NCBI GenBank assembly: GCA_013306675.1
Contig: JABLUY010000124.1
Location: forward strand, 1 to 64,000
Source: Thraustochytrium sp. TN22
Taxonomy: Eukaryota > Sar > Bigyra > Thraustochytrida > Thraustochytriidae
Direction of reading: 5' to 3'
Length of the DNA stretch: 64,000 nucleotides
The notes beneath the pieces were generated by a model. It saw only the letters and a program-made list of their open reading frames with translations. It ran no database searches and was not told the DNA's origin. The translations under genes were made by a program, and so were the position numbers. Positions 1 to 64,000 of the stretch are shown here, piece after piece (position 1 is the first letter of the stretch; each line of letters begins with the position of its first letter).

Positions 1-187
1 GCGGCGGCGGCGGCGGCGGCGGCGGCGCGAGGCGGCGGCGGCGGCGGCGGCGGGCAGCGGCCACGGCGGCGCGCAGGTTTGAACGGGCGGCGAGGGACCG
101 CTGGGCCAGGAAGCAGGCGGAGAAGGAGGAGCAGGGGGAGCGGGGGAAGAGGGAGAAGGAGGAGGACGCGAGGCCGTGGAGGAGAAG
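1..187. repeat. CGG-repeat 5' flank of the DEAD-box helicase
   Basis: The first 53 bases are nearly uninterrupted CGG/GCG triplets. A purine-rich GGAG/GAGG stretch then runs up to the helicase ATG at 188. It probably holds promoter and 5' UTR, but no specific element is readable. The left edge of the window cuts it. Confidence 0.6.
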
Positions 188-200
188 ATGCAGCAGCAGC

Positions 201-237
<37 letters not shown>

Positions 238-1870
238 GAACGCCGGCTATGGTAACGGGTACTATTATCAACAGGCGCAGCAGCCGCCGATGGCTGCCTA
301 CCAGCAGCCGCAGCAGCAGCAGCAGCCGCAGCAGCAGCAGCAGTACGGGGCGTACGGAGGGCAGCCTATGATGCCATACATGCAGCAGCAGCCGGGGCTG
401 ATGATGCCCGGAGGCTACGGCTCCCATCAGATGATGACGCCACAGTCGATCCCGAGCATGGCAACTACGCAGCAAGCACAGCAGGCGAAGCAGGAGCACA
501 ACGCGCAGCAGGGCGCCGCGCAGGCACAGACACGGACACAGGCACAGACACAGCCGCAGGCACAGTCACAGCCACAGCCGCAGCCGCAGGCGCAGGCACC
601 GGCACCGGTACAGACACAGCAGGCAGCCCCACAGCAGCAAGAGCAGGAGGCGGAGCGAGGCCCAGACGACTGGCGCGCCGGGCTCAAGGCGCCGCCAAAG
701 GACACGCGGTTCAAGACGGAGGACGTGACCAAGACCAAGGGCAATGACTTCGAGGACTTCTTCCTTAAGCGAGAGCTTCTCATGGGCATCTTCGAGAAGG
801 GCTTCGAGAAGCCGTCTCCGATCCAGGAGGAGGCCATCCCGATCGCACTGGCCGGGCGCAACCTTCTGGCGCGCGCCAAGAACGGCACGGGCAAGACCGC
901 AGCCTTCATCATCCCGTGCCTGGAAAAGGTGGACACGAGCAAGGATCACATTCAGGCGCTCGTGATGCTTCCCACACGCGAGCTGGCGCTGCAGACCTCG
1001 GCCATCTTCAAGGAGCTCGGCAAGCACATGGACGTCCAGGTCATGGTCACCACGGGCGGCACCATGCTGCGCGAGGACATCATGCGCCTGTACAAGCCCG
1101 TGCACGTCATGGTGGCCACGCCCGGCCGCCTGCTGGACCTGGCGCGCAAGCGCGTAGCCAAGCTCGAGGAGTGCACCACGGTCGTCATGGATGAGGCCGA
1201 CAAGCTGCTGGCGCCCGAGTTCGAGCCGCTCTGCGAGGAGATTATCAACATGTGCGCGGACGACCGCCAGATCATGCTCTTCTCCGCCACCTTCCCCATG
1301 TCGGTCAAGAGGTTCAAGGACCGCAATGTCCCCAAGCCGTACGAGATCAACCTCATGGACGAGCTCACACTCAAGGGCGTCACGCAGTACTACGCCTTTG
1401 TCGACGAGAAACAGAAGCTGCACTGCCTCAACACGCTCTTCCGCAAGCTCGAGATCAACCAGTGCATGATCTTTTGCAACTCCGTCAACCGTGTCGAGCT
1501 CCTCGCGCGCAAGATCACCGAGTTCGGCTCCTCTTGCTTCTACATCCACGCCAAGATGACCCAGATGGCGCGCAACAAGGTCTTCCACGAGTTTCGCGCC
1601 GGCGGCGCCCGCGTGCTCGTCACCACGGATCTTTTCGCGCGCGGCGTCGACGTTATTGCAGTCAACTGCGTCATCCACTTTGACTTCCCGCGCAACTCCG
1701 AGAGCTACCTGCACCGCACCGGTCGCTCCGGCCGTTTTGGCCACCGCGGTCTCTCCATCAGCTTTATCACGTATGAGGACCGCCACAACCTCTTTCGTAT
1801 CGAGCGCGAGCTCGCCACGGAGATCCAGCCCATCCCCGCCGAGATCCCGCGCGAGCAATACGTTGATTAG
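188..1870 (+). CDS. DDX6: DEAD-box ATP-dependent RNA helicase, DDX6/Dhh1 type
   Basis: A 560-residue protein of the family that represses translation and promotes mRNA decapping in cytoplasmic P-bodies. The first ~150 residues are mostly Gln, with CAG runs and QA/QP repeats, a low-complexity region of the kind that drives condensates. The helicase core follows with motifs in order: Q motif (FEDFFL, ~187, then [10 protein letters not shown]), motif I AKNGTGKT (~230), Ia [25 protein letters not shown] (~334), SAT (~366), [20 protein letters not shown] and [10 protein letters not shown] (~510). [10 protein letters not shown] and the short tail after motif VI fit DDX6/Dhh1 better than eIF4A. The frame is open from a GTG at 176; the ATG at 188 is taken as the start. 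No intron is needed. The core assignment is firm; the role is known from the family. Confidence 0.95.
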
Positions 1871-2626
1871 ACGTTCATGACACGCCAATGACACGCACGC
1901 CTGACGGCCTGGCCGCCTGGCCTGCTGTGTGGCAGCAAAGTCCCCGTTTCGGCGCCTTTGCGACCATGCCTGCCTGTCAGTGTCCCTGCACATGATCACT
2001 CGGAATCGTGCTCGCTGCCCCCTCCGCCTCTCCTCGACTGGATCGAGAGGAGTGCGTGTATGTGCCGTGTGCGCGGCGACGAGCCCTTGACAAGACGAGA
2101 CGAGACGTGACGAGACGAGCAACAGAAAACCACCACCAAAAAGAAAAAAAAACACCCACCACGTAAACCTCCGACGAGCACGAGCCGATGGAGTCGCGCT
2201 GCCGACGCTCCTACCCTGTATGATGACATCAATGCTTCCGGAACGTCGCGGCTGCCGCAAGCCTCCTTCGGCACTCGCGGCATGACGCGCAGTAGTCTGC
2301 GCCGACCTCTATGATAGTACTTAGCGAGCGAGCGAGTCGAAGTTTGCGTGTGTGGCTTGCATGTTGTGGCAAAGAATGGAATGGGCAAGGATGTTCGCGT
2401 GCGCGCGTTCGCTATGTTCGTGTGGTACTACTACCTGGTAAGAGGTAATGGTACCCGGTGGTGGCCGCAGGATAAATACTGGTACCACGCCAAATCTATC
2501 AAAGTCAGAGTATTAGGGGGGGAACGGTGGTCGACAGCAAAAGAAGAGACGCTTGCTTGCGAGCGACGCATGCTCAGACAGCGTCTTGGCATCAGAGAAG
2601 GACACACAGGGTGGTGGTGCGCTGGC
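1871..2626. other. Intergenic region between convergent genes
   Basis: This is the shared 3' region of the helicase (+) and the folate enzyme (-). It holds GACGAGACGAGACGTGACGAGACGAG repeats near 2091-2119, an A-rich run near 2140 and a GCGA repeat near 2322-2335. I see no convincing gene. Confidence 0.6.
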
Positions 2627-3745
2627 TTATGGCTCGTGCGCGGAGCTGCCGCACTTCCAGCGCACGGGCGCTGACTTCGAGCGCGCGTGGTTCTGCTCGC
2701 CAGCCTCGTCCTCCTGGCGGTGCTGGTACGCCGGCATGTAGACCTCGCCCTCGTGCTCGCGCTCCACGCGCGCCTTGGCGTTGTTGACGGTGTTGACCAT
2801 AAGCATGGCGACCGTCATGGGGCCGACACCACCCGGCACCGGGGTGATCTTGCCAGCGACCTCGCGCGCCGCATCGAAGTCGACGTCGCCAACCATGCGC
2901 GTGCCAGACTTGCGGGACGGGTCGTTCTTGAAGTTGATGCCGACATCAATGACGGTGGCGCCCGGCTTGATCCAGTCGCCCTTGACGAACTCAGGCTTGC
3001 CAATGGCCGCGATGAGGATGTCGGCGGACCGGCACAGCTCCGGCAGGTTCGGCGTGCGGGAGTGGCAGATGCTGACGGTGGCATGCTTGTGCAGAAGCAT
3101 GAGCGCAGCCGGCATGCCGACGATGTTGCTGCGGCCCAGCACCACGGCGTGCTTGCCGGCGATGTCCACGCCGGAGCGCTCGAGCAGCACAATGGAGCCC
3201 AGCGGCGTGCACGAGGCGTTGCGGCTCTCAAGCGGCACAAACTCACGCTTGGCGTGGCGCAGGTCCTCGCCAGCGCGCGCCAGCCGGCCCATGGAGAACG
3301 GGTGGAAGCCGTCCACGTCCTTGTCGACGTTGATGGCCTCCAGAATGGCCGTCTGGTCGCACTGCGCCGGCAGCGGCAGCTGCACCAGGATGCCGTCGAT
3401 GTCCTCGCGCTCGTTGAGCCGCTGCACCGTGGCCAGCACCTCCTCGTGCGTGCAGCTCGCCGGCAGCCGCTCCTCGAACGACCGGATGCCCACGCGCTTG
3501 GCCGCCTTCTGCTTCATCTGCACGTACTTGGCCGAGTCGGGGCGGTCGCCCACGAGCACGACGGCCAGGCCGGGCGTCGCCAGCGGGCCGTGCTCCTCGC
3601 GCAGCGCGTCCACGTCGCCCTGGACCTCGGCCAGCACATCGTCCGCGATGGCCTTGCCATCGATGAGCGTCGCCACGCCGCGCCGCCATGCCGCGCCGGC
3701 CGCCGCGCCGCCCAGCGCCAGCCCGCGCCGCGCCGTCGCCAGCAT
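2627..3745 (-). CDS. MTHFD2: Methylenetetrahydrofolate dehydrogenase/cyclohydrolase, probably mitochondrial
   Basis: A 372-residue bifunctional enzyme that interconverts 5,10-methylene-THF and 10-formyl-THF. The N-terminus MLATARRGLALGGAAAGA is Arg/Ala-rich without acidic residues, which suggests a mitochondrial transit peptide, and RGVATLIDG leads into the fold. Family motifs are present in order: YVQMK with the catalytic Tyr and Lys, DGILVQLPLP, KDVDGFHPFSMGRL, the NAD(P)-binding GRSNIVGMP and PVPGGVGPMTVAML. There is no formyl-THF synthetase domain, so this is the MTHFD2/FolD size class, not C1-THF synthase. The frame stays open for 257 codons upstream of this Met, but that part is low-complexity and unlike any family member. 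NAD versus NADP preference cannot be read. The ~60-residue tail after the fold is Glu/Arg/Ser-rich and unassigned. Confidence 0.9.
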   Translation of the reverse strand: MLATARRGLALGGAAAGAAWRRGVATLIDGKAIADDVLAEVQGDVDALREEHGPLATPGLAVVLVGDRPDSAKYVQMKQKAAKRVGIRSFEERLPASCTHEEVLATVQRLNEREDIDGILVQLPLPAQCDQTAILEAINVDKDVDGFHPFSMGRLARAGEDLRHAKREFVPLESRNASCTPLGSIVLLERSGVDIAGKHAVVLGRSNIVGMPAALMLLHKHATVSICHSRTPNLPELCRSADILIAAIGKPEFVKGDWIKPGATVIDVGINFKNDPSRKSGTRMVGDVDFDAAREVAGKITPVPGGVGPMTVAMLMVNTVNNAKARVEREHEGEVYMPAYQHRQEDEAGEQNHARSKSAPVRWKCGSSAHEP

Positions 3746-4545
3746 CTTGCCTGCGCTACGCGCCTTGCTCTGCGCTCCGCGCTCTGCTCTGCCTCTCCGG
3801 TTCTCGCGCGTGAAGCGGTTCTGCTCCGAGTCGCGTCCCACGCCGCGCAGTGCAGTGCAGGCAGGCGCTCGGGCTCCGTGTACGGCGTGGACTCGGCGCG
3901 CCCAGGCCAACTGCATGCAACTCGCACTCGGCGAGCCACACAAGCCACACAAGCCACACAAGCCCGCCTGGGGCACTGGCAGGGCAGAGCAGCGGCGAGC
4001 AGCGTCAGGCCAGGCGCCGAGCTCGAAAGAGGCGCAGATGCTCCTCGCGCGCCGCGCAAGTGCTCGCTGCGCGACTTCAGCATTCCGCGCCACGACTTCA
4101 CCGCAACGAGCCACCTGGTCCCGCCTTCGCAAGACACAGACACACGTGTGGTGGCACGAGCCCGAACCAAGGCGTGAGCAAGTTGAAGCAAGCTGAAGGC
4201 AAGTCGACCAGCGCGAGCAAGCGTGATTTTCGCCGCACTGTGATTCATTTTCGCAAGCGAGCAAGCACGAGCAGGCGTGATCCTCGCCGTAGCGGGTTCG
4301 TTCGACGATCACGACAACGACAACGACGACGACGTTCAAGTCGCTTGGTGCCAGCGCAAACTTGACGCGGGCGCGCGCGCCTCCTGCGCAGACCACCACT
4401 GGCAGCCAGCACAGTGCTGCACTGCATGCGATGATTTGGTTGGTTACAGCCTCACAGGGCGTGTGTATGTGTGTGTATGTGTGGCGAAGGCCGGACCTCC
4501 GGAGGGCGAGTTGCACTGGAACCGTCAGGCAGCAGGGATCTGTCG
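3746..4545. other. 5' region of the folate gene and 3' region of the thioesterase gene
   Basis: Noncoding as far as I can tell. It contains three tandem copies of CACACAAGC around 3938-3963 and a GACAAC/GACGAC run around 4303-4333. Open frames crossing it are low-complexity. Confidence 0.5.
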
Positions 4546-5994
4546 TCAGATCTCGCCGTCCTTGGACTCGCCGTCCTCGATCTTTTGCACGAGGTCGCCG
4601 TAGTAGCGCGTGGCGATCTTGAGCGCCTCGTCGCGGGTCTGGGGCAGGACCCGCGAGAGCTCAATATCCACCGTGGGCATCTCAAAGGTGAAGTTGAAGG
4701 AGTTGGACACGTGCGCATCTGTCTCGGCCGGGTTCACGACCGAGGCCAGCACCTCGACGTGGATGGAGGGCCGCGCGTGCATGCTGGTCGAGGTGAAGAG
4801 CACGCAGGACTCAAAGTGCACGAGGTCGCCGACATCAACCGGCGTGCGGAAGATGACCTCGTCCACCTCGCGAAAGCGAGGCACGGCGCCGCCAAAAACG
4901 TAGGCTGTCGCAAAGGCCAGCTCGTAGGCGCGACGCACGAGGAAGCCGCCAAAGATGCGTCCGGCCGTGTTGCGTTCCTGCGGCTGCATGATGAAGGTGT
5001 TGGAGAGCCGCGTCTCCGACAGGCTGACGGCGTTGCGCATCGCCGTGGCCGGGAAGAAGAGCCGCGGCTTGGCGCCCTTGTAGAGCGCGTCCGCCGCCTG
5101 CTCTACCGTGACCACGTCCGCGGCGTCGCGCAGCTCGCCCGCAAGCACGTCCTCCAGGTGCGACCGGTACAGCTCCGCGCTGGAGTGCTGCTGGCGCATC
5201 TGCTTGCGCTGCTCGGCGCGCTGGCGGCCCGCTTCAAAGGCTGCGCGATCCGCCTCGGTCTCGGCGCGGATCGGGTTGATGAGCCGCGCGCGGCCGGTGT
5301 TACGGTCGCGCGCCACGAAGGTGAAGAGAGCCTCCAGCCATGGCTCCTGTGACCAGCTCGACAAAGCCTGCATGCGGATCTCCATGGACGACCGGCCCAC
5401 CCACGACACGCGGCCCATGAGCGTGATATCGTCGTCCACGTTGGCGCGGTGCGCGAGCCGAATGCGGTCGATGGACGCAGTCACCAGCATCACCGACTCA
5501 AAGTCGTTCTGGCCCTTGGAGCAGTGCTGGAAGGCCACGTTGCCCGCCAGCGCGTCCAGGTCCTCAATCACTCGCCCCACCCGGATCTTGCCCCACGGGT
5601 TCAGGTACTTGTCGCGCAGTGAAAGGTCCTTGCTGAAAGCGTACGTCACCTCCGTCGTGCTCGGCGCCTGCGGCTGCAGCTCCGCCTCGTGCAGCTGCTC
5701 CTCGCTCGCGAGCGCCTCGCGCTTGCTGCGCGCCTGCGCTGCCTCCGCCACGCGCTCGCGCCGCGCCGCGTCGCGCAGGTCCCAGAGCAAGTTCACGATG
5801 GGCGTCTTGTGCTGGCCCGGCCCGTCCTCCGGCGTCTTGCCACTCAGCGCTCGCGCGCGCAGCGAGCGCAAGGCGCGCACGGCGCGCAGCCGCGTGCTCG
5901 CGCCAAGATCATGCTGCGTATGCGTCCGAGTCTGCGTCTGCGCCAGCAGTGACAGGGAGGAGGCCTGCGCCCTCACCGCACGCCGCGCCAGCAT
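4546..5994 (-). CDS. ACOT9: Acyl-CoA thioesterase, ACOT9-like, two hotdog domains, probably mitochondrial
   Basis: A 482-residue protein that hydrolyses acyl-CoA to free fatty acid and CoA. The N-terminus MLARRAVRAQASSLSLL is Arg-rich and continues basic for ~55 residues, typical of a mitochondrial leader. Two hotdog folds follow. The first includes GRVIEDLDALAGNVAFQH (~140-160) and the second NTAGRIFGGFLVRRAYELAF (~345-365), matching the NxFGGFLxRxAYEL signature of ACOT9/ACOT10. The linker carries a charged helix with RQRAEQRKQMRQQH. Length and the paired folds fit the family. It lies head-to-head with the ankyrin gene across about 1.2 kb. The chain-length substrate cannot be told. Confidence 0.88.
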   Translation of the reverse strand: MLARRAVRAQASSLSLLAQTQTRTHTQHDLGASTRLRAVRALRSLRARALSGKTPEDGPGQHKTPIVNLLWDLRDAARRERVAEAAQARSKREALASEEQLHEAELQPQAPSTTEVTYAFSKDLSLRDKYLNPWGKIRVGRVIEDLDALAGNVAFQHCSKGQNDFESVMLVTASIDRIRLAHRANVDDDITLMGRVSWVGRSSMEIRMQALSSWSQEPWLEALFTFVARDRNTGRARLINPIRAETEADRAAFEAGRQRAEQRKQMRQQHSSAELYRSHLEDVLAGELRDAADVVTVEQAADALYKGAKPRLFFPATAMRNAVSLSETRLSNTFIMQPQERNTAGRIFGGFLVRRAYELAFATAYVFGGAVPRFREVDEVIFRTPVDVGDLVHFESCVLFTSTSMHARPSIHVEVLASVVNPAETDAHVSNSFNFTFEMPTVDIELSRVLPQTRDEALKIATRYYGDLVQKIEDGESKDGEI

Positions 5995-7006
5995 CCTGCT
6001 CGGGAGCTGTCTTGCTCGCCGTCCGGCGCCGCCCTGGGCCCGGCGTCGCGCAGCGCTCGGTCAGCGCTTGGCCGCGCTTGGTCCGCGCAGTTGAGTTGGC
6101 GCTTTGTCCTCGCCGTCTCCAGCTTGACGCGCTCTCTTTGCTCGGCGCGTCGCCGCGCGATGATGACCTCGACAACTACGCAAACGGCGCAGACGCTGCT
6201 GCTGCAGACCTCCAGCGATGACGACGTCTGGTTCGCAAACTCGCAACCACGCGCGGCGCGGGGTCGCAACGAGCATCGCGAGCGAGACTCGCAAGCCAAG
6301 ACCTCGCAATTCGAGGAAGGACCTCGCAAGCCGCAAGCCGGGGAATCAGGATCAACGTTAACGTTCAAGTTAGGCTAGGCCTAGGCCTAGGCCTTGCAAG
6401 CCTGACTCACTGTCAGAGAGAGTCTAAGTCACGGTGCGCCCAGTGCCAGAGGCCTCGCCGACCACGACTCGACCATGGGCGGCCGCAGTGCAGCGAGCCT
6501 CGATCGTGGCCACGCGCCCCTGCCGCTGGACCAGCTTGCGGAAATGAACCTTCTCATCACCACCAGCCCACCACCCGGTGACGGTACCACCACCACCCAA
6601 GATGCTGGTCCCCGTGTCTGCCTCGCTCTCGCTCTCGCTCTCGCTCTCGCTCGCGCCGAGCGCCGCGGGTTCGCCCCAGCTTGACTCTCAGGCTCCCGCT
6701 TGCAGTGCCCGCTCGCGGACTCGGACCGTGAGTTGGTTGGTCGCGCAATGCCCGCGCGACGGCGATTTGACCAAGCCTGCCTGCCTGCTGCTGCCTGCCT
6801 GCCTGCCTGCACGCGCCGCGTGCTCGGCGGCGCTGGCGGCAAGTGCAGGCTGCACGCGCGGCAAGTGGCGGCGGCGCGGCGCAAGTGGAAACGCGCCCTT
6901 GCGCCGGCCGGCCGAAGCGAAGCAAGCGCGCCATCGGAGGTGAGGCGCGCGCCGGCCGCGGCGCTCGCGCGGCAGACCGCATTCGCGCGCGCGCGGGTCG
7001 CGGCGC

Positions 7007-7043
<37 letters not shown>

Positions 7044-7085
7044 GCGTCCTCGCGGGTGGGCGGCAGCGCGCGTCCGGCGGAGGCT

Positions 7086-7137
<52 letters not shown>

Positions 7138-7211
7138 CTGGGCTCGCTCACGCGCGGTCGCACACACGCGCGGAGCAGAGGGGAACCACGAAGGGGGCGG
7201 GGGCGGGGGAA
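5995..7211. promoter_or_regulatory. Divergent intergenic region with simple repeats
   Basis: The 1.2 kb between two head-to-head genes must hold both promoters. Visible features are TAGGCC repeats at about 6374-6392, a CTCTCG hexamer run at about 6622-6653, and two CGG tracts at about 7006-7042 and 7087-7135, the second within 80 bases of the ankyrin ATG. I see no TATA element I trust. Long open frames here are products of the repeats. Confidence 0.5.
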
Positions 7212-9386
7212 ATGAGCTCCAAGGCGGCGCAGCGGAGGCGCCGGCAGAAGCAGAATGCGCTCGATAAGTGCCCCGGGTACGAGCCGAACCCGGCGTTCCA
7301 GTACCTGGAGAGGTGCAAGCACTGCGGGTTCGCCAAGGGGGAGCACAAGGTGATCGTGTCGTCCGGCGATGCGGTGCTCTACTCGTATCTGGAGGGCGAT
7401 GAGGCGGCCAAGGCCGCCAAGCCGGCCAAGAAGACTGGCCAGCAGCAGGAGCCGCTCTTCTCGTACCTGGACGTGCAGTCCCGCGCCGAGGCAGGCCGGC
7501 CCAAACCTGTCTCCCCCAAAGGCGTGGCTTCGCTCGTGCCGCAGGGACCAGGGCCCAAGACGGTGACCTTGCGCCACCGGAGCGCTGCGGAAGCTGCTGC
7601 GGCGAGCGCAGCGGCGCAGGAGGCGGTGGAAGAGTCCGAGGACGATGAGCACGAAACGGCGCCTCTTGACGAGGAGGAGATCCCGCCACCGCCACCGGCC
7701 AAGCCAGCTGCGGCGGCGGCAGCCAAGCCAGCGGCCGGAGCTGCACCTACACCTGCACCTGCGCCGGCGCATGCGCCAGATTCCGCGGCACCCGCGCCAG
7801 CGCCCAAGCCATCTGCGGCGCCCGCGCCTGTAGGGGCGGAGCTGGACGCGCGCGAATCCTTGGACGCCGCGCTCCGCAACGTGTCGGGCTTCCTGTCGCG
7901 CATGCTGAGCGGCGCCACCGAGGCGACGTCGACGACACGCGAGATCCAAGTTTCGGGCGGGTCGGAGCACGACGAAGACGAAGACGAAGAGGAGGAAGAG
8001 GACGAGGAACCCGAGTTGCACACTGCGGCCGCGCCCACGGCCACCCCTGCGCCCAAGGGCGCCCAGCGTCACTCGACGCTGAGCATGCGGTCCGAGGGGA
8101 CGCACGGCGCGCGTGCTAGCGACCGTATGTCGCTGGCGTCCGGTGCGAACCGCCTGTCGCGGTTCTTTGCGCACTCGCTGCGCGTCAAGCAGCGGCCCGA
8201 GTCCACAACGCGGCGGCAAAAATCGCTCACGTCCGTGCCCATGGATGTAACTTCGGCGCGGGATGCGCACCTGCAGCAGATTCAGCGGCTGCTCCGGGTC
8301 ACGAACGCGACCGCGAAGCGCGCGCGCGAGAACTTCCGCATCTACGCCGAGCCTTCCAAGGAGACGCTCGACCTCTATCGCAGCGAGGGCGGCCGGATCA
8401 CCTGGAACAAGAACATGGACATTGGCTGGAGCCGCGTGCACGCGTCGGCATGGAACCGCGACGACAAGCGCCTCATGCGCGACCTGCGCGCCCCCGGCGA
8501 AGAGGTGGACGCCGCGACGGGCAACACGGGCGAGACCGCGCTGTCGCTGGCTGCCAAGCGCGGCTCGCACCCGTGCGCCTTTGCACTCATCGAGGCTGGC
8601 GCCAGCGTGGACCAGGGTGATGACTTTGGCTTCACGCCGCTGCACTACGCCGTGCGCAACAATGACGCCGAGCTCGTCGAGATGCTCATGCAGGCCAAGG
8701 CCAACGTGCGCGTCACGAGCGACGAGATGAAGATTGGCCTGCTGCACATGGCCTGCCGCTACGCGGACGCGGCGCTCGTGCGCGAGCTGCTCGACCGCCA
8801 GCTCGACGTCAACGCGCGCGACGCGCGCGGCTGGACGCCCATCTTCTACGCCGTGGCACGACCCGGCTGCAAGGAGCTGGTCGAGCTCCTGCTCTCGCGC
8901 AAGGCCGACCCGCGCGTCGCCAGCGACCAGGGCCTCACGCCGCTTCACTGCTCCGTTCTCTCCGACGACCCGGAGCATGTCTCCGCGCTTGTCGAGCGCG
9001 GCGCGCGCATGGACCGCGCCGACAATGAGGGCCTCACCGCCATGCACTACTGCGCCTACTTTGACGCAGCCGCTTCGCTGCGCCGCCTGCTCGAATACGG
9101 CGCGCGCGCCAAGCCGCGCAGCAATTCGCCCTTCACTCCCTACGAGATTGCTCTTCACTTCAAGCACGACGCCGTCGTCGAGACGCTCGAGACCTGGCGC
9201 GACTTTGAGAAGCAGGCCACCGTGCTTGACTCCCCGGACCTCGATCGCCATACGCCACTCGGCGCGCAGGTGCACCTCGACGAGGAGCTCGACCTCGCCG
9301 AGCTCGAGATCCTCGAGGACGTCTTCCGCCACGCCGGCACGGCCGGTGCCGCGGGTGGCGACGGCCCTTGCTGCATCATCTCCTAG
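7212..9386 (+). CDS. Ankyrin-repeat protein with N-terminal Cys/His cluster and C-terminal CaaX box
   Basis: A 724-residue protein of unknown specific role. It opens with a basic MSSKAAQRRRRQKQ and a possible zinc site (CPGYEPNP, then CKHCGFAKGEH). About 270 residues rich in Ala/Pro and Glu/Asp follow. A conserved-looking block (RITWNKNMDIGWSRVHASAW) precedes five or six ankyrin repeats from ~430 to 650, seen as TALSLAAKRG, TPLHYAVRNND, GLLHMACRYAD, TPIFYAVARPG, TPLHCSVLSDD and TAMHYCAYFD. The protein ends CCIIS. The last four residues form a CaaX box with Ser in the X position, which favours farnesylation, and the extra Cys could be palmitoylated. Membrane attachment is therefore likely. The ATG at 7212 lies just after a purine-rich leader; the open frame above it is only CGG repeat. 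Confidence 0.85.
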   Translation: MSSKAAQRRRRQKQNALDKCPGYEPNPAFQYLERCKHCGFAKGEHKVIVSSGDAVLYSYLEGDEAAKAAKPAKKTGQQQEPLFSYLDVQSRAEAGRPKPVSPKGVASLVPQGPGPKTVTLRHRSAAEAAAASAAAQEAVEESEDDEHETAPLDEEEIPPPPPAKPAAAAAAKPAAGAAPTPAPAPAHAPDSAAPAPAPKPSAAPAPVGAELDARESLDAALRNVSGFLSRMLSGATEATSTTREIQVSGGSEHDEDEDEEEEEDEEPELHTAAAPTATPAPKGAQRHSTLSMRSEGTHGARASDRMSLASGANRLSRFFAHSLRVKQRPESTTRRQKSLTSVPMDVTSARDAHLQQIQRLLRVTNATAKRARENFRIYAEPSKETLDLYRSEGGRITWNKNMDIGWSRVHASAWNRDDKRLMRDLRAPGEEVDAATGNTGETALSLAAKRGSHPCAFALIEAGASVDQGDDFGFTPLHYAVRNNDAELVEMLMQAKANVRVTSDEMKIGLLHMACRYADAALVRELLDRQLDVNARDARGWTPIFYAVARPGCKELVELLLSRKADPRVASDQGLTPLHCSVLSDDPEHVSALVERGARMDRADNEGLTAMHYCAYFDAAASLRRLLEYGARAKPRSNSPFTPYEIALHFKHDAVVETLETWRDFEKQATVLDSPDLDRHTPLGAQVHLDEELDLAELEILEDVFRHAGTAGAAGGDGPCCIIS

Positions 9387-10052
9387 ATCGAGATCGATGC
9401 CTGACTACGTACATGTTTGCCCTTTTATAGAAAAGTCTTGCTCGAGAATGTTCTGTTTTTTTTTTTCGCAAGCCACCGAGTGCTCACTGCAGCTCACAGC
9501 GAAGTGTTGACTCTGTTGCTCGTCCTCGGTAATCCTGTCCCGGGTTTGTTGAGATCCTTCTGGTGCGGCGTACAATTTCGCCGGTGGCCTCCCTCGCCAT
9601 GCAAGGCTCCTTCATGGAGCTGTCACCCCACCACAAGCAGATCCAGGTGGAGACGAGGTGATCTTCATCAGCGCTGATGGGGTTGCGCCAGGCTTCCATG
9701 GTACGTCCATGCCATTGCTTGCGCGCGAGCCAAGAGCAGAACATGGGGCGCTCTCGGGTGTCCAGAATCCCCTTGCTCACTCATGATCTTCGCGCCAACG
9801 GGGCGATTCCCTCGGACAACATCGCAGGCACGCCCCTCTCTTCTGCAACAGCCAAGGTGTGGGCGTCTCGCTACCGGCTCGAAAGGGCCGTGCCAGCAGT
9901 ATCCAGCGCGGACGCGACGACATAAGCGATACTGCGATCCAAGCTGGCCTTGCGAAGGCTGTTGTGAGCGTGCTGTCCGCGGACTTCTCAATGCATTCGA
10001 TGAAGAAGGAGGGCTTATTCTCTTGAGATGCTGAGAAGATTTCTTGCTTGGC
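9387..10052. other. Intergenic region between convergent genes
   Basis: It holds the 3' ends of the ankyrin gene and of the LRR gene. A block at 9430-9460 (TCTTGCTCGAGAATGTTCTG, then T-run) recurs with a few differences at 21711-21742. Short open frames on both strands show no family resemblance I recognise. Confidence 0.5.
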
Positions 10053-11713
10053 TCACACGCTGAGATTCATGGAGGCAACCTTGGGTTGGGCTATAGACGA
10101 CGCACGCCAGCGTTGAAACTGGACGGCACCCGCCGCCGCGGCGCCGATAGCAGTGATTGCGGCGGCAGAAGCGCCAGCAGCAACGGCTGCGGTCTTGCTG
10201 GTGGTGGGGGTGTCCACGGAGTCTCCAGGGTTGCCCTGCACCGTCGGTGAGGGCGAGGTCCCCGTTGGGTCAGCCACCGTAGGAGCCGTGGTTGCGGTCT
10301 CTGCGGACTCGTCCGTGGGGGCTTCGGTCGAGACCAAGGCAGAGTCGACCGTGGGAGACTCAGTAGGGGCCTCCGTGGGCTGTTCCGTCGGCAAGTGCGT
10401 GGGAGACTCGGTAGGGAGCGCCGTCGGCAGCTCTGTCGGAAGGAGCGTGGGCGACACGGTCGGGCTCTCAGTAGGTTCGTTCGTTGGGAGCGCCGTCGGC
10501 AGCTCTGTCGGAAGGAGCGTGGGCGACACGGTCGGGCTCTCAGTAGGTTCGTTCGTTGGATCGCTTGTCGGGGACTCAGTCGGAATCCCTGTCGGCTCCG
10601 GAGTCGGAGCGCACGTGGGGAAATCCCAAGGGGTCTTAACGAAAGACATGTCCGGTTGGCAGCCCTCGAGGTCAGCATTGTCCAGGTAGAAGGTGTCCAA
10701 GTTCGTGAGGAGAGCCAGACTTCCCGGGAGGGAGGTGATGTCGTTGTCAGATATGTCCCTGCAACATTGAGAGTAGGATTAGCACGCGAGCTGCGGCGGT
10801 TCAATGGATCTCGGGACTGTCTGCATGCCCACACAACCTACAGGTAGGTTAGAGCTTCGAAGTTGCCGACGCAATCTGGCAACGCGGTTAGAGCATTCCA
10901 CCCTAAGTACCTGCGATTATGAAGCGAAATTTTTTCGTCATTATGACCTGGCCGAGCAAGGTCTTCGACGGAGAACCTACAGATACTCGAGACTCGTAAG
11001 GGGACAGAGCACCTCCAGCGACGTGTCTACTTTCCCAGAATAGATGTACCTACGCTTGGCGTCAGCTTCCAAAGAAACGCACAACACGACTTCTCGTGTA
11101 CACCTACAACGTATGAAGCAGGGACAGCGTGCTGAGCCCGCTCGGCAGTTCTGAGAATGTCTCGCCATTGAGATCGCTGCGGGGTCCGCAAGGCAGGACG
11201 TCAAAATGAGAGCCCGTGCCCTGATGCTTCGTTTCCTCGAACGTACAGATATTGAAGCTTTGTCAACGGTCCGGGAAAGTCCTCCGGCCAAGACGGCATT
11301 GCATCGACCCCGAGCACCCTGCTGAGGATGTCAGACTCTGCAGCTCGTTGAAACGCGCGACCCAGCGATCTACCTGAACTCACAGATTCGTCAGGTCGGT
11401 GAGGAGATACAGGGTCGTGGGGATGTCGAGGAGGGAGTTGTACTCGTAGTACCTGAATAGAAGAGTCACGTTAGACAGCTCTCGCACGCATGCTAATGGT
11501 ACAGTCCGGTACGCACAAGCTGCCTATGTTGGTGCCAAAATAAGCACAGTCAGGCACCTCACCCGCGCAAGAATGAATTGAGATGCTTGTCTTTCCACTG
11601 ATGTCGACACCATCATTATCATAGGTGCACCCCCCCTGCGACAAGGTGACCAGTTGCGAACCGAGCGCCGTGAGGAGCACAAGCAGACTCGCACCCATTC
11701 TGGCGGCCAGCAT
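10053..11713 (-). CDS. Secreted leucine-rich-repeat protein with PTxxPT stalk, seven exons
   Basis: Predicted join: 11713-11517, 11452-11384, 11318-11247, 11176-11108, 11049-10981, 10910-10842, 10758-10053, giving 416 residues. All six introns are 58-83 nt with GT-AG ends and lie in phase 2, splitting the Leu codon that closes each repeat. Exon 1 encodes a signal peptide (MGASLLVLLTALGSQL, with a possible earlier Met five codons upstream) and a short Cys-containing cap. Exons 2-6 each encode one LRR of 23-24 residues, for example YLGWNALTALPDCVGNFEAL. The last exon carries the sixth repeat (DISDNDITSLPGSLALLTNL), then about 110 residues of ESPTxxPT-type repeats, then an Ala/Ile-rich hydrophobic segment (AAITAIGAAAAGAVQF) that may anchor the protein. 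The role is probably extracellular binding or adhesion. The splice model is read by eye; the acceptor of exon 3 could shift by 3 nt. Confidence 0.85.
10414..10557. repeat. 72-bp direct tandem duplication in the PTxxPT stalk
   Basis: Two copies (10414-10485 and 10486-10557) are almost identical. Each encodes one block of the NEPTESPTVSPTLLPTELPT type on the minus strand. It is a recent in-frame expansion of the stalk of the LRR protein. Confidence 0.9.
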
Positions 11714-11937
11714 CCGGCTGAGACGACGACGACCAGGGCGTTGGCGCGCCCGACGCGATTCGACTTTGCTTCTCATCGGGCCCGCCCGCGCGAGTGGAGC
11801 GTGCACACCAAAATGTGGCCATGTGGCCCTGCGCTTACGGCGGTGCACGCGCCGTTGTCATTGGCGCTCTAATAGCTTGTGGCTAGCTACGCTACTCTAG
11901 CTAACTAAGTACCTGAAGCCCGGGCGCAAACGGGAGC

Positions 11938-12024
11938 GGAGGTGGAGGGCCGCCGCATCGCCCTTGCAGGTGCACCGACAGTGCGTGCAGGCGTCGTGCC
12001 ATGGAGCTGAGTCCGATTACGTTA
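11938..12024 (+). repeat. Left terminal inverted repeat of the transposon
   Basis: It contains GGAGGTGG, CGATGC (as GCATCG), the 17-mer GTGCACCGACAGTGCGT at 11970, the 16-mer CCATGGAGCTGAGTCC at 11999, and ACGTTACGG at 12019. Each has a reverse-complement partner at the right end. The two long matches are 12 bp apart here and 184 bp apart on the right. Confidence 0.85.
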
Positions 12025-12278
12025 CGGAAACCGCCGGGCGCCTATCATTTATATGGCGCTGGCGCCGCGTGGCCGCGGAAGGGTAAGGTGCCCTCTGAAG
12101 TCTAGGGTTTCCCGTAGGAAGGTCCTATTGATATGAGTTTGTATGCAGGAGTCACAGGTCGGTACGAACATCAGGGCGGGCAGGAGGCCCAGGAGCAGCA
12201 TGTGCAGATCTTTGCCGCTGGGCGCACGTGAGCGCGCGCGCGCAGGCGGAGGGGAAGGGGGGGAGCGGGGGCGGGAAG

Positions 12279-15200
12279 ATGGGTGTCCGCTCCTTTGCGT
12301 CTACCGTGGGTGCCGGCCAGCGCCTAGTAGAACTCCCGACGCTCTGGAGTCCCCGTGTGCCGATTGACAAGGTGTCCATTGTCTTCGACTTTGGCGCCGC
12401 CTTCGCGTCTTGCAAGCGGCCAATCGCGGCCAGTGAGGCGTGGGCGTGCCCAAACGCCTACTCGCCGGCGACCGTCGAGCGCTTGCTGGAGATGGTCGCG
12501 GGTCTGAAGGCCTGTTGCGGTCACCTCTACCTCGTGATGGATGGCGCGAACCACCTTTGGAAGCCTAAGGACCACGAGGCCAAGCGGCGCGCAGCGTCGA
12601 CCCGCCTCGCGTTGGGACGTTGGGGAGCTGCGACGGCACTCCTGCGTCCAGACCGACGAGCTCTTCTCCTCCGCCTCGAAGGAGTTGTCCAAAAGATGCT
12701 GCTTGACGCGCGCGCGGCGATCAAGGACGACGACGGGTGTGACCTCATGGAGGCTGAAGACGAGGTTGAAGACGAGTTTGTGCAAGATCCGAGCGAGGCG
12801 AGGGACGCCGAGCGCGAGGCTGACGAGGATGACGACGAACTCGGCGAGGGCGAGGTTCCTCCATCGAGGGCACAAGTGCGCGCAGGTGCCGCGGGACAGA
12901 ATCAAAAGGCAATCAAGGTATTCAAGTCGGCCATCGCAGGCTATGTTGCTGCCGCAGGCGGGCTTTCTGTGCTCTCAAGTACCCTGCAGGAGTTCGGCAA
13001 GGGAGTTGCTGCAGCGCGTGACCGTGTGCCATTGTGGCGAGACGAGGAGTGGGAATGCCCTGGCAGTGTGGAAGGAGCTCGTCCGACCGGCGTGGAGGAG
13101 GATGATTTCTGGCTTGGCCTTGCCCTTGTTGCGCTCGACTCGAGGCCCGCTTCCTTAGCGCGTAAAATCTGGGCACACGACGGTGGCGCAGGAGGAGGAG
13201 AACGTGGCTCCGGGGCGAAAGAAGATGTGGAACTCCTTCTGGCGGTCATGCTAGGGGGTCTCATTCCGTCAATGAAACAACAGGCCATGCGTTGGAGGTC
13301 ACCCACGCTCGTGGAAGTATCTAGACGCATCCGCGAGCTGTACGAGGACGGCGACGTCGTTGTCCTGGGCGCACTCTTCGAGGCAGACCCTCAGGTGATC
13401 ATGCTGCGCGAGGTGCTGGCGCGTGAGGACCCTGAGGGCGAACATTGGGTCGTCGGCTTGGACTCGGACCTCTATATACTGAGCCCGACTAAAGACAAGG
13501 TTGTCCTGGGGTACCGCCACAGAGGCTCCAGCAGACCACCAGTAGGCTATGTGGTGAGTGACCACAATCTCGTTCAAGCTGGCCTACATGGGACGAGCGA
13601 CGAAGGATTCCGCCTTCTAGCGTCATTACTCGGCAACGATGTGGGAGGCCCGGCGTCGCTCGGTCGAGGCCAACGCGGGGGGGCGACTTCGGTCGAGGTG
13701 ATCAAGCAACTGGTGCGCAGTTTTGACGGACAGCGAGCAGCCACAGGCACCGCTGAGCGGCGCCGCATGCTCTTACAGATCCAGGCAGTGTGGATGCCGC
13801 TGCTCTCTACGCTTTCTCGAGAGCTCAAGTTCGAAAAAACAACGCTCACCGGTGAGGCGCTAGTTGACCGTCTCGCGCGCCCCATGCTCGTCTTCTCCGA
13901 CTATCCCGTGCTCGTGCCGATGTTGCGCGTGGACGGCGAGGAGGCTGCGCGATCGGATGATATGCGCACCGACAGCGATATGAAGGCATCCGTGCACAAG
14001 AGGCTAGGTTCCGGCGATTTCCAAGTGCAGCTCATGACTTTGGCCGACGCGGTCGGCCAGCGTCCGGACGCTGTTCGAGCCGCACATGTGCAGGCGGTCT
14101 GCGAGGAACTTGGCGTCGACGTTGCGCACGCAAGGGCGTCCTCGATCACCGAAGTTTTCTCCTACATGGCTAGTGCCGCTGATGCTTCCATGTTTCCGAA
14201 GCCGTCCAGCCCCGATCTCGTCTTCATGGCCAACAGGTGCATGGAAGTGCCGCTGGAGAGGCGCACTAAGAGCGACATCAAGGAGTTCTTCATGTGCCGC
14301 GGTGTCAACATACCGGAGAGGGTCTCGGTGCAGCAGGCGCGCACGGTGATGGAGAGATACCTGAAGTTGCACCCTGCAAGCGACACGCGCTTCCTCGTAG
14401 TTCCCTCCGCGATTGCGATTGACTCGTACACAGAAGTTCCGCACCAGTTCGCACCTTTGGCCCCGAAGGACTCCTCGGGTCTACCTGGCCTCTGGACCTT
14501 CATACATTCCAGCGGCCTTGCGCTTGGAGCGAGCGAGCTCGACGAGCACCTCCCTGACCTGCCAACAACGAAGGACCGAGGCTGGCGACTTTTAAAAGGC
14601 GGACACATCAAACTCGGCACCCTCGAGTTCTTCGCCCCTGAAAATGTGGGATGGCGCAAGCCCGCTGCTGCTCCGCCAGGCGCGCGCCAGGGCGGACGGC
14701 CCGCTGTGCTTCGCGTCCAGGTGCATCCAAGCATGAACAGCACCAGGCCGCCATACAACGTTATCCTTATGCTTGCGGAGATGCGCGCGCCCGTCGGTGC
14801 TCAAGAACCTGTGTCGCCTCCAACGTATCGCTGGACGATTATGCCGTATCCATTCTCGCGTTGCAGCTGCTGGTGCCAGGTGACGGCTTGTAGTCACAAG
14901 TATGCTGTTGCCCTTTGCATCGCGGTACTGCTGGATTGTCGGAGGGACTGGAAATTGACCGGCCTGGAAGCGCACGCGGCTGCCGGGGTGATCAAGCGCC
15001 GGTTCCCGCTGGACCAGGCTGCGCTGCGGAGCGGCCTCAACACTATCCAGCTTCACATTCGGTCAGAAAAGGAAGCAAAATCTACGCGCCAAAAAACGCC
15101 GAAACAGCCGAGTAGGGCGCGCAAGGCGCAGACCCCGCCCGTGCAGGAGCATGACGACATCGACAACACGGATCCCGACGCATTCATCATGCCTACAGCA

Positions 15201-16694
15201 GGAGAATTGGAGGCTGGCCTACAGCCTGCCGACACGAGACAGGTTGTGAAGGAAGCAAAAGTCCAGGTCAGGCACGACGGCGCGTGGGCGATGGCGAGAA
15301 TCAGGGAATTCATCTCTCTTCACGGCAAGGACAACAGCCTAATGTCCGCCACATCGCAACCTAGGCGCGTACAGGAGGTCGAGGCCGAAATGGCAGGGCC
15401 ATTTGCATGGTCCCGCGACATGTTCGAGCTGCAGCGGCTGGTGCTCGTCGAGATGGAACACACCCTCATTCCATGGCTTGGGACTCAAGCTGGCCGGCAA
15501 CACAACCGCGGAGTCGCCTCCTCGCTTGGCTTTCCCACAAAAGAGCACCTTTACAAGTTCTTCTCTTGCGCATTCGCCAGTCACACGCTCCCCGTCTGGC
15601 GTGAAGTTCTCAAGAATGGCGTACGAGGCGACGAGGCAGTCCTCTCGCCGCAGGATTTGAGGCCCGTCATGAGGGAACTCGAAGACTGGACCAACTATGG
15701 AAATCGGGAGAGCTTCATCATCGAGACGCTGATCAAGCTTCGTAGCGGCGAGTCCGCGGATGCTATGGCGGCGAAGTCTAAATTTACGACGGCCCGTCCC
15801 GTGCTGATCCGCATTCGGCGCGGGATGGCCGTCTTCGGCGTGCTCGGCCAGTTGTTGACCTCCTTCGAGTACCTGCCATTGTGCCTCAAGGAAGTCAGCC
15901 CAGACTCGTTCGTCGAGCTGCTCCCTGACGTGCTTTGCGTCGGGGACTGCACAGACTTTCACTTTGGGAGCCCTAACGGCGGCTACAACGGGCCATTTTA
16001 TTCGTCAAAGATCGACAGCCCCGCCTTGCGGCTCTTGATAATATGCCTACCAAATGGCTTCGTGCATACCCAGTCGCCAGTCGTGCTCGGTCGCGTTGAA
16101 GAGCCCACCCTCATCACCGCTGTAGGGAAGCTACGAATGATCAAAGCGCATCCTTCGACGCGACTCCTCTACGACAAGGGAGCCGCGAACGTCGGCATCA
16201 CACTGCCGAACATGAACAATGTGGCCGCGCCGGCCCACAGATACACTCATGGAGGCAAGAAGAGCCACTTCTTTGAGGCCGAGGTCCAGCAGAATCGGAC
16301 AAACGCTTCGCTTCGAGGCTTTGTCGAGCACCGGTTTGGCGACTTGAAAGACTTTGCGTTCCTCAGAAACACAATCCCAGTGGGGCAGAAACAGTGGGTC
16401 GAGCCTGCCGCCTACTTCATCATGGGAATGACGAACTTCATTGGTCGGCCAGCGTGCAGGCGCCGCGACAACATCCAGGTGGGGCGTCGCACACGAGCGC
16501 CGGTCGATGCCAAGGACGAATTTGACCGACACGATGTCAACTGCGCGGGCCTGTACCTTGCGCGGACACGCTACACTTCCAAGCTGCAGTATTGGCTGAG
16601 CGTTGTTGACAATGAGAAGCGGCAGCCGCACGAGCGAAAAGCCGCCGTTCCACCTTTCCTGCACCATCTGATACTCGAAGCATCGGAAGCTTGA
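12279..16694 (+). CDS. Transposase with XPG/FEN1-like nuclease, SWIM-like zinc finger and DDE domain
   Basis: A 1,471-residue protein from a single frame. The N-terminus resembles XPG-N: IVFDFGAAF (~36) followed by LYLVMDGANHLWKPKDHEAK (~84), the VFDGxxxxxK pattern. XPG-I is seen as GALFEADPQV (~363) and VVGLDSDLYIL (~391), giving the usual acidic residues. A helix-hairpin-like LLASLLGNDVGGPASLGRG (~446) matches the LLGSDYxxGIPGVG element of FEN1-type nucleases. A Cys/His motif CSCWCQVTACSH (~861) fits SWIM (CxCxnCxH). The C-terminal DDE shows VGDCTDFHF (D, ~1223), YSSK, LLYDKGAANVG (D, ~1298) and RGFVEHRFGDLK (E, ~1350), the spacing and R-x-VE pattern of DDE_Tnp_4-like transposases. The long span between nuclease and SWIM is unassigned. 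Start is the first ATG; the frame opens at a GTG 51 nt upstream. All likely catalytic residues appear present. Confidence 0.85.
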   Translation: MGVRSFASTVGAGQRLVELPTLWSPRVPIDKVSIVFDFGAAFASCKRPIAASEAWACPNAYSPATVERLLEMVAGLKACCGHLYLVMDGANHLWKPKDHEAKRRAASTRLALGRWGAATALLRPDRRALLLRLEGVVQKMLLDARAAIKDDDGCDLMEAEDEVEDEFVQDPSEARDAEREADEDDDELGEGEVPPSRAQVRAGAAGQNQKAIKVFKSAIAGYVAAAGGLSVLSSTLQEFGKGVAAARDRVPLWRDEEWECPGSVEGARPTGVEEDDFWLGLALVALDSRPASLARKIWAHDGGAGGGERGSGAKEDVELLLAVMLGGLIPSMKQQAMRWRSPTLVEVSRRIRELYEDGDVVVLGALFEADPQVIMLREVLAREDPEGEHWVVGLDSDLYILSPTKDKVVLGYRHRGSSRPPVGYVVSDHNLVQAGLHGTSDEGFRLLASLLGNDVGGPASLGRGQRGGATSVEVIKQLVRSFDGQRAATGTAERRRMLLQIQAVWMPLLSTLSRELKFEKTTLTGEALVDRLARPMLVFSDYPVLVPMLRVDGEEAARSDDMRTDSDMKASVHKRLGSGDFQVQLMTLADAVGQRPDAVRAAHVQAVCEELGVDVAHARASSITEVFSYMASAADASMFPKPSSPDLVFMANRCMEVPLERRTKSDIKEFFMCRGVNIPERVSVQQARTVMERYLKLHPASDTRFLVVPSAIAIDSYTEVPHQFAPLAPKDSSGLPGLWTFIHSSGLALGASELDEHLPDLPTTKDRGWRLLKGGHIKLGTLEFFAPENVGWRKPAAAPPGARQGGRPAVLRVQVHPSMNSTRPPYNVILMLAEMRAPVGAQEPVSPPTYRWTIMPYPFSRCSCWCQVTACSHKYAVALCIAVLLDCRRDWKLTGLEAHAAAGVIKRRFPLDQAALRSGLNTIQLHIRSEKEAKSTRQKTPKQPSRARKAQTPPVQEHDDIDNTDPDAFIMPTAGELEAGLQPADTRQVVKEAKVQVRHDGAWAMARIREFISLHGKDNSLMSATSQPRRVQEVEAEMAGPFAWSRDMFELQRLVLVEMEHTLIPWLGTQAGRQHNRGVASSLGFPTKEHLYKFFSCAFASHTLPVWREVLKNGVRGDEAVLSPQDLRPVMRELEDWTNYGNRESFIIETLIKLRSGESADAMAAKSKFTTARPVLIRIRRGMAVFGVLGQLLTSFEYLPLCLKEVSPDSFVELLPDVLCVGDCTDFHFGSPNGGYNGPFYSSKIDSPALRLLIICLPNGFVHTQSPVVLGRVEEPTLITAVGKLRMIKAHPSTRLLYDKGAANVGITLPNMNNVAAPAHRYTHGGKKSHFFEAEVQQNRTNASLRGFVEHRFGDLKDFAFLRNTIPVGQKQWVEPAAYFIMGMTNFIGRPACRRRDNIQVGRRTRAPVDAKDEFDRHDVNCAGLYLARTRYTSKLQYWLSVVDNEKRQPHERKAAVPPFLHHLILEASEA

Positions 16695-16713
16695 GCAATT
16701 ATACATTCCCTGC

Positions 16714-18087
16714 CTACCAATCCACCATTTTGTCCTCATCGCGAAGCTCTTGACGCTTCAACACCTCTGCTTTGTTCGCAAGGTGCACAGGACAATTATC
16801 TTCCCTCTCCTTGATCTCAGAGAGGTCACGCATGAAGCGGGCAACGTAGCTCTCCTTGGCAGTCTCGCGAGCTGCCTCTTCGCGAGCAACAGAAGCCTCT
16901 AGAGCAGCTTTCGTAGTGAGCAGTTGTTCCACAAGCTCCTCCACAGCCTTGTGGCTCTTGTCGAGCTCCCCCTGCAAACTTTGGACGGTGGACTCCTGCA
17001 CTTGGCTCGCTGAGATATATGAAATGAGCTGCGTACGTGTCCGCTTCTCTGCCCTTGCGCTCACTACGAGCTTATCTAAGGCGCATTGGTACTGGGCTTC
17101 GGCTGCCTGCCGTCTTGCGCGCTCCTGCTCCACCTGCGCGCGTGAGACTTTCTCCCGACGCCGTGAGTCGTGCTGGGCTTTACGAGCGACCTCGGCAGAT
17201 GCTGCGTTTGCCGCAACCTCTGCTCGCACCTTTTGCTCGAGTCGGGCAGCCGTGTCGCTCAACACGAGTAGCTCTCGTGCGATCGCTGTGGTGGCTGCAT
17301 CCCCGGTGATAGCACGTGCCCGAACAAGCACACGTGCGGCTCGATCATCGGCAGTGACGAGATTCGTCCTCGGCGAGACGGGACGTGCCGCGAACGTAAC
17401 GTCTGGCACAATCAATGCTGCTCGTTGGAGCTGGCCATTACGCGATCCGTTCTTAGGCACCATGACAATATCGCTCGGGTCCGTCGTTGGGGTCGCGTCC
17501 TTGTAAATTCGCGTCCGCCGGAATGAGCTCTTGCTGCCCGTGCGTACCTTCATGGTGAACGAGTCTGGTTGAAAGTGTGTGTAGGTGATCTTGCGCAACT
17601 TTTGTGGCGCCATCTGGAGGTCGGCCTCCCTGATGCCGAGGTGGGCGAGCCAACGCTTGCGCCGATCAACGCCATACATGAGGCCCGGCGGCGGAATGGC
17701 GATGCGGCAACCTTGCATGTTAGGATCGTTGTCATGAAGCTCGACTTCGCGGCAGCGTCCGCCAGGAAACCGCGAGCGCACCACCTCGCAGAGGCATGGT
17801 TCCGGCAAGAGGCCCGGCATCTCCGACGCGAAAGGAAGGACGCGCCGAGGAGAAAAAGCACGGGTAGCACCGTCTGAGCGAGAGGATGATGACGCGGATG
17901 GCGGTCTCGGGTTGCCTACACGCTCTGAGGGTGATGCGAGTGATCGTCCTGGTTCTGTAGTCGTCGACGATGCGGACGATGGCCTCTCAGCGCCCGCATG
18001 CGACCGTGGCACTTTCAAGGGCGTTCGTCGCGATGCGGAGCCAGAGAACGACAATGGCGACGCCCCCGAAGCGTTGGAGGGCACCAT
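16714..18087 (-). CDS. Transposon accessory ORF: Ser/Arg-rich N-terminus and long C-terminal coiled coil
   Basis: A 457-residue protein of unknown function. The first ~110 residues are Ser/Arg/Pro-rich and look disordered. A middle block (PEPCLCEVVRSRFPGGRCRE, then IPPPGLMYGVDRRKRWLAHL) is more compact and may be a folded domain with paired Cys. From about residue 270 to 440 it is a continuous Ala/Glu/Arg/Gln coiled coil. Its stop codon is 19 bp from the stop of the transposase gene in convergent orientation, and both genes lie between the same inverted repeats, so it is inferred to belong to the element. The frame is open back to 18249 without another ATG, so a spliced 5' exon cannot be ruled out. 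No nuclease or transposase motif is visible. It could be a DNA-binding or multimerising partner of the transposase. Confidence 0.65.
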   Translation of the reverse strand: MVPSNASGASPLSFSGSASRRTPLKVPRSHAGAERPSSASSTTTEPGRSLASPSERVGNPRPPSASSSSRSDGATRAFSPRRVLPFASEMPGLLPEPCLCEVVRSRFPGGRCREVELHDNDPNMQGCRIAIPPPGLMYGVDRRKRWLAHLGIREADLQMAPQKLRKITYTHFQPDSFTMKVRTGSKSSFRRTRIYKDATPTTDPSDIVMVPKNGSRNGQLQRAALIVPDVTFAARPVSPRTNLVTADDRAARVLVRARAITGDAATTAIARELLVLSDTAARLEQKVRAEVAANAASAEVARKAQHDSRRREKVSRAQVEQERARRQAAEAQYQCALDKLVVSARAEKRTRTQLISYISASQVQESTVQSLQGELDKSHKAVEELVEQLLTTKAALEASVAREEAARETAKESYVARFMRDLSEIKEREDNCPVHLANKAEVLKRQELRDEDKMVDW

Positions 18088-18249
18088 TTCGCTGATTGAA
18101 GGCCGTTCAGAACGCACTTCGGCCGGGCGTGACCTGTAGCTCGCTCCAGAGAAGCGCTTGAGGGTGCAGACTCTCAGGGGCGGTTGAGAGGGTGCCAAAG
18201 GAGCTAGGAATGACGTAATCCGGCCCTCGGCTTCGAGCGGCGTGAGCAC

Positions 18250-18998
18250 GCGAGCTTGATACCAATTTTGATTTGCCCGTATTTGACAATGATGACAGTC
18301 CTCACCAGGGGGTCAACGACCGCAAAGTAAGGTCGGATCACTCCTCCCGGATGCCTTGAATGACAAATGACCCTGCTACGGGTGTCCTGCCTCGAATACA
18401 GACCGGTACACGCTCGCAAAGACGACCCAATATCCAAATCTGGAGCGCGAGATTCCACGCTTACAAGCTGGCCGCACCTCAAATAAAGGTATCGGGGAGG
18501 TGCGCGCCACGCCTGCTTTGCGAGACAGACCTCAAACGCTTCCTAGCTGGCATGCAGAGTGAGCTAATCGTGGTCAAAGTCGTGGCTAGAGGCGAGGTTC
18601 AACAACTTTGACTCCTTGTTTCTCCTTGACGACAACCTCGACGGGCACGAAATGCACACGTCGGAGCGAGCACGGTTGGGTGGCTATGTTGCTGCAAGGG
18701 CCAGACTGCACGCGCGATTTTGACCACGGAAGGGCGTGTCGAAGTTGGGTCTCCGCGACGCGGAGGCCGCGACCTTCACCTCCGGCTGCCTCGCCGCAGA
18801 GTCCACGCCCGGCCCCGCGAACGCGCAGGGGGCTTCCCACCCTCCCCACCGACAGTCCCACGCGCCTGCCTCGCCCGCCCCCGCCCGCCCGCCCGCGCGC
18901 GCGCGCGACAACGTGGCTCGGCACCAAGCTGACACGAACCTGTGATTCACGCATTTCCGAAGGCCGCCTTCGCCGGGTGAAACCCCCGGAGTCCACCT
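18250..18998. other. Right internal untranslated part of the transposon
   Basis: About 750 bp between the coiled-coil ORF and the right inverted repeat. It presumably holds the promoter of the minus-strand gene. Short open frames here show no recognisable domain. A GCGCGC run lies near 18896-18907. Confidence 0.5.
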
Positions 18999-19266
18999 TA
19001 ACGTGTTGACTGGACTCAGCTCCATGGGACAGAAAGGTTTGTTCGCCTCTGGCGGCACGTGCACACGTGCCCGGCGCCGCGCCAGCCGCCGCCACCGGTA
19101 CTAGAAGGGACAGCCGTGGCCCGTGACGCTGCCAAAGGCGGTGCAAAGGACTTTTACGCTGAGGGGCCCGCACGCGCCCGCACTTTTACGCTGTCGTGCT
19201 GTGTTGCCCGGACGCACTGTCGGTGCACGCTGCTGCGCGATGCCCGGCATGCCGTGCGCCACCTCC
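18999..19266 (-). repeat. Right terminal inverted repeat of the transposon, expanded relative to the left
   Basis: It has TTAACGT, GGACTCAGCTCCATGG at 19012, ACGCACTGTCGGTGCAC at 19212, CGATGC and CCACCTCC, in mirror order to the left end. The interval between the two long matches is 184 bp against 12 bp on the left. That extra segment holds two copies of CTTTTACGCTG (19151 and 19183); a third lies at 19299 and a reverse partial copy (CAGCGTAAA) at 19359, so the true end may be up to ~100 bp further out. Confidence 0.75.
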
Positions 19267-19843
19267 AACCTTGCCCCGGAACCCCGGAAGGGCCCACACT
19301 TTTACGCTGTCGGTCGGTGTGCATGTGCAAGGCGTCGCGCCAACTTGAAGGGCAGGGGCAGCGTAAACGCGACTCGGCCCGGGCCACTGGCAGGCCAGCC
19401 CGGCGACCACGTAGCGTTCACGTAAGGGCAGCCACCGCGTGCCGCTCTGCCGCACGCCAAGCAATCGCTCGTTTCGAGTGTGGCTTGGCCGCCGGAGGCG
19501 ATACCATGCCTTTGTGCACAGATCTGCTTGATGGAGCCAAAAAGTAACGAGCTTGACTGGGAGAAACCACGGAGGCTTTGGGCGGACCCCGGCCGCTGGG
19601 ACGGCGGGCGTAAAGCTACACGAAGAAATGTGGTCTGGCGAGAGGGTGGCGGCGGCCACAGGGTGGCTCTTGGCGAGCATCGTGTGATTGCGTGCGTACT
19701 CGTCGACTCAAGGCTCTGAGCGGCGGACGAATGTGCTGGCGCTGACTGCGAGCGTGCTGTCAGCAAGCAAGCAAGTAAGCAAGCATGCAAGTGCTCTCTT
19801 AGACCTCCTCACGGCAGGGAGGAATGAATGAGAGAAGCTTGCA

Positions 19844-19898
<55 letters not shown>

Positions 19899-19929
19899 AG
19901 ACACGGAATGGGCAAAAGGGCACGTCACG
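19267..19929. repeat. Flank of the transposon with AGCC tetranucleotide array
   Basis: It holds the outer CTTTTACGCTG motif copies, an AAGCAAGC run near 19763-19785, and a 12-unit AGCC tetranucleotide array at about 19848-19896. The array lies just upstream of the ATG at 19930. I recognise no gene. Confidence 0.55.
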
Positions 19930-20584
19930 ATGACGGGCGCCAAGACGAGCATGATCGTTTGTTGTGCCATGATGTGCCTCGCCTTGCTTGGCGGCGCCCT
20001 GCTGTTTGATGAGATCGTGGCTTCGCGGCTACTGGGCTTGGCTGTCCGCGGCGAAGGGCCGTGCGAGAACGGCATCCGCGGGGGGCGCGGCGCAGTCCGT
20101 CTGAATCAAAGAAGACGTCGTCCAAAAAGTGCCACGGCCGTGCGTAGAAGCCTCTCTGGACCTCTTGGCGTGCAAGTGGCGCCTCGCCAAGCAGTTCTAC
20201 ACCAACCTACACTGGAAGAAGACGTATTCGCAGCTGCCCTTCGTTGCGACTGTCATTGGCGAGGATGGCGGCACGTTGCTGATGGAGCGGCTGCGGCACA
20301 ACGCGACGGTGCAGCCGCAGCATCTTGCCAACCGATATCGGCTGGAGCAGCTGGACGTCTGGCTTGAGGCAAACCAGCACGTTATGTTGGACGTGCACGC
20401 TGAGTCAAACGTGCTCCTGGACAGCCGCGGGGCGCTCGTCTTCGTCGACTTCACGCTGGCCCCGGCGTGGATCCGTCTCGTGGTGGATCGTCTCGATGAT
20501 TCTATGCAAAGACAACTCGTACCACTCCGCAACTTGTACGGATCGTCGAAGCTCCTGGCGTGGACTGACTGGGAGCAAGGATGA
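19930..20584 (+). pseudogene. Signal-anchored kinase-like gene, split between two frames
   Basis: From the ATG at 19930 one frame gives MTGAKTSMIVCCAMMCLALL, a signal anchor or signal peptide, and stays meaningful to about 20090. A second frame, open from about 20105 to 20584, gives DVVQKVPRPCVEASLDLLAC and then VMLDVHAESNVLLDSRGALV followed by FVDFTLAPAW. That pair resembles the catalytic-loop Asn and metal-binding DF of protein-kinase-like folds, as in secretory-pathway kinases of the FAM69/DIPK kind. Joining the two needs either a short intron or a frameshift; no GT-AG pair I tried keeps the frame, so it may be broken. A Gly-rich loop is not visible. It could also be two unrelated pieces. 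No closer family is recognised. Confidence 0.4.
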
Positions 20585-20924
20585 AGACGACACGGGCGCG
20601 GCTCGCGGGCGTACAGAGGCGCGCGCGCGGAAGGGAGAGAAGGAGCCACGCGCGCGTCCAGGGCATGTAGAGAGCATATTGAGTTTCCAAGAGTGCTATG
20701 AGGGAATTATGGTACCAAGTGCACCGTTCGTGCGCCGATTAGTGCCTGCCCCGTTGCTGCTCCATTTTGGTATCCGACCAGTCGCCGCCAATGTGGCTCG
20801 TGTTCTCTCGCGCCACCAGCACCAGCACCAGCACCAGCACCAGCACCGCCTCCTGTTCGCTGGCGCTTGGTGGCGCGGGAGGGGGAAGAGGAGCTCGAGC
20901 ACGAGCTCGAAACGGTCGAGGTGC
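20585..20924. repeat. Intergenic region with CACCAG hexamer array
   Basis: It contains five tandem CACCAG units at about 20814-20847 and no gene. It lies between the kinase-like gene and the decayed helicase tail. Confidence 0.6.
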
Positions 20925-21418
20925 TTAGTTTTTCGAAGCAAAGGTCGCCGTAGTCGATGCTCCCGCCGACGATGGCAGCGGTGAGGCTGTTCTTGCAAGA
21001 GAGCTTGCGGATGGCCCTCTCGTCATCGAGCGTCTTGGTGAAGATGAGGTAAGTGTACTTGAGGTGGCTCGCTGCGGCTGATGCGAGAGGTCCGACGGGC
21101 TCCAAGTGACCTCGGCGAATCCCCTGCACGCCACGGGCGTCACGTTGAGCCCCGTGGCGCAGCAGCCGATGGCGAGGAGCGCCATGGCGCAGCGGTCGTC
21201 CTCAAGGAAGCGGCGGATGAGCGCGCGGCGGTCTTGCCCGAGATGGTGAAGTGGTCGAAGAACCCGTCCTCGGCGATCATCTCGAAAACGCCGGCCTTGA
21301 TGGCGGTCAGCATGGTCTTGCAGAAGATGATGGTCTTGGGTGGCGGCGCGCCGAGGTCGTCGCGGAGGAATTCGACTACGGGCGCGGCCTTGACCGCGCA
21401 GGTCTCGCGGAACATCTA
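20925..21418 (-). pseudogene. Fragment of a SNF2-family (SMARCAL1-like) helicase, C-terminal half, frameshifted
   Basis: Three frames read in order give successive pieces of a SNF2 helicase C-terminal lobe. The first (21140-21415) gives KTIIFCKTMLTAIKAGVFEM and FTISGKTAAR. The second, from about 21220 down to 21080, gives RRALIRRFLEDDRCAMALLA and GLNVTPVACRGFAEVTWSPS, matching the FxxDxxCxVALLSIxAAGxGLxLT and VVFAELxWNP motifs. The third gives KYTYLIFTKTLDDERAIRKL. The frame changes inside ISGKTAAR/RRALI, where both frames cover the same bases, so an intron cannot explain it, and the QAEDRAHRIGQ box is missing. No ATPase lobe (DEAH) is present upstream. It is best read as a decayed, truncated host gene copy. 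An AG before ATGTTCCGC at 21415 could be a former splice acceptor. Confidence 0.6.
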
Positions 21419-21961
21419 GCGTATAGGTTCAGATTGAGGAGTGCCGCAACATCGCCGTGTTGCCGATGACTTGCGCACTGGCAGGCGCCCACTGCCAGGA
21501 GCGCGTGCGAAAATCCCCCGTTCATTTCTCCCCGGCCGCCGGACGCTCCTTGGCCTGGTCGGGGGTCGCAAGCTGAGCCGCGATACATCGATCTAGCTGC
21601 AAGTAGCACTGACGCCAACTGCGGACAGAGGCTGCAAGGCAAGGCGAGACGCTGTCACAGCACGGCCACGCCGTGATGGGCTTCAACCACATCTCATCGC
21701 TAGAAGACCTGGAAAGCCTTGCTCAAGAATGTTCTGCTTTTCTTTGCAGGCAGTGCTCCGAGTCAGCTCGGCTCAAGCAGAGGCCTTTTCATAAGTTATG
21801 ATGAGGAGGAGCGGGAAATGTACAGAAGGAGGATGAGAAGCAGGAGGAAGAGGAGAAGGCCGTGACGGTCAGGCGGTGTGACCAGGACGGCAAGATGGGA
21901 GGTTTGAAGAAGCGCGTCTTCCTTGTGGTGGCGCCAGGCTTTCCCTCATTGTCATGTCATC
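21419..21961. other. Intergenic region
   Basis: It holds the 3' side of the aquaglyceroporin gene. A block at 21711-21742 resembles 9430-9460 (CTTGCTC, AGAATGTTCTG, T-rich). I see no gene. Confidence 0.5.
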
Positions 21962-23011
21962 TTAGAGAGCGCGCATGAGGACGAAGTCGTAAAGGGCACC
22001 GCCGATGGGACCGCCGATGAGCGGGCCGCAAATGTAGCCCCACATGGACCCACCTGGGCCCGGCACGGCGATCTTGCCCCAACCCATGGCCGCCGCAACC
22101 ATGCGCGGGCCGAGATCGCGCGCCGGGTTGATGCTCGTGCCGTCCAGGCAGGCGAAGCAGGCCACGATGATGGTCACGCAGGCGCCAACGCCAAAGGCTA
22201 TCGTGCCGCCGCTCACCTTGAGGTGGTTGCGCCCGTCGATCAGCGCGAAGACAACGAACATCATAAAGGCAACACACATGGCCTCGATACCGAAGGCCCC
22301 ACCGTTCGTGATGGTGGCGTCCGTCCAGCCGTTGTCATCCTCAATGAAGGGGCCCAGCGGGCTGAAGCCGCAAAAAATGCTGGCCGTTACCTCGCTGCCC
22401 GCCTCGCCACGCACGATCCCGTGGTAGCTCTCGTAGGTTGCGATCACGTTGCCCCAAACGATGTAGGTAATGAAGCCGGCCACAACGCTGCCGAGCAGCT
22501 GAGCGGCACAGTAAGGCAGGATCTTGTAAGCAGGGAATTCGTCCGGGCGCAGCAGCGCAAAGGTGATGGTGGCCGCAGGATTCAGGTGGCCACCCGACAC
22601 AGAGATGGTGCTGTGCATGGCCAGCGCGACGCCGAAGCCCCACATCACCGAGGCGGCGAGCAGGCCCGAGTGGGCGCCGCCTACGATGGTGGCGGCGTTA
22701 ATGCACAGGCCAATGGTCACGAACAGGCAAGTGCCAAAGGCTTCAGCAATGCATTGCCGCAGCAGCGTCGGATCGCGCATCTCCTCCACGGAGTCGGTCG
22801 GCTTCCCGCGCATTTGCAGGACATAGTCCACGTAGCGCTGGTGCCAGCTCAAGTTGGGCTCACCGTTCTCATCGACGCGAGTCTCGCACAAAGACACGTC
22901 CGGGTTGGGCATGGTTTCAGGGCGGTCTGTGTGCAGGTTGTGGTGCGGGTGGCCATCCTTGCGGGCGCTCGTCACCTGAGCGGCGGCACTCTCCGTGTCG
23001 TACACGAGCAT
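21962..23011 (-). CDS. Aquaglyceroporin (MIP family channel)
   Basis: A 349-residue channel that passes glycerol and small neutral solutes, probably water too, across a membrane. Six hydrophobic segments and two half-helix loops are visible. The pore motifs are GGHLNPAATITF in the first half and GTSINPARDLGPRM in the second. The Asp directly after the second NPAR is the usual mark of glycerol facilitators rather than strict water channels. A hydrophilic N-tail of about 100 residues (starting MLVYDTESAAAQ) is longer than in bacterial GlpF and could be regulatory. The start is the ATG at 23011; a TTG 30 nt upstream is in frame but not needed. Confidence 0.93.
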   Translation of the reverse strand: MLVYDTESAAAQVTSARKDGHPHHNLHTDRPETMPNPDVSLCETRVDENGEPNLSWHQRYVDYVLQMRGKPTDSVEEMRDPTLLRQCIAEAFGTCLFVTIGLCINAATIVGGAHSGLLAASVMWGFGVALAMHSTISVSGGHLNPAATITFALLRPDEFPAYKILPYCAAQLLGSVVAGFITYIVWGNVIATYESYHGIVRGEAGSEVTASIFCGFSPLGPFIEDDNGWTDATITNGGAFGIEAMCVAFMMFVVFALIDGRNHLKVSGGTIAFGVGACVTIIVACFACLDGTSINPARDLGPRMVAAAMGWGKIAVPGPGGSMWGYICGPLIGGPIGGALYDFVLMRAL

Positions 23012-24668
23012 CTTCGAATGGGGGGGTGTCGGTGCAAACAAAGGAGCGCGCCTGCTTCTGGGCGCCGTCGTTGGAGCTCTGCCGGATGCGGTTGCCAGCG
23101 CTGTCTTGCTCTCGTATCCTGTCGGATACGCTTTTCGCGCCCCTCCGCGACGGGATCTCCGCGAAAAGCGAGCTCAGGCGCCGCCAGAGTTCTCCTTGTG
23201 CCAAGAGGGAAGGGGGGGCAGAAGGACGAACGCGCGTCGCCTTGCGCTGCTGAGTCTCACACGCACACCTCCAGACTCTGTCGCTCTTCGCTCGAGGCGA
23301 AGCCCGCCTACACTGCCCCTGCACCCACTGAAACCACGAGCGCTAAGCCTCTGAATGCGAGGCTCGCCGCACGCTTGGACGCACGGGCAAACATCGGCGA
23401 GCGAGCGAGCAAGCATGCGGGCAAGCGCTGCAGACGCGCTGCGGCTGCGCCGCAACCTTGGCAACTGGCCGCCGACGCGAAAACATCCCTTTTTTCCCGT
23501 CCGAGCATCGGGTCACTCATCTGATCCATCAATCTCACCTCTGGAACTGAAGGAAGAGAGAGCTGTGGGCGACCCGCCTGCTTGTGTCGGGGAAGCAAGC
23601 TCCTGTCAAGCAAGATGCGCCTATCCCAGACCGCGTGCGATCTCGCGCGCCAGCCACGCTCTGTCTGCGACACGCTGGCAAAGGGGGGATCGGAGCCCTT
23701 CTCGTAAATCTCCTCGGCCGAGCGCGGGAAGCTGAAAGCCAGGCTGCTGCGCACGAGGGAGGGCGGAAATGACGACGTACGCCGCCCTCCCCAAGAGAAA
23801 GTCTTGCCTTTGGCGTGTAATTTGCGCGTCGCGCCCAGTCGCCTCGACGTTGAGACGATGACGCGCACATGCCAAGACACAATGCGCGCCTCACCAGCGG
23901 TGTTTGCCAGGGGGTAGATAGTCAAGGTCAAGGAAGTGGGTCAGAATGATCATTCGATGTCAGGTGGTGTGGGCGTCAGTGGCGATCCACCTGCTGCTTT
24001 TACTTTTCCGGCGGGAGAGCGTGGCCCGAGCGCGCGGCCCGAGCGCACGAGCAACCCGAGCACCGAGTGCGAGCGCGCGAGGCTCGCCGCGAGCAGCGAG
24101 GCAGCCCCTGCTTCTGGAAAATCAATCCGATGTGTGTTCAGTGGACGGGCGCGGGCGGCATCGCAATTTGGATCGCGCGGGCCGAATAATCGCAGCGGTC
24201 GCAGCTCGGCGAATCCGACCGGACTCTGGTGTGCGCTAACAGGCAGCCTAAGGTATCCTAAGCGAAAAGAGACGAGAAATCTGGCAGACCAGTCTGGCGA
24301 GCAATTCGAGACGGTCTGGCGATGGGACGCGGCGGACACATTGCTTGAGTCCTCCGAATTGTTCTGGGCCGCTAAAGGCCCGTGCGCCTGAGAGGATGCA
24401 ATGCGCGCTGCAGCAATGAATCGGAATGGGGAGAAGCATCGCGCTGCTCTGCAATGAGATGGCGTCTTGAAAGCGCGGCGTCTCGCCAGGGCGATGATAC
24501 CTCGCCGAGTAGCGTCGCCAAGTAGCGTCGCCAGGGCATTCTTAGCAGCTGCCTGCATCGCAGCAGCAGCGCAGCGAGCGCCGAGCGCGCCAGAAGTACT
24601 TTAGTTTGTAGCGCAACACGTCCTTTGCGCTCTTCCTCGGCGCCAGATGAACGGTCTCCGATCGCTTC
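23012..24668. other. Intergenic region, 1.66 kb
   Basis: It is the upstream region of the aquaglyceroporin gene and the downstream region of the FYVE gene. It includes one copy of a ~66-bp dispersed repeat (about 23398-23463) that recurs inverted at 35258-35324. Open frames on both strands are GC-driven and lack recognisable domains. Confidence 0.5.
23398..23463 (-). repeat. Dispersed repeat, copy A
   Basis: On the minus strand it begins GCCAAGGTTGCGGCGCAGCC and includes GCAGCGCGTCTGCAGCGCTT. About 85% of positions match copy B at 35258-35324, which is on the plus strand. Confidence 0.65.
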
Positions 24669-25873
24669 TCATACGTCCTTTCCTCGGCTCCCGGCCACGT
24701 CAGTGGACGCATCGCCCTGCTCAGTTTCGCGGGCGACCTCGGCACCTGCAGCATCCGCATCTGCGACAGCGTCTGCGCTTGCGCTGGTATTCGCATCCGC
24801 GCTGGCATCCGCGTCTGCATCGGCGGCGGATTTGGACCTCATGACAGAGCGCAAGAGCGCGCGCGCCGGGCTGCCGGCCTTGTCGTGCACGCCGTCCGCC
24901 ATACAGCGCTGGATCTGAGGAAGCTGAAGAAAAGTCCTCATCGAGTCGAGCATGGTTGCTTGCGCGCGGCTGCGAAAGGCGCGGTCCGTGAGTGTCTCGG
25001 ACTGCGCGATCTTCTCGACAGCGGCAACGTAGGTGCGCAGCACGAGCACGACTTTGTCCGCCGTTGGACCGCGCAAGCAGGCGTTCTCGGCCTGCCGAAC
25101 GCCATCAATAGCGCTCGAGAGCGGCTTGGCTTCGACGCTGCTAAAGGCGAGGCCCTGCCGCGCCGGCGACTTGGCCTGCGCCGAGTCCGGGGGTGGCAGG
25201 CAGTCGAGACACTGCCGCACTGGCGCGTGGTATCCAAAGTGCGGGATGGGCGCCACGTTGTCGGCTGGCGCGCAGTTGGCGCACAAGACCTTGCCACACT
25301 TGCGGCAGTGGTGGCGCCGGCGGAAAAACGACGAGAACCCTAGCCCGCATCGCTGGCAGTCCTTGTAGACGTCGTCCACCTGCCAGCGCGGCGGCGCGCG
25401 CGGCAGCTGCTCGGTCTGGCGCTCCATCAGTTGCTGCAGCTCCAGCGTGGCCAGCTTCATGCGCAGGTCCTCCACCTCCTCGAGGCACGCCAGCCGTGCC
25501 TCGAGCAGGTCCTTTTCGCGCTCGCGCGACTCCGCCTGCTCCTGCGCCTGCATGAGGGCCACCTCGAGCTTGGTAGCCACGCTCCCGCTCAGGCTGCTCT
25601 CCGTGGCCGAGTCGGCGCCCTGGTCCTCCTCGTCCAGCAGGCCCGACGAGAGGTCGCCCTGGGCGCCTGAGCCGCCCCGCGGCCTCGGGTTCTCCGGACT
25701 CCGGCTCAGGCGCTGCGCCGTCTTGCTGGCCTGCTTGATCGACCGTTTCACCTCCGTCAGCTCGTTCGAGAACGTCTGCGCGTACCACGACGTCAGCGCT
25801 TCGTCCGCGTCGGACCCCAGCCGGATGACCCTCGGCAACGGCGACGGCGTATCCGGCAGCGGCGACGACGCCC

Positions 25874-25916
<43 letters not shown>

Positions 25917-26315
25917 TACCGGCCCAGCCTCTGCCTGGGCCTCCGCGCCGCCGGCCGCCTCGCGCTCCCGCTGCTCGCTGCGCGCGCGGGCCGCCTCCAC
26001 GCGCAGCGGCGTGGGCCGCCGCGGCGTCCTGCTCGCCAGCATCCTGCGCGCGGGCCCGCCCTCGCTGCCGCCCTCGCCGCTCGCTGCCGCTTGCTGCCCC
26101 GCGCTGCCGGCCGCCGCCGCCTCCGCCGCCGCCTCCGCCATGCCCGCTTGCTGCCCCGCGCGCCGCGCCGCCGCGCCGCCGCTCTCCGTCAAGTTCAAGT
26201 TCTGCGCCGCGACGTCGAGCCCGCCGGCCGAGTCCAGTCGCCACTTATGCTGTCCGTCCGAGGACTTGGACTCGGGCTCGGAGGGCGCCGCGCTGGCGCG
26301 TCCCATCGGACCCAT
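24669..26315 (-). CDS. FYVE zinc-finger protein with coiled coil
   Basis: A 548-residue protein likely recruited to endosomes through PI3P. The N-terminal third is Ala/Gly/Ser-rich, with a run of about 13 Ser encoded by a GAC/GTC triplet array at about 25879-25917. A helical stretch (SWYAQTFSNELTEVKRSIKQ) and a coiled coil (about residues 245-315, with EREKDLLEARLACLEEVEDL) follow. The FYVE finger (about 325-390) shows the WxxD start (WQVDDVYKDCQRCGLGF), the basic RRRHHCRKCG phosphoinositide-binding loop, and CANC with the closing CLDC pair. An unassigned helical segment follows, then an Ala/Asp repeat tail (SADADADASADANTS). No kinase, GEF or lipid-phosphatase domain is visible, so the specific role is unknown. 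Confidence 0.88.
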
Positions 26316-26781
26316 CCCATCGCAGGCGCCTCCGAGTCAGCTCGTCGGGCTGCGGCAGTGCGGCGGTTATCCACCTTGATCCTTTCTCGTTTGCCCGCAC
26401 GGACTCGGACGCGCAGCTGGCCGGAGCTCGTGGCACTGCCTTGGCGGCGAGCCCGCAATCTGGGGGCTATCTGGGGCTCGTAGCTGCCGGGAGCCCGGAC
26501 CGGGCAAGCAGCAAGGCGAAGAAGAAGGATCGCGCCGTTTGCTTCGCGGTGGGCTTGTCGAGAGGCAACTGCGGCGACGCGGTGCGCTGCCCGGAACACT
26601 GAGGAGAGGTGCTGTCGTCGCCAATGCGTGGTCTCGCGCAGCTTCGAGTTGTAGTTGGAACCAAAAGCAGAGCATCTCATGTTGATCTTTTATGTATGCA
26701 TGGAGGGAAGGAAGCGCGTGATCGCTCAGGCTCGTTCAGAATTTTCCGCTCGCTCGGCCTGGCCTTGTCTGCCAATGAGGC
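26316..26781. other. Intergenic region upstream of the FYVE gene
   Basis: It probably contains the FYVE promoter and the 3' UTR of topoisomerase II. I see no gene. Confidence 0.5.
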
Positions 26782-29700
26782 TTACTCCTCATCGTCAAAG
26801 TCCTCGTCATCGTCGTCGTCCTCGAAGTCATAGTCTTCGTCCTCCTCGGACTCCTCCGCAAAGTTGACCTTGGCTTTGGTGGCGCGTGCAGCTCGAGCGC
26901 GGGGTGCGGGCTTCGTGTCGGCATCTTCCTTCTTGGTGGTGGTGGTGGTGGTGGTGGTGGCGAGCACCTCCTCGTCGTCCTCGTCTTCCGAAAGCTCGAG
27001 GTAAACGGAGCGCTTCTGAGGTTTCTTCTGGTCGGTCTTGTTGCGGGACTTCTTGGTGTCCGGCTTGGCCATGGTGGGGGTGGTGGCGAGGATGGCCTCG
27101 CCGTCCTCGTCATCCTCGTCGTCGGCGCCGTGTGCCGGGCGCGCCGGGGTGGTCTCCTTGCGACGCTTGCTGCCCGCCTTGGGTGGCGGCGCAGGAGATA
27201 CCATCATGCGGGCCTTGAGACGCTCCGAGAGGGAGAGGATCTCCTCATCGTCGTCCTCGTCCTTGACGCGCGTCACGATCTTGGGCGGCGCAGGCGGCTC
27301 GGTATCCTCGGGCGGCACGGGAGGCTTACGCGCGCGGGGCTTGGCCTTGGGCTTGGCCCTGGACTTGGCGGCGGGCTCGGCTTTGACCACCACGTCCTCA
27401 ACCTCGTCGAGGTCGTCGTCCTCGGAATCGTCGAGAACGACCTTCTTCTTGGGCTTCGTCTGGCGCGCAGCGCGGGGCTTGGGCGCGGGCTTGGCCTTGA
27501 GGTCGATTGCGAAATCGTCATCATCGTCGGATGCGATGAAGTCGTCCATGTCGTCCTCATCGTCGTCGCTGTCGAGCACAACCTTCTTCTTGGGCTTGGC
27601 GGGTGCGGCCTTCTTCTTGCGGGCCGGAGCGCGCTTGTTCCCGCCGCGGCGCTGCGCCTGCTCGAGGCGGGCCTCCTCGGCGTCCTTTTCATCCTCCTCG
27701 AGAATGGCGGCCTCGAGCGCATCGAGGTCCTCCTCCCAGAGGTGGTAGGGCCGCTTGGCCCGGAGCACATCGAGCTCCTCGCGCTTGCCATCGCGCTGGT
27801 CGTAGAGCTGCTGCACACGCTCGAGCGTGAGCGTCCAGAGCGGCATGGAAAGCAGGTAGTCGTAACCCTTGGCCATGAGATCCGCGCCGCCACTGGCGGT
27901 GTCCTCGTCGCCCTCGTTGGCGGCGGCGGCCGCGTCGTCCTCGTTGGCATCCTCGTCTGCGACGGACTTGCGCTTGGCGGCCGGCTGGAACTGCTCGAAG
28001 CCGCGCTCGTGGAGCTCGGCGACAAGGTCCTTCTTCTTGCGCTTGGCGATGATGAGCTCGCCGTCGATGACCATCTTGACGAAGCGCGCCTTGTTGTCGA
28101 GCTTGCGCCAGTCAAGATCGAGCGTCTTCTCGATGTGCGCCTTGCGCTTGGCGTACATGTCGAGGCGGTATGGGTAGAACTCGTCGAGAATTTCCTCTGG
28201 CGCCTCGTACTTGCGGATGGTACCGTCGACGCCGTAGGCGTGCATGTTGGTGGTGTTGACGTGGGACTCGAGGCGGAAGCGCTTGACGAGTGCGGCGTCG
28301 GAGCGCATCTCGTAGAAGGCATCGGAGGAGAGAAGGAGCGTGAAGTGCACGGTAGCGTCGGTGTGGTTCTCGCGGATCTCCTTGATGAAGCCGTCCGGGA
28401 AGGCCTTGTCGTCCATGAGGAACTGCTTGTAGGCCTGGGTCCAGGTGCCGACTGGGAGCTCGGTGATGATGATGGACTCGTTGTCCTCGTCGCGCTCGAA
28501 GGTACCGCAGACCTTATAGCGGCCGGTGAAGCCCTTCTTGGCGTGGATCTCGGGCGAGATCTCGCCGGTGAAGCCGCGGTACCAGGGCTGCAGCTTGCCT
28601 TCCGGCTCGAGGCAGCTCATCTTCTTGCGCAGGTAGGCGATGAGGTCGCGCGGGTTGAAGCACGGGATGTCGGTGGACCAGCCCGTGCCGATGCCCTGCG
28701 CGCCGTTGACGAGAACGACGGGCAGCACGGGCGCGTAGTAGGTGGGCTCGATGTTCTGACCGTCCTCCTCCAGGTACTCGAGGAGCGCGTCGTCGTGCTC
28801 GTGGTAAAGGCGGCGCGCGAGCGGCGCGAGGCGCGTGAAGATGTAACGCGGCGAGGCGGCGTCCTTGCCGCCGAGAATGCGCGAACCGAACTGGCCGCTC
28901 GGGAAGAGCAGGTTGGCGTTGTTGGAGCCAACAAAGGTCTGCGCCATGGACACAATCGTGGAGGCGAGCGAGACCTCGCCGTGGTGGTAGGCGGAGTGCT
29001 CCGAGACGTAGCCGACGAGCTGGGCCACCTTGATGTCGGTGCGCAGCTTTCGCTTGAAGCAGGCGAAAAGCACCTTGCGTTGCGAGGGCTTGAGACCGTC
29101 GACCATGCTGGGGATGCTGCGCACGTTGTCAGCCATGGAGAAGAGGATGAGCTCCTCGTTGACAAAGCGCTTGTAGGTGATGGACGCGGAGGAGAAGTCC
29201 ATGTAGGTGCCCGGCACGAAGTGGCCGAGCCAGGTCTTGCGGTCCGCGACGCGGCGCTTGGAGAAGGCCATGTCGAGCGCGTCGCCGCCCTCCTCGCCCT
29301 CCCACTCCATGTCGATGCGGTGGTGGTTAATCTCTGCAAAGTACTCCTTGGCCTCCTTGGCCGTGGAGGTACCGAGACCTTTGTAGTACTTGATGCGCCA
29401 ACGCTTGCGCTGCGCGGGCGCCAGCGCCTCGAGCCAGGCCTCGTACTCGGGCATGGTGTAGAAAGGCCGCGCGTCGCCGCGCCCGGTGGCCGGCGTGGCC
29501 TTGACAATGGGCGTGATGAAGACCTGGAGAAAGCCCGGGATCTGCAGCAGCGAGGGCCAAAAGTGGTGGATGAAGTTCATGAGCAGGCCCTTGATGTGCG
29601 AACCATCGTGATCCTGATCCGTCATGATCATGAGGTGGCCGTAGCGCAGGCCCTTGGCGTCCGTGTACGTCTTGCCGGGCTGCAGGCCCATGATCTTCAT

Positions 29701-31605
29701 GATGTTCTGGATCTCCTCGTTCTTCATGATCTGCGCGTGCGAGGCCTCGCGCACGTTCAGGAGCTTGCCGCGCAGCGGAAAGACGCCGTAGTTGTCGCGG
29801 CCCACCACGCTGAGGCCGCTGATGGCCAGCGTCTTGGCGGAGTCACCCTCGGTGAGGATGAGCGTGCAGCGCTCCGAGAGGCGGCCGCCCGCGTTGTTGG
29901 CGTCGTCGAGCTTCTCCACATCCTTGATCTTGGACTTTTTGGTGCCGCCCGCCTTGCGCGAAAGCTCGCGCATCTCCTTGGCCTTGGCCCAATAGAGAAT
30001 GTTGTCCACGATGGGCGTGCGCTCGATCTGCTTGACCGCCTTGTCGCTGAGCTGCGGCAGCATCTTCTTGGGGCCGAACTTGGGGTGCCGCGTCGAGAGC
30101 GTCTCCTTGGTCTGCGAGTCAAAGGATGGGTTCTCAATGAGGCAGTTCACGAAGATCCATAGGTGGCTCTTGACCTGGTGCGGCTTCACCTCGGAGCCCT
30201 TGCCCTTCTTCTTGAGCGCCGGCTGCAGGAGCGCGGCTACCTGGTCCGCGACGTAGTTGACGTGCTGACCGCCCTTCATCGTGCAGATGCCGTTCACGAA
30301 GCTGACCTGCTGCATCTGGCCGTCCGGGCTGGGCGCGATGCAGATCTCCCACCGCTCATTCACGCGCTCGTAGATCTTGCGCACCGGGCCGGTCTTCTTC
30401 TTTTTGGCCGCGGCCGCCTTTTTCTTCTTCTTGCTGCCGCCAGTCCAGTCGTCGTCATCATCCTCATCGCCGTCGTCGTCGTCGTCGTCGTTGCCACCGT
30501 CTTCGTCATCGCCGTCCGCCTCCGGCTTGGGCAGGTACAGGTCAATGTACTGCTCGAAGGTGGCGACCTTGAGGGGCGTGCCGTTGAGCGTGACCTTGAC
30601 GCTGCGGTCGGTGACGCCAGCCACATCGTAGACGCGCTTCTTGAGCAGGGCAATGGTGTCGGCGTCCAGGCCTTGCGGCATGCCAAAGCGGGCGTAGTCC
30701 GGTGTGAAGGTGACGCAGGTGAAGTCCTTGCCCGAGGCGCTGCGCATCGACGGCTCCCCCTTGACGCTCATGTTCTGCGTCCAGGTCTGCTTGTACCGAT
30801 ACCCGCTGCGCGTGTCGTTGGTCTCTACGGTAAACTCCGTGCTGAAGATGTTGGCGAGCTTGGCGCCGTAGCCGTTGCGGCCGCCCACCACGCGCTTCTC
30901 CGTGTCCTCGAAGTTCTCACCCGTCATGAGGTGGCCGAAGACGAGCTCCGGGATGTACACCTTGTGCTCGGCGTGCACCTCGACCGGGATTCCGCGGCCG
31001 TCGTTCCACACGGAGATGCTCCCGGTGGCCTCGTCCACGGTCACTTTGATGTTGCGCATGTTCGGGTCGCGCTGCTTGTTGTCCGACGCGTTCACGAGAA
31101 TCTCGTCGAAGATCTTGTACAGGCCTGGCACGTAGGTCACGTTGCGGTACTGCATGCCGCTGCCCTCGTCAAAGACCCACATGGACGTGGTCACGGGCTC
31201 CGTCGAACCAATGTACGTGTCCGGCCGCAGCATGATGTGCTCCAGCTGCGTCTTCTTCTGGTACTTGTTCGAGATCTGCGCGCGCTCCATCGACGTGCGT
31301 CGCGCCGCGCCGCCCTTGCCGCCCTTGCTCTTGCTCGCGGCCGTCTTGGTCTCCGCCTCCACGTCGAAGGCGTCGTCCTCCTCCAGGCCGAAGTCGTCGT
31401 CGTCCTCCTCGGAGTCCGAGACCACCACCTTCTTCTTCTTGGGCTTGGCAGCCGCCTTCTTGGTCTTGGCCGCGCCCGCCGCCGCCGCCTTGCTCGCCTT
31501 GCCCGCCTTGGGCTTGGCCGCCGCTTGCCGCTTGGCATTCTCCTTGTCCGGGACGAAGTCCTCGTCCTCGCTCATGGCCAGGCAGAAGTCCTCATCGTCG
31601 CTCAT
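26782..31605 (-). CDS. TOP2: DNA topoisomerase II
   Basis: A 1,607-residue nuclear enzyme that passes one duplex through a transient break in another. The GHKL ATPase shows KIFDEILVNASDN (~168), NDGRGIPVEVH and GGRNGYGAKLANIFS (~240). The TOPRIM domain has LILTEGDSAKT (~585) and MIMTDQDHDGSHIKG (~663). The winged-helix domain carries ASPRYIFTRL with the predicted catalytic Tyr at about residue 921. The C-terminal ~400 residues alternate acidic blocks with KPKKKVVLD repeats, expected for nuclear localisation and phospho-regulation. An N-terminal ~90-residue acidic/Lys-rich tail (MSDDEDFCLAMSEDEDF) precedes the ATPase. An inserted Asp/Lys-rich loop at about 360-400 lies in the transducer region. 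The frame remains open upstream to 32064, but the ATG at 31605 is the sensible start. No intron is needed. Confidence 0.96.
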   Translation of the reverse strand: MSDDEDFCLAMSEDEDFVPDKENAKRQAAAKPKAGKASKAAAAGAAKTKKAAAKPKKKKVVVSDSEEDDDDFGLEEDDAFDVEAETKTAASKSKGGKGGAARRTSMERAQISNKYQKKTQLEHIMLRPDTYIGSTEPVTTSMWVFDEGSGMQYRNVTYVPGLYKIFDEILVNASDNKQRDPNMRNIKVTVDEATGSISVWNDGRGIPVEVHAEHKVYIPELVFGHLMTGENFEDTEKRVVGGRNGYGAKLANIFSTEFTVETNDTRSGYRYKQTWTQNMSVKGEPSMRSASGKDFTCVTFTPDYARFGMPQGLDADTIALLKKRVYDVAGVTDRSVKVTLNGTPLKVATFEQYIDLYLPKPEADGDDEDGGNDDDDDDGDEDDDDDWTGGSKKKKKAAAAKKKKTGPVRKIYERVNERWEICIAPSPDGQMQQVSFVNGICTMKGGQHVNYVADQVAALLQPALKKKGKGSEVKPHQVKSHLWIFVNCLIENPSFDSQTKETLSTRHPKFGPKKMLPQLSDKAVKQIERTPIVDNILYWAKAKEMRELSRKAGGTKKSKIKDVEKLDDANNAGGRLSERCTLILTEGDSAKTLAISGLSVVGRDNYGVFPLRGKLLNVREASHAQIMKNEEIQNIMKIMGLQPGKTYTDAKGLRYGHLMIMTDQDHDGSHIKGLLMNFIHHFWPSLLQIPGFLQVFITPIVKATPATGRGDARPFYTMPEYEAWLEALAPAQRKRWRIKYYKGLGTSTAKEAKEYFAEINHHRIDMEWEGEEGGDALDMAFSKRRVADRKTWLGHFVPGTYMDFSSASITYKRFVNEELILFSMADNVRSIPSMVDGLKPSQRKVLFACFKRKLRTDIKVAQLVGYVSEHSAYHHGEVSLASTIVSMAQTFVGSNNANLLFPSGQFGSRILGGKDAASPRYIFTRLAPLARRLYHEHDDALLEYLEEDGQNIEPTYYAPVLPVVLVNGAQGIGTGWSTDIPCFNPRDLIAYLRKKMSCLEPEGKLQPWYRGFTGEISPEIHAKKGFTGRYKVCGTFERDEDNESIIITELPVGTWTQAYKQFLMDDKAFPDGFIKEIRENHTDATVHFTLLLSSDAFYEMRSDAALVKRFRLESHVNTTNMHAYGVDGTIRKYEAPEEILDEFYPYRLDMYAKRKAHIEKTLDLDWRKLDNKARFVKMVIDGELIIAKRKKKDLVAELHERGFEQFQPAAKRKSVADEDANEDDAAAAANEGDEDTASGGADLMAKGYDYLLSMPLWTLTLERVQQLYDQRDGKREELDVLRAKRPYHLWEEDLDALEAAILEEDEKDAEEARLEQAQRRGGNKRAPARKKKAAPAKPKKKVVLDSDDDEDDMDDFIASDDDDDFAIDLKAKPAPKPRAARQTKPKKKVVLDDSEDDDLDEVEDVVVKAEPAAKSRAKPKAKPRARKPPVPPEDTEPPAPPKIVTRVKDEDDDEEILSLSERLKARMMVSPAPPPKAGSKRRKETTPARPAHGADDEDDEDGEAILATTPTMAKPDTKKSRNKTDQKKPQKRSVYLELSEDEDDEEVLATTTTTTTTKKEDADTKPAPRARAARATKAKVNFAEESEEDEDYDFEDDDDDEDFDDEE

Positions 31606-32112
31606 CGTGCCGTGACGCCGCGCGAGCACCTGGACCTCGCAGCCCGCAGCCGCGCAGCCGCGCAGCCGCGCAGCGATCGAGGCCTTTCGCACGCGCGCCC
31701 GCTGCCCGTCGCCGCCCGTCGCCGAGCAGCCAGGCAGCCCAGGCGTTGTCGGTTTGCGTGGCCCAGCCTCCCCAGCCGCCGACAGAACCGGCTTGGCGGT
31801 TGCACATCCGAGGGACACTTGTGCTTGGTCCAGCGTGCAACGATGTCGGGACCGCTCGTGCAGTGCGAAAGGGAAGAAAGCAAGAAAGATAAGATAGCAA
31901 GGGAAAGGCTGTGGCTCCGCACATGGCCTGCATTTTGGGCAGCAGTCGCAGAGAGTGTCTGAGAGGCCTTCTCGCGATCGGGCAGCAGTAGCCGTCGCGT
32001 GACCCCGTCGCACGCACGATCTGAAGTCGACTCGTTGGACAGGACAAAGCGGGGCCCACGTCACTGCAGCATTGGATGGTAACAGGGTTTTCTCCGGGTT
32101 GCTTGATACTTT
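31606..32112. other. Upstream region of topoisomerase II
   Basis: About 500 bp holding the TOP2 promoter and the 3' UTR of the first TPMT-family gene. No separate gene is seen. Confidence 0.5.
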
Positions 32113-32955
32113 TTATAGAGAACTCCGAGACTGCTGTTGCTGGTTGTGGTGGTTGGGCCGACGGTGCATGAGAAAGACGAGTTCCTCCGTCTGGGCCATG
32201 GGGATGGGACTCTGCAGCACAAGCTCAATGTCAAAGTGGGTGCCAAAGAGCTCGCGTACCTCGGCCTCTGGGATGCAGTAGGGCGGGCCCGGGTGCGCGC
32301 CATCCGGGTAAATAAAGGTGCTGAGGAGCATGACAGCATCTGGCGTGGTCTGCTCAAGGATGACGCGCGCGTAGTCCTTGCGCAGGGGCTTTTCGATGGC
32401 AACGAGAGAGGCGCGGTCCCAGACGCGGTTAAAGCCGGCCTGCGACGGCACGCCCTCGCCAGCCCAGTTGGCGGGGAGGTTGAAGTAGTCGACCTTGGCG
32501 ATGGCGAGGTCGTGCGCCGTACCAGGCGCGCGGCCGCGGAAGAGCGTTTCGCCGCTCTGCTCGAATGCGGCCTGGTTCCACTCAAGGCCTTGCTCGGTGC
32601 GGAACTGGTTGATGGCGTCCTGGGCGATCTCAACGCCGGCCACGTAGCCGAACTGCGCGAGCCACGGCAGGTCGAAGGACTTGCCGCAGAGCGGCACGAA
32701 GAATCGGAACGGGCCCTCGCTTGCGATGAAGCGGTCCTGGAACTGCAGCAGCCGCTTGTTGATGCGGTCCATGTGGAAGAACGGCTGCTTCGTCTGGAAA
32801 TCCTTCTCCCACATGCGCACCCAAGGGTCGGCCTGGCCCTTGGGCTTGGCCGCCGTGACCGCCGCCCTTGCTTTGCCGGCCGCCTCGGCGTCGGAGTGCA
32901 TCTTGCGCCCCATGCCAGCGGCGCTACGTAGACCGGGCCACGCCACAGCGCGCAT
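32113..32955 (-). CDS. TPMT-family S-adenosylmethionine methyltransferase, copy 1
   Basis: A 280-residue thiopurine/thiol methyltransferase-family enzyme. The SAM-binding signature is FFVPLCGKSFDLPWLAQFG, then VAGVEIAQDAINQF. FNRVWDRASLVAIEKPLRKD matches the family substrate-side motif, and STFIYPDGAHPGPPY the later VTFDYPxGxxxGPPH. The N-terminus MRAVAWPGLRSAAGMGRKM is basic and could be an organelle leader. The frame opens far upstream (to 33489), but that part is low-complexity and the Met at 32955 is preferred. Natural substrates for such enzymes include small thiols, halides or sulfide; which applies here cannot be read. It belongs to a set of four on the same strand and is the most distant from the others in position. 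Confidence 0.88.
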   Translation of the reverse strand: MRAVAWPGLRSAAGMGRKMHSDAEAAGKARAAVTAAKPKGQADPWVRMWEKDFQTKQPFFHMDRINKRLLQFQDRFIASEGPFRFFVPLCGKSFDLPWLAQFGYVAGVEIAQDAINQFRTEQGLEWNQAAFEQSGETLFRGRAPGTAHDLAIAKVDYFNLPANWAGEGVPSQAGFNRVWDRASLVAIEKPLRKDYARVILEQTTPDAVMLLSTFIYPDGAHPGPPYCIPEAEVRELFGTHFDIELVLQSPIPMAQTEELVFLMHRRPNHHNQQQQSRSSL

Positions 32956-33485
32956 GGACCGTGGGTCAGGGCAACGGGACGCCACGACGGCACCGCCCGT
33001 CGCGCGCCGTAGCCTTGCGCAAGCGACTTGGCTGCGAGTGAGCACGCGAGCCGACCTCGAGCTTGGGAATCTACAAGACCCCCCGCTTGACGACCCCGCC
33101 GGCGGGGCCAGAGCCCCCTCAAGTTGGGGCAAAATTCTGGGACCAAGCGGTACCGGAAGTCGCGGAGCGAGCTGCAAAGCGGCAAAGATAGATTGTCGAT
33201 GACGCCACATGAAATGAAAAGTACCTGAAGCGAAGCGAAGCAGCAGGCTAGAATTCTTGGAGGGCTCCGACTCCTGACGCCGGGAGCTCCCGGACTCCAG
33301 GGCAGGGTGGGCACCCTGTTTTACTGTCGATCCAACACAGATCACCCACACGCAAGCACGCAAAGAGGACAGAGAGCACTCACGCGACGCGACGATGCAA
33401 ACACGACGCATGAGAACGCGTGCACGCCCTCCGTGAATCGTCACGGGTGAATCGTCACGGGTGCACCCGCACCCTGGCAGAGGCT
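32956..33485. other. Intergenic region upstream of TPMT copy 1
   Basis: A 530-bp region with no gene I can support. A long open frame runs through it but is Arg/Ser-rich and lacks family similarity. Confidence 0.5.
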
Positions 33486-34484
33486 TCACTTGGCGACGCT
33501 TGAGGCAGCGCCAGCATCCGTGGCATTGGAAGTGGGATTGACGGCGCTGCTATAGCCCCTGCGCGAGGAGAACCACACGAAGTTCTTGGGCACCCAGACG
33601 GAGGAGGTGATGGCCATGGTGCCGATCATGTTGATGAGCGAGTCGATGGGTTGGCCCACCCAGGTGAAGATGTGAAAGTGGTAGTATTCAGCGGTGCGTG
33701 GTTTCCAGGGCAAGATGACGACGGCAAGCATGAACATAAAGGTGGAAGCGATGGTGATGGAGGACCAGAGGAGGTTCCTGCGCGCCGCCTTGCGCATGCG
33801 TGAAGTGGCGGTCGAAGCGGCGGTGCCACCTGTGGAGCGCGTTGCGTGCAGCTGCTGAAGAACGGGCTCGAGAAAGAGGTAGAGAAAGGCCATGGAGATG
33901 CTCGAGTCAACCGCGGCGAAGATCAGCGCGAGCCACCACGGGTGCTGCTGCGTGCAGATGGAGCCGAAGGCCAATTTGCCGTGCATCAAGAGCCACATGA
34001 CGCCGATGAAGCCTGGAATTCCGATCGTACCCAGGAAGGCAAACTTGTATAAGGCATTGGCCAGTCGGGAGCGTCGCCCGATGGAACTGGTGGCGTCGGC
34101 ACGCTTCAAAAAGATTGCGTAGTTCATGCCGTTGCCCGCCACATAGGTCGTCGAGGGCACAGTGCCAAGCCAGGAGCACAGCTTGTAGTTCTCATTGCTG
34201 ACGCTGGACGCGGAGAAATACACGATGACGGCATTGCTGACGACCATGAAAAGCATGTGCCACAGCAGCAATTGAAAGACGGTCGTTTTGGCGGGTGTCC
34301 GGTCGACGCGCTTGACGTATAGGACCAAGAGCACGCATAGGGCCGGCACGCCAAAGAGGGTGGCCACAGTGCTGGTGATGAGCTCCGCTGTCTTGTAGGA
34401 CACGGCAAGTGCTGTCGGCTCCACGTCCGGAATATCGATCGTGTTGCGTGCGTTCCTCGCGACATATTCTTCGAAGAAGCTCAT
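33486..34484 (-). CDS. Seven-helix membrane protein, GPCR-like topology
   Basis: A 332-residue protein with seven clear hydrophobic segments, near 34-60, 76-100, 112-135, 160-180, 197-222, 255-277 and 288-315, for example CVLLVLYVKR, WWLALIFAAVDSSISMAFLY and ASTFMFMLAVVILPW. The N-terminus has no signal peptide and the C-tail is short and Ser/Ala-rich. The arrangement suits a receptor, but no DRY, NPxxY or retinal-Lys motif is visible, so I do not assign a family. It lies between TPMT copies 1 and 2 on the same strand; whether the association is functional is unknown. The start is the ATG at 34484 (MSFFEEYVARNARN); a TTG upstream extends the frame by 18 codons. Confidence 0.75.
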   Translation of the reverse strand: MSFFEEYVARNARNTIDIPDVEPTALAVSYKTAELITSTVATLFGVPALCVLLVLYVKRVDRTPAKTTVFQLLLWHMLFMVVSNAVIVYFSASSVSNENYKLCSWLGTVPSTTYVAGNGMNYAIFLKRADATSSIGRRSRLANALYKFAFLGTIGIPGFIGVMWLLMHGKLAFGSICTQQHPWWLALIFAAVDSSISMAFLYLFLEPVLQQLHATRSTGGTAASTATSRMRKAARRNLLWSSITIASTFMFMLAVVILPWKPRTAEYYHFHIFTWVGQPIDSLINMIGTMAITSSVWVPKNFVWFSSRRGYSSAVNPTSNATDAGAASSVAK

Positions 34485-34575
34485 AGTGCTGCGCGGGGCG
34501 CGAAGGAGTCCGAGCTCTTTGATGCGCCCTTGCTTCAAACAGGATTGCCTCCCTGGCTTTGCTTGCCCTCCTCCA

Positions 34576-34638
34576 GCGGATCGCGCGTGCGTCTGGCTAC
34601 GACTTTAAGCGGATCGCGCGCGCGTCTGGCTACGACTT
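34576..34638. repeat. 33-bp direct duplication
   Basis: Copies begin at 34576 and 34609 and share about 29 of 30 bases (GCGGATCGCGCGTGCGTCTG, then GCTACGACTT). It lies just upstream of the seven-helix gene, within its likely promoter. Confidence 0.85.
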
Positions 34639-35257
34639 CCTTCACCAAACCCCCCATCGTCTTTCCGAAGGCACAACAGACAGCATCTTTCAAAATGCCA
34701 GCTCATGCCAGCTCATTGTTCCTGCAGGGAATTGGAAACGTCGAACGCTGTTGCTTCGCTCAGAAAGACAAGCAGGCGGCCTCGCCAGAGTCTCTGCCCG
34801 TGAAACGGAGGGTCTGCCCGTGAAACGGATCTCCTTCCGTGCAGTCTGCAACACGATTGCTTTGGCCCACATGGCCGCTTCCAACCCAATAGTTTGTGTT
34901 GACTTTGGAACGAAGGAGAGAGAGCCGTTGAGAGCTAGGGGGTCCTCCTTGTGGACGCGATCCAACGTGCTCGCTTTCATTCTCCGCGGCTCACTGTCAG
35001 AGTCGAGGTGCTGTTGGAAGGTCATTACCAAGAGTCTGACCCGCTCCCGCCTCCACCTGCCCCTCCGCATCCGCTTGCGGTCAGGTCAGTTTCAGGACAG
35101 TGGTCCGCTGTCGGTCCGATTTGGGCAACCGCCTGCGTCCAGGGTGTCTCTTAGGCGATGCCTGGACGCAATGCGCATGGACTGCGATGTGGAGAAACCA
35201 CCGCAGCCGTGTAACGACATCATGAGCTATGGATACACAGGACATCCTTTTTTTTTT

Positions 35258-35324
35258 GCCAAGGTTGCAGCGGATCTGCAGCGCGTCTGCAGCGCTTGCT
35301 CGCACGCTTGCTCGTTGGCTCGCC
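35258..35324 (+). repeat. Dispersed repeat, copy B
   Basis: It begins GCCAAGGTTGCAGCGGATCT and includes GCAGCGCGTCTGCAGCGCTT. It is preceded by a run of ten T and followed by an A/C-rich tract. It matches the minus strand of 23398-23463 at about 85%. It may be part of a short interspersed family; the length beyond this core is not clear. Confidence 0.65.
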
Positions 35325-35653
35325 TTTTTTCCCCAAAAAAACAACAAAAAAAAAACCGCGAAGAGATCATGCCCTGCCGCGGCGGCGGATCAGGCACTGT
35401 CATTGTCCCGAAGATCTTCCAATAGCGCACAGCAACGGCCTAGCTAAGAGCTAGAAGGAAGAGTTGACGTGAAGCTTATGTGAGGACATGCCATCATGGC
35501 ATAGATCGTTCTTGCACCTGGCAGCATCGGCATCGGCGTCAGAGTTGCTCTTTGAGAAAATGCGGGGTGTCGCGCATGAGAAGGAGCAGGAGCGTTACCT
35601 CGAGGAGGGGCGAAGGCGAGGGTGTGGCTCGTTCTTGTTTTCTTCTAAAAGTA

Positions 35654-36508
35654 TCAGGCGTCGGCGTCGGCGCCAGGCCTGCGCTTCATGAGGAAGACGT
35701 GCTCTTTCGTCTCGGGCATTTGCGCAGGCTCCGTAGCGAGGACCTCAATGTCAAAGTACGCGCCATAGAGGCTGCGCACAGTGTCCTCGTTGATGGCGTG
35801 GGGAGGCCCCTTGCGGACGCCCTCCGGGTAGTCGAAGGTGACGAGCAAAATGGTGGCGTCGGGCGTGGTCTGCTGCAGCATGGCCTGCACGTACTTTTCG
35901 CGCATGTCCGGGTTGATGGCAACGAGCGAGGCGCGGTCCCAGACAAAGTTGAACTTGTGCTGGTCCGTGGCGCCGAGGTCGCTCCAGCCCGACGGCAGGT
36001 CGAAGAGGTCCATCTTGGCGATGGCAACGCCGTGGCCACTGTCGGCCGGGGACGTGCGAAAGAGCTTGCCGTCGCTCTTCTCGAGCACCTCCTGGTCCCA
36101 GGAGAGGCTGTTCTCCTTGGCAAACTGGTCAATGGCGTCCTGTGCGATCTCCACGCCGGCCACCTCACCGAACTGCGCGAGGAAGAGCAGGTCGAGCGTC
36201 TTGCCGCAGAGCGGCACGAAGTACTTGCGCGGGCCCTCCTCGCCCGTCACCAGGTGCTCCTTGAAGCGGTCCAGCTGCTTGTTGACCGTCAGCTCATGGA
36301 AGCCCGGCTTCTCGCTCTGATACGTGGTCGTCCACCGCTGCACCCACATGTCCAGGTGCCCGGCCGGCTTGTCCTCGGCGGCGTCCTGGCACTGCGCGAC
36401 GCTGCCGCCGCTGTTGCCGCCCGCGGCAACGGCCAGCGCCGTGCCGGCGAGCGCAAGCCCGGCCAGCTGCCTCAAGGGCGCCGTGAACCGCATGGTCGAG
36501 CGCAGCAT
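35654..36508 (-). CDS. TPMT-family S-adenosylmethionine methyltransferase, copy 2
   Basis: A 284-residue protein with the signature KYFVPLCGKTLDLLFLAQFG, VAGVEIAQDAIDQF and FNFVWDRASLVAINPDMREK, then VTFDYPEGVRKGPPH. The N-terminus MLRSTMRFTAPLRQLAGLAL, followed by AGTALAVAAGG, has basic residues and a hydrophobic stretch, so an organelle leader or membrane anchor is plausible. It is closest to copy 3, sharing the HLDxWVQxW and KPGFHEL blocks. Start is the first ATG of two in-frame ATGs 15 nt apart. Only about 445 bp separate it from copy 3. Confidence 0.88.
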   Translation of the reverse strand: MLRSTMRFTAPLRQLAGLALAGTALAVAAGGNSGGSVAQCQDAAEDKPAGHLDMWVQRWTTTYQSEKPGFHELTVNKQLDRFKEHLVTGEEGPRKYFVPLCGKTLDLLFLAQFGEVAGVEIAQDAIDQFAKENSLSWDQEVLEKSDGKLFRTSPADSGHGVAIAKMDLFDLPSGWSDLGATDQHKFNFVWDRASLVAINPDMREKYVQAMLQQTTPDATILLVTFDYPEGVRKGPPHAINEDTVRSLYGAYFDIEVLATEPAQMPETKEHVFLMKRRPGADADA

Positions 36509-36953
36509 CCTGGTCTGGGCTGCTCTGTAGCTGCGCCGCGCCGCGCCGTGCTGCGCCACTCGCTCGCCGCGAAGAGGCAACAGGCTTTGGTGATTTGCTT
36601 TCCTGATGAGCGAGAGTTGGTTGCTGCAGCGCAGTCGAGGCTCTCACGTCGCGCCTTCACAAGTCGCCCGGCTTCGGAGCGGCGATGTATGTGACGCCGC
36701 TCGTTCTTGCGGGTTTTGCCGGCGGCGCAGATCCCGCCGGTCCAGGCCAAGGCCGAGCGATCATCGAACAAGCTTGGATGCTCTGTGAGTCAGGCTGTGA
36801 GTGGGACCTGGCCCTGACTGCGCTGGCACTGCGTGGCTTGCTGGCTGGCTGATTTCGCCGCTGACAAGCTCCGCGGCGCGCTTCGGATCTTGAGATCTCA
36901 TTGCCGAGCAGGAGCACTGCAGAGCACGGTGACGGTGCCGCTCACAGTCTGAG
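36509..36953. other. Spacer between TPMT copies 2 and 3
   Basis: A 445-bp spacer with no gene recognised. It must carry the copy 2 promoter. Confidence 0.5.
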
Positions 36954-37769
36954 TCAGGTCTGCTCTGATTGGGCTTGCTTGAATTTGTCCGAGTCTCGCT
37001 TGCTTATCTTTTTCATGACAAAGACGAGCTCCGTGGTGTCTGGCATGTGCGCAGGCTCGATGGCGAGCAGGTCGATGTCAAAGTGAGCCCCAAAGAGGTC
37101 GCGGACGATGGCTTCAGGGACTGCGTGGGGCGGGCCCTCGCGAATGCCCTTGGGGTAGTCGAACGTGGCCAAGAGGACGGTGGCGTCAGGCGTGGTCTGC
37201 TCTAGCACGACCTGGGCGTAGAGCTCGCGCATGTCAGGGTTGATGGCCACGAGCGACGCGCGGTCCCAGACGAAGTTGAACTTGGTGGTGTGCGTGCCGG
37301 GGGCGCTCAAGTCGCTCCAGCCGACTGGGAGATTGAAGAGATCCATCTTGGCGATGGCGATCTCGTGCAGGCCGCCGGAGGGTGTCGTGCGGAAGAGCTT
37401 GCCATCTGTCTTGTCGAGCGCCTCCTGGTCCCAAGAGAGACCATTTTCGAGGGCGAACTGGTCAATGGCCTCCTGGGCGATTTCCACTCCGGCCACGTTG
37501 CCGTGACGCGCGAGGAAGAGCATGTCGAGCGACTTGCCGCAAAGCGGCACAAAGTACCTGCGTGGCGCGTCGCCTTTCACAAGGAGGTAGTCTTCGAAGC
37601 GTTCCAAGTGCTTGTTGACGGCGAGCTCGTGGAAGCCCGGCCTCTCGTTCTTGAAGGTGCTGCCCCAGCTCTGCACCCAGAAGTCCAGGTGGCCCGCCGA
37701 CTTGGTCTTGCCGGTATTGGTCCAGGCGGCCACGGCCTGGCGCAGCGGCTCGACAAAGCGTCGCCACAT
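36954..37769 (-). CDS. TPMT-family S-adenosylmethionine methyltransferase, copy 3
   Basis: A 271-residue protein with RYFVPLCGKSLDMLFLARHG, VAGVEIAQEAIDQF, KFNFVWDRASLVAINPDMRE and ATFDYPKGIREGPPH. The N-terminus MWRRFVEPLRQAVAAWTNTG is amphipathic and lacks a long leader, so it may be cytosolic or carry a short targeting helix. The C-terminus is Lys/Asp-rich. Gene order and high similarity to copy 2 indicate a tandem duplication. The SAM-binding and family motifs look intact, so it is probably active. Confidence 0.88.
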   Translation of the reverse strand: MWRRFVEPLRQAVAAWTNTGKTKSAGHLDFWVQSWGSTFKNERPGFHELAVNKHLERFEDYLLVKGDAPRRYFVPLCGKSLDMLFLARHGNVAGVEIAQEAIDQFALENGLSWDQEALDKTDGKLFRTTPSGGLHEIAIAKMDLFNLPVGWSDLSAPGTHTTKFNFVWDRASLVAINPDMRELYAQVVLEQTTPDATVLLATFDYPKGIREGPPHAVPEAIVRDLFGAHFDIDLLAIEPAHMPDTTELVFVMKKISKRDSDKFKQAQSEQT

Positions 37770-38099
37770 GCCGAGGCTACCAGGGATGGCAGGCAGCCGG
37801 CGGGTGGGCAGGACCTGGGCAACCTTGCCCCCGCCGCTGGCGCCGCCCGGCCGGCCGCCCCTACCGCCGCCGTCTTTGCGCCGGTGGAGTGTCGCTGTCT
37901 GTTTCGCAGCGGCTCAGGCTCGGCCTGGCTCTTGTACTGGCAGAGGGTCGCGGTCTGGGCAAGTTCTGTTCGTCGTTGCGGCACTGCGTCACTACGTCGC
38001 AGTGCAACCAGCGAAAAGAAGGAAACTTGATTGATCGCTCTCTGACAGGGAGCTTTGGCACGGCATTACAGGTTCACAGGTCACACACGAATCACAGGA
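37770..38099. other. Spacer between TPMT copies 3 and 4
   Basis: A 330-bp spacer without a recognisable gene, presumably the copy 3 promoter and copy 4 3' UTR. Confidence 0.5.
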
Positions 38100-39041
38100 T
38101 CAGGAGTCGAGCTGGGCGCGGCGCTCGATGCGAAAGACGAGCTCGGTGGCGCCTTGGAGTAGCGTGGAGGGCTCGCTGGCGAGGCAGCGCGTGTCAAAGC
38201 GGGCCTTGTCGAAGAGCTCGCGCACTTGTGCCTCAGAGACGGCAAAGGGCGGGCCCTTGATGATGCCAGACGCGTAGTCTACGACGCTGAGCAGCAGAAC
38301 AGCGCCCGGGGCGGTCTGCTGCTCGAGAATCTTGACGTAGCGCGAGCGCAGCTTGGGCGGGATCGCGGTGAGCGCGGCGCGGTCCCAGACGTGGGTGAAG
38401 CCGTGGTGCTGCGCGTCGGCGGAGCGGAACCATGCCGGGCGCGGGAGGCGGAAGAAGTCGAGCTTGGCGATGGCGATGTGGTTCTTCTTGTTGGTGTCGG
38501 GTGCGAGGGCGCAGAAGATGGAGCCGCCGCTGCGCGCGAGGCGAGGGGCGTCCCACTGCAGGCTGTTCTCCGCGCGGAACTGGTCGATGGCATCCTGTGC
38601 AATCTCGATGCCGGCGACGTCGCCGAAGCGCGCGAGCCAGACGAGGTCGAGCGACTTGCCGCAGAGCGGCACGAAGATGCGGCGCGGCGTCGCTTTCTCG
38701 CTGGCCGAGCCGAAGAAGTCCTCCTCGAAGCGCAGGAGGTATTCATTGACCACCGGAAGGTGAAACTTGGGCTGCTCGCTTGCCCCGCTCGTCCACACGG
38801 AGCCCCAGCGCTTGTTCCAGTACGCGATGGGGTCGGCCGCGAACTCCTCGTCCTCGTCCTCGAACTTGACCCTCTTCCTCCGCGCAGCGAGCGCGCCCTC
38901 CTCGCCGCCGGGCGCCGCCGGGAGCCTCGATTTGCGCGCGCCCGGCGGCGTCGCCCTTCCGTTGGCGCTGCTGTCCGCGGGCGGCTCGCCGCCCGTGCCG
39001 CCGCCGCTCAGGGTCGCCACGCTGCCGACGCTGGGCGCCAT
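38100..39041 (-). CDS. TPMT-family S-adenosylmethionine methyltransferase, copy 4
   Basis: A 313-residue member with a different N-terminus: about 65 Gly/Ala/Pro residues, then ARRKRVKFEDEDEEFAADPI, which is basic then acidic and suggests nuclear or cytosolic location. The methyltransferase motifs are RIFVPLCGKSLDLVWLARFG, VAGIEIAQDAIDQF and FTHVWDRAALTAIPPKLRSR. The later motif is SVVDYASGIIKGPPF, where the usual TFDYP has changed, so substrate choice may differ from copies 1-3. It is divergent from the RRM gene, with 397 bp between starts. Confidence 0.87.
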   Translation of the reverse strand: MAPSVGSVATLSGGGTGGEPPADSSANGRATPPGARKSRLPAAPGGEEGALAARRKRVKFEDEDEEFAADPIAYWNKRWGSVWTSGASEQPKFHLPVVNEYLLRFEEDFFGSASEKATPRRIFVPLCGKSLDLVWLARFGDVAGIEIAQDAIDQFRAENSLQWDAPRLARSGGSIFCALAPDTNKKNHIAIAKLDFFRLPRPAWFRSADAQHHGFTHVWDRAALTAIPPKLRSRYVKILEQQTAPGAVLLLSVVDYASGIIKGPPFAVSEAQVRELFDKARFDTRCLASEPSTLLQGATELVFRIERRAQLDS

Positions 39042-39438
39042 GGTTCTGTTCCGCGTCTGTCTGGCGCCTCGGGAAGCCGCCGCGCCGCTGGCCTGGCCTG
39101 CCGGCCTGCCCGCCGGCCTGCTGCTTGCCGGCGTCCGCCGCGTCGGCAGGGACGCCGCGGATCGCCGCCTCGATTTGGCCGCGCAACTGGCCCGCGGCCT
39201 CGAGCACCATTTTCCCGCCGCGCTCGTCCCGCGCCCGGCCGCCGGGACCGCGCGCGGGCGTACTATCGGCTAAGCACCCCGCGCGGCACCCAGTTACCGG
39301 GGCCGCAAGGGGGCTGCGCGGCGCGGCGGCGCTTGCGCGCGCAGTGGGCGGCGGCGGCGCGTGCAGCGGCGCGGCGCGGAGCCGGGTGGCTGCGCAGGCG
39401 GCCGGCCCAGGTGGGCGCGGCGGCGGGGATCCGAGCCG
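39042..39438. promoter_or_regulatory. Divergent GC-rich promoter region
   Basis: 397 bp between the starts of TPMT copy 4 (-) and the RRM gene (+). It is very CpG-rich, as seen for other head-to-head pairs here. No specific binding site can be named. Confidence 0.45.
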
Positions 39439-40761
39439 ATGGAGCGATCGAAGCGCGGCGCTGGTGATGGCAGACGGGCTTGGCAAAGGCACGGCGGGCG
39501 GCGAGCGCGGGGAGGGCATGCGCGCGGGCGGCGCGAGAGCATGGCCGGCCCCGCGGTGGTGTGCGTGACGCACCTGCCGGCGGAGGCGGGGGCGGAGCCG
39601 GCGGCGCCGCGAGGGCCGACCGCGCCGACGGCGGCGCAGGACGGCAGCGACCGCGGCGGCGGCGACGGCGGCGCGCGGGCGCGCGTGGGCGTGGACCTGC
39701 TGCAGGAGCGGCACGCCCGCGAGATCTTTGAGGCGTACGGCCGCGTGGAGCACGTGAGGCTGCTGCGCGGATGGGTCTATGTGCAGTACGAGGATGAGGC
39801 CGAGGCGAAGGAGGCGCTGGCCGACTGGGAGGAGGGCGGCGAAATCGCGGGCATGCCGATTCGCGCGCAGATCGTGCGTGGCTCCCTGATGGACTACGGC
39901 ATGGACTTCCCGGGCGACCCGCCCCGCGTCGAGTCGCGGCGGCGCGGGCGCAGCCCAGGCCGGCGCCGCTCCGCCTCGAGGAGCTCGAGCTTGGGGAGCC
40001 CGGCGCCACGGGGGTCAAGGGGGCAGCAGGAGCGGCGCGCGAGCGAGCAGAGGCCGAGGGCGCGGCGCTCGGACGTCTCGCCGTCCAACCGCAGTGGTCG
40101 CAGCTCAAGTCGAAGCCGGCGCCGGAACGACTCGCACGGGCGCGGGTCGAAGCGGCAGCGCGTGGCCTCGCCCTCGATGCGGCTTGATATTGAGGAGTAC
40201 CGGCGCCGGCACTACCGGCCTCGCTCGCGGTCTCGGAGCGTGAGCTCCAGCTCGAGCGAGAGCTCCAGGACGTCCTCGTCCTCCGCCAGCTCCATCTCCT
40301 CGTACGCTAGTAGCAGCAGCAGGAGCAGGAGCAGGAGCAGGAGCAGCAGCCGAAGCAGCGCTGCCAGCACGTCCAGTGAAGCGGAGAAGAAGAAGAAGAA
40401 AAAGAAGAAGAAGAAGAAGACTGACAAAAAGGACAAAAAGGACAAGAAAACCAAGAAGGGCAAGAAGCGCAAGCGCAAGGACAAAAAGGACAAGAAGGAC
40501 AAGAAAAAAAAGGACAAGAAGTCCAAGAAGGACAAGAAGGAGAAAAAGGACAAGAAGGACAAGAAGGAGAAAAAGGACAAGAAGGAGAAGAAGGACAAAA
40601 AGGACAAGAAGGAGAAAAAGGAGAAAAAGGACAAGAAGGAGAAAAAGGACAAGAAGGACAAGAAACACAAAAAGAGCGACACCGGCAGCGGCAGCAGCAG
40701 CGACGACGAGAGCGACCGCGGCGCCAGGGCGGATGCCAAAGCCGATCGCGTCGAGCACTGA
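39439..40761 (+). CDS. RRM protein with RS-rich and poly-KDKK C-terminus, probable splicing factor
   Basis: A 440-residue protein. An RRM is visible from VVCVTHLPAEA through REIFEAYGRVEHVRLLRGWV and YVQYEDEAEAKEALADWEE, with a Gly/Ala-rich insertion between beta 1 and helix 1. The RNP-1-like strand is GWVYVQYED rather than the usual K/R-G-F/Y-A/G-F. After it come RS and SR dipeptides (RSRSRSVSSSSSESS), then ~90 residues of KKDKKDKKEKK repeats encoded by an AAG/GAC-rich tract at about 40385-40672, ending in an acidic SDDESDRGA tail. This layout is typical of SR-related splicing or nuclear-speckle proteins. Start could also be the ATG at 39541 (MAGPAVV). It converges on CFAP300, with only 44 bp between stop codons. 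Confidence 0.8.
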   Translation: MERSKRGAGDGRRAWQRHGGRRARGGHARGRRESMAGPAVVCVTHLPAEAGAEPAAPRGPTAPTAAQDGSDRGGGDGGARARVGVDLLQERHAREIFEAYGRVEHVRLLRGWVYVQYEDEAEAKEALADWEEGGEIAGMPIRAQIVRGSLMDYGMDFPGDPPRVESRRRGRSPGRRRSASRSSSLGSPAPRGSRGQQERRASEQRPRARRSDVSPSNRSGRSSSRSRRRNDSHGRGSKRQRVASPSMRLDIEEYRRRHYRPRSRSRSVSSSSSESSRTSSSSASSISSYASSSSRSRSRSRSSSRSSAASTSSEAEKKKKKKKKKKKTDKKDKKDKKTKKGKKRKRKDKKDKKDKKKKDKKSKKDKKEKKDKKDKKEKKDKKEKKDKKDKKEKKEKKDKKEKKDKKDKKHKKSDTGSGSSSDDESDRGARADAKADRVEH

Positions 40762-40805
40762 ATCAAGCACATGTGAAAGAAAGAATTCGCGAGAATTTTG
40801 ACCAA

Positions 40806-41663
40806 CTAAAAGACCGGGAGAAAGGAGGAGCAAAGGACCGAGACGGTGAATTGGCGCGGATGAAAGACGACGATGCAAAGGTTGTGCGGGCTGTCGGGCT
40901 TGTGGAAGAGGTGGCGCGCTTGCGCGTCAAGCGAAGCGACGAGAAAGGCGCGCGAGGAGACGCGCAGCGCGCCGGAGGCCGGGTCCTTGACGACATTCAC
41001 AAGCTCCTTGTAGAGCTTTTTAAGCATGTCGGTATACGGCTCAAGGTTCTCGTCGGGCTGGCAGAGCGCACCGCCGACGACAAGCCAGCGGAAGAGCAGA
41101 AAGAGCAGCTCATCTTGCTCCTCGGGCGTGAAGACATCGGCATTTTCCGAGTCGGGGTTGAGCAAAAGGTCCGTGAGAAGCGAGCTGCTGGTCACGCCGT
41201 CGTAGACCTCGTCCATGCACTTGCGCAGGTAGCCATTGTCGGAGACAATGCGGCGCTCCGGGTCCTTGAGGCGGCGCAGGAAAGCCAGGTCCACCAGGTC
41301 GGTGCGCACAGGGCGTGCCTGCACGCTGCGGAAGGCTCCGCGCGGCGCGTGTGGCGCCTCGCAGGCCGCAGCGAGCCGTGCCTGTACCTGTTCGTTATTG
41401 AAGAAGTCCAGGAGCGCGGCCTCCGGGTTGGCGTCCAGGTCGCGCCCGCCCGCCGTGACGCGGAAGCGCTCGAGCGCCAACGTGCGGTCCAGGCCCCAGC
41501 GCAAGAAGGCTTCGCGGTCCTCGCGCTCCGTCAGCACGCCGGCCGTCGTTGCCAGCGGCTCGAAGTTCCACTTGTGCCGCTCGCCCGGGCCCTCCTCGCG
41601 TGCCGGCATCTCCTTGATGCCCGCGGCCGCGAGGCCTGCGCGCGACTCCTCCACGATCTCCAT
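40806..41663 (-). CDS. CFAP300: CFAP300 orthologue, axonemal dynein assembly factor
   Basis: A 285-residue protein matching CFAP300 (C11orf70), needed to assemble inner and outer dynein arms in the cytoplasm before transport to cilia. Recognisable blocks are LRWGLDRTLALERFRV with the following FFNNEQVQ, RIVSDNGYLRKCMDEVYDGV (human: [20 protein letters not shown]) and EEQDELLFLLFRWLVVGGAL followed by CQ (human: [21 protein letters not shown]), then KLYKELVNVVKDP (human: KLIYKDLVSVRKNP). Length (human about 267) and order agree. The human residues are from memory. Presence of this gene implies motile cilia in the organism, such as zoospores. Start is MEIVEESRAG; an upstream in-frame extension runs through a 29-bp tandem repeat and is rejected. 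Confidence 0.88.
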   Translation of the reverse strand: MEIVEESRAGLAAAGIKEMPAREEGPGERHKWNFEPLATTAGVLTEREDREAFLRWGLDRTLALERFRVTAGGRDLDANPEAALLDFFNNEQVQARLAAACEAPHAPRGAFRSVQARPVRTDLVDLAFLRRLKDPERRIVSDNGYLRKCMDEVYDGVTSSSLLTDLLLNPDSENADVFTPEEQDELLFLLFRWLVVGGALCQPDENLEPYTDMLKKLYKELVNVVKDPASGALRVSSRAFLVASLDAQARHLFHKPDSPHNLCIVVFHPRQFTVSVLCSSFLPVF

Positions 41664-42518
41664 GCTCACTCCAGGGCCAAGGAGCAAGCAGCAAAGGGCG
41701 AAGCTGCGTGCAGCAAGCAGCAAAGGGCGAAGCTGCGAGCAGCAAGCAGCAAAGGGCGAAGCTGCGAGCTGCGAGCAGCAAAGGGCGAAGCGCTCTGCGG
41801 ATCTGGGCCGCTCCAAGTCCGGCGAGCCCACAAGCTATCTGTTGTCGCTGCGCCAACTGTCAACGCATCGCAACGCCTATCAACGGATGAGACGTGTGTA
41901 CTTGGTCGGTATTGACCTTGGGGACGCCTGTGGCTCAAGTTGCCCTTGTGAGGCTGCCGGGTCTTCCACTGGTGGCTGGGCCAGGGCAAAGCCTCATCGG
42001 GGCCTGGGGCGCCACGTTGAGGAACATGCATCGACGAGGAATTGGCAGTTGGCATTTGGGACTCGGCGCCTGGCCGTGCAAGAGCGAGGCCTCGGTCCGT
42101 CGCGCGAGAACACAGCTTCGGTGCGTCGCGTTGCGTTGCAATTTTTGTCCGCGACCAAACAATCAGTCAGCCAATCATCTCACAAAGTGCGTGCTTCCTT
42201 CTTTTTGTAGCAAGAAAAAGCAACTACTATCTAGGGTTCATCACTCAAAGCCTCGGCCCCAAGCTTTGGTTCGCTGGAGCGAGGCAATGATACTGTACTG
42301 CGTGGCCAAGGGCCTGTAAAATGTGACAGGCAGCATGCAGAGAGGGCCAACTGGCTGGCTGGCTGGGCTGCGTGCCGCGCGAGGCGGTTCTGCCTCGTGT
42401 CATCTTCTTGCGTTCCTGCGACCAGCCCCTTCAAGAGGCAGGCAGCGCTCACTTTAGAAGAAACGCGGGCGGCTCGGACCACCCGAGACTGACTCGAGTT
42501 CGCCTTGCGCGCACAGAC
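41664..42518. other. Upstream region of CFAP300 and 3' region of the AGC kinase
   Basis: About 855 bp without a gene. The 130 bp next to the CFAP300 start carry a tandem repeat (separate entry). A GGCT repeat lies near 42349-42368. Confidence 0.5.
41683..41800. repeat. 29-bp tandem repeat in the CFAP300 5' region
   Basis: The core AGCAAAGGGCGAAGC begins at 41690, 41719, 41748 and 41777, a period of exactly 29 bp, with AGCTGCGAGCAGC spacers. It starts about 20 bp upstream of the CFAP300 ATG, so it lies in the 5' UTR or core promoter. Confidence 0.92.
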
Positions 42519-44507
42519 TTAGCTCGCCACGAGCCCTTGGCTCATGTCGACGAGCGTATCGCGCGATGCGGCAAAGGAAAAGCCGAGGAGAGGGCCGCGA
42601 GATTCAGTGCGGCGCGGCAGCGAAGGTCGCGGCGCGCGCTTGTTGTGCGAAGTGGAGGTTGCCATAGTGGAGACCGAGTCGGTCGACTGAAGCTTCTCCG
42701 TGACGACGGTGGAACCGTTGGAGGAGCCATTGCGAGCGTTGGCGCCGGCGCAGAGGCGGGCGCGGTCCTCCTCGTCCGAAGTCATCTTGAGAGAGATGGC
42801 GAGGTTGTCGTTGAGCTTCTGGCCGTCGAGCGTCTTGGCGTCGCGAAAGTACTTGGCGACGACCTCAGAGTCGACGACGTGGCCGGGCTTGCCCGAGTCG
42901 ACATAGGAGGCGACCTCCGGGTCGACGGGGCCTTGGCGATCCTCGACCTTGGACCAGGGCGTGTCCTTGAAGAAGGGGTGCTGGCAAACCTCCCAGGCGC
43001 CGCGCGAGCCGAGGCGGTCGGCAGGCTCGTGGATGAGAAGCGCCTGGATGAGGTCCGAGGCGACCTTGGCCTCGGGCGTGTCGCCGGCCGTCTTGCGAAA
43101 GTGGTCCAGGTCGGGGCCTTGGGTGGAGAGAATCTTCTCGTCGATCTTGGCCGTGTTCTTGTCGAAGAAGGCCGGCTTGCCCACGACGAGCTCGAAGAGC
43201 AGGCAGCCTACCTGCCACCAGTCCGTGGTGAGGTTGTGGCCGGTGCCCTTGATCTGCTCGGGGCTCATGTAATAGCGCGTGCCGCAGAGGCTAAAGGTGA
43301 AGCCGTAGCGGCGGCGGTCGTCCTCAACGCGCTTGGGCCGCAGCGAGAGCTGCTTGGAGAGGCCAAGGTCAATGAGCTTGATGTGGCCGTCGGTGTCGAG
43401 CATGATGTTCTCGAGCTTGATGTCGCGGTGCATGATGCCCTGCGTGTGGAGGCTGCCGACGGCCGCGACGAGCTCTGCGGTGAGCTGCGAGGCGGCGCCG
43501 AGACCGAGGCGCTTGCGCGTGCGGATGAGGCTCCAGAGGTCGCCGCGCGGGGCGAACTCCTGCGCGAGCATGATGCGGCCGCGCTCGCGAAAGGCAAAGG
43601 CGAGGCGCGCCACCCAGCGGTTGTCGGCGAGCTGGCCGAGCAAGAGGCGCTCGGTGATCTGCTTCTCGAGCTTGAGCTGGCCGATGCCCTTGGGCGCGGC
43701 CCTGCTGCCGTGGCCCTTGCCGCGGCGCTTGTTCTCGCGACGGCGCTCGGCCTCGGCGCGCGCCGCGGCGACCTGCTCCTCGCGCATCTCCTTGAGCGCC
43801 AGCACCGTGCCGGTGGCCTTGTGCGCGACAAGCGTCACCTTGCCGAAGTGGCCGGCGCCGAGCAGCAGCAGCGGCTCGAAGTCGGCGCGGCGCGCGGGCG
43901 CGCGCTGCGAGGCGCGGTCCAGCGCGCGCAGCCAGCGCCCGTGCTGCTCGCGCGAGGCGCAGATGAGCTCCACATGCTGCACACGGTGCTTGTGCTTCTC
44001 GCAAACGTACGAGACCTCGAAGGCGTAGCGCGTCCTCTTGGCGGGCCGCTCCTTGCTCGTGTCCATCACGACGGCGCCCTCCAGGTTGATGACGCGCGCC
44101 TTGAGCCCCAGGTCCACGGCGGCGCGCCGCAGCGCCTCGCCGTCGTCCGTGTTCCCTGCTCCCTCGGCACCCCCGCGGTTCGCGGGCGAGGCGGCCAGAA
44201 CACCCCCCGCCTTGACCGGCGCCTCCTCCGCCGCTGACGACGCCCGCGAGGAGGCGGGCGAGGCGGCCTCGGAGGACGCCGACGAGGCGCGGCCGGCCTC
44301 GTCCTGCGGCTGCTCGGCCTCGGGCGCGGCCTTGCTCGCGAGCGTCAGCTGCACGCCGTGGGGCGCCTCATCCAGCACGAGGTAGTTGCCGCGCAGGCGC
44401 GCCACCATGGCGCGCTTGCTGTGCCCAGGCAGCGGCAGCGCGCGCCGCCTCCGCTCCACGAGCACGTCCTCCAGCGCGCTCGGCAGCCGCTCCACCAGCG
44501 CCCGCAT
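42519..44507 (-). CDS. AGC-family protein kinase with N-terminal PH-like domain
   Basis: A 662-residue Ser/Thr kinase of the Akt/PKA-like class. The first ~205 residues look like a PH domain split by an Ala/Ser-rich insertion: GNYLVLDEAPHGVQ early and RTRYAFEVSYV with ELICASREQHGRWLRALDRA at its end. The kinase shows GAGHFGKV (P-loop), VLALKEM (Lys), HRDIKLENIML (catalytic loop), LIDLGLS where DFG is usual, GTRYYMSPEQI (SPE in place of APE) and DWWQVGCLLFELVVG. An AGC C-tail is partly present (PFFKDTPWSKVEDRQGPVDP, then VVAKYFRDAKTLDGQ). DLG and SPE are seen in some active AGC kinases. The PH domain suggests membrane phosphoinositide control. Between P-loop and helix C there is a ~20-residue basic insertion (AERRRENKRRGKGHG). 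Confidence 0.87.
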   Translation of the reverse strand: MRALVERLPSALEDVLVERRRRALPLPGHSKRAMVARLRGNYLVLDEAPHGVQLTLASKAAPEAEQPQDEAGRASSASSEAASPASSRASSAAEEAPVKAGGVLAASPANRGGAEGAGNTDDGEALRRAAVDLGLKARVINLEGAVVMDTSKERPAKRTRYAFEVSYVCEKHKHRVQHVELICASREQHGRWLRALDRASQRAPARRADFEPLLLLGAGHFGKVTLVAHKATGTVLALKEMREEQVAAARAEAERRRENKRRGKGHGSRAAPKGIGQLKLEKQITERLLLGQLADNRWVARLAFAFRERGRIMLAQEFAPRGDLWSLIRTRKRLGLGAASQLTAELVAAVGSLHTQGIMHRDIKLENIMLDTDGHIKLIDLGLSKQLSLRPKRVEDDRRRYGFTFSLCGTRYYMSPEQIKGTGHNLTTDWWQVGCLLFELVVGKPAFFDKNTAKIDEKILSTQGPDLDHFRKTAGDTPEAKVASDLIQALLIHEPADRLGSRGAWEVCQHPFFKDTPWSKVEDRQGPVDPEVASYVDSGKPGHVVDSEVVAKYFRDAKTLDGQKLNDNLAISLKMTSDEEDRARLCAGANARNGSSNGSTVVTEKLQSTDSVSTMATSTSHNKRAPRPSLPRRTESRGPLLGFSFAASRDTLVDMSQGLVAS

Positions 44508-47098
44508 CCTGCTCAGCTGCTTCTGCTCTGCTCTGCTCTGCTCTTGCCCTGCTCCGCGCGCGGGCAGGCGCCGCCGTTCCTGATTTGCTGCTCGCGTCGC
44601 GCCACCCGCCCGCCGTCACCGCGCCGTGACCGCGCGCGCCGCTTCGTCGATTCGCCCGAAGACTCCTGCTTCCTCCGTCAACTTCCCTCCTTCCTCCTTC
44701 CCTGCTCAGCAAGGCTTGTGCGTCACCCCAGCCAGGTCCGACAGAACCCCTGCCGCACGCCACTGCGCTGCGCTGCGCTGCGCTCAGCTGCGCTCAGCGC
44801 CCTGGCTGGCTGCCGTCACCGGCGCTGCGGCGCGAGCGGCCGAGGCCGGCCAGCCGGCTCGGAGCCGCGCGGCGCCGAGCGAGGCCGCGGCGCGGCGCGG
44901 CGCTACTGACCTGATACGGCGAGGCGGGTCGCTCGGCGCCGCCGTCTTGGCACGGGCCGGCGTTACTAACGCGCGACCCGCGCTGCGTCCGCCCCCCTCA
45001 ATGGGCTAACCGAATGGACGGGAAACTGGCAGCGAGACCGCCGCTGCGGCGCGGCGCCGACAGTGGCTTGGTCGCGCTTGCGCTCGCGGCGCGCGGCGCG
45101 CGGCGTCGAACCTTGACTCGACGGCAGGCGGGCAGTGGCTGCGTGAGTCGAGCGCTGGACACGCGCGCTGTGCTGAGAGAGATCAGGACTCGGGGTCCAC
45201 GTCAAAGTCGTTGGGCGCCGCAATGGGCGGGTTGGGCGCGACAGGCGCTGGCGCAGGCTTCACTACTCTGAATCGTCATCGTCAGCCTGGCTGGCGCAGG
45301 TGCAGGCAGTGCGGCGCGGTGCTGCGCGCGCGCGCGTGGACTGGAGGCCGCGGCGAGGGAGGCGGCCACGCCCTCCCAAGGCGGCGGCAACACGCGTTGA
45401 ACACGGACAGGACTCAGGCGAGGCGAGCGCGCGAGGGCGCGCGAGCGAGCGAGCGAGGGCGGGCAGAGGCGGCGCGTTGCCAGAAAGCGCCGCCGGAGCA
45501 CGGCTTGGTTGCGCCGCGCCCGGTACGTGGGCGGAGCAGGCTTCGCTGTTCCCGGCGCGATGTGCGGGGGAGCTGCGGGCCGTGGGTAGGCGCAGTTAGG
45601 CGCGATGTAGAGGGGCTGGCGAAGCTGCGGGGCGCGGGGATGCTGCGAGGCCCCACCAGCCCACTTCAAAACTGCGCGCGAGAGCATGGCATCGCCGAAA
45701 GCAGGCGGAGCGGAATGAAGAGGACGAATCGGCAACCAAGCTCGCCAAGCAAGCCGAAGCCATTTAGCTACGATGCCCCGGACCGTGGACGCCGCCGGCC
45801 GCCGGCCGGCCGGCCGCCACCGCCCGCACCTGCGCGGCACGGCGCAGCAGGGGCAACGAGAGCAAGAAGAAGCACAGGCCCGCGACCAGGCAGGCGCCCA
45901 GCACCTTGGAGCGAATGGCCTGGCTACGCAGGCGCCCGCCGCAGACGCAGAGTCGGCCAGCCGCCAGCCACGGACTGCCTGCTCCGGGACCTCCTGATGG
46001 TGGAGTCGAGATTCCGAAGCAGGCTGCTTGCGCGGCGTGAGCTGGCAGCTTTGCTGTCCCAGAGACGCGCGGCGCCGCGTCACCGCGCGGCTCGGCGAGG
46101 GCGAGCTGAGCCCCGACGGCTCGGTACACCCCGGCGTGACTGGCACTGGCAGTCGGAGCCGCCGACTGCAGGTGGCGAAAAGAGCGAGCCGACCTGCGTC
46201 CGCCCCGGCGCCGGCGCGTGCCGGGCGTCTTTTGCGTTGCGCACGCCGCGGCGCGGGTTGCGCTGTCGTTAGCTCAGCTCAATGTCTGTAATCATAAAAT
46301 ACGTGGGTTGGCCCGGGTGTACGGCGGCAGCCGCAGCGTGCGTGCCTGAGCTCTGGCTTGCGCAAGGATAGGCGAGACCCCCGCCTCACCATCATCGTAA
46401 AGACCTGCGGCACATTTCGGAGGTGCTGGAGAGGACACTCTCCGTGCTTGCGGCTGTTTGCGCTCGTTCTGAGATTTCCAAGCAGTTGGAGCCTTTCCAA
46501 GGCGACTTTCCACGCACCGACGACAGCCGCGCGGCACCCCAAAGACAAGTAATGCACTTGTCTATGTAGCCAGAGGGCTACGGGCTACCCCTGCCGCTGG
46601 CTGCCGCTGGCGGCCGCTGGCCAGCTGCCACGTAACGTTAGAGCGCGGCGCGTGCGGCGACGCGTGGCGTCCGGCGCGTGTTGCGCACGCGCCGCGCGTC
46701 ACAGTGCCAGTCGCAGACTCGCAGCCAGTGGTAGTAGACTCTTTACCTCACTATCATGCTCGCTGTCACTGCATGGCGTCACTGCCACCGGGGATAGCGT
46801 GCGGACTCCGAGACCGGCTCGGAGTCCAAGTGCATCAAGCAGAGCACTGCGAGGACAATGGGTAGCTGTAGCTTTGGGTCTCGCTGGTTTCCTTCCTTTT
46901 TTGCAGCCTGTGCATAGCCTGCGACCTCTCCACGACAGTCGGACACCGATCATCTTGAATTCTCGGTCTGCTGTGATTGAAAGCGGTGTGGCACCGGGGT
47001 GCCTGTGCACGAGCTCTAGCTCTAGCTAGCTAGCTAGCTACTAGTAGTCTAACTTATAAGCGAGCGAGCGAGCTGGCGGCAGTTCGAAATCATCTGCG
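44508..47098. other. Gene-poor CpG-rich region, 2.6 kb
   Basis: It holds the kinase promoter and the upstream region of giant membrane gene 1. Long open frames on both strands at 45202-46272 are products of high GC and have no recognisable domain. One minus-strand stretch near 45840-45910 encodes a hydrophobic run (VLGACLVAGLCFFLLSLPLL) that could be a signal anchor of an unrecognised gene. A CTGCG/GCTGCG run lies near 44762-44795 and a GCTA run near 47022-47043. Confidence 0.45.
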
Positions 47099-50000
47099 AT
47101 GCCGACGAGGTGGCTCTCGCGAGAGTCCACCGCGAGAGAGCTGACACCTGCGGCCTCCTCGGCGGAGCGGCAGCAGCTGCACCATCAGCACCAGCAGCAC
47201 CAGCACCAGCAGCGCCAGCACCAGCCGCAGCAGCTCCAGAAGAGCGAGGATGAGCACCAACTTGTCGTGCAGGTGTGGTCGGTGCAGCATGAGGAGGACG
47301 AGCTGTCCATGACTCAGCGCGACGCCGACGAGAAAAAGGTCCGGCGGCACTTCGCGGGCCGCAAGGCGAGCACCGTCGCGCCGTCGTCCGTTTGGCACGA
47401 GCGAGACGCCGAGCATGAGGAGGAGGACTACGAGGACGACGATGAGCATGAGCATGAACATGAACATGTTCATGCTGAGCATGAGCATCATGAACATGAA
47501 CATGAACATGAGGAGGACGGTCATCACGACCCGGACGGTGAACCGGCAGACCGAAAGCGCGTGGCGGTCAACACGACAGCGCCGGAGCGAGATGACGATG
47601 GCACCTTCGGTGTCCGCACATACTACGTGAGTATGCTGCTGTCTGTCGCGTACATTGCCTCCTGCTTGGTACTCGTGGGATACGTCCTCTTGGACAGCGA
47701 GCCGGTGCCACGAAGCACCGGCGAGTGTGACAGCTTGGCAGACCTGGCTGACTACAATCAAACCACGGAGCTCGTCTGGCTCGGGCGCTGCGTCGACATT
47801 GAGGAGATCCGTGGGCTCCTGGACGCCAGCACTGTGCTGGACACGTACGAGTTCTCGTTCCAAGCTGCATATGCGCTGGAGGGCGACTCGCCGTCGCGCG
47901 GCCCAGTGGCAACTCTCTTTACCGACGCCAGCGAGAGCGCGGTCAAGGGCTGCTTCACTGCCTCTGGACAAACGCTTTACTCGGCATGGCAAATGATCTG
48001 GTTCCCGCTTGGGATCTTGGCGAGTGCCTCACTGAGCATCCATCGTGACAGCAAGAAGGCCCGCAAGAACCCACTCGCCATGGTACGCGCCGCCTGGCTG
48101 GCCAAGAAGATCGCCGCAACTGGTGATGTCAACCGCCAGAAAGAGGGTGCTGCGGACGACCGCGCTGGTCTGCGCAAGCATCTCGAGAACTTGCAGATAC
48201 GAGCTGCAGAGGCACAGTCTGATGCGGAGAAGGTCGCACAGGAGCTGGCCAAGTGCGAGTCTGCGCTCAAGATCACCCAGGATCGAGTCGCGGCGCTTGC
48301 GCAGCGCCGCGAAGAGGCGCTCGACCACCGAGAGAACATGCAAGCTAACTTGCGCCACGCGGAGAGCAACCAACGCACCAGCCTGGTGTTGGCAAGCGTC
48401 GTCAGCGAGCAAGAGGTCGCCATTCAAGACGCCGAGGACGCCCTCGGCGCTGCGCAAGAGGCAGCCGAAGTCGCTCAGCAGCAATGGCGGGCCGCCCTCG
48501 CCGAGCTCCGCAGAACGAGAACGCACACGGACGCCAAGCGCAAGGAGCTCCGCGACAAGAGAGATCATGCCTTGCAATACCAAGGTCGCAGCAGGATGGA
48601 TCCTCTCGCGGACAGCCTGAGCAAGTCGCTCGACCTGCTCGAAGAAGAGTTCAACCGAAGGAAGCGGCTGGTCGTCCTTCCTTGCGCCTGGCTGCGCTCC
48701 ACAGAGGAAACGGAGCCAAGTAGTGCTCCCGACGACGAGGCCCTTGGTGCCGAGCGAATGAAGATTCGCCGTTTACTGAAGCGGAGAGAGCGAAGGGCGT
48801 GGGTCTGGTGGCTTCTGGCGGCATCCACTTTTGTTCTGAGTCTAGCCATTAGCATCTCAGAGGTTGTGCGCATGCAAACTCGAGACGCCGAGAACCTCGA
48901 TCTCATGCAGCCATTCCCGGCCTGTCCTCGGCTCTCAGATCTCCTCATCACCTCGCACGTGCTCTTTGGAGGCGAGTGCACGGACTGGATGCACGTTCAC
49001 AAGGTTTTGGTCGCCATCGAGGACGCCGGGGACGCGTTGCAAAAGGGTGGGGAGCTCGCCGACCAAATTGCTGGTGCGGTGGGTATCAGCAGCCAGATCA
49101 GGCAGCTGGCCGTGCAAACCCGCGAATGCCTACGGCGTCTGCCCTCGCTACGCGCCAGCGTGGGCCTCAAGTCGAGCTCGTTGACTGTGACCTTGCCAAG
49201 CTTTGCTCTCTTCATTGGCATCTCTCGCCCCAAGATTCGCTGGAAGTTCGTGCCATCGAGCGTGCGAGACGTGATATGGTACGTGATGCGCCTCTGCATC
49301 ACGAGCCTTGACATGGCTCTACTGGTCGTTACCAAGCCCTTTGAGCTTGCCGCCAGGTACTTTTTTCGTGCGCGAGATGCGCAGCATAAGTGGTGGCGGT
49401 GGCTACTGCTTTTCCTCATCCTCGGTTCATCGATCGCGCTCGGCGTTGACTTCGGCACCCGCTCGGCTGATGTCTTCCCTGAAACACCGGCTTCCACGCC
49501 CACTGTGCCGCCAACCTCATATCCGACGCTCGCCCCTACGCTCGCCCCTACGCTCGCCCCAGTGCAGCCCATTGGCCCGCCAGCCCCAGGACCCACCACG
49601 AGCTCGCCGACATCCAACCCGACGGCAAGCCCGACCGGGCCAACGAGTACCCCTGCGCCGCTCACATCTCCGCCAGCAACCCTTCCGAGTCCAACACCCC
49701 CGACCCCAGCCACCATCTCTCCCACAATGCCGCCGCAGCCACTTCCGGTCTGGGCACTGGCAGTGTTGGTCGCTCTGCTCGTCCTGCTCGTGTTGTTCGG
49801 ACTGGTAGGCTGTCGGCTCTGGTTCTCGGAGGTGTCGAAGGAGTTGAACTTCAAGGACTTCGATCCTACGTCATGCTTGACCATCGGCCATTGGCCTAGT
49901 TGCGCGACCTTTCGCATGTGGCCAAAGGCGCGGTCGTGCGCACCTACCCTCGCATTTCCCGGCAGCTGGTTCACAGGCGTCTGGCCGCGGAGCTCAAGTT

Positions 50001-52528
50001 TCTCTTTCGCGAGCCTGCGCGCCTTCGCGGTTTTCGTTGGACGGGGCTTCAGCACGATAATCATTGGAGGCAGCCTCCTCGCTCTCATGTCGCCCGTGCT
50101 CGCTCTTGCGGCCGCGGGCGGTCTCCTCTTCGGAGTCGCTATGGCAGCAGGGAGCATCGTCGCAGCTGCACGCTGGGCCAGCTTCATTGTGTTTCGTGGT
50201 GCAGTCCGCGGTCTACGAGCAAGGCTCCCTCGCTGGGCCTGGTCGGCGCGCCTCCGACGCCGGCCGCAACGAACAGAGCATAGGCCGCTTCCAGCGCCGG
50301 AAGGGCGATGCTTACCACGAGCACCAAGCTGCATTCCGCGATCGCGTACTTGTCCATTGCATCCGTCTGAGCCCCGAAGAGGCTGCTCCGAGTGCACCTG
50401 CCAGGAGCACCATAAGCCCAAGAAGGAGGCTCTTGGTGGCATGTGCCGCGAGTGTTACGAGCGCGACATCTACTGTGTCAGGCACAATCGAGTCCGTACG
50501 GACGAGGCGGTCTGTCTCGTGTGCAAGGACCCGTGCAAGCGATGCTCGCGCAAGGGCAAGCGCGGCATCAAGCTCCCCGCACGTGAGGAATGCAAGCGCC
50601 ACTGGTGCACCTTGCACCGGAGAGAGGCGGCCAACGACAGCGGACGTTGCACCGTTTGTCTCCACGAGCACTGCACATTCCACGACGATGACCGCGAGGC
50701 CCCTCCGCGTCGCGATTGCAGCAAACATTGGTGCTTCGCAGCGCAGCATCGCGCCGCTGCGCCCGATGGCGGCCTGCCGAAGCCGTGCGAGGTGTGCCAG
50801 GATCCCTGCGGGCTTTGCGAAGACGGCGCCAAACAGCCTCGTACGGCATGCGAGGAGCACTTTTGTCCTCTGCATGGCTGCAGCAAGGTGGCGCAGGGCA
50901 TTGACGACCCGTCCTGGGTCTGTGAAGCGTGTGCAGACCCTTGCCGCCGATGCAGTGGGCCACAGCGCCCGAAGCGCGACATGTGCACGGAGCACTACTG
51001 TCGCCAGCACGATCGCGAGACGCCCTGCCTCATCTGCGATGAACCATGCTCCTGCCATCCAGACACCGCGCTGCAAGAGTGCGCCGAGTGCTTCTGCGCG
51101 CGACACGCGCTTGACCTGTGCTGCCTCTCCGACACGTGCATGCATGGCTACTGCTCAAAGTGTACCTGCGGCACCTGCAAGCGCAAGCTCGACGAGGGTG
51201 AGGAGCTCATGGAGGATGGGCGCTGCGCCCAGTGCCAAAACATGTGCCAGCACGGCATTGAGAGGACTCAGTGCGGCGACTGCTGGTGCGCTGAGCACAA
51301 CGAGCCTCGCGAGGAGATGCCCGAGGGCTCCAATGTCACCATGCTGTGCAGGAGCTGTAACACCTGTCGTCACCGCGTTCATCCCCGCAAGGACTGCCCG
51401 TTGTGCTTCTGTCGGGACCATGGTCTCAACAAGCTCATTCTGGACGGCGGAGACCTACTTTACTGCCCCAAGTGTCCGTGCTTTCCGCTCCCGCTCACGA
51501 AGACGCGGTTCTGCAAGCTTGTCGCCAAGCTGTACAATGCCGTGGGCGTGCACATTGGAAAGGCTCCCTTTCCTGGCCACGCACTCGGCACGAACAGGGC
51601 CGAAGAGAAGGCCACTGCTGCTGATGCTGCTGCTGGCTTTGGCGACAATGATATGCTCAGCTGGACGGACGTGTGGAGTCAGGTGAGCTGTAAGCAATTC
51701 GCCCTGCAGCCTCTCTCCTTCATGACCTCTGGTGGGCGGCATGTATCAGAGCCTAAGATGACCGCAAAGACACACCGTTGTGTGCGAGCCATCTGCGCTA
51801 CGATCAACGCCATCCAATTGGGGGTGTTGAGGCCGCTCTCGATCGAGGAGGTCAACACACGCCACTCTGAGGCCCGCCGCAGGTCGCACCCGGATGCGCA
51901 TGCGCGCATTCCCTGGATTTGGAAAGGAACGATGCAAGCAGAGCGCATGCCGCCGCCGACTTTTACTACTCGGATGGTGTCCAATTTATGGAGGACCCCC
52001 CGGGCCGTCGACCCAGGCACCGAGGCGAATGCGCGCTGCTTCGTCAACGAAGAACTTATAGCAGCGCTCGAGTCCGATACACGCTGGTGGCCGCAAGATG
52101 CCACGGACGACTCATCAGGGGTCCTTTCCGGCGCCTCGTTCGAAAATATCACGTCTGACCGCGTCATTACGTCTGACCGCTTCGATCCAATGCGCGACAA
52201 ACTCGGAGTCCACGATCGGGAAGGCGACCTCCTCGAGATGGCCTTCTTCGCTGACCTCTGGAGGACAACGCATGCCATGCAGCAACATGTGCGGGCCTCC
52301 ACGCAGCAACATGTGCGGGCCTCCACGCAGCAACAAAGGCGGGCCTCCACGCAGCAACATGTGCTGGCCTCGAAGTTCTTTCAACTCGAGCGCCTCCACC
52401 ATTACCTCACCGACCCGAACTTTCGGCGAGTTGAGCAGATGTGCACCGCGATGAGCCACGTAGATAGAAGCCACGACGCTGAAGCTCAAGATGCTGCCGC
52501 AGCCGCCAACGAGGACGAGGACGATGAG

Positions 52529-52572
<44 letters not shown>

Positions 52573-52699
52573 CGACGACGGCGGCGGCGGTGCTGATGAT
52601 AGGAGGGCCGACCAGCGTCAAGGCTATCCCACGCGAGTGGAGGCGCTTGCTCTCATGCGCAAGCGAGACAGCGGCCCCGCGCCAAGCAAAGAAACATAA
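47099..52699 (+). CDS. Giant multi-pass membrane protein with Cys/His array, tandem family member 1
   Basis: A 1,866-residue protein of unrecognised family. The first ~150 residues are Gln/His-rich, including HEHEHEHVHAEHEHHEHEHE. TM1 is ~174-198. An extracellular-type block has Cys and VWLGRCVDIEEIRGLL, then TM2 ~300-315. A coiled coil spans ~350-527. TM3 is ~569-590, then a second block (CPRLSDLLITSHVLFGGEC), hydrophobic segments near 697-714 and 740-755, TM ~764-786, a PTLAPT-type stalk (~795-880), TM ~883-909 and a hydrophobic pair ~985-1035. From ~1068 to 1461 Cys/His units repeat, roughly CxxHWCxxH then CxxCxDPCxxC, probably zinc-binding. A conserved C-terminal domain begins FPLPLTKTRFCKLVAKLYN. 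The end is a long Asp run. Paralogues follow downstream. Function unknown; the layout would suit a membrane receptor or scaffold with a cytosolic zinc array. Confidence 0.85.
52280..52375 (+). repeat. 24-bp x4 in-frame tandem repeat
   Basis: Units begin at 52280, 52304, 52328 and 52352 (CAGCAACATGTGCGGGCCTC type) and encode QQHVRAST. It is an expansion near the C-terminus of giant protein 1, absent from paralogue 2. Confidence 0.95.
52508..52588 (+). repeat. GAC/GAT triplet array encoding poly-Asp
   Basis: A triplet array giving about 20 Asp in a row near the end of giant protein 1, followed by a few GGC codons. It is expected to be length-variable. Confidence 0.9.
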
Positions 52700-53059
52700 T
52701 TATTTTGGAGCACCAACACGAACCGCTCCTGCTGATGGTGAATGAGCAGAAGCCCTTGCGCTCATCTACTTGTGCGCAAGCGCGACCGGAATTGCGCGCC
52801 GAGCAGGGAGCCGCGTTGGACTCAACGAGGGTCGCTTGGGCGGCATGTGTCGAGACAAGCCAGCGAGTGGAAAAGCAGTGGCTATCGAGTGCTCCGATGA
52901 ATCGGCAGCGGCGGCCAGGTCAGTGAGGGCAAAAGGGCGCTCGCTGTCAAGCAAAAGAGACACGCATTATGCTTTAGACTCTGGGGCAAGGCATGGCGCG
53001 GTGGGACTGTCTGCGCAACTTGAACTTCCGGATGGGGAATGCTGTGGGTGGAGGGCTTC
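52700..53059. other. 3' flank of giant gene 1
   Basis: I see no gene. Pieces such as GCGCAAGCGCGA and AAGCAAAAGAGAC resemble the last 60 bp of the preceding coding region, perhaps local duplication debris. Confidence 0.35.
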
Positions 53060-53470
53060 GGTGTTGATGGAGAGGTCATTGTCTGATGGACCGTGACTAC
53101 CACGCGCAAATCATGTGGCCGATTTCGCCACTCTGGAACCTTGGGCCCTCGCGGCAGCTTTTCACCGCGCTTCTCCTGGCCAGGGGTGTACATGACGTTG
53201 GGCGGCCGCCCGTCTCGGATCTCCCACACACACCACGCGCATTGCAGCGGGGCGGGCTCGTCCCATTGGCCTAAAAGACCAGCGCGCGGTCGAATCTCGT
53301 GACGGCCTCATGGCTGCCGCTTGTCAAAATGCGTTCGCGCAGCTCCTTTGTGCCGGGAGAAGGTTGGCGAGAAGCGCCTGGTTCGCGCAGAAGACATCGA
53401 GCCATACAAAGACCTTCTGCGAGTACTGGTCGTTGAATTGCTTGACGAGCGCCCCGTACAAACCGCGTGC
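53060..53470 (-). pseudogene. Decayed host gene with WLDVFCxNQ and AWCVWE motifs
   Basis: Three minus-strand frames read in order. About 53467-53345 gives ALVKQFNDQYSQKVFVWLDV followed by FCANQALLANLLP. A second frame, about 53350-53271, gives KELRERILTSGSHEAVTRFD followed by RALVF and a stop. A third, about 53270-53060, gives GQWDEPAPLQCAWCVWEIRD, then GRPPNVMYTPGQEKRG. VWLDVFCxNQ followed ~35-50 residues later by WxxPxPLxRAWCxWEI is a pattern I know from large families of uncharacterised proteins in stramenopiles, haptophytes and cryptophytes. The frames overlap by a base or so at each change, so frameshifts are more likely than introns, though TTTTAG before GCCAATGG could be an acceptor. 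No start or complete domain is present. Function of the family is unknown to me. Confidence 0.55.
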
Positions 53471-55376
53471 GGCAAGAAGACGTGCTCGGCAACGTCCTCA
53501 AAACTCTATTCCTCGCACAGCTTGAATTCTGGCCCAAGATCACGCAGAGGTCCTCGTTCACTCAAACAGCTCTCACTTGGGCGAGGTTGCCGCCCAGTTC
53601 TGCCACGGGTCGCCATGTGGAACCCAGGTTCAACTTGTCGCCGAGCTCATGGAACGCCACAACAAGCACGACGTCCTATGCGAGCCTGCTGTCCACTCTG
53701 CCCTGGAGCACATTCTGCAGCGCGTCAAGCTGTTGCTTCGACGACGCGCCGCTGCTCTGTCTCGTACGCCGAGGCCCTGCGCGCGCGCGCCGTCAGGCAC
53801 ATGATGCCGCCCCCGCGCGGGCAGATCTTCAGCCAGGAGCCGGCTCCGAGTCAGCGCCGGCCACCACCTCGCGCTCGTTCCCAGCCGTCGCCGCTTCTTC
53901 CATGCTCGTCGCGGCGCGTGCAGCAAAAGTAGAAGCAAAACTCCTCAGCTCACGCAGTGTCGGAGGCTGTCGGAGGGCGCCTGACACGTGCTCAAGAGCG
54001 CTTGAGAGCGCCTGCGGGAGCGCTTGAGAGCGCCTGAAAACGCTCGAGAGCGCCAAGCGCGGCCAAGCGCGCCAGGCAAGGCGGGCATCAAGAGAAGCGC
54101 CTCTGCGCGTCTGCTCGCGCGAGCTTGCGGCGCAGCGGGCCGGCCGCCAGGCACGACGACCGGCATGCGCTGCGCAGGCTGCACTGCGCACGCTTCACCG
54201 CTCACGTCTCAGGTGGTGCGATGCCAAGGAGGCTGCACTCATCAACGCGAGGACCGGACAAATATTGCGTGCAGCACGGCACTGCACAGCAGCCGCCACT
54301 GCGGACCCTGCTGGCTGAGAGCGCCGCGCCGTGCGGAGCGGAGTTTGCCAATGTGCAGAAGCGATCTCGGCCACTTGCCCTTGAAGGTTTAGTTAGACGC
54401 CGCGCAGGCCTGCCGCGGCCTTTCCAGGCGGGCAGCAAGGCTGCCAGCCCGACGCCCGGACGCCGTCGCCAGCCCTCGCGAAGACCGGGGGGTTGGAGCA
54501 AGCCTTGACAGCGACCCGAGGCCGCGCCACGACGGCAAGCCTCGCACGCCCGCCTTCCACCGCCTGCTGCGATCAAGACGCGGGTTGCGCGTGCAGTGCG
54601 CTGCAAAGTTGTCGCGAGTAGGGTGTACAAGTTTTCCATACATCCATGTCCTGCGGGGACGGGGTCGCCGCGCGCCACTGCACTGGAGGGAGCGCGAGCG
54701 CCCGGCCCCGGAGGCTGGGCCGGGCCGGGCGGCGGCTCGCGGATCGGGCTCGCCCGGAGGCCGCCCGAGTCGGCGCCGCGAACAGGAAATACGGCGGGAG
54801 CGGCGGCGCGCGCGGCTCCAGTTCGTCCGATCTGAACAACTTGAAGGGCTGACTCAAGCAGCGAGCTCGAGCTCTTGTCACCTGGCTGGCGCGATCGGCG
54901 GCCGGGACGCCCGCCTGCAAGCGCTGGGAGGCTGGCTAGCGCTGCCGACAGGGCCTGAGCAGGCAGCAGCAGCAGCCTGCAGGCTGCTCGCGGCTGGAAG
55001 CAGGCTGCTCGCGGCTGGAAGCAGGAGGGGTGAAATGCGATGCGTCAATCCTTCTTGCTCTCAGGCCAAGAGGAGCTTGCTGCCAACTTGCCTATTCGAC
55101 TCGAACTGTTGGAGAGCAGAGGTTGAATGGGAGAAGGCCGCTGGTCGGTGGCTGCGAGGCAGTGCGAGCACTCAGGCTGGCTGCTGGCGACTGCTGGCGT
55201 GCACAAGGGCGTGCACAAGCAAGCCTTTGGAAGTTGCTCGGAGCGCCACCACCAGACTCGGCCGGGAGGCGCGGCCCGGGGCAGGCGCGGGCTCAGGGCT
55301 GGCGCGGCGGCGGCAGCTCGCCCCGGCCTTGGAGCCTGAGCTCGAGCAGACCAGGAACGCGAAGCAGGCGCCGAAG
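53471..55376. other. Intergenic region before giant gene 2
   Basis: 1.9 kb with no supported gene. It contains clustered GAGCGCCTGA/GAGCGCTTGA motifs near 53990-54055. An open frame is continuous with giant gene 2 from 54585, but its first 264 codons are low-complexity and the N-terminal match to gene 3 sets the start at 55377. Confidence 0.5.
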
Positions 55377-58300
55377 ATGAGCGGGTTGTTTCCGCGCGGC
55401 GACGGCGGTGCACGCCGTCGTGGCGGCCCGAGAAGCGACCAGCTTGGCCACAGGACCACGGACGAGGGGGGCCGCGAAGAGCACCGCCCGGACCGCCGAG
55501 ACGAGGACTCGAGGGTCGCGACGCACGTGCAGGGCGCTGACGAGCTGGACGGCGACTGGAGCGACGAGGAGGAGAAGGATGAATGGCCGATGAGCATGCG
55601 CCAGCTGGGCACGGTGGTGGATGGCAGAGTGGTGAGCCGCGCCGCGAGCTTTGGCCAAGGGGAGGCCGCCTACTCCGCGCGAGGAGGTGGTCTGCGGCGG
55701 CGCATTGGATGGAGCTCACGGCACAGTGAGGGCCAAGTCGTGACAGTGCTCGCGCCTCAAGGAGATGCAGATGACGAGGACGCGATCAGCGCCCGAGGCA
55801 ACGGGACGGGCGTCTCTTCGGTCACCAGGAAGACCCTCGGCAGCATCGCGACTCGCAAGTCGAGTCCGCCGCGGAATCGCTGCCCCACATTCGTGCAAAG
55901 CGTGATCCGCATGGCATGGCTGAAGTGGCACGCCGCAGCCTCGGCGGTTAGCGTCCTCTTCGGCGCCTTTTGGGCCTGGTTCGCGTATTCCGTGTTCCTG
56001 GAGTGCTCCGAGGTCTTCCTCCCTGCGCAGGCGTGTCCGGACCTGGAGCAGGTCGCTGAGGGGATGGGTTCATCCACCGTCCTGTGGCTCGGCCGATGCG
56101 TTGCCCTGGACGAGGTGCGCTGGCTTTTGGGCCGGAGTGCGAGTCGAGACGCCTTCGGATTCGCCCACGACATCGTCGACGCTGGCTGGAGCGAGGCAGG
56201 TCAGACGGCCATGACGACAACCTTCGCGGCCACTCAAAGTGCGGAGGGCTGCTATAGTGGGCCAGTTCGAATCGCCTACATCCTGACCCAGATCAGCTGG
56301 ATCGTGATCGCCTTCCTTCTCGGCTGGCTCGGGAAGTTCTATCACGAGGAAAAGGAAGCGCAGCTCCAAGGTCCCATCATCCTCAAGGTGGTGAACTTCC
56401 TCGGCTGGAACAAGCTCTTGGTTGAGAGTACATCAAAGGAGAAGCCCCCCGGCGGCGAGGGTGGGTCTGGCGGCGGCCAGGCTGGTCGTCGCGACGGCGA
56501 CGCCGGGTCCGGCGGCGGCCGGGCTGGTGAGCTTCCGGACTATCCCTTGCACAGACGGCCCGAGCTCGACAAGGCCCTCACGAGCTTGCGCAGGGAGACC
56601 AGCGGCCAAAATAACGCTCAAGAGGGTCTCAGGGAGCCTGAGAGGCTGCAAAGAAGGGTTGACAACCTCACGCACAGGCGTTCGACCAAAGAGCGGGGCC
56701 TGAGGGTCGCCAAGGAAAACGTGGCGACGTCGTTAGAGGAGTTGGGGAAGGCTCGTGAAGAGGTTGAGCGTGTGGGCGCCGAGCTCAACGAGCTTTACGA
56801 GCAGGCCCTCGCCAGCGCCGGTGACGCGCGTCGCTCATCGTCTCGGGCCGCCCATTTGCCACCAAGTGGGACGGATCTTTCTGGCGAAATCAGTGGAGTC
56901 AAGGAGCAGCTGGAAGCAGCAAAGGCGAGGCAGCGGAAAGCTGAAGTAGCCTACGAGACTTGTCAAGAGAACCTCAAAAAGGCGAGAAAAGAGTTCGACG
57001 AGCTTGACAAGAAACTCGTCCGCGCGCAGGATATGGCGGACAGCGCGCTGAAAAAGGCGACCGACTTCGCCGGGCTGCTCCTCTACGTCGTCGTGGATCA
57101 AATTTCCGCGGAAACCAAGAAGCGGGAGAGGCGCAACGCGAAGCGCAAGGCCGCCATGGACAAGGCGTTGGTAAAAGTGGCACTTTTCGCCAGGTGGAGC
57201 AGCGGCACGATCATGGACTCGGCCTTGATGTTAGGATCTAAACTTTCCAGAGCTCGGAGCGACCCAAGCGAAGCGTCGGCCGCAGCGCCAGGAGACGGGC
57301 CCACCCCAAGCCCAACCGGAGAGGTGGAACCCCCCACTGAAGGATCGAAGGCCACGAGGTCTCGCCTGCAGGCGGCAGGTCAGCGCCTTGGCCACATGCG
57401 CGGATTCTTCTCCTTGGGGTCGGGATCCAAGTCATCCAGAGCCGGGAGAGTGTCGACCGCACCGCTCGGAGACGAAGCGTCGGCCGCAGCGCCAGGAGAC
57501 GGGCCCACCCCAAGCCCAACCGGAGAGTCGGAACCCCACACTGAAGACTCCAAGGCCACGAGGTCTCGCCTGCAGGCGGCAAGTCAGCGCCTTGCTCACT
57601 TCCCCGGATATTTCGCCATGGCCATGCCGAACCGAGTCGACATAAAGGCCGCGCCGTCTGCTGCCTGGGTGAAGGTGAAGACGATTGGTTCGCACGCTGG
57701 GAGCGTCTCGAAAGGGGTGCGCGCGGCGTTTGCCGGCCTGCGCGGGATGTTCTCGTCCGATGAGTCCGGCGATTTTGCCAACGAGGTGTATCGCAACGAG
57801 AAAATGCTCAGTCCCGCGGAGAGAAAGGTGGCCCTCGAGGTCAAGAAATACGTGGCTTCCGTACACCGACACTGGGAGATCTGGGCATGGATTTGGTGGA
57901 TTCCGTCGCTCCTCAGCTCACTCGTCGCACTCGCGTTGACCATCACGACGCTTGTGGCCGTGTACCAGAGCTCGGACGAGACAGTCGACCCTCAGAGTGG
58001 CTGTCCACGCCTCTCAGATGCGGTTCTCGCCTCGTCTGTGTCTCTCGGCGGAAGTTGCGTCTTTGGGTCCGACCTGAGCCGCGTTCTGCGTGTCATCGAG
58101 GACTCGGCCAGCCTCCTGGACTCAGTTGCAGACTTTGCCGATGCTGCCAGCGTCATTGACCTCGATAACACCCCGGACGTCCCTGGACTGCGCACGATGA
58201 GACGAGTCGTGACTCAATCGAGACTTTGCTACCGGCGCTCTGCCGGGATGCGAATGGCTCAGGTGGGTCGGGTGGGCGTGGTGAGCATCAGTCTGCCGGC

Positions 58301-61300
58301 CATCTTCGGCTTCTACATCTTTTCCAGGCCCGACATTCGCTGGGTATATACACCAGCGCTCATCAAGAATGCCGTCCGGAGAGCTTTCGACAAGACCAAG
58401 GAATTTGCCTCTCTCATTTGGTCCGTCGTGGTTTTTATTATTCGCGTCATGGTGTTTCCATGCATGCGGATGATTGAGGAAGTGCATGAGATTGCAGAGC
58501 CCAAGACTGACAGCCCAGCGACCTCGGGAAGTCAAGAAGGTCCCACAAGGAAAGGGATCGAGCCAACCCGCAAAGTGAGCAAGCCAGCCCCAAGAGACCC
58601 AGACGGTCCTCCGGGCGTCCCGGGCACGCCGGATGACGGCGGCAAGAGCAACACCTCGGGAGGTCAAGACGGTCCCAGAAGGAAAGGGAGCAGGCCAACC
58701 CTCGAAAAGAGCAAGCCATCCCTAATAGACCCAGACGATCGTACGGGTGGCAGGGGCACGCCAACCCCGAGAAACCACGACAAGAGCACGTTGACCCCGA
58801 AGGATAACGACAGGAGCACACCAATCCCGGGAGCCCGCGACGGTCCAAAGAGCAACAGGAGCACACTGACCCTGAGACGCCTCGCCATTTTCGCAAGCGT
58901 GGTCGTCTTGCCTGCCGGTGTGGCGATTGCCGTCGCCTGGGCTCTCACGAAGCCTTGGCCCCAGCCTGCGGGCCCCGTCGCTCTCTCGCCAACGCCGTCG
59001 CCGTCCACCATTGTCGCGACACTGGTGCCGACCCCGGTGCCATCGGCAGGCGGCCCGACCCCATCGCCGACGCCAGGCTGTACGGGCCTGAACTGCGAGT
59101 GGGCGCTGTGGATCGTGGTGATCATCGCCGTTGCAGTCGCAGCAGGGCTGTCCGTCCTTGGCATGCTGGTGGTAATTGCCGTCGCTGGCAAGCTGAGGCC
59201 GGAGGACTTCTTCGACGTCCTTCGGCGCTGGTGCAGCGAAGTTCCTCGCGTCGTGGCTTCTAGTTGCCCACGCCCACGACTTCCAGCTCTGCCCGAGCTC
59301 CCAAGGCCGCGCGGCACGTGTCGGGCGTGCGCATACGTTGCCTACATGTTTTCTCTCTTCACCACGATGATGGGGTGGCTGCTAGAGGGTTTGCTGCTCG
59401 TCGTATTTGCATCGCCGCTTCTTGCCATCGCCGCGGCCTGCGCCGCCGTCCTCGCTGCAGTCGTAGTCGCGCTCCTCGCTGTTGCTCTCGTACTCGGGCT
59501 GGCGCTCGGCGTGCTCTTCGTGCTGTACAGGCTGGCCTTTGGGCTCTACAGGCTGGCCAAGCTCGCGGCCGGGGTGCTGTGGATGCTCTTCGTGCGGTGC
59601 TTCCCTGGCCACTGCCCATCGTGCGCGAGGGACCGCCGACTGCGGATCTGGCGATTCTGCGACGACCACCACTGCCGGAAGCACCACTACTTTTGGCGCG
59701 ACGGCGAGGACCCATGTCCGGTGTGCTACGCGGACGCCGAAGTCTGCGAGTGCTCGCGCTCGCGTGTGCTCGAGCGCTGTCAGCGCTGCTATTGCTCGCG
59801 ACACGAGAGAAAAGTCATGCCGGGCGGGACCCACACCTTTCGTCTGTGCAGCTGCAGATCCTACGGCCAGTGTCTGGTCTGCCTCGACCCTTGTCCGAAC
59901 CACATTGACTGCGCGCGCACCGAGTGCCCCGACTGCTTCTGCCAGCGCCACAACAAGCCCAAGGACCTCTCGCGGGGCGGCTGCGAGGACTGCTTCTGCG
60001 CAATCCACTACGACGTACGCGTGGATGGCAACGGCAACTGCCCGCACTGCAGGTGCGCGCACCGCTCGCAGCGCCAGGAGTGCGACAGGTGCTGGTGCCA
60101 GGTCCACGCGTGTAGCCTCCGCTTGCGACGGTGTCAAGACGGCGCGTGCTCGGGCTTCGCCGAGGTGGGCGCTGTCGAGGACGACGACCACTTCTCGGAG
60201 CGCCTCGACCACGCCACGATCGACATGAACGCGTGCCCGCAGTGTGCCGGTCCGCTTGCGAAGCGGCTGGAGTGCATCCACTGCGCATTTCCGTGCGGGC
60301 CATGCCAGGACGCCGGCGTGGCGCCGGCGTACTACGAGCGCGAGTGCAAGGACCACTGGTGCACAACTCACGAGAGGAGCGACGCGGACGGTGTCGAAGA
60401 GCCGCCGGCGCGCAAGTGCATCGTCTGCCGCGACCCGTGCGAAGTGTGCCGCGACGCTGGCGTGCAGAGCCCGAGCCTCCCGGCGCGGGAAGAGTGCCCG
60501 CATTGGTGCTCCACGCACGCGCGCAAGGCCGTCGACTTCGAGGCGGTCGAGGACGGCGACAAGTGCGAGGTGTGCAAGGACGGGTGCGACAGCCACGATC
60601 ACGACGCCGACGAGACGCGGCGCCCCACGCGTCACAACTGTCTCAGGCACTGGTGCTTCGACCCGCAGCACGAGCACAACGGCGAGCAGGACGGCTACGA
60701 GCAGCCTTGCAGGGTCTGCGCCGACCCGTGCAGGTTCTGCGCGCACGGGACCAAGATCGCTCGGCAGGACTGCGAGGAGCACTTTTGCGCGCCACACGAT
60801 CGCTACAAGGAGCTGCTTCCGGACGGCTCCGGCTGGGCGTGCGACGTGTGTGCCGACCCGTGCGAGGAATGCGCTCTGGCGTTCCCGCCGAAGCGGACGG
60901 ACTGCTACCGCCACTACTGCAAGCGGCACGACCGGCCCGTGAACGAGAACCGCGCGGCCGACGACCCGATGCGGGACAGCGGCGAGTGCCTCATCTGCTC
61001 CGATCCGTGCTCGTGCCACCCTCGACTCGCGCGCATTGAGTGCGCGGAATGTTACTGCACGATCCACGCTCGCGACCTCTGCACGACCAGCGACTGCGCG
61101 CGAGGGCGCTGCTCGAAATGCACGTGCGTCAACTGCGGCCACCGCTTCGACCTCGACGCCGGCGAAGGGCCGCTGGCGGATCAACCTGACCGCTGCGACG
61201 TCTGCAAGAACTGGTGCCATCACAGGCGCGACATTCACACGTGCTTGGCCTGCTGGTGCACTCAGCACGATCAGCCGCGCATCATCCCCTCCGCGCACGC

Positions 61301-62552
61301 GGACGAGGACTTCCAGCCCGGCACCAGAGAGCATTGGCCCTGCGACACGTGCCGCAGGTGCATCCACGGCGTGCTGCTGACATCGGAGTGCACAAAGTGC
61401 ATGAGCTGCGAGCATGACGTGTACCCGCGGGAGAAGTGCGCCTTGTGCTACTGTCGCAGGCACCAGCGGTTCAAGGACATCACCGAGACTGGGGTCCGAG
61501 TCTGCCGCCAGTGCATCTTCATCCCGCTCCCTCTCACCAAGAAGCGTTTCTGCAAGTTCGCGGCCAGGCTCCACAACGTCATCGGGGAGATCACCGGGAA
61601 AGAGCCCGTTCCGGGTGGGTCCATGGAAAAGAACGATCGGCTTCTCGACAGCTGGGACACGGGGTCTGCGGCCAGGTGGGAACCGGCTTCCATGCGCCTG
61701 CACTGGTTCAAGGACATTTGGCCTCAGGTCATGTGGTACGACCCGGGCCTACATCGCCAAGGCAACGAGGTCGCTCCAGGACTCACGAGCGGTTACAAGG
61801 GGTCGCAGACTCTGGGGAAGGAGAAACAGCGGCGAGCGGCGCGGGCCATCATGGGCGCGATCCGGGCGGTGCGAGACCTGCAGTTCTTCTCGCTCCGCAG
61901 CGGAGAGGTCGTGACTCCTCCGCAGGTTCTCGAGGCTGACCAGCCCATCCCGTGGATCTGGCGCTCGCCTTTCGCCTTCCACCCTGGCCACACCATGTCC
62001 TGGGAGTACCGCATCACGCAGCTTCGTCTTGCCTCCGCCGTGCAGGAGGACCCTCCGAAGTGGTGGCCGGACAGGGAAATGAGGGATCATGATCCCCTAC
62101 ATGACCGGCTGTGCGTTTTCGAGCCTTGCGGCACGGACGCCAGCGAGCTGGCTCTTCTCGCACAGCTCTTCGAGGAATCGCTCGGCGCAACCAACGCCTT
62201 CTACTTTTGCTCGCTGGAGAGTCCAGGCCTGCGTCCTCCAGGCCATCATCCACCCTTGCGAGAGTTGGAGAGCCACCTCACACCAGAGCAGCTGCAGGTC
62301 GTCGAACAGATCAAGGACACGGCCCATGCGGAGCTGCGCGAAGAAGTCATTCGCGACGGCCGGGTCGAGGTACGTGGAGGGGTGGCGCACGGCCCCAAGC
62401 TTGACGAGGATCGTGCCGTGCTCGCGCAGTGGCGAGCCGAGCACTCAGCCCACGAGGACGATGAGCCCTTTGTCGAGGAACAGCACCTCGACGTCCATCC
62501 TCATCATGGCGACGACGACGAAGATGATGAAGACGAGCAGGCCCAGCCCTAA
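55377..62552 (+). CDS. Giant multi-pass membrane protein with long Cys/His array, tandem family member 2
   Basis: About 2,391 residues, paralogous to member 1. The N-terminus MSGLFPRGDGGARRRGGPRS is polar and acidic further on (SDEEEKDEWP). TM1 ~185-208, an ectodomain with VLWLGRCVALDEVRWLLGRS, TM2 ~302-322, coiled coil ~422-568, then a 68-residue internal duplication. TM3 ~835-863 is followed by CPRLSDAVLASSVSLGGSC, the same block as in member 1. Further hydrophobic segments lie near 966-984, 1012-1029, 1167-1192 and 1241-1270, with a long cluster at 1320-1395. The Cys/His array spans ~1408-2042, longer than in member 1, with repeated CxxHWCxxH and CxxCxDPCxxC units. The C-terminal domain opens IPLPLTKKRFCKFAARLHNV, as in member 1, and the tail is acidic. 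No enzyme motif is visible. Start choice rests on the match to member 3. Confidence 0.82.
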   Translation: MSGLFPRGDGGARRRGGPRSDQLGHRTTDEGGREEHRPDRRDEDSRVATHVQGADELDGDWSDEEEKDEWPMSMRQLGTVVDGRVVSRAASFGQGEAAYSARGGGLRRRIGWSSRHSEGQVVTVLAPQGDADDEDAISARGNGTGVSSVTRKTLGSIATRKSSPPRNRCPTFVQSVIRMAWLKWHAAASAVSVLFGAFWAWFAYSVFLECSEVFLPAQACPDLEQVAEGMGSSTVLWLGRCVALDEVRWLLGRSASRDAFGFAHDIVDAGWSEAGQTAMTTTFAATQSAEGCYSGPVRIAYILTQISWIVIAFLLGWLGKFYHEEKEAQLQGPIILKVVNFLGWNKLLVESTSKEKPPGGEGGSGGGQAGRRDGDAGSGGGRAGELPDYPLHRRPELDKALTSLRRETSGQNNAQEGLREPERLQRRVDNLTHRRSTKERGLRVAKENVATSLEELGKAREEVERVGAELNELYEQALASAGDARRSSSRAAHLPPSGTDLSGEISGVKEQLEAAKARQRKAEVAYETCQENLKKARKEFDELDKKLVRAQDMADSALKKATDFAGLLLYVVVDQISAETKKRERRNAKRKAAMDKALVKVALFARWSSGTIMDSALMLGSKLSRARSDPSEASAAAPGDGPTPSPTGEVEPPTEGSKATRSRLQAAGQRLGHMRGFFSLGSGSKSSRAGRVSTAPLGDEASAAAPGDGPTPSPTGESEPHTEDSKATRSRLQAASQRLAHFPGYFAMAMPNRVDIKAAPSAAWVKVKTIGSHAGSVSKGVRAAFAGLRGMFSSDESGDFANEVYRNEKMLSPAERKVALEVKKYVASVHRHWEIWAWIWWIPSLLSSLVALALTITTLVAVYQSSDETVDPQSGCPRLSDAVLASSVSLGGSCVFGSDLSRVLRVIEDSASLLDSVADFADAASVIDLDNTPDVPGLRTMRRVVTQSRLCYRRSAGMRMAQVGRVGVVSISLPAIFGFYIFSRPDIRWVYTPALIKNAVRRAFDKTKEFASLIWSVVVFIIRVMVFPCMRMIEEVHEIAEPKTDSPATSGSQEGPTRKGIEPTRKVSKPAPRDPDGPPGVPGTPDDGGKSNTSGGQDGPRRKGSRPTLEKSKPSLIDPDDRTGGRGTPTPRNHDKSTLTPKDNDRSTPIPGARDGPKSNRSTLTLRRLAIFASVVVLPAGVAIAVAWALTKPWPQPAGPVALSPTPSPSTIVATLVPTPVPSAGGPTPSPTPGCTGLNCEWALWIVVIIAVAVAAGLSVLGMLVVIAVAGKLRPEDFFDVLRRWCSEVPRVVASSCPRPRLPALPELPRPRGTCRACAYVAYMFSLFTTMMGWLLEGLLLVVFASPLLAIAAACAAVLAAVVVALLAVALVLGLALGVLFVLYRLAFGLYRLAKLAAGVLWMLFVRCFPGHCPSCARDRRLRIWRFCDDHHCRKHHYFWRDGEDPCPVCYADAEVCECSRSRVLERCQRCYCSRHERKVMPGGTHTFRLCSCRSYGQCLVCLDPCPNHIDCARTECPDCFCQRHNKPKDLSRGGCEDCFCAIHYDVRVDGNGNCPHCRCAHRSQRQECDRCWCQVHACSLRLRRCQDGACSGFAEVGAVEDDDHFSERLDHATIDMNACPQCAGPLAKRLECIHCAFPCGPCQDAGVAPAYYERECKDHWCTTHERSDADGVEEPPARKCIVCRDPCEVCRDAGVQSPSLPAREECPHWCSTHARKAVDFEAVEDGDKCEVCKDGCDSHDHDADETRRPTRHNCLRHWCFDPQHEHNGEQDGYEQPCRVCADPCRFCAHGTKIARQDCEEHFCAPHDRYKELLPDGSGWACDVCADPCEECALAFPPKRTDCYRHYCKRHDRPVNENRAADDPMRDSGECLICSDPCSCHPRLARIECAECYCTIHARDLCTTSDCARGRCSKCTCVNCGHRFDLDAGEGPLADQPDRCDVCKNWCHHRRDIHTCLACWCTQHDQPRIIPSAHADEDFQPGTREHWPCDTCRRCIHGVLLTSECTKCMSCEHDVYPREKCALCYCRRHQRFKDITETGVRVCRQCIFIPLPLTKKRFCKFAARLHNVIGEITGKEPVPGGSMEKNDRLLDSWDTGSAARWEPASMRLHWFKDIWPQVMWYDPGLHRQGNEVAPGLTSGYKGSQTLGKEKQRRAARAIMGAIRAVRDLQFFSLRSGEVVTPPQVLEADQPIPWIWRSPFAFHPGHTMSWEYRITQLRLASAVQEDPPKWWPDREMRDHDPLHDRLCVFEPCGTDASELALLAQLFEESLGATNAFYFCSLESPGLRPPGHHPPLRELESHLTPEQLQVVEQIKDTAHAELREEVIRDGRVEVRGGVAHGPKLDEDRAVLAQWRAEHSAHEDDEPFVEEQHLDVHPHHGDDDEDDEDEQAQP
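57271..57600 (+). repeat. 204-bp in-frame direct duplication inside giant gene 2
   Basis: The segment beginning AAGCGTCGGCCGCAGCGCCA at 57271 recurs at 57475, a period of 204 bp (68 codons). Both copies encode AAAPGDGPTPSPTGE and KATRSRLQAA(G/S)QRL. Differences are moderate, so it is not the newest event. Confidence 0.9.
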
Positions 62553-63651
62553 GAGCAAGAAGTTTTGTTTCTCTCAATGCCGCCTTGTGCGCTCAAGTGG
62601 CTGGCGAAAAGAAAGGACCGTGCAGGTTCTCGTATGCTTACTACCGTTGGGGTGGCGCCAGGTACCACCGCCACTCGGCGGTGGTCAAGCTGTCGCCCGC
62701 GCTGGCTCAGGCTCCTTCGAAGTCCGGGTGTCACCGAGATCGGGTCAAGGGCGTCCAGGCCCGGGCGGCTCGTTCTGAAGCTGCTCTCAAGAGTTTCAAG
62801 GAACAGCAGGAGAGATCAAGGACTGCGAACGCTGGATGCGCGATACATCTCGTGCGACACCGCCACGAGCAAGGTCTGCCAGACAGATCCTCGGAGGGAG
62901 GGCACGATGAGCTACAGCTGCACTTCGACTCAGCCTGTCTGTCACGGTCTGCACTCCGGCGCACTCCACCCCGACCCCAGGTGATCGTCGTACATGAGTG
63001 TCCGTACTGCGCTCACCGAGCACAGGCTGCGCAGCGTCCACCGCGCGACACATTGTGGCAGCGCAGAGCGTAGAGATCGAGGACGTCTCCGGCGGCGTCA
63101 TAGTGATCTCCCAGTGCCTCTAAAGCGTTCGACGCGGCTACTTGCAGGCGGCGCGGGAAAGCAGTGCGAGGAGGCGCAGGTGACGAGCAGGCGCCCCGGA
63201 GTCATGTCGAACTCTCTCAGGCTGAAACACTGGCTTGCCAGTCTTGCAATGATGTGAACATGAATGCGGGCTGTGTAGAGTCGCCACGTGTTTGTCACTG
63301 GCAATGCAGCCACCACCCTGCACGGTGCACCGCCGGCGGGCCGGCTGGCGGCGGCTGGCGGCTGCGGCCGCCGCGGCCGCCAGGCCTGGCCAGTCAGCTG
63401 TGATCATAGCTCCGGGGACTGGTGCAAAGATCGGGCCTGCCTCGGGCAGGGGAGACTGGAGGTACGAACGCCATGTATCATGCACACGCCATGCCTCGCC
63501 ATGCACACGCCGCGCAAGAAGGCAAGGGGCGGCAAGAGGCGCGAGTAAGGATCTCGGCGGCTCTCAGGGTCGATACATTTCACGGTCGAGCTCGCCTCCA
63601 CCACTGACAGGCTTGGGCAGATCGAAATCGCGGAGGCTCGTGCAGCAAGCG
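62553..63651. other. Spacer between giant genes 2 and 3
   Basis: 1.1 kb without a recognisable gene. CGGCGG/GCGGCC-rich runs near 63332-63375. It must carry the promoter of member 3. Confidence 0.5.
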
Positions 63652-64000
63652 ATGAGCAGGCGGCTCTCCCGCGGCCGCGGCCGCGGCGGCGGCCGTGGAG
63701 GCCGCGACGACCAGGTCGGGCATACGATCGGGGCTGTAGAAGAGGAGCCCTGGGCCTATGGTTCTTGGGAGGAGCGCCCCCATCGCCAAGGCGAGAATGC
63801 CGCTCTTGCGCTAAGCGTGCGACGCATGCCTCCCGACGAGCAGGATGGCGAGTCGAGCGACGAGGAGAGGCACGACTCGCCAATCGGCGGGCGCCAAGTT
63901 GGCGGGCTCGTACATCACATGCAGCACGATGAGCCGGGATCGGAGCCGAGAGACGAGGACGGGCAGGCCAACAGCAGCCATTCTGACATGCGGGAGATCA
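63652..64000 (+). CDS. Start of a third giant-family paralogue, cut by the window edge
   Basis: An open frame from the ATG at 63652 runs 116 codons to the edge without a stop. Its N-terminus MSRRLSRGRGRGGGRGGRDD, followed by QVGHTIGAVEEE, lines up with member 2 (MSGLFPRGDGGARRRGGPRS, then DQLGHRTTDEGGREE). Further on, DGESSDEERHDSPIGGRQVG matches member 2 DGDWSDEEEKDEWPMSMRQL in spacing and residues. The same order, an acidic SDEE block and tandem position support a third copy. The membrane and Cys/His regions would lie outside the window, so identity as a full gene is not shown. Confidence 0.65.
   Translation, partial: MSRRLSRGRGRGGGRGGRDDQVGHTIGAVEEEPWAYGSWEERPHRQGENAALALSVRRMPPDEQDGESSDEERHDSPIGGRQVGGLVHHMQHDEPGSEPRDEDGQANSSHSDMREI

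Follow-up and report, generated by a model that had tools for sequence, protein, structure and literature searches.

The transposons closest to the locus described here belong to the ISL2EU group, which in the excerpted text of PMC4482050 is recorded in animals only, duplicates AT upon insertion into the target A|AT|T and has terminal inverted repeats (TIRs) starting with GG. According to the same excerpt, most of the autonomous ISL2EU candidates contain one open reading frame (ORF) with DDE, HTH and THAP parts and one ORF encoding a YqaJ nuclease, what the second ORF does in PHIS transposons is given as unknown, and the PIF/Harbinger elements are characterised by a TWA target site duplication (TSD) and a Myb/SANT second ORF (PMC4482050). 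Kolobok lineages, as far as the excerpt of their description goes, pair with different nucleases (DEDDh, PD-D/ExK and His-Me), and the main text of their description does not contain the word XPG (0 occurrences; PMC9587614). AcademX, in the excerpt at hand, encodes a nuclease and generates TSDs of 3-4 bp (PMC10045372). Both the exchange of accessory nucleases and the transposon-borne nuclease as such are hence already known. The nuclease of Academ and AcademX is of the XPG type, and we know of no Academ element in which it is fused with a SWIM-like finger. YqaJ is a nuclease of the lambda-exonuclease type, and both YqaJ and XPG nucleases act from 5' ends. Among the PMC matches listed, judged by title and the start of the abstract, there was no ISL2EU- or Harbinger-like element with an XPG nuclease; Repbase and subscription papers were outside the scope of that search.

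The window, i.e., the whole stretch of 64,000 nucleotides of Thraustochytrium sp. TN22 DNA analysed here (contig C27 of the 37.9 Mb genome searched, which comprises 453 contigs), contains an element that we name, together with its relatives, family A. It is probably best explained as a two-gene cut-and-paste transposon from the ISL2EU side of PHIS, in which a FEN1/EXO1-type 5' nuclease of XPG fold stands in place of YqaJ and is joined via a SWIM-like finger to an HTH-DDE transposase, with a THAP-like and coiled-coil part in the convergent gene. Family A resembles ISL2EU, as excerpted, in the DDE_Tnp_4-type core that groups with THAP/HTH/DDE proteins, the AT-flanked termini, the GG start of the TIR after AT and the presence of two genes including an accessory nuclease (PMC4482050; PMC9179366). 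However, its nuclease is XPG-like, not YqaJ, the nuclease, the finger and the DDE core form one polypeptide while the THAP-like part is placed in the other gene, the flanking sequence does not consistently read A|AT|T, and the host is a protist, whereas ISL2EU is reported in animals only in the text consulted (PMC4482050). With Academ it shares the transposon-borne nuclease, but it differs in the TSD, being AT at most versus 3-4 bp in the AcademX excerpt (PMC10045372), and, as far as testable, in the class of the DDE. The DDE_Tnp_4 family is common to family A and PIF/Harbinger, yet the seven Harbinger-type DDEs of this genome (labelled by our own reading) stand apart from family A with support of 100/100, and membership in PIF/Harbinger was rejected, as neither the TWA duplication nor a Harbinger-type DDE was found. 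The likeness to Kolobok, within the excerpted description, lies in one transposase superfamily with exchanged accessory nucleases, but the superfamily is another one (PMC9587614). None of the literature matches listed shows an ISL2EU-side element with an XPG nuclease, or one in which such a nuclease is fused with SWIM and DDE.

The family A element, its ends and its copies

The reading frame of gene 1 extends over 12228-16694 on the forward strand and has 1488 open codons counted from the first GTG. The Met at 12279 was chosen as the start, because Met-Gly-Val is present there in all three aligned family A members. The ORF proposed by the sequence-only reading is a real open frame, and the motifs quoted from it (VMDGAN, FEADPQV, GLDSDLYIL and LLGNDVGG) are all found in the protein; its span was correct for the gene, but the element itself is larger (Table 1).

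Table 1. Coordinates of the features of the window's family A element, with the basis of each assignment
Feature	Position	Strand	Basis
Whole family A element, 7,025 bp	12001..19025	.	14-bp inverted termini; layout as in the 6,675-bp relative
Left TIR, ATGGAGCTGAGTCC (AT = 12001-12002)	12001..12014	+	Perfect inverted match to 19012-19025
Gene 1: XPG-like nuclease, SWIM-like finger and DDE transposase, 1471 aa	12279..16694	+	ORF without internal stop; alignment
XPG-N-like region, aa 1-110 (D37, D88)	12279..12608	+	Conservation, register, fold; no XPG match in Pfam
XPG-I-like region and LLGND motif, aa 350-470 (E368, D370, D395, D397, D454)	13326..13688	+	Conservation, alignment
SWIM-like CxCx6CxH (C862, C864, C871, H873)	14862..14897	+	Same in 3/3 family A members
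Putative helix-turn-helix-like stretch, upstream of the DDE core	15717..15848	+	Aligns with HTH_Tnp_4 of family B
DDE_Tnp_4 catalytic core (D1223, D1299, E1350)	15945..16436	+	Pfam, E = 7.6e-10; alignment; tree
Gene 2, convergent, up to 511 aa: CxC...HFxP (THAP-like) domain and long charged part	16714..18249	-	ORF; homologue in relative
Right TIR, inverse of ATGGAGCTGAGTCC (AT = 19024-19025)	19012..19025	-	Inverted match to the left TIR

In Pfam, the sole match of the whole gene 1 protein was DDE_Tnp_4 (residues 1223-1386; E value in Table 1), and the PDB gave no match by sequence. Protein database searches, performed with the full protein and with the three-member alignment, brought up no relative within the best 8000 candidates scored each time, which is weak evidence, because the word filter limits the sensitivity of the search. 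Two scans of viral contigs, one using family A and one an ISL2EU-type alignment, gave 129 and 133 pattern matches, respectively, none of which was confirmed.

When the two flanking regions were subjected to 2000 Markov shuffles, any shared inverted 14-mer turned up in 8 of them, and one starting with ATGGA in 0. AT is present at both ends of the three family A insertions (window, C277 and C404) and of the three insertions of a second family of this genome, family B, in which both ends are readable (C88, C398 and C425). No duplication beyond AT was detected in the flanks of the window, C277 and C404 copies. The search for an empty site with the six joined flanks found none; 12 of its 13 matches were simply these flanks. 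The remaining one, on C442, was rejected as an empty site, since it begins 4 bases to the left of the junction and spans the right flank alone. Given that AT is self-complementary and that the empty-site search was without success, it can be read either as a 2-bp duplication or as part of the TIR. As to the A|AT|T target, in element orientation A precedes AT in 1/3 and T follows it in 1/3 of the family A cases, the respective counts for family B being 2/3 and 4/4. In both family A units (window and C277-type) AT is followed by GGA, where family B starts with AGA. Outside the TIRs, an imperfect inverted repeat of 38 bp, with 76% complementarity, occupies 11955-11992 and 19206-19243 of the window, and the right flank from 19022 onward matches C442 at 93%, beginning almost at the insertion point. 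The subterminal motif TTAAGG recurs near the right end of the window element (12001-12110 and 18915-19025 examined) and near both ends of the C277 unit, and it is a possible candidate for a protein-binding site.

A genome search with the window protein revealed further family A copies on C277, C404 and C136, with 37-39% identity to the window protein, and fragments on two more contigs, C413 and C150. Over 6,675 bp, C277 and C404 have 100% identical copies, which differ right outside both ends, and this unit, a 39%-identical relative, ends exactly at its TIRs (ATGGACCCTGCGCCG at both sides, inverted). Identity reaching up to the TIRs at two places shows that this near relative transposed recently. 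The ends of the C136 copy were looked for and not found. Two remnants were also noticed. Gene 2 and the right-hand region are present in pieces at C28:13064-14893, with 76-88% DNA identity to 16852-18918 of the window and no match to the XPG-DDE gene, being a remnant of a closer relative, and C425:67767-67912 is a solo remnant of the window-type left end (~88% to 12008-12131).

Modules of gene 1 and their unfused counterparts in family B

The residues D37, D88, E368, D370, D395, D397 and D454 are the same in all three family A proteins compared, i.e., those of the window, C404 (equal to C277) and C136. The proteins of C404 and C136 are 87% identical, thus the three members represent two independent lineages, and in all of them the N-terminal Met-Gly and the seven catalytic acids occur in order. 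In an unguided alignment with FEN1, four of the seven acids fell in register in two of the three modes. In the structure comparison with FEN1/XPG that had been suggested for the N-terminus, nucleases of FEN1/EXO1 type occupy the top rows, the model being of low confidence. The motif order claimed before does fit XPG, but the spacing does not, for the XPG-N-like and XPG-I-like parts are separated by ~280 residues, much of them poorly conserved, which is far longer than in FEN1. In Pfam the family A N-terminus had no XPG match above threshold, and among the members checked a sub-threshold XPG_I match (E = 0.12) occurred in the C136 relative only. With hhalign, the family A nuclease gave no significant match to a profile of family B, host FEN1 and EXO1 (E = 0.021), nor to B/FEN1 profiles in local mode (E = 0.097 and 0.026), the global mode being worthless. 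The motif-order pattern, which was composed after family A had been seen, matched 43 of 1000 ORFs, every one of them being family A, family B or FEN1-type by its label or on checking; a FEN1 scan of genome contigs confirmed 0 of 142 pattern matches. Among seven regions compared, the XPG part has the lowest dN/dS and is under purifying selection. Taken together, the conserved acids, the structural list led by FEN1/EXO1, the purifying selection and the XPG protein of family B make an XPG fold of the family A N-terminus likely, short of proof, and to that extent the joining of an XPG nuclease, a SWIM-like finger and a DDE transposase in one protein is supported.

The finger, which we take to be SWIM from its motif, had been described as CxCx4CxH. 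This must be corrected, since the conserved form is CxCx6CxH, and C866 is Q in both relatives. The region had no match in Pfam and no significant hhalign match to family B (E = 0.16), and Pfam gave no HTH match in family A either. The D, D and E residues of the transposase were assigned to D1223, D1299 and E1350 by alignment with ISL2EU-type transposases, which corrects the earlier reading, and the catalytic acids are conserved here as well; in the C136 copy the first catalytic Asp is aligned with Gly, so this copy looks dead. The DDE parts of families A and B match each other in hhalign (E = 7.6e-5). The DDE tree was built from 19 rows: three of family A, two of family B, one more ISL2EU-type sequence of this genome, six of the seven database proteins (P0004 was omitted as a near-copy of P0003) and seven Harbinger-type sequences of the genome, the weak DDE_Tnp_4 matches on C396 and C434 being left out. 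Its rows were typed by domain content and our own reading, Harbinger-type labels included, and they contain no named Repbase or Academ sequences; P0005 (Dysidea avara), for instance, with HTH_Tnp_4, THAP and DDE_Tnp_4, is ISL2EU-type by content. Within this set of rows, family A and nine ISL2EU-type rows separate from the seven Harbinger-type rows with support of 100/100. The ISL2EU/Harbinger-like DDE of the sequence-only reading is supported. Placing family A within or beside the ISL2EU-type rows has support of 41/65; its branch measures 2.49 changes per site, and a long-branch warning was issued by the program.

Searches of the genome for XPG_I and DDE_Tnp_4 found adjoining matches on C88, C177, C398, C425 and C267. 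The first four are units of family B of ~5.38 kb, 99.5-100% identical, whose flanks differ where readable and whose ends carry ATAGATGAGATGCGC, inverted at both sides, in C88, C398 and C425; the left end of C177 reads N. The transposase frame has 756 aa with HTH_Tnp_4 (E = 3.5e-12) and DDE_Tnp_4 (E = 1.3e-33) and no THAP match in Pfam, and the opposite strand encodes an XPG protein (XPG_N, E = 2.8e-15; XPG_I, E = 3.6e-7). Behind it lies a frame that contains a SWIM-like CxCx8CxH (CECPAARADSGCVH); this frame had no Pfam match and may be spliced to XPG. Since family B holds XPG, SWIM-like finger and DDE as distinct frames, the parts that are fused in the window are unfused there. The idea of a unique chimeric copy is refuted by this second family with the same module kinds and by the recently mobile relative. 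Hondaea fermentalgiana has the database protein closest to family B (67%, with 63% of the query covered), a hint that the hosts are related. The copies on C73 and C267 look decayed because of changes at catalytic or finger positions. XPG_I matches occur at 10 places in the genome, of which, as read by eye, C149, C158 and C49 are host FEN1, XPG and EXO1, C123 is a host MKT1-like protein and the remaining six are family B or its remnants. Pfam found no YqaJ in either family, and the sole YqaJ match in the genome (C78:69001-70000) lies on a contig without a DDE_Tnp_4 match.

Proposed mechanism and competing explanations

In the proposed mechanism, the THAP-like protein of gene 2 would bind and bridge the ends of the element, and the DDE core would cut at AT and join the 3' ends to the target DNA with a 2-bp stagger. 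Short 5' flaps at the joints would then be removed by the XPG part, or 5' ends of the vacated donor site trimmed by it, allowing repair to be completed. Because YqaJ, like the XPG nucleases, acts from 5' ends, the exchange of one for the other points to 5'-end processing as the common task, and the fusion of nuclease and transposase suggests that such transposons require some means of trimming DNA ends. We propose only tentatively that family A forms a distinct PHIS lineage, in which one enzyme might cut, join and trim its own 5' flaps or donor ends and so depend less on host repair. According to this proposal, at least two mobile families in a single genome would have exchanged YqaJ for XPG, as a separate gene in one and fused in the other, hence the accessory nuclease of ISL2EU-like elements would be exchangeable and the required activity would be 5'-end processing. 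Another type of nuclease in the seat of the second ORF, once fused to the transposase, offers a testable answer to the question of the second-ORF role in PHIS, namely 5'-end processing during transposition, and the accessory-nuclease exchange known for Kolobok, as excerpted, is extended to the ISL2EU side (PMC9587614). A single-polypeptide nuclease-transposase, predicted from sequence, is now on offer for biochemistry.

What else could the element be? That family A has its own PHIS lineage or superfamily, neither ISL2EU nor Harbinger, with XPG and SWIM gained independently of family B, seems unlikely. The long branch and its 41/65 placement, the XPG part that has no significant match to the profile of family B and host FEN1/EXO1, and the lack of relatives in protein searches speak for it. 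Against this, family B of the same genome carries the same kinds of modules, the ends of both families are AT-flanked, and the TG..F and HTH-like stretches upstream of the family A core align with ISL2EU-type proteins. Much less probable still is a divergent, AcademX-like Academ element with its own XPG nuclease, one of the readings offered before. A nuclease is reported for AcademX in the excerpted text (PMC10045372). With this nuclease taken as XPG, AcademX would be the closest known association of XPG with a transposon. However, family A flanks permit 2 bp (AT) or none instead of 3-4 bp, and the core matches DDE_Tnp_4 and groups with ISL2EU-type transposases at 100/100 in a tree without Academ sequences.

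Two doubts concern the nuclease itself. We consider it very improbable that the N-terminus is no XPG nuclease and that the motif order is coincidental: the missing Pfam match, the weak statistics and the low-confidence model would fit such a coincidence, but the seven acids are kept at 38-40% overall identity, FEN1-type chains head the structural list, the pattern (albeit made after seeing family A) matched A, B or FEN1-type ORFs throughout, and a certain XPG stands beside the DDE in family B. There is a similarly slim chance that an XPG fold is present without catalysis, as a DNA-binding or dimerisation module, or serves a host or element role outside transposition; all seven acidic positions are intact and the dN/dS is the lowest of the regions compared, which argues against a non-catalytic part. 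The ISL2EU-side transposon with an XPG nuclease in place of YqaJ is the explanation that we prefer.

Gene 2 and its relatives in the genome

In the C277 unit, a homologue of gene 2 (28% identity, E = 9.5e-17) is found at the corresponding position. The CxC and HFxP of gene 2 line up with family B and three database proteins, C, C and H being invariant, and the domain is called THAP-like by motif alone; the long charged part, read by eye, is probably a coiled coil. The THAP-like part had no match in Pfam, and hhalign of gene 2 against the N-terminus of family B and relatives was not significant (E = 0.033). Relatives of gene 2 are also found at C22:48497-50971, C141:16280, C55:165070, C79:70450, C142:2965 and C122:80857, on contigs without a DDE_Tnp_4 match. 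On C22, four successive gene 2 matches lie in one frame of 1676 aa, as if the domain were repeated. Elsewhere in the window, at 10053-10700 on the reverse strand, there is a frame of repeated PTESPT/PTELPT units, which is perhaps a host surface protein.
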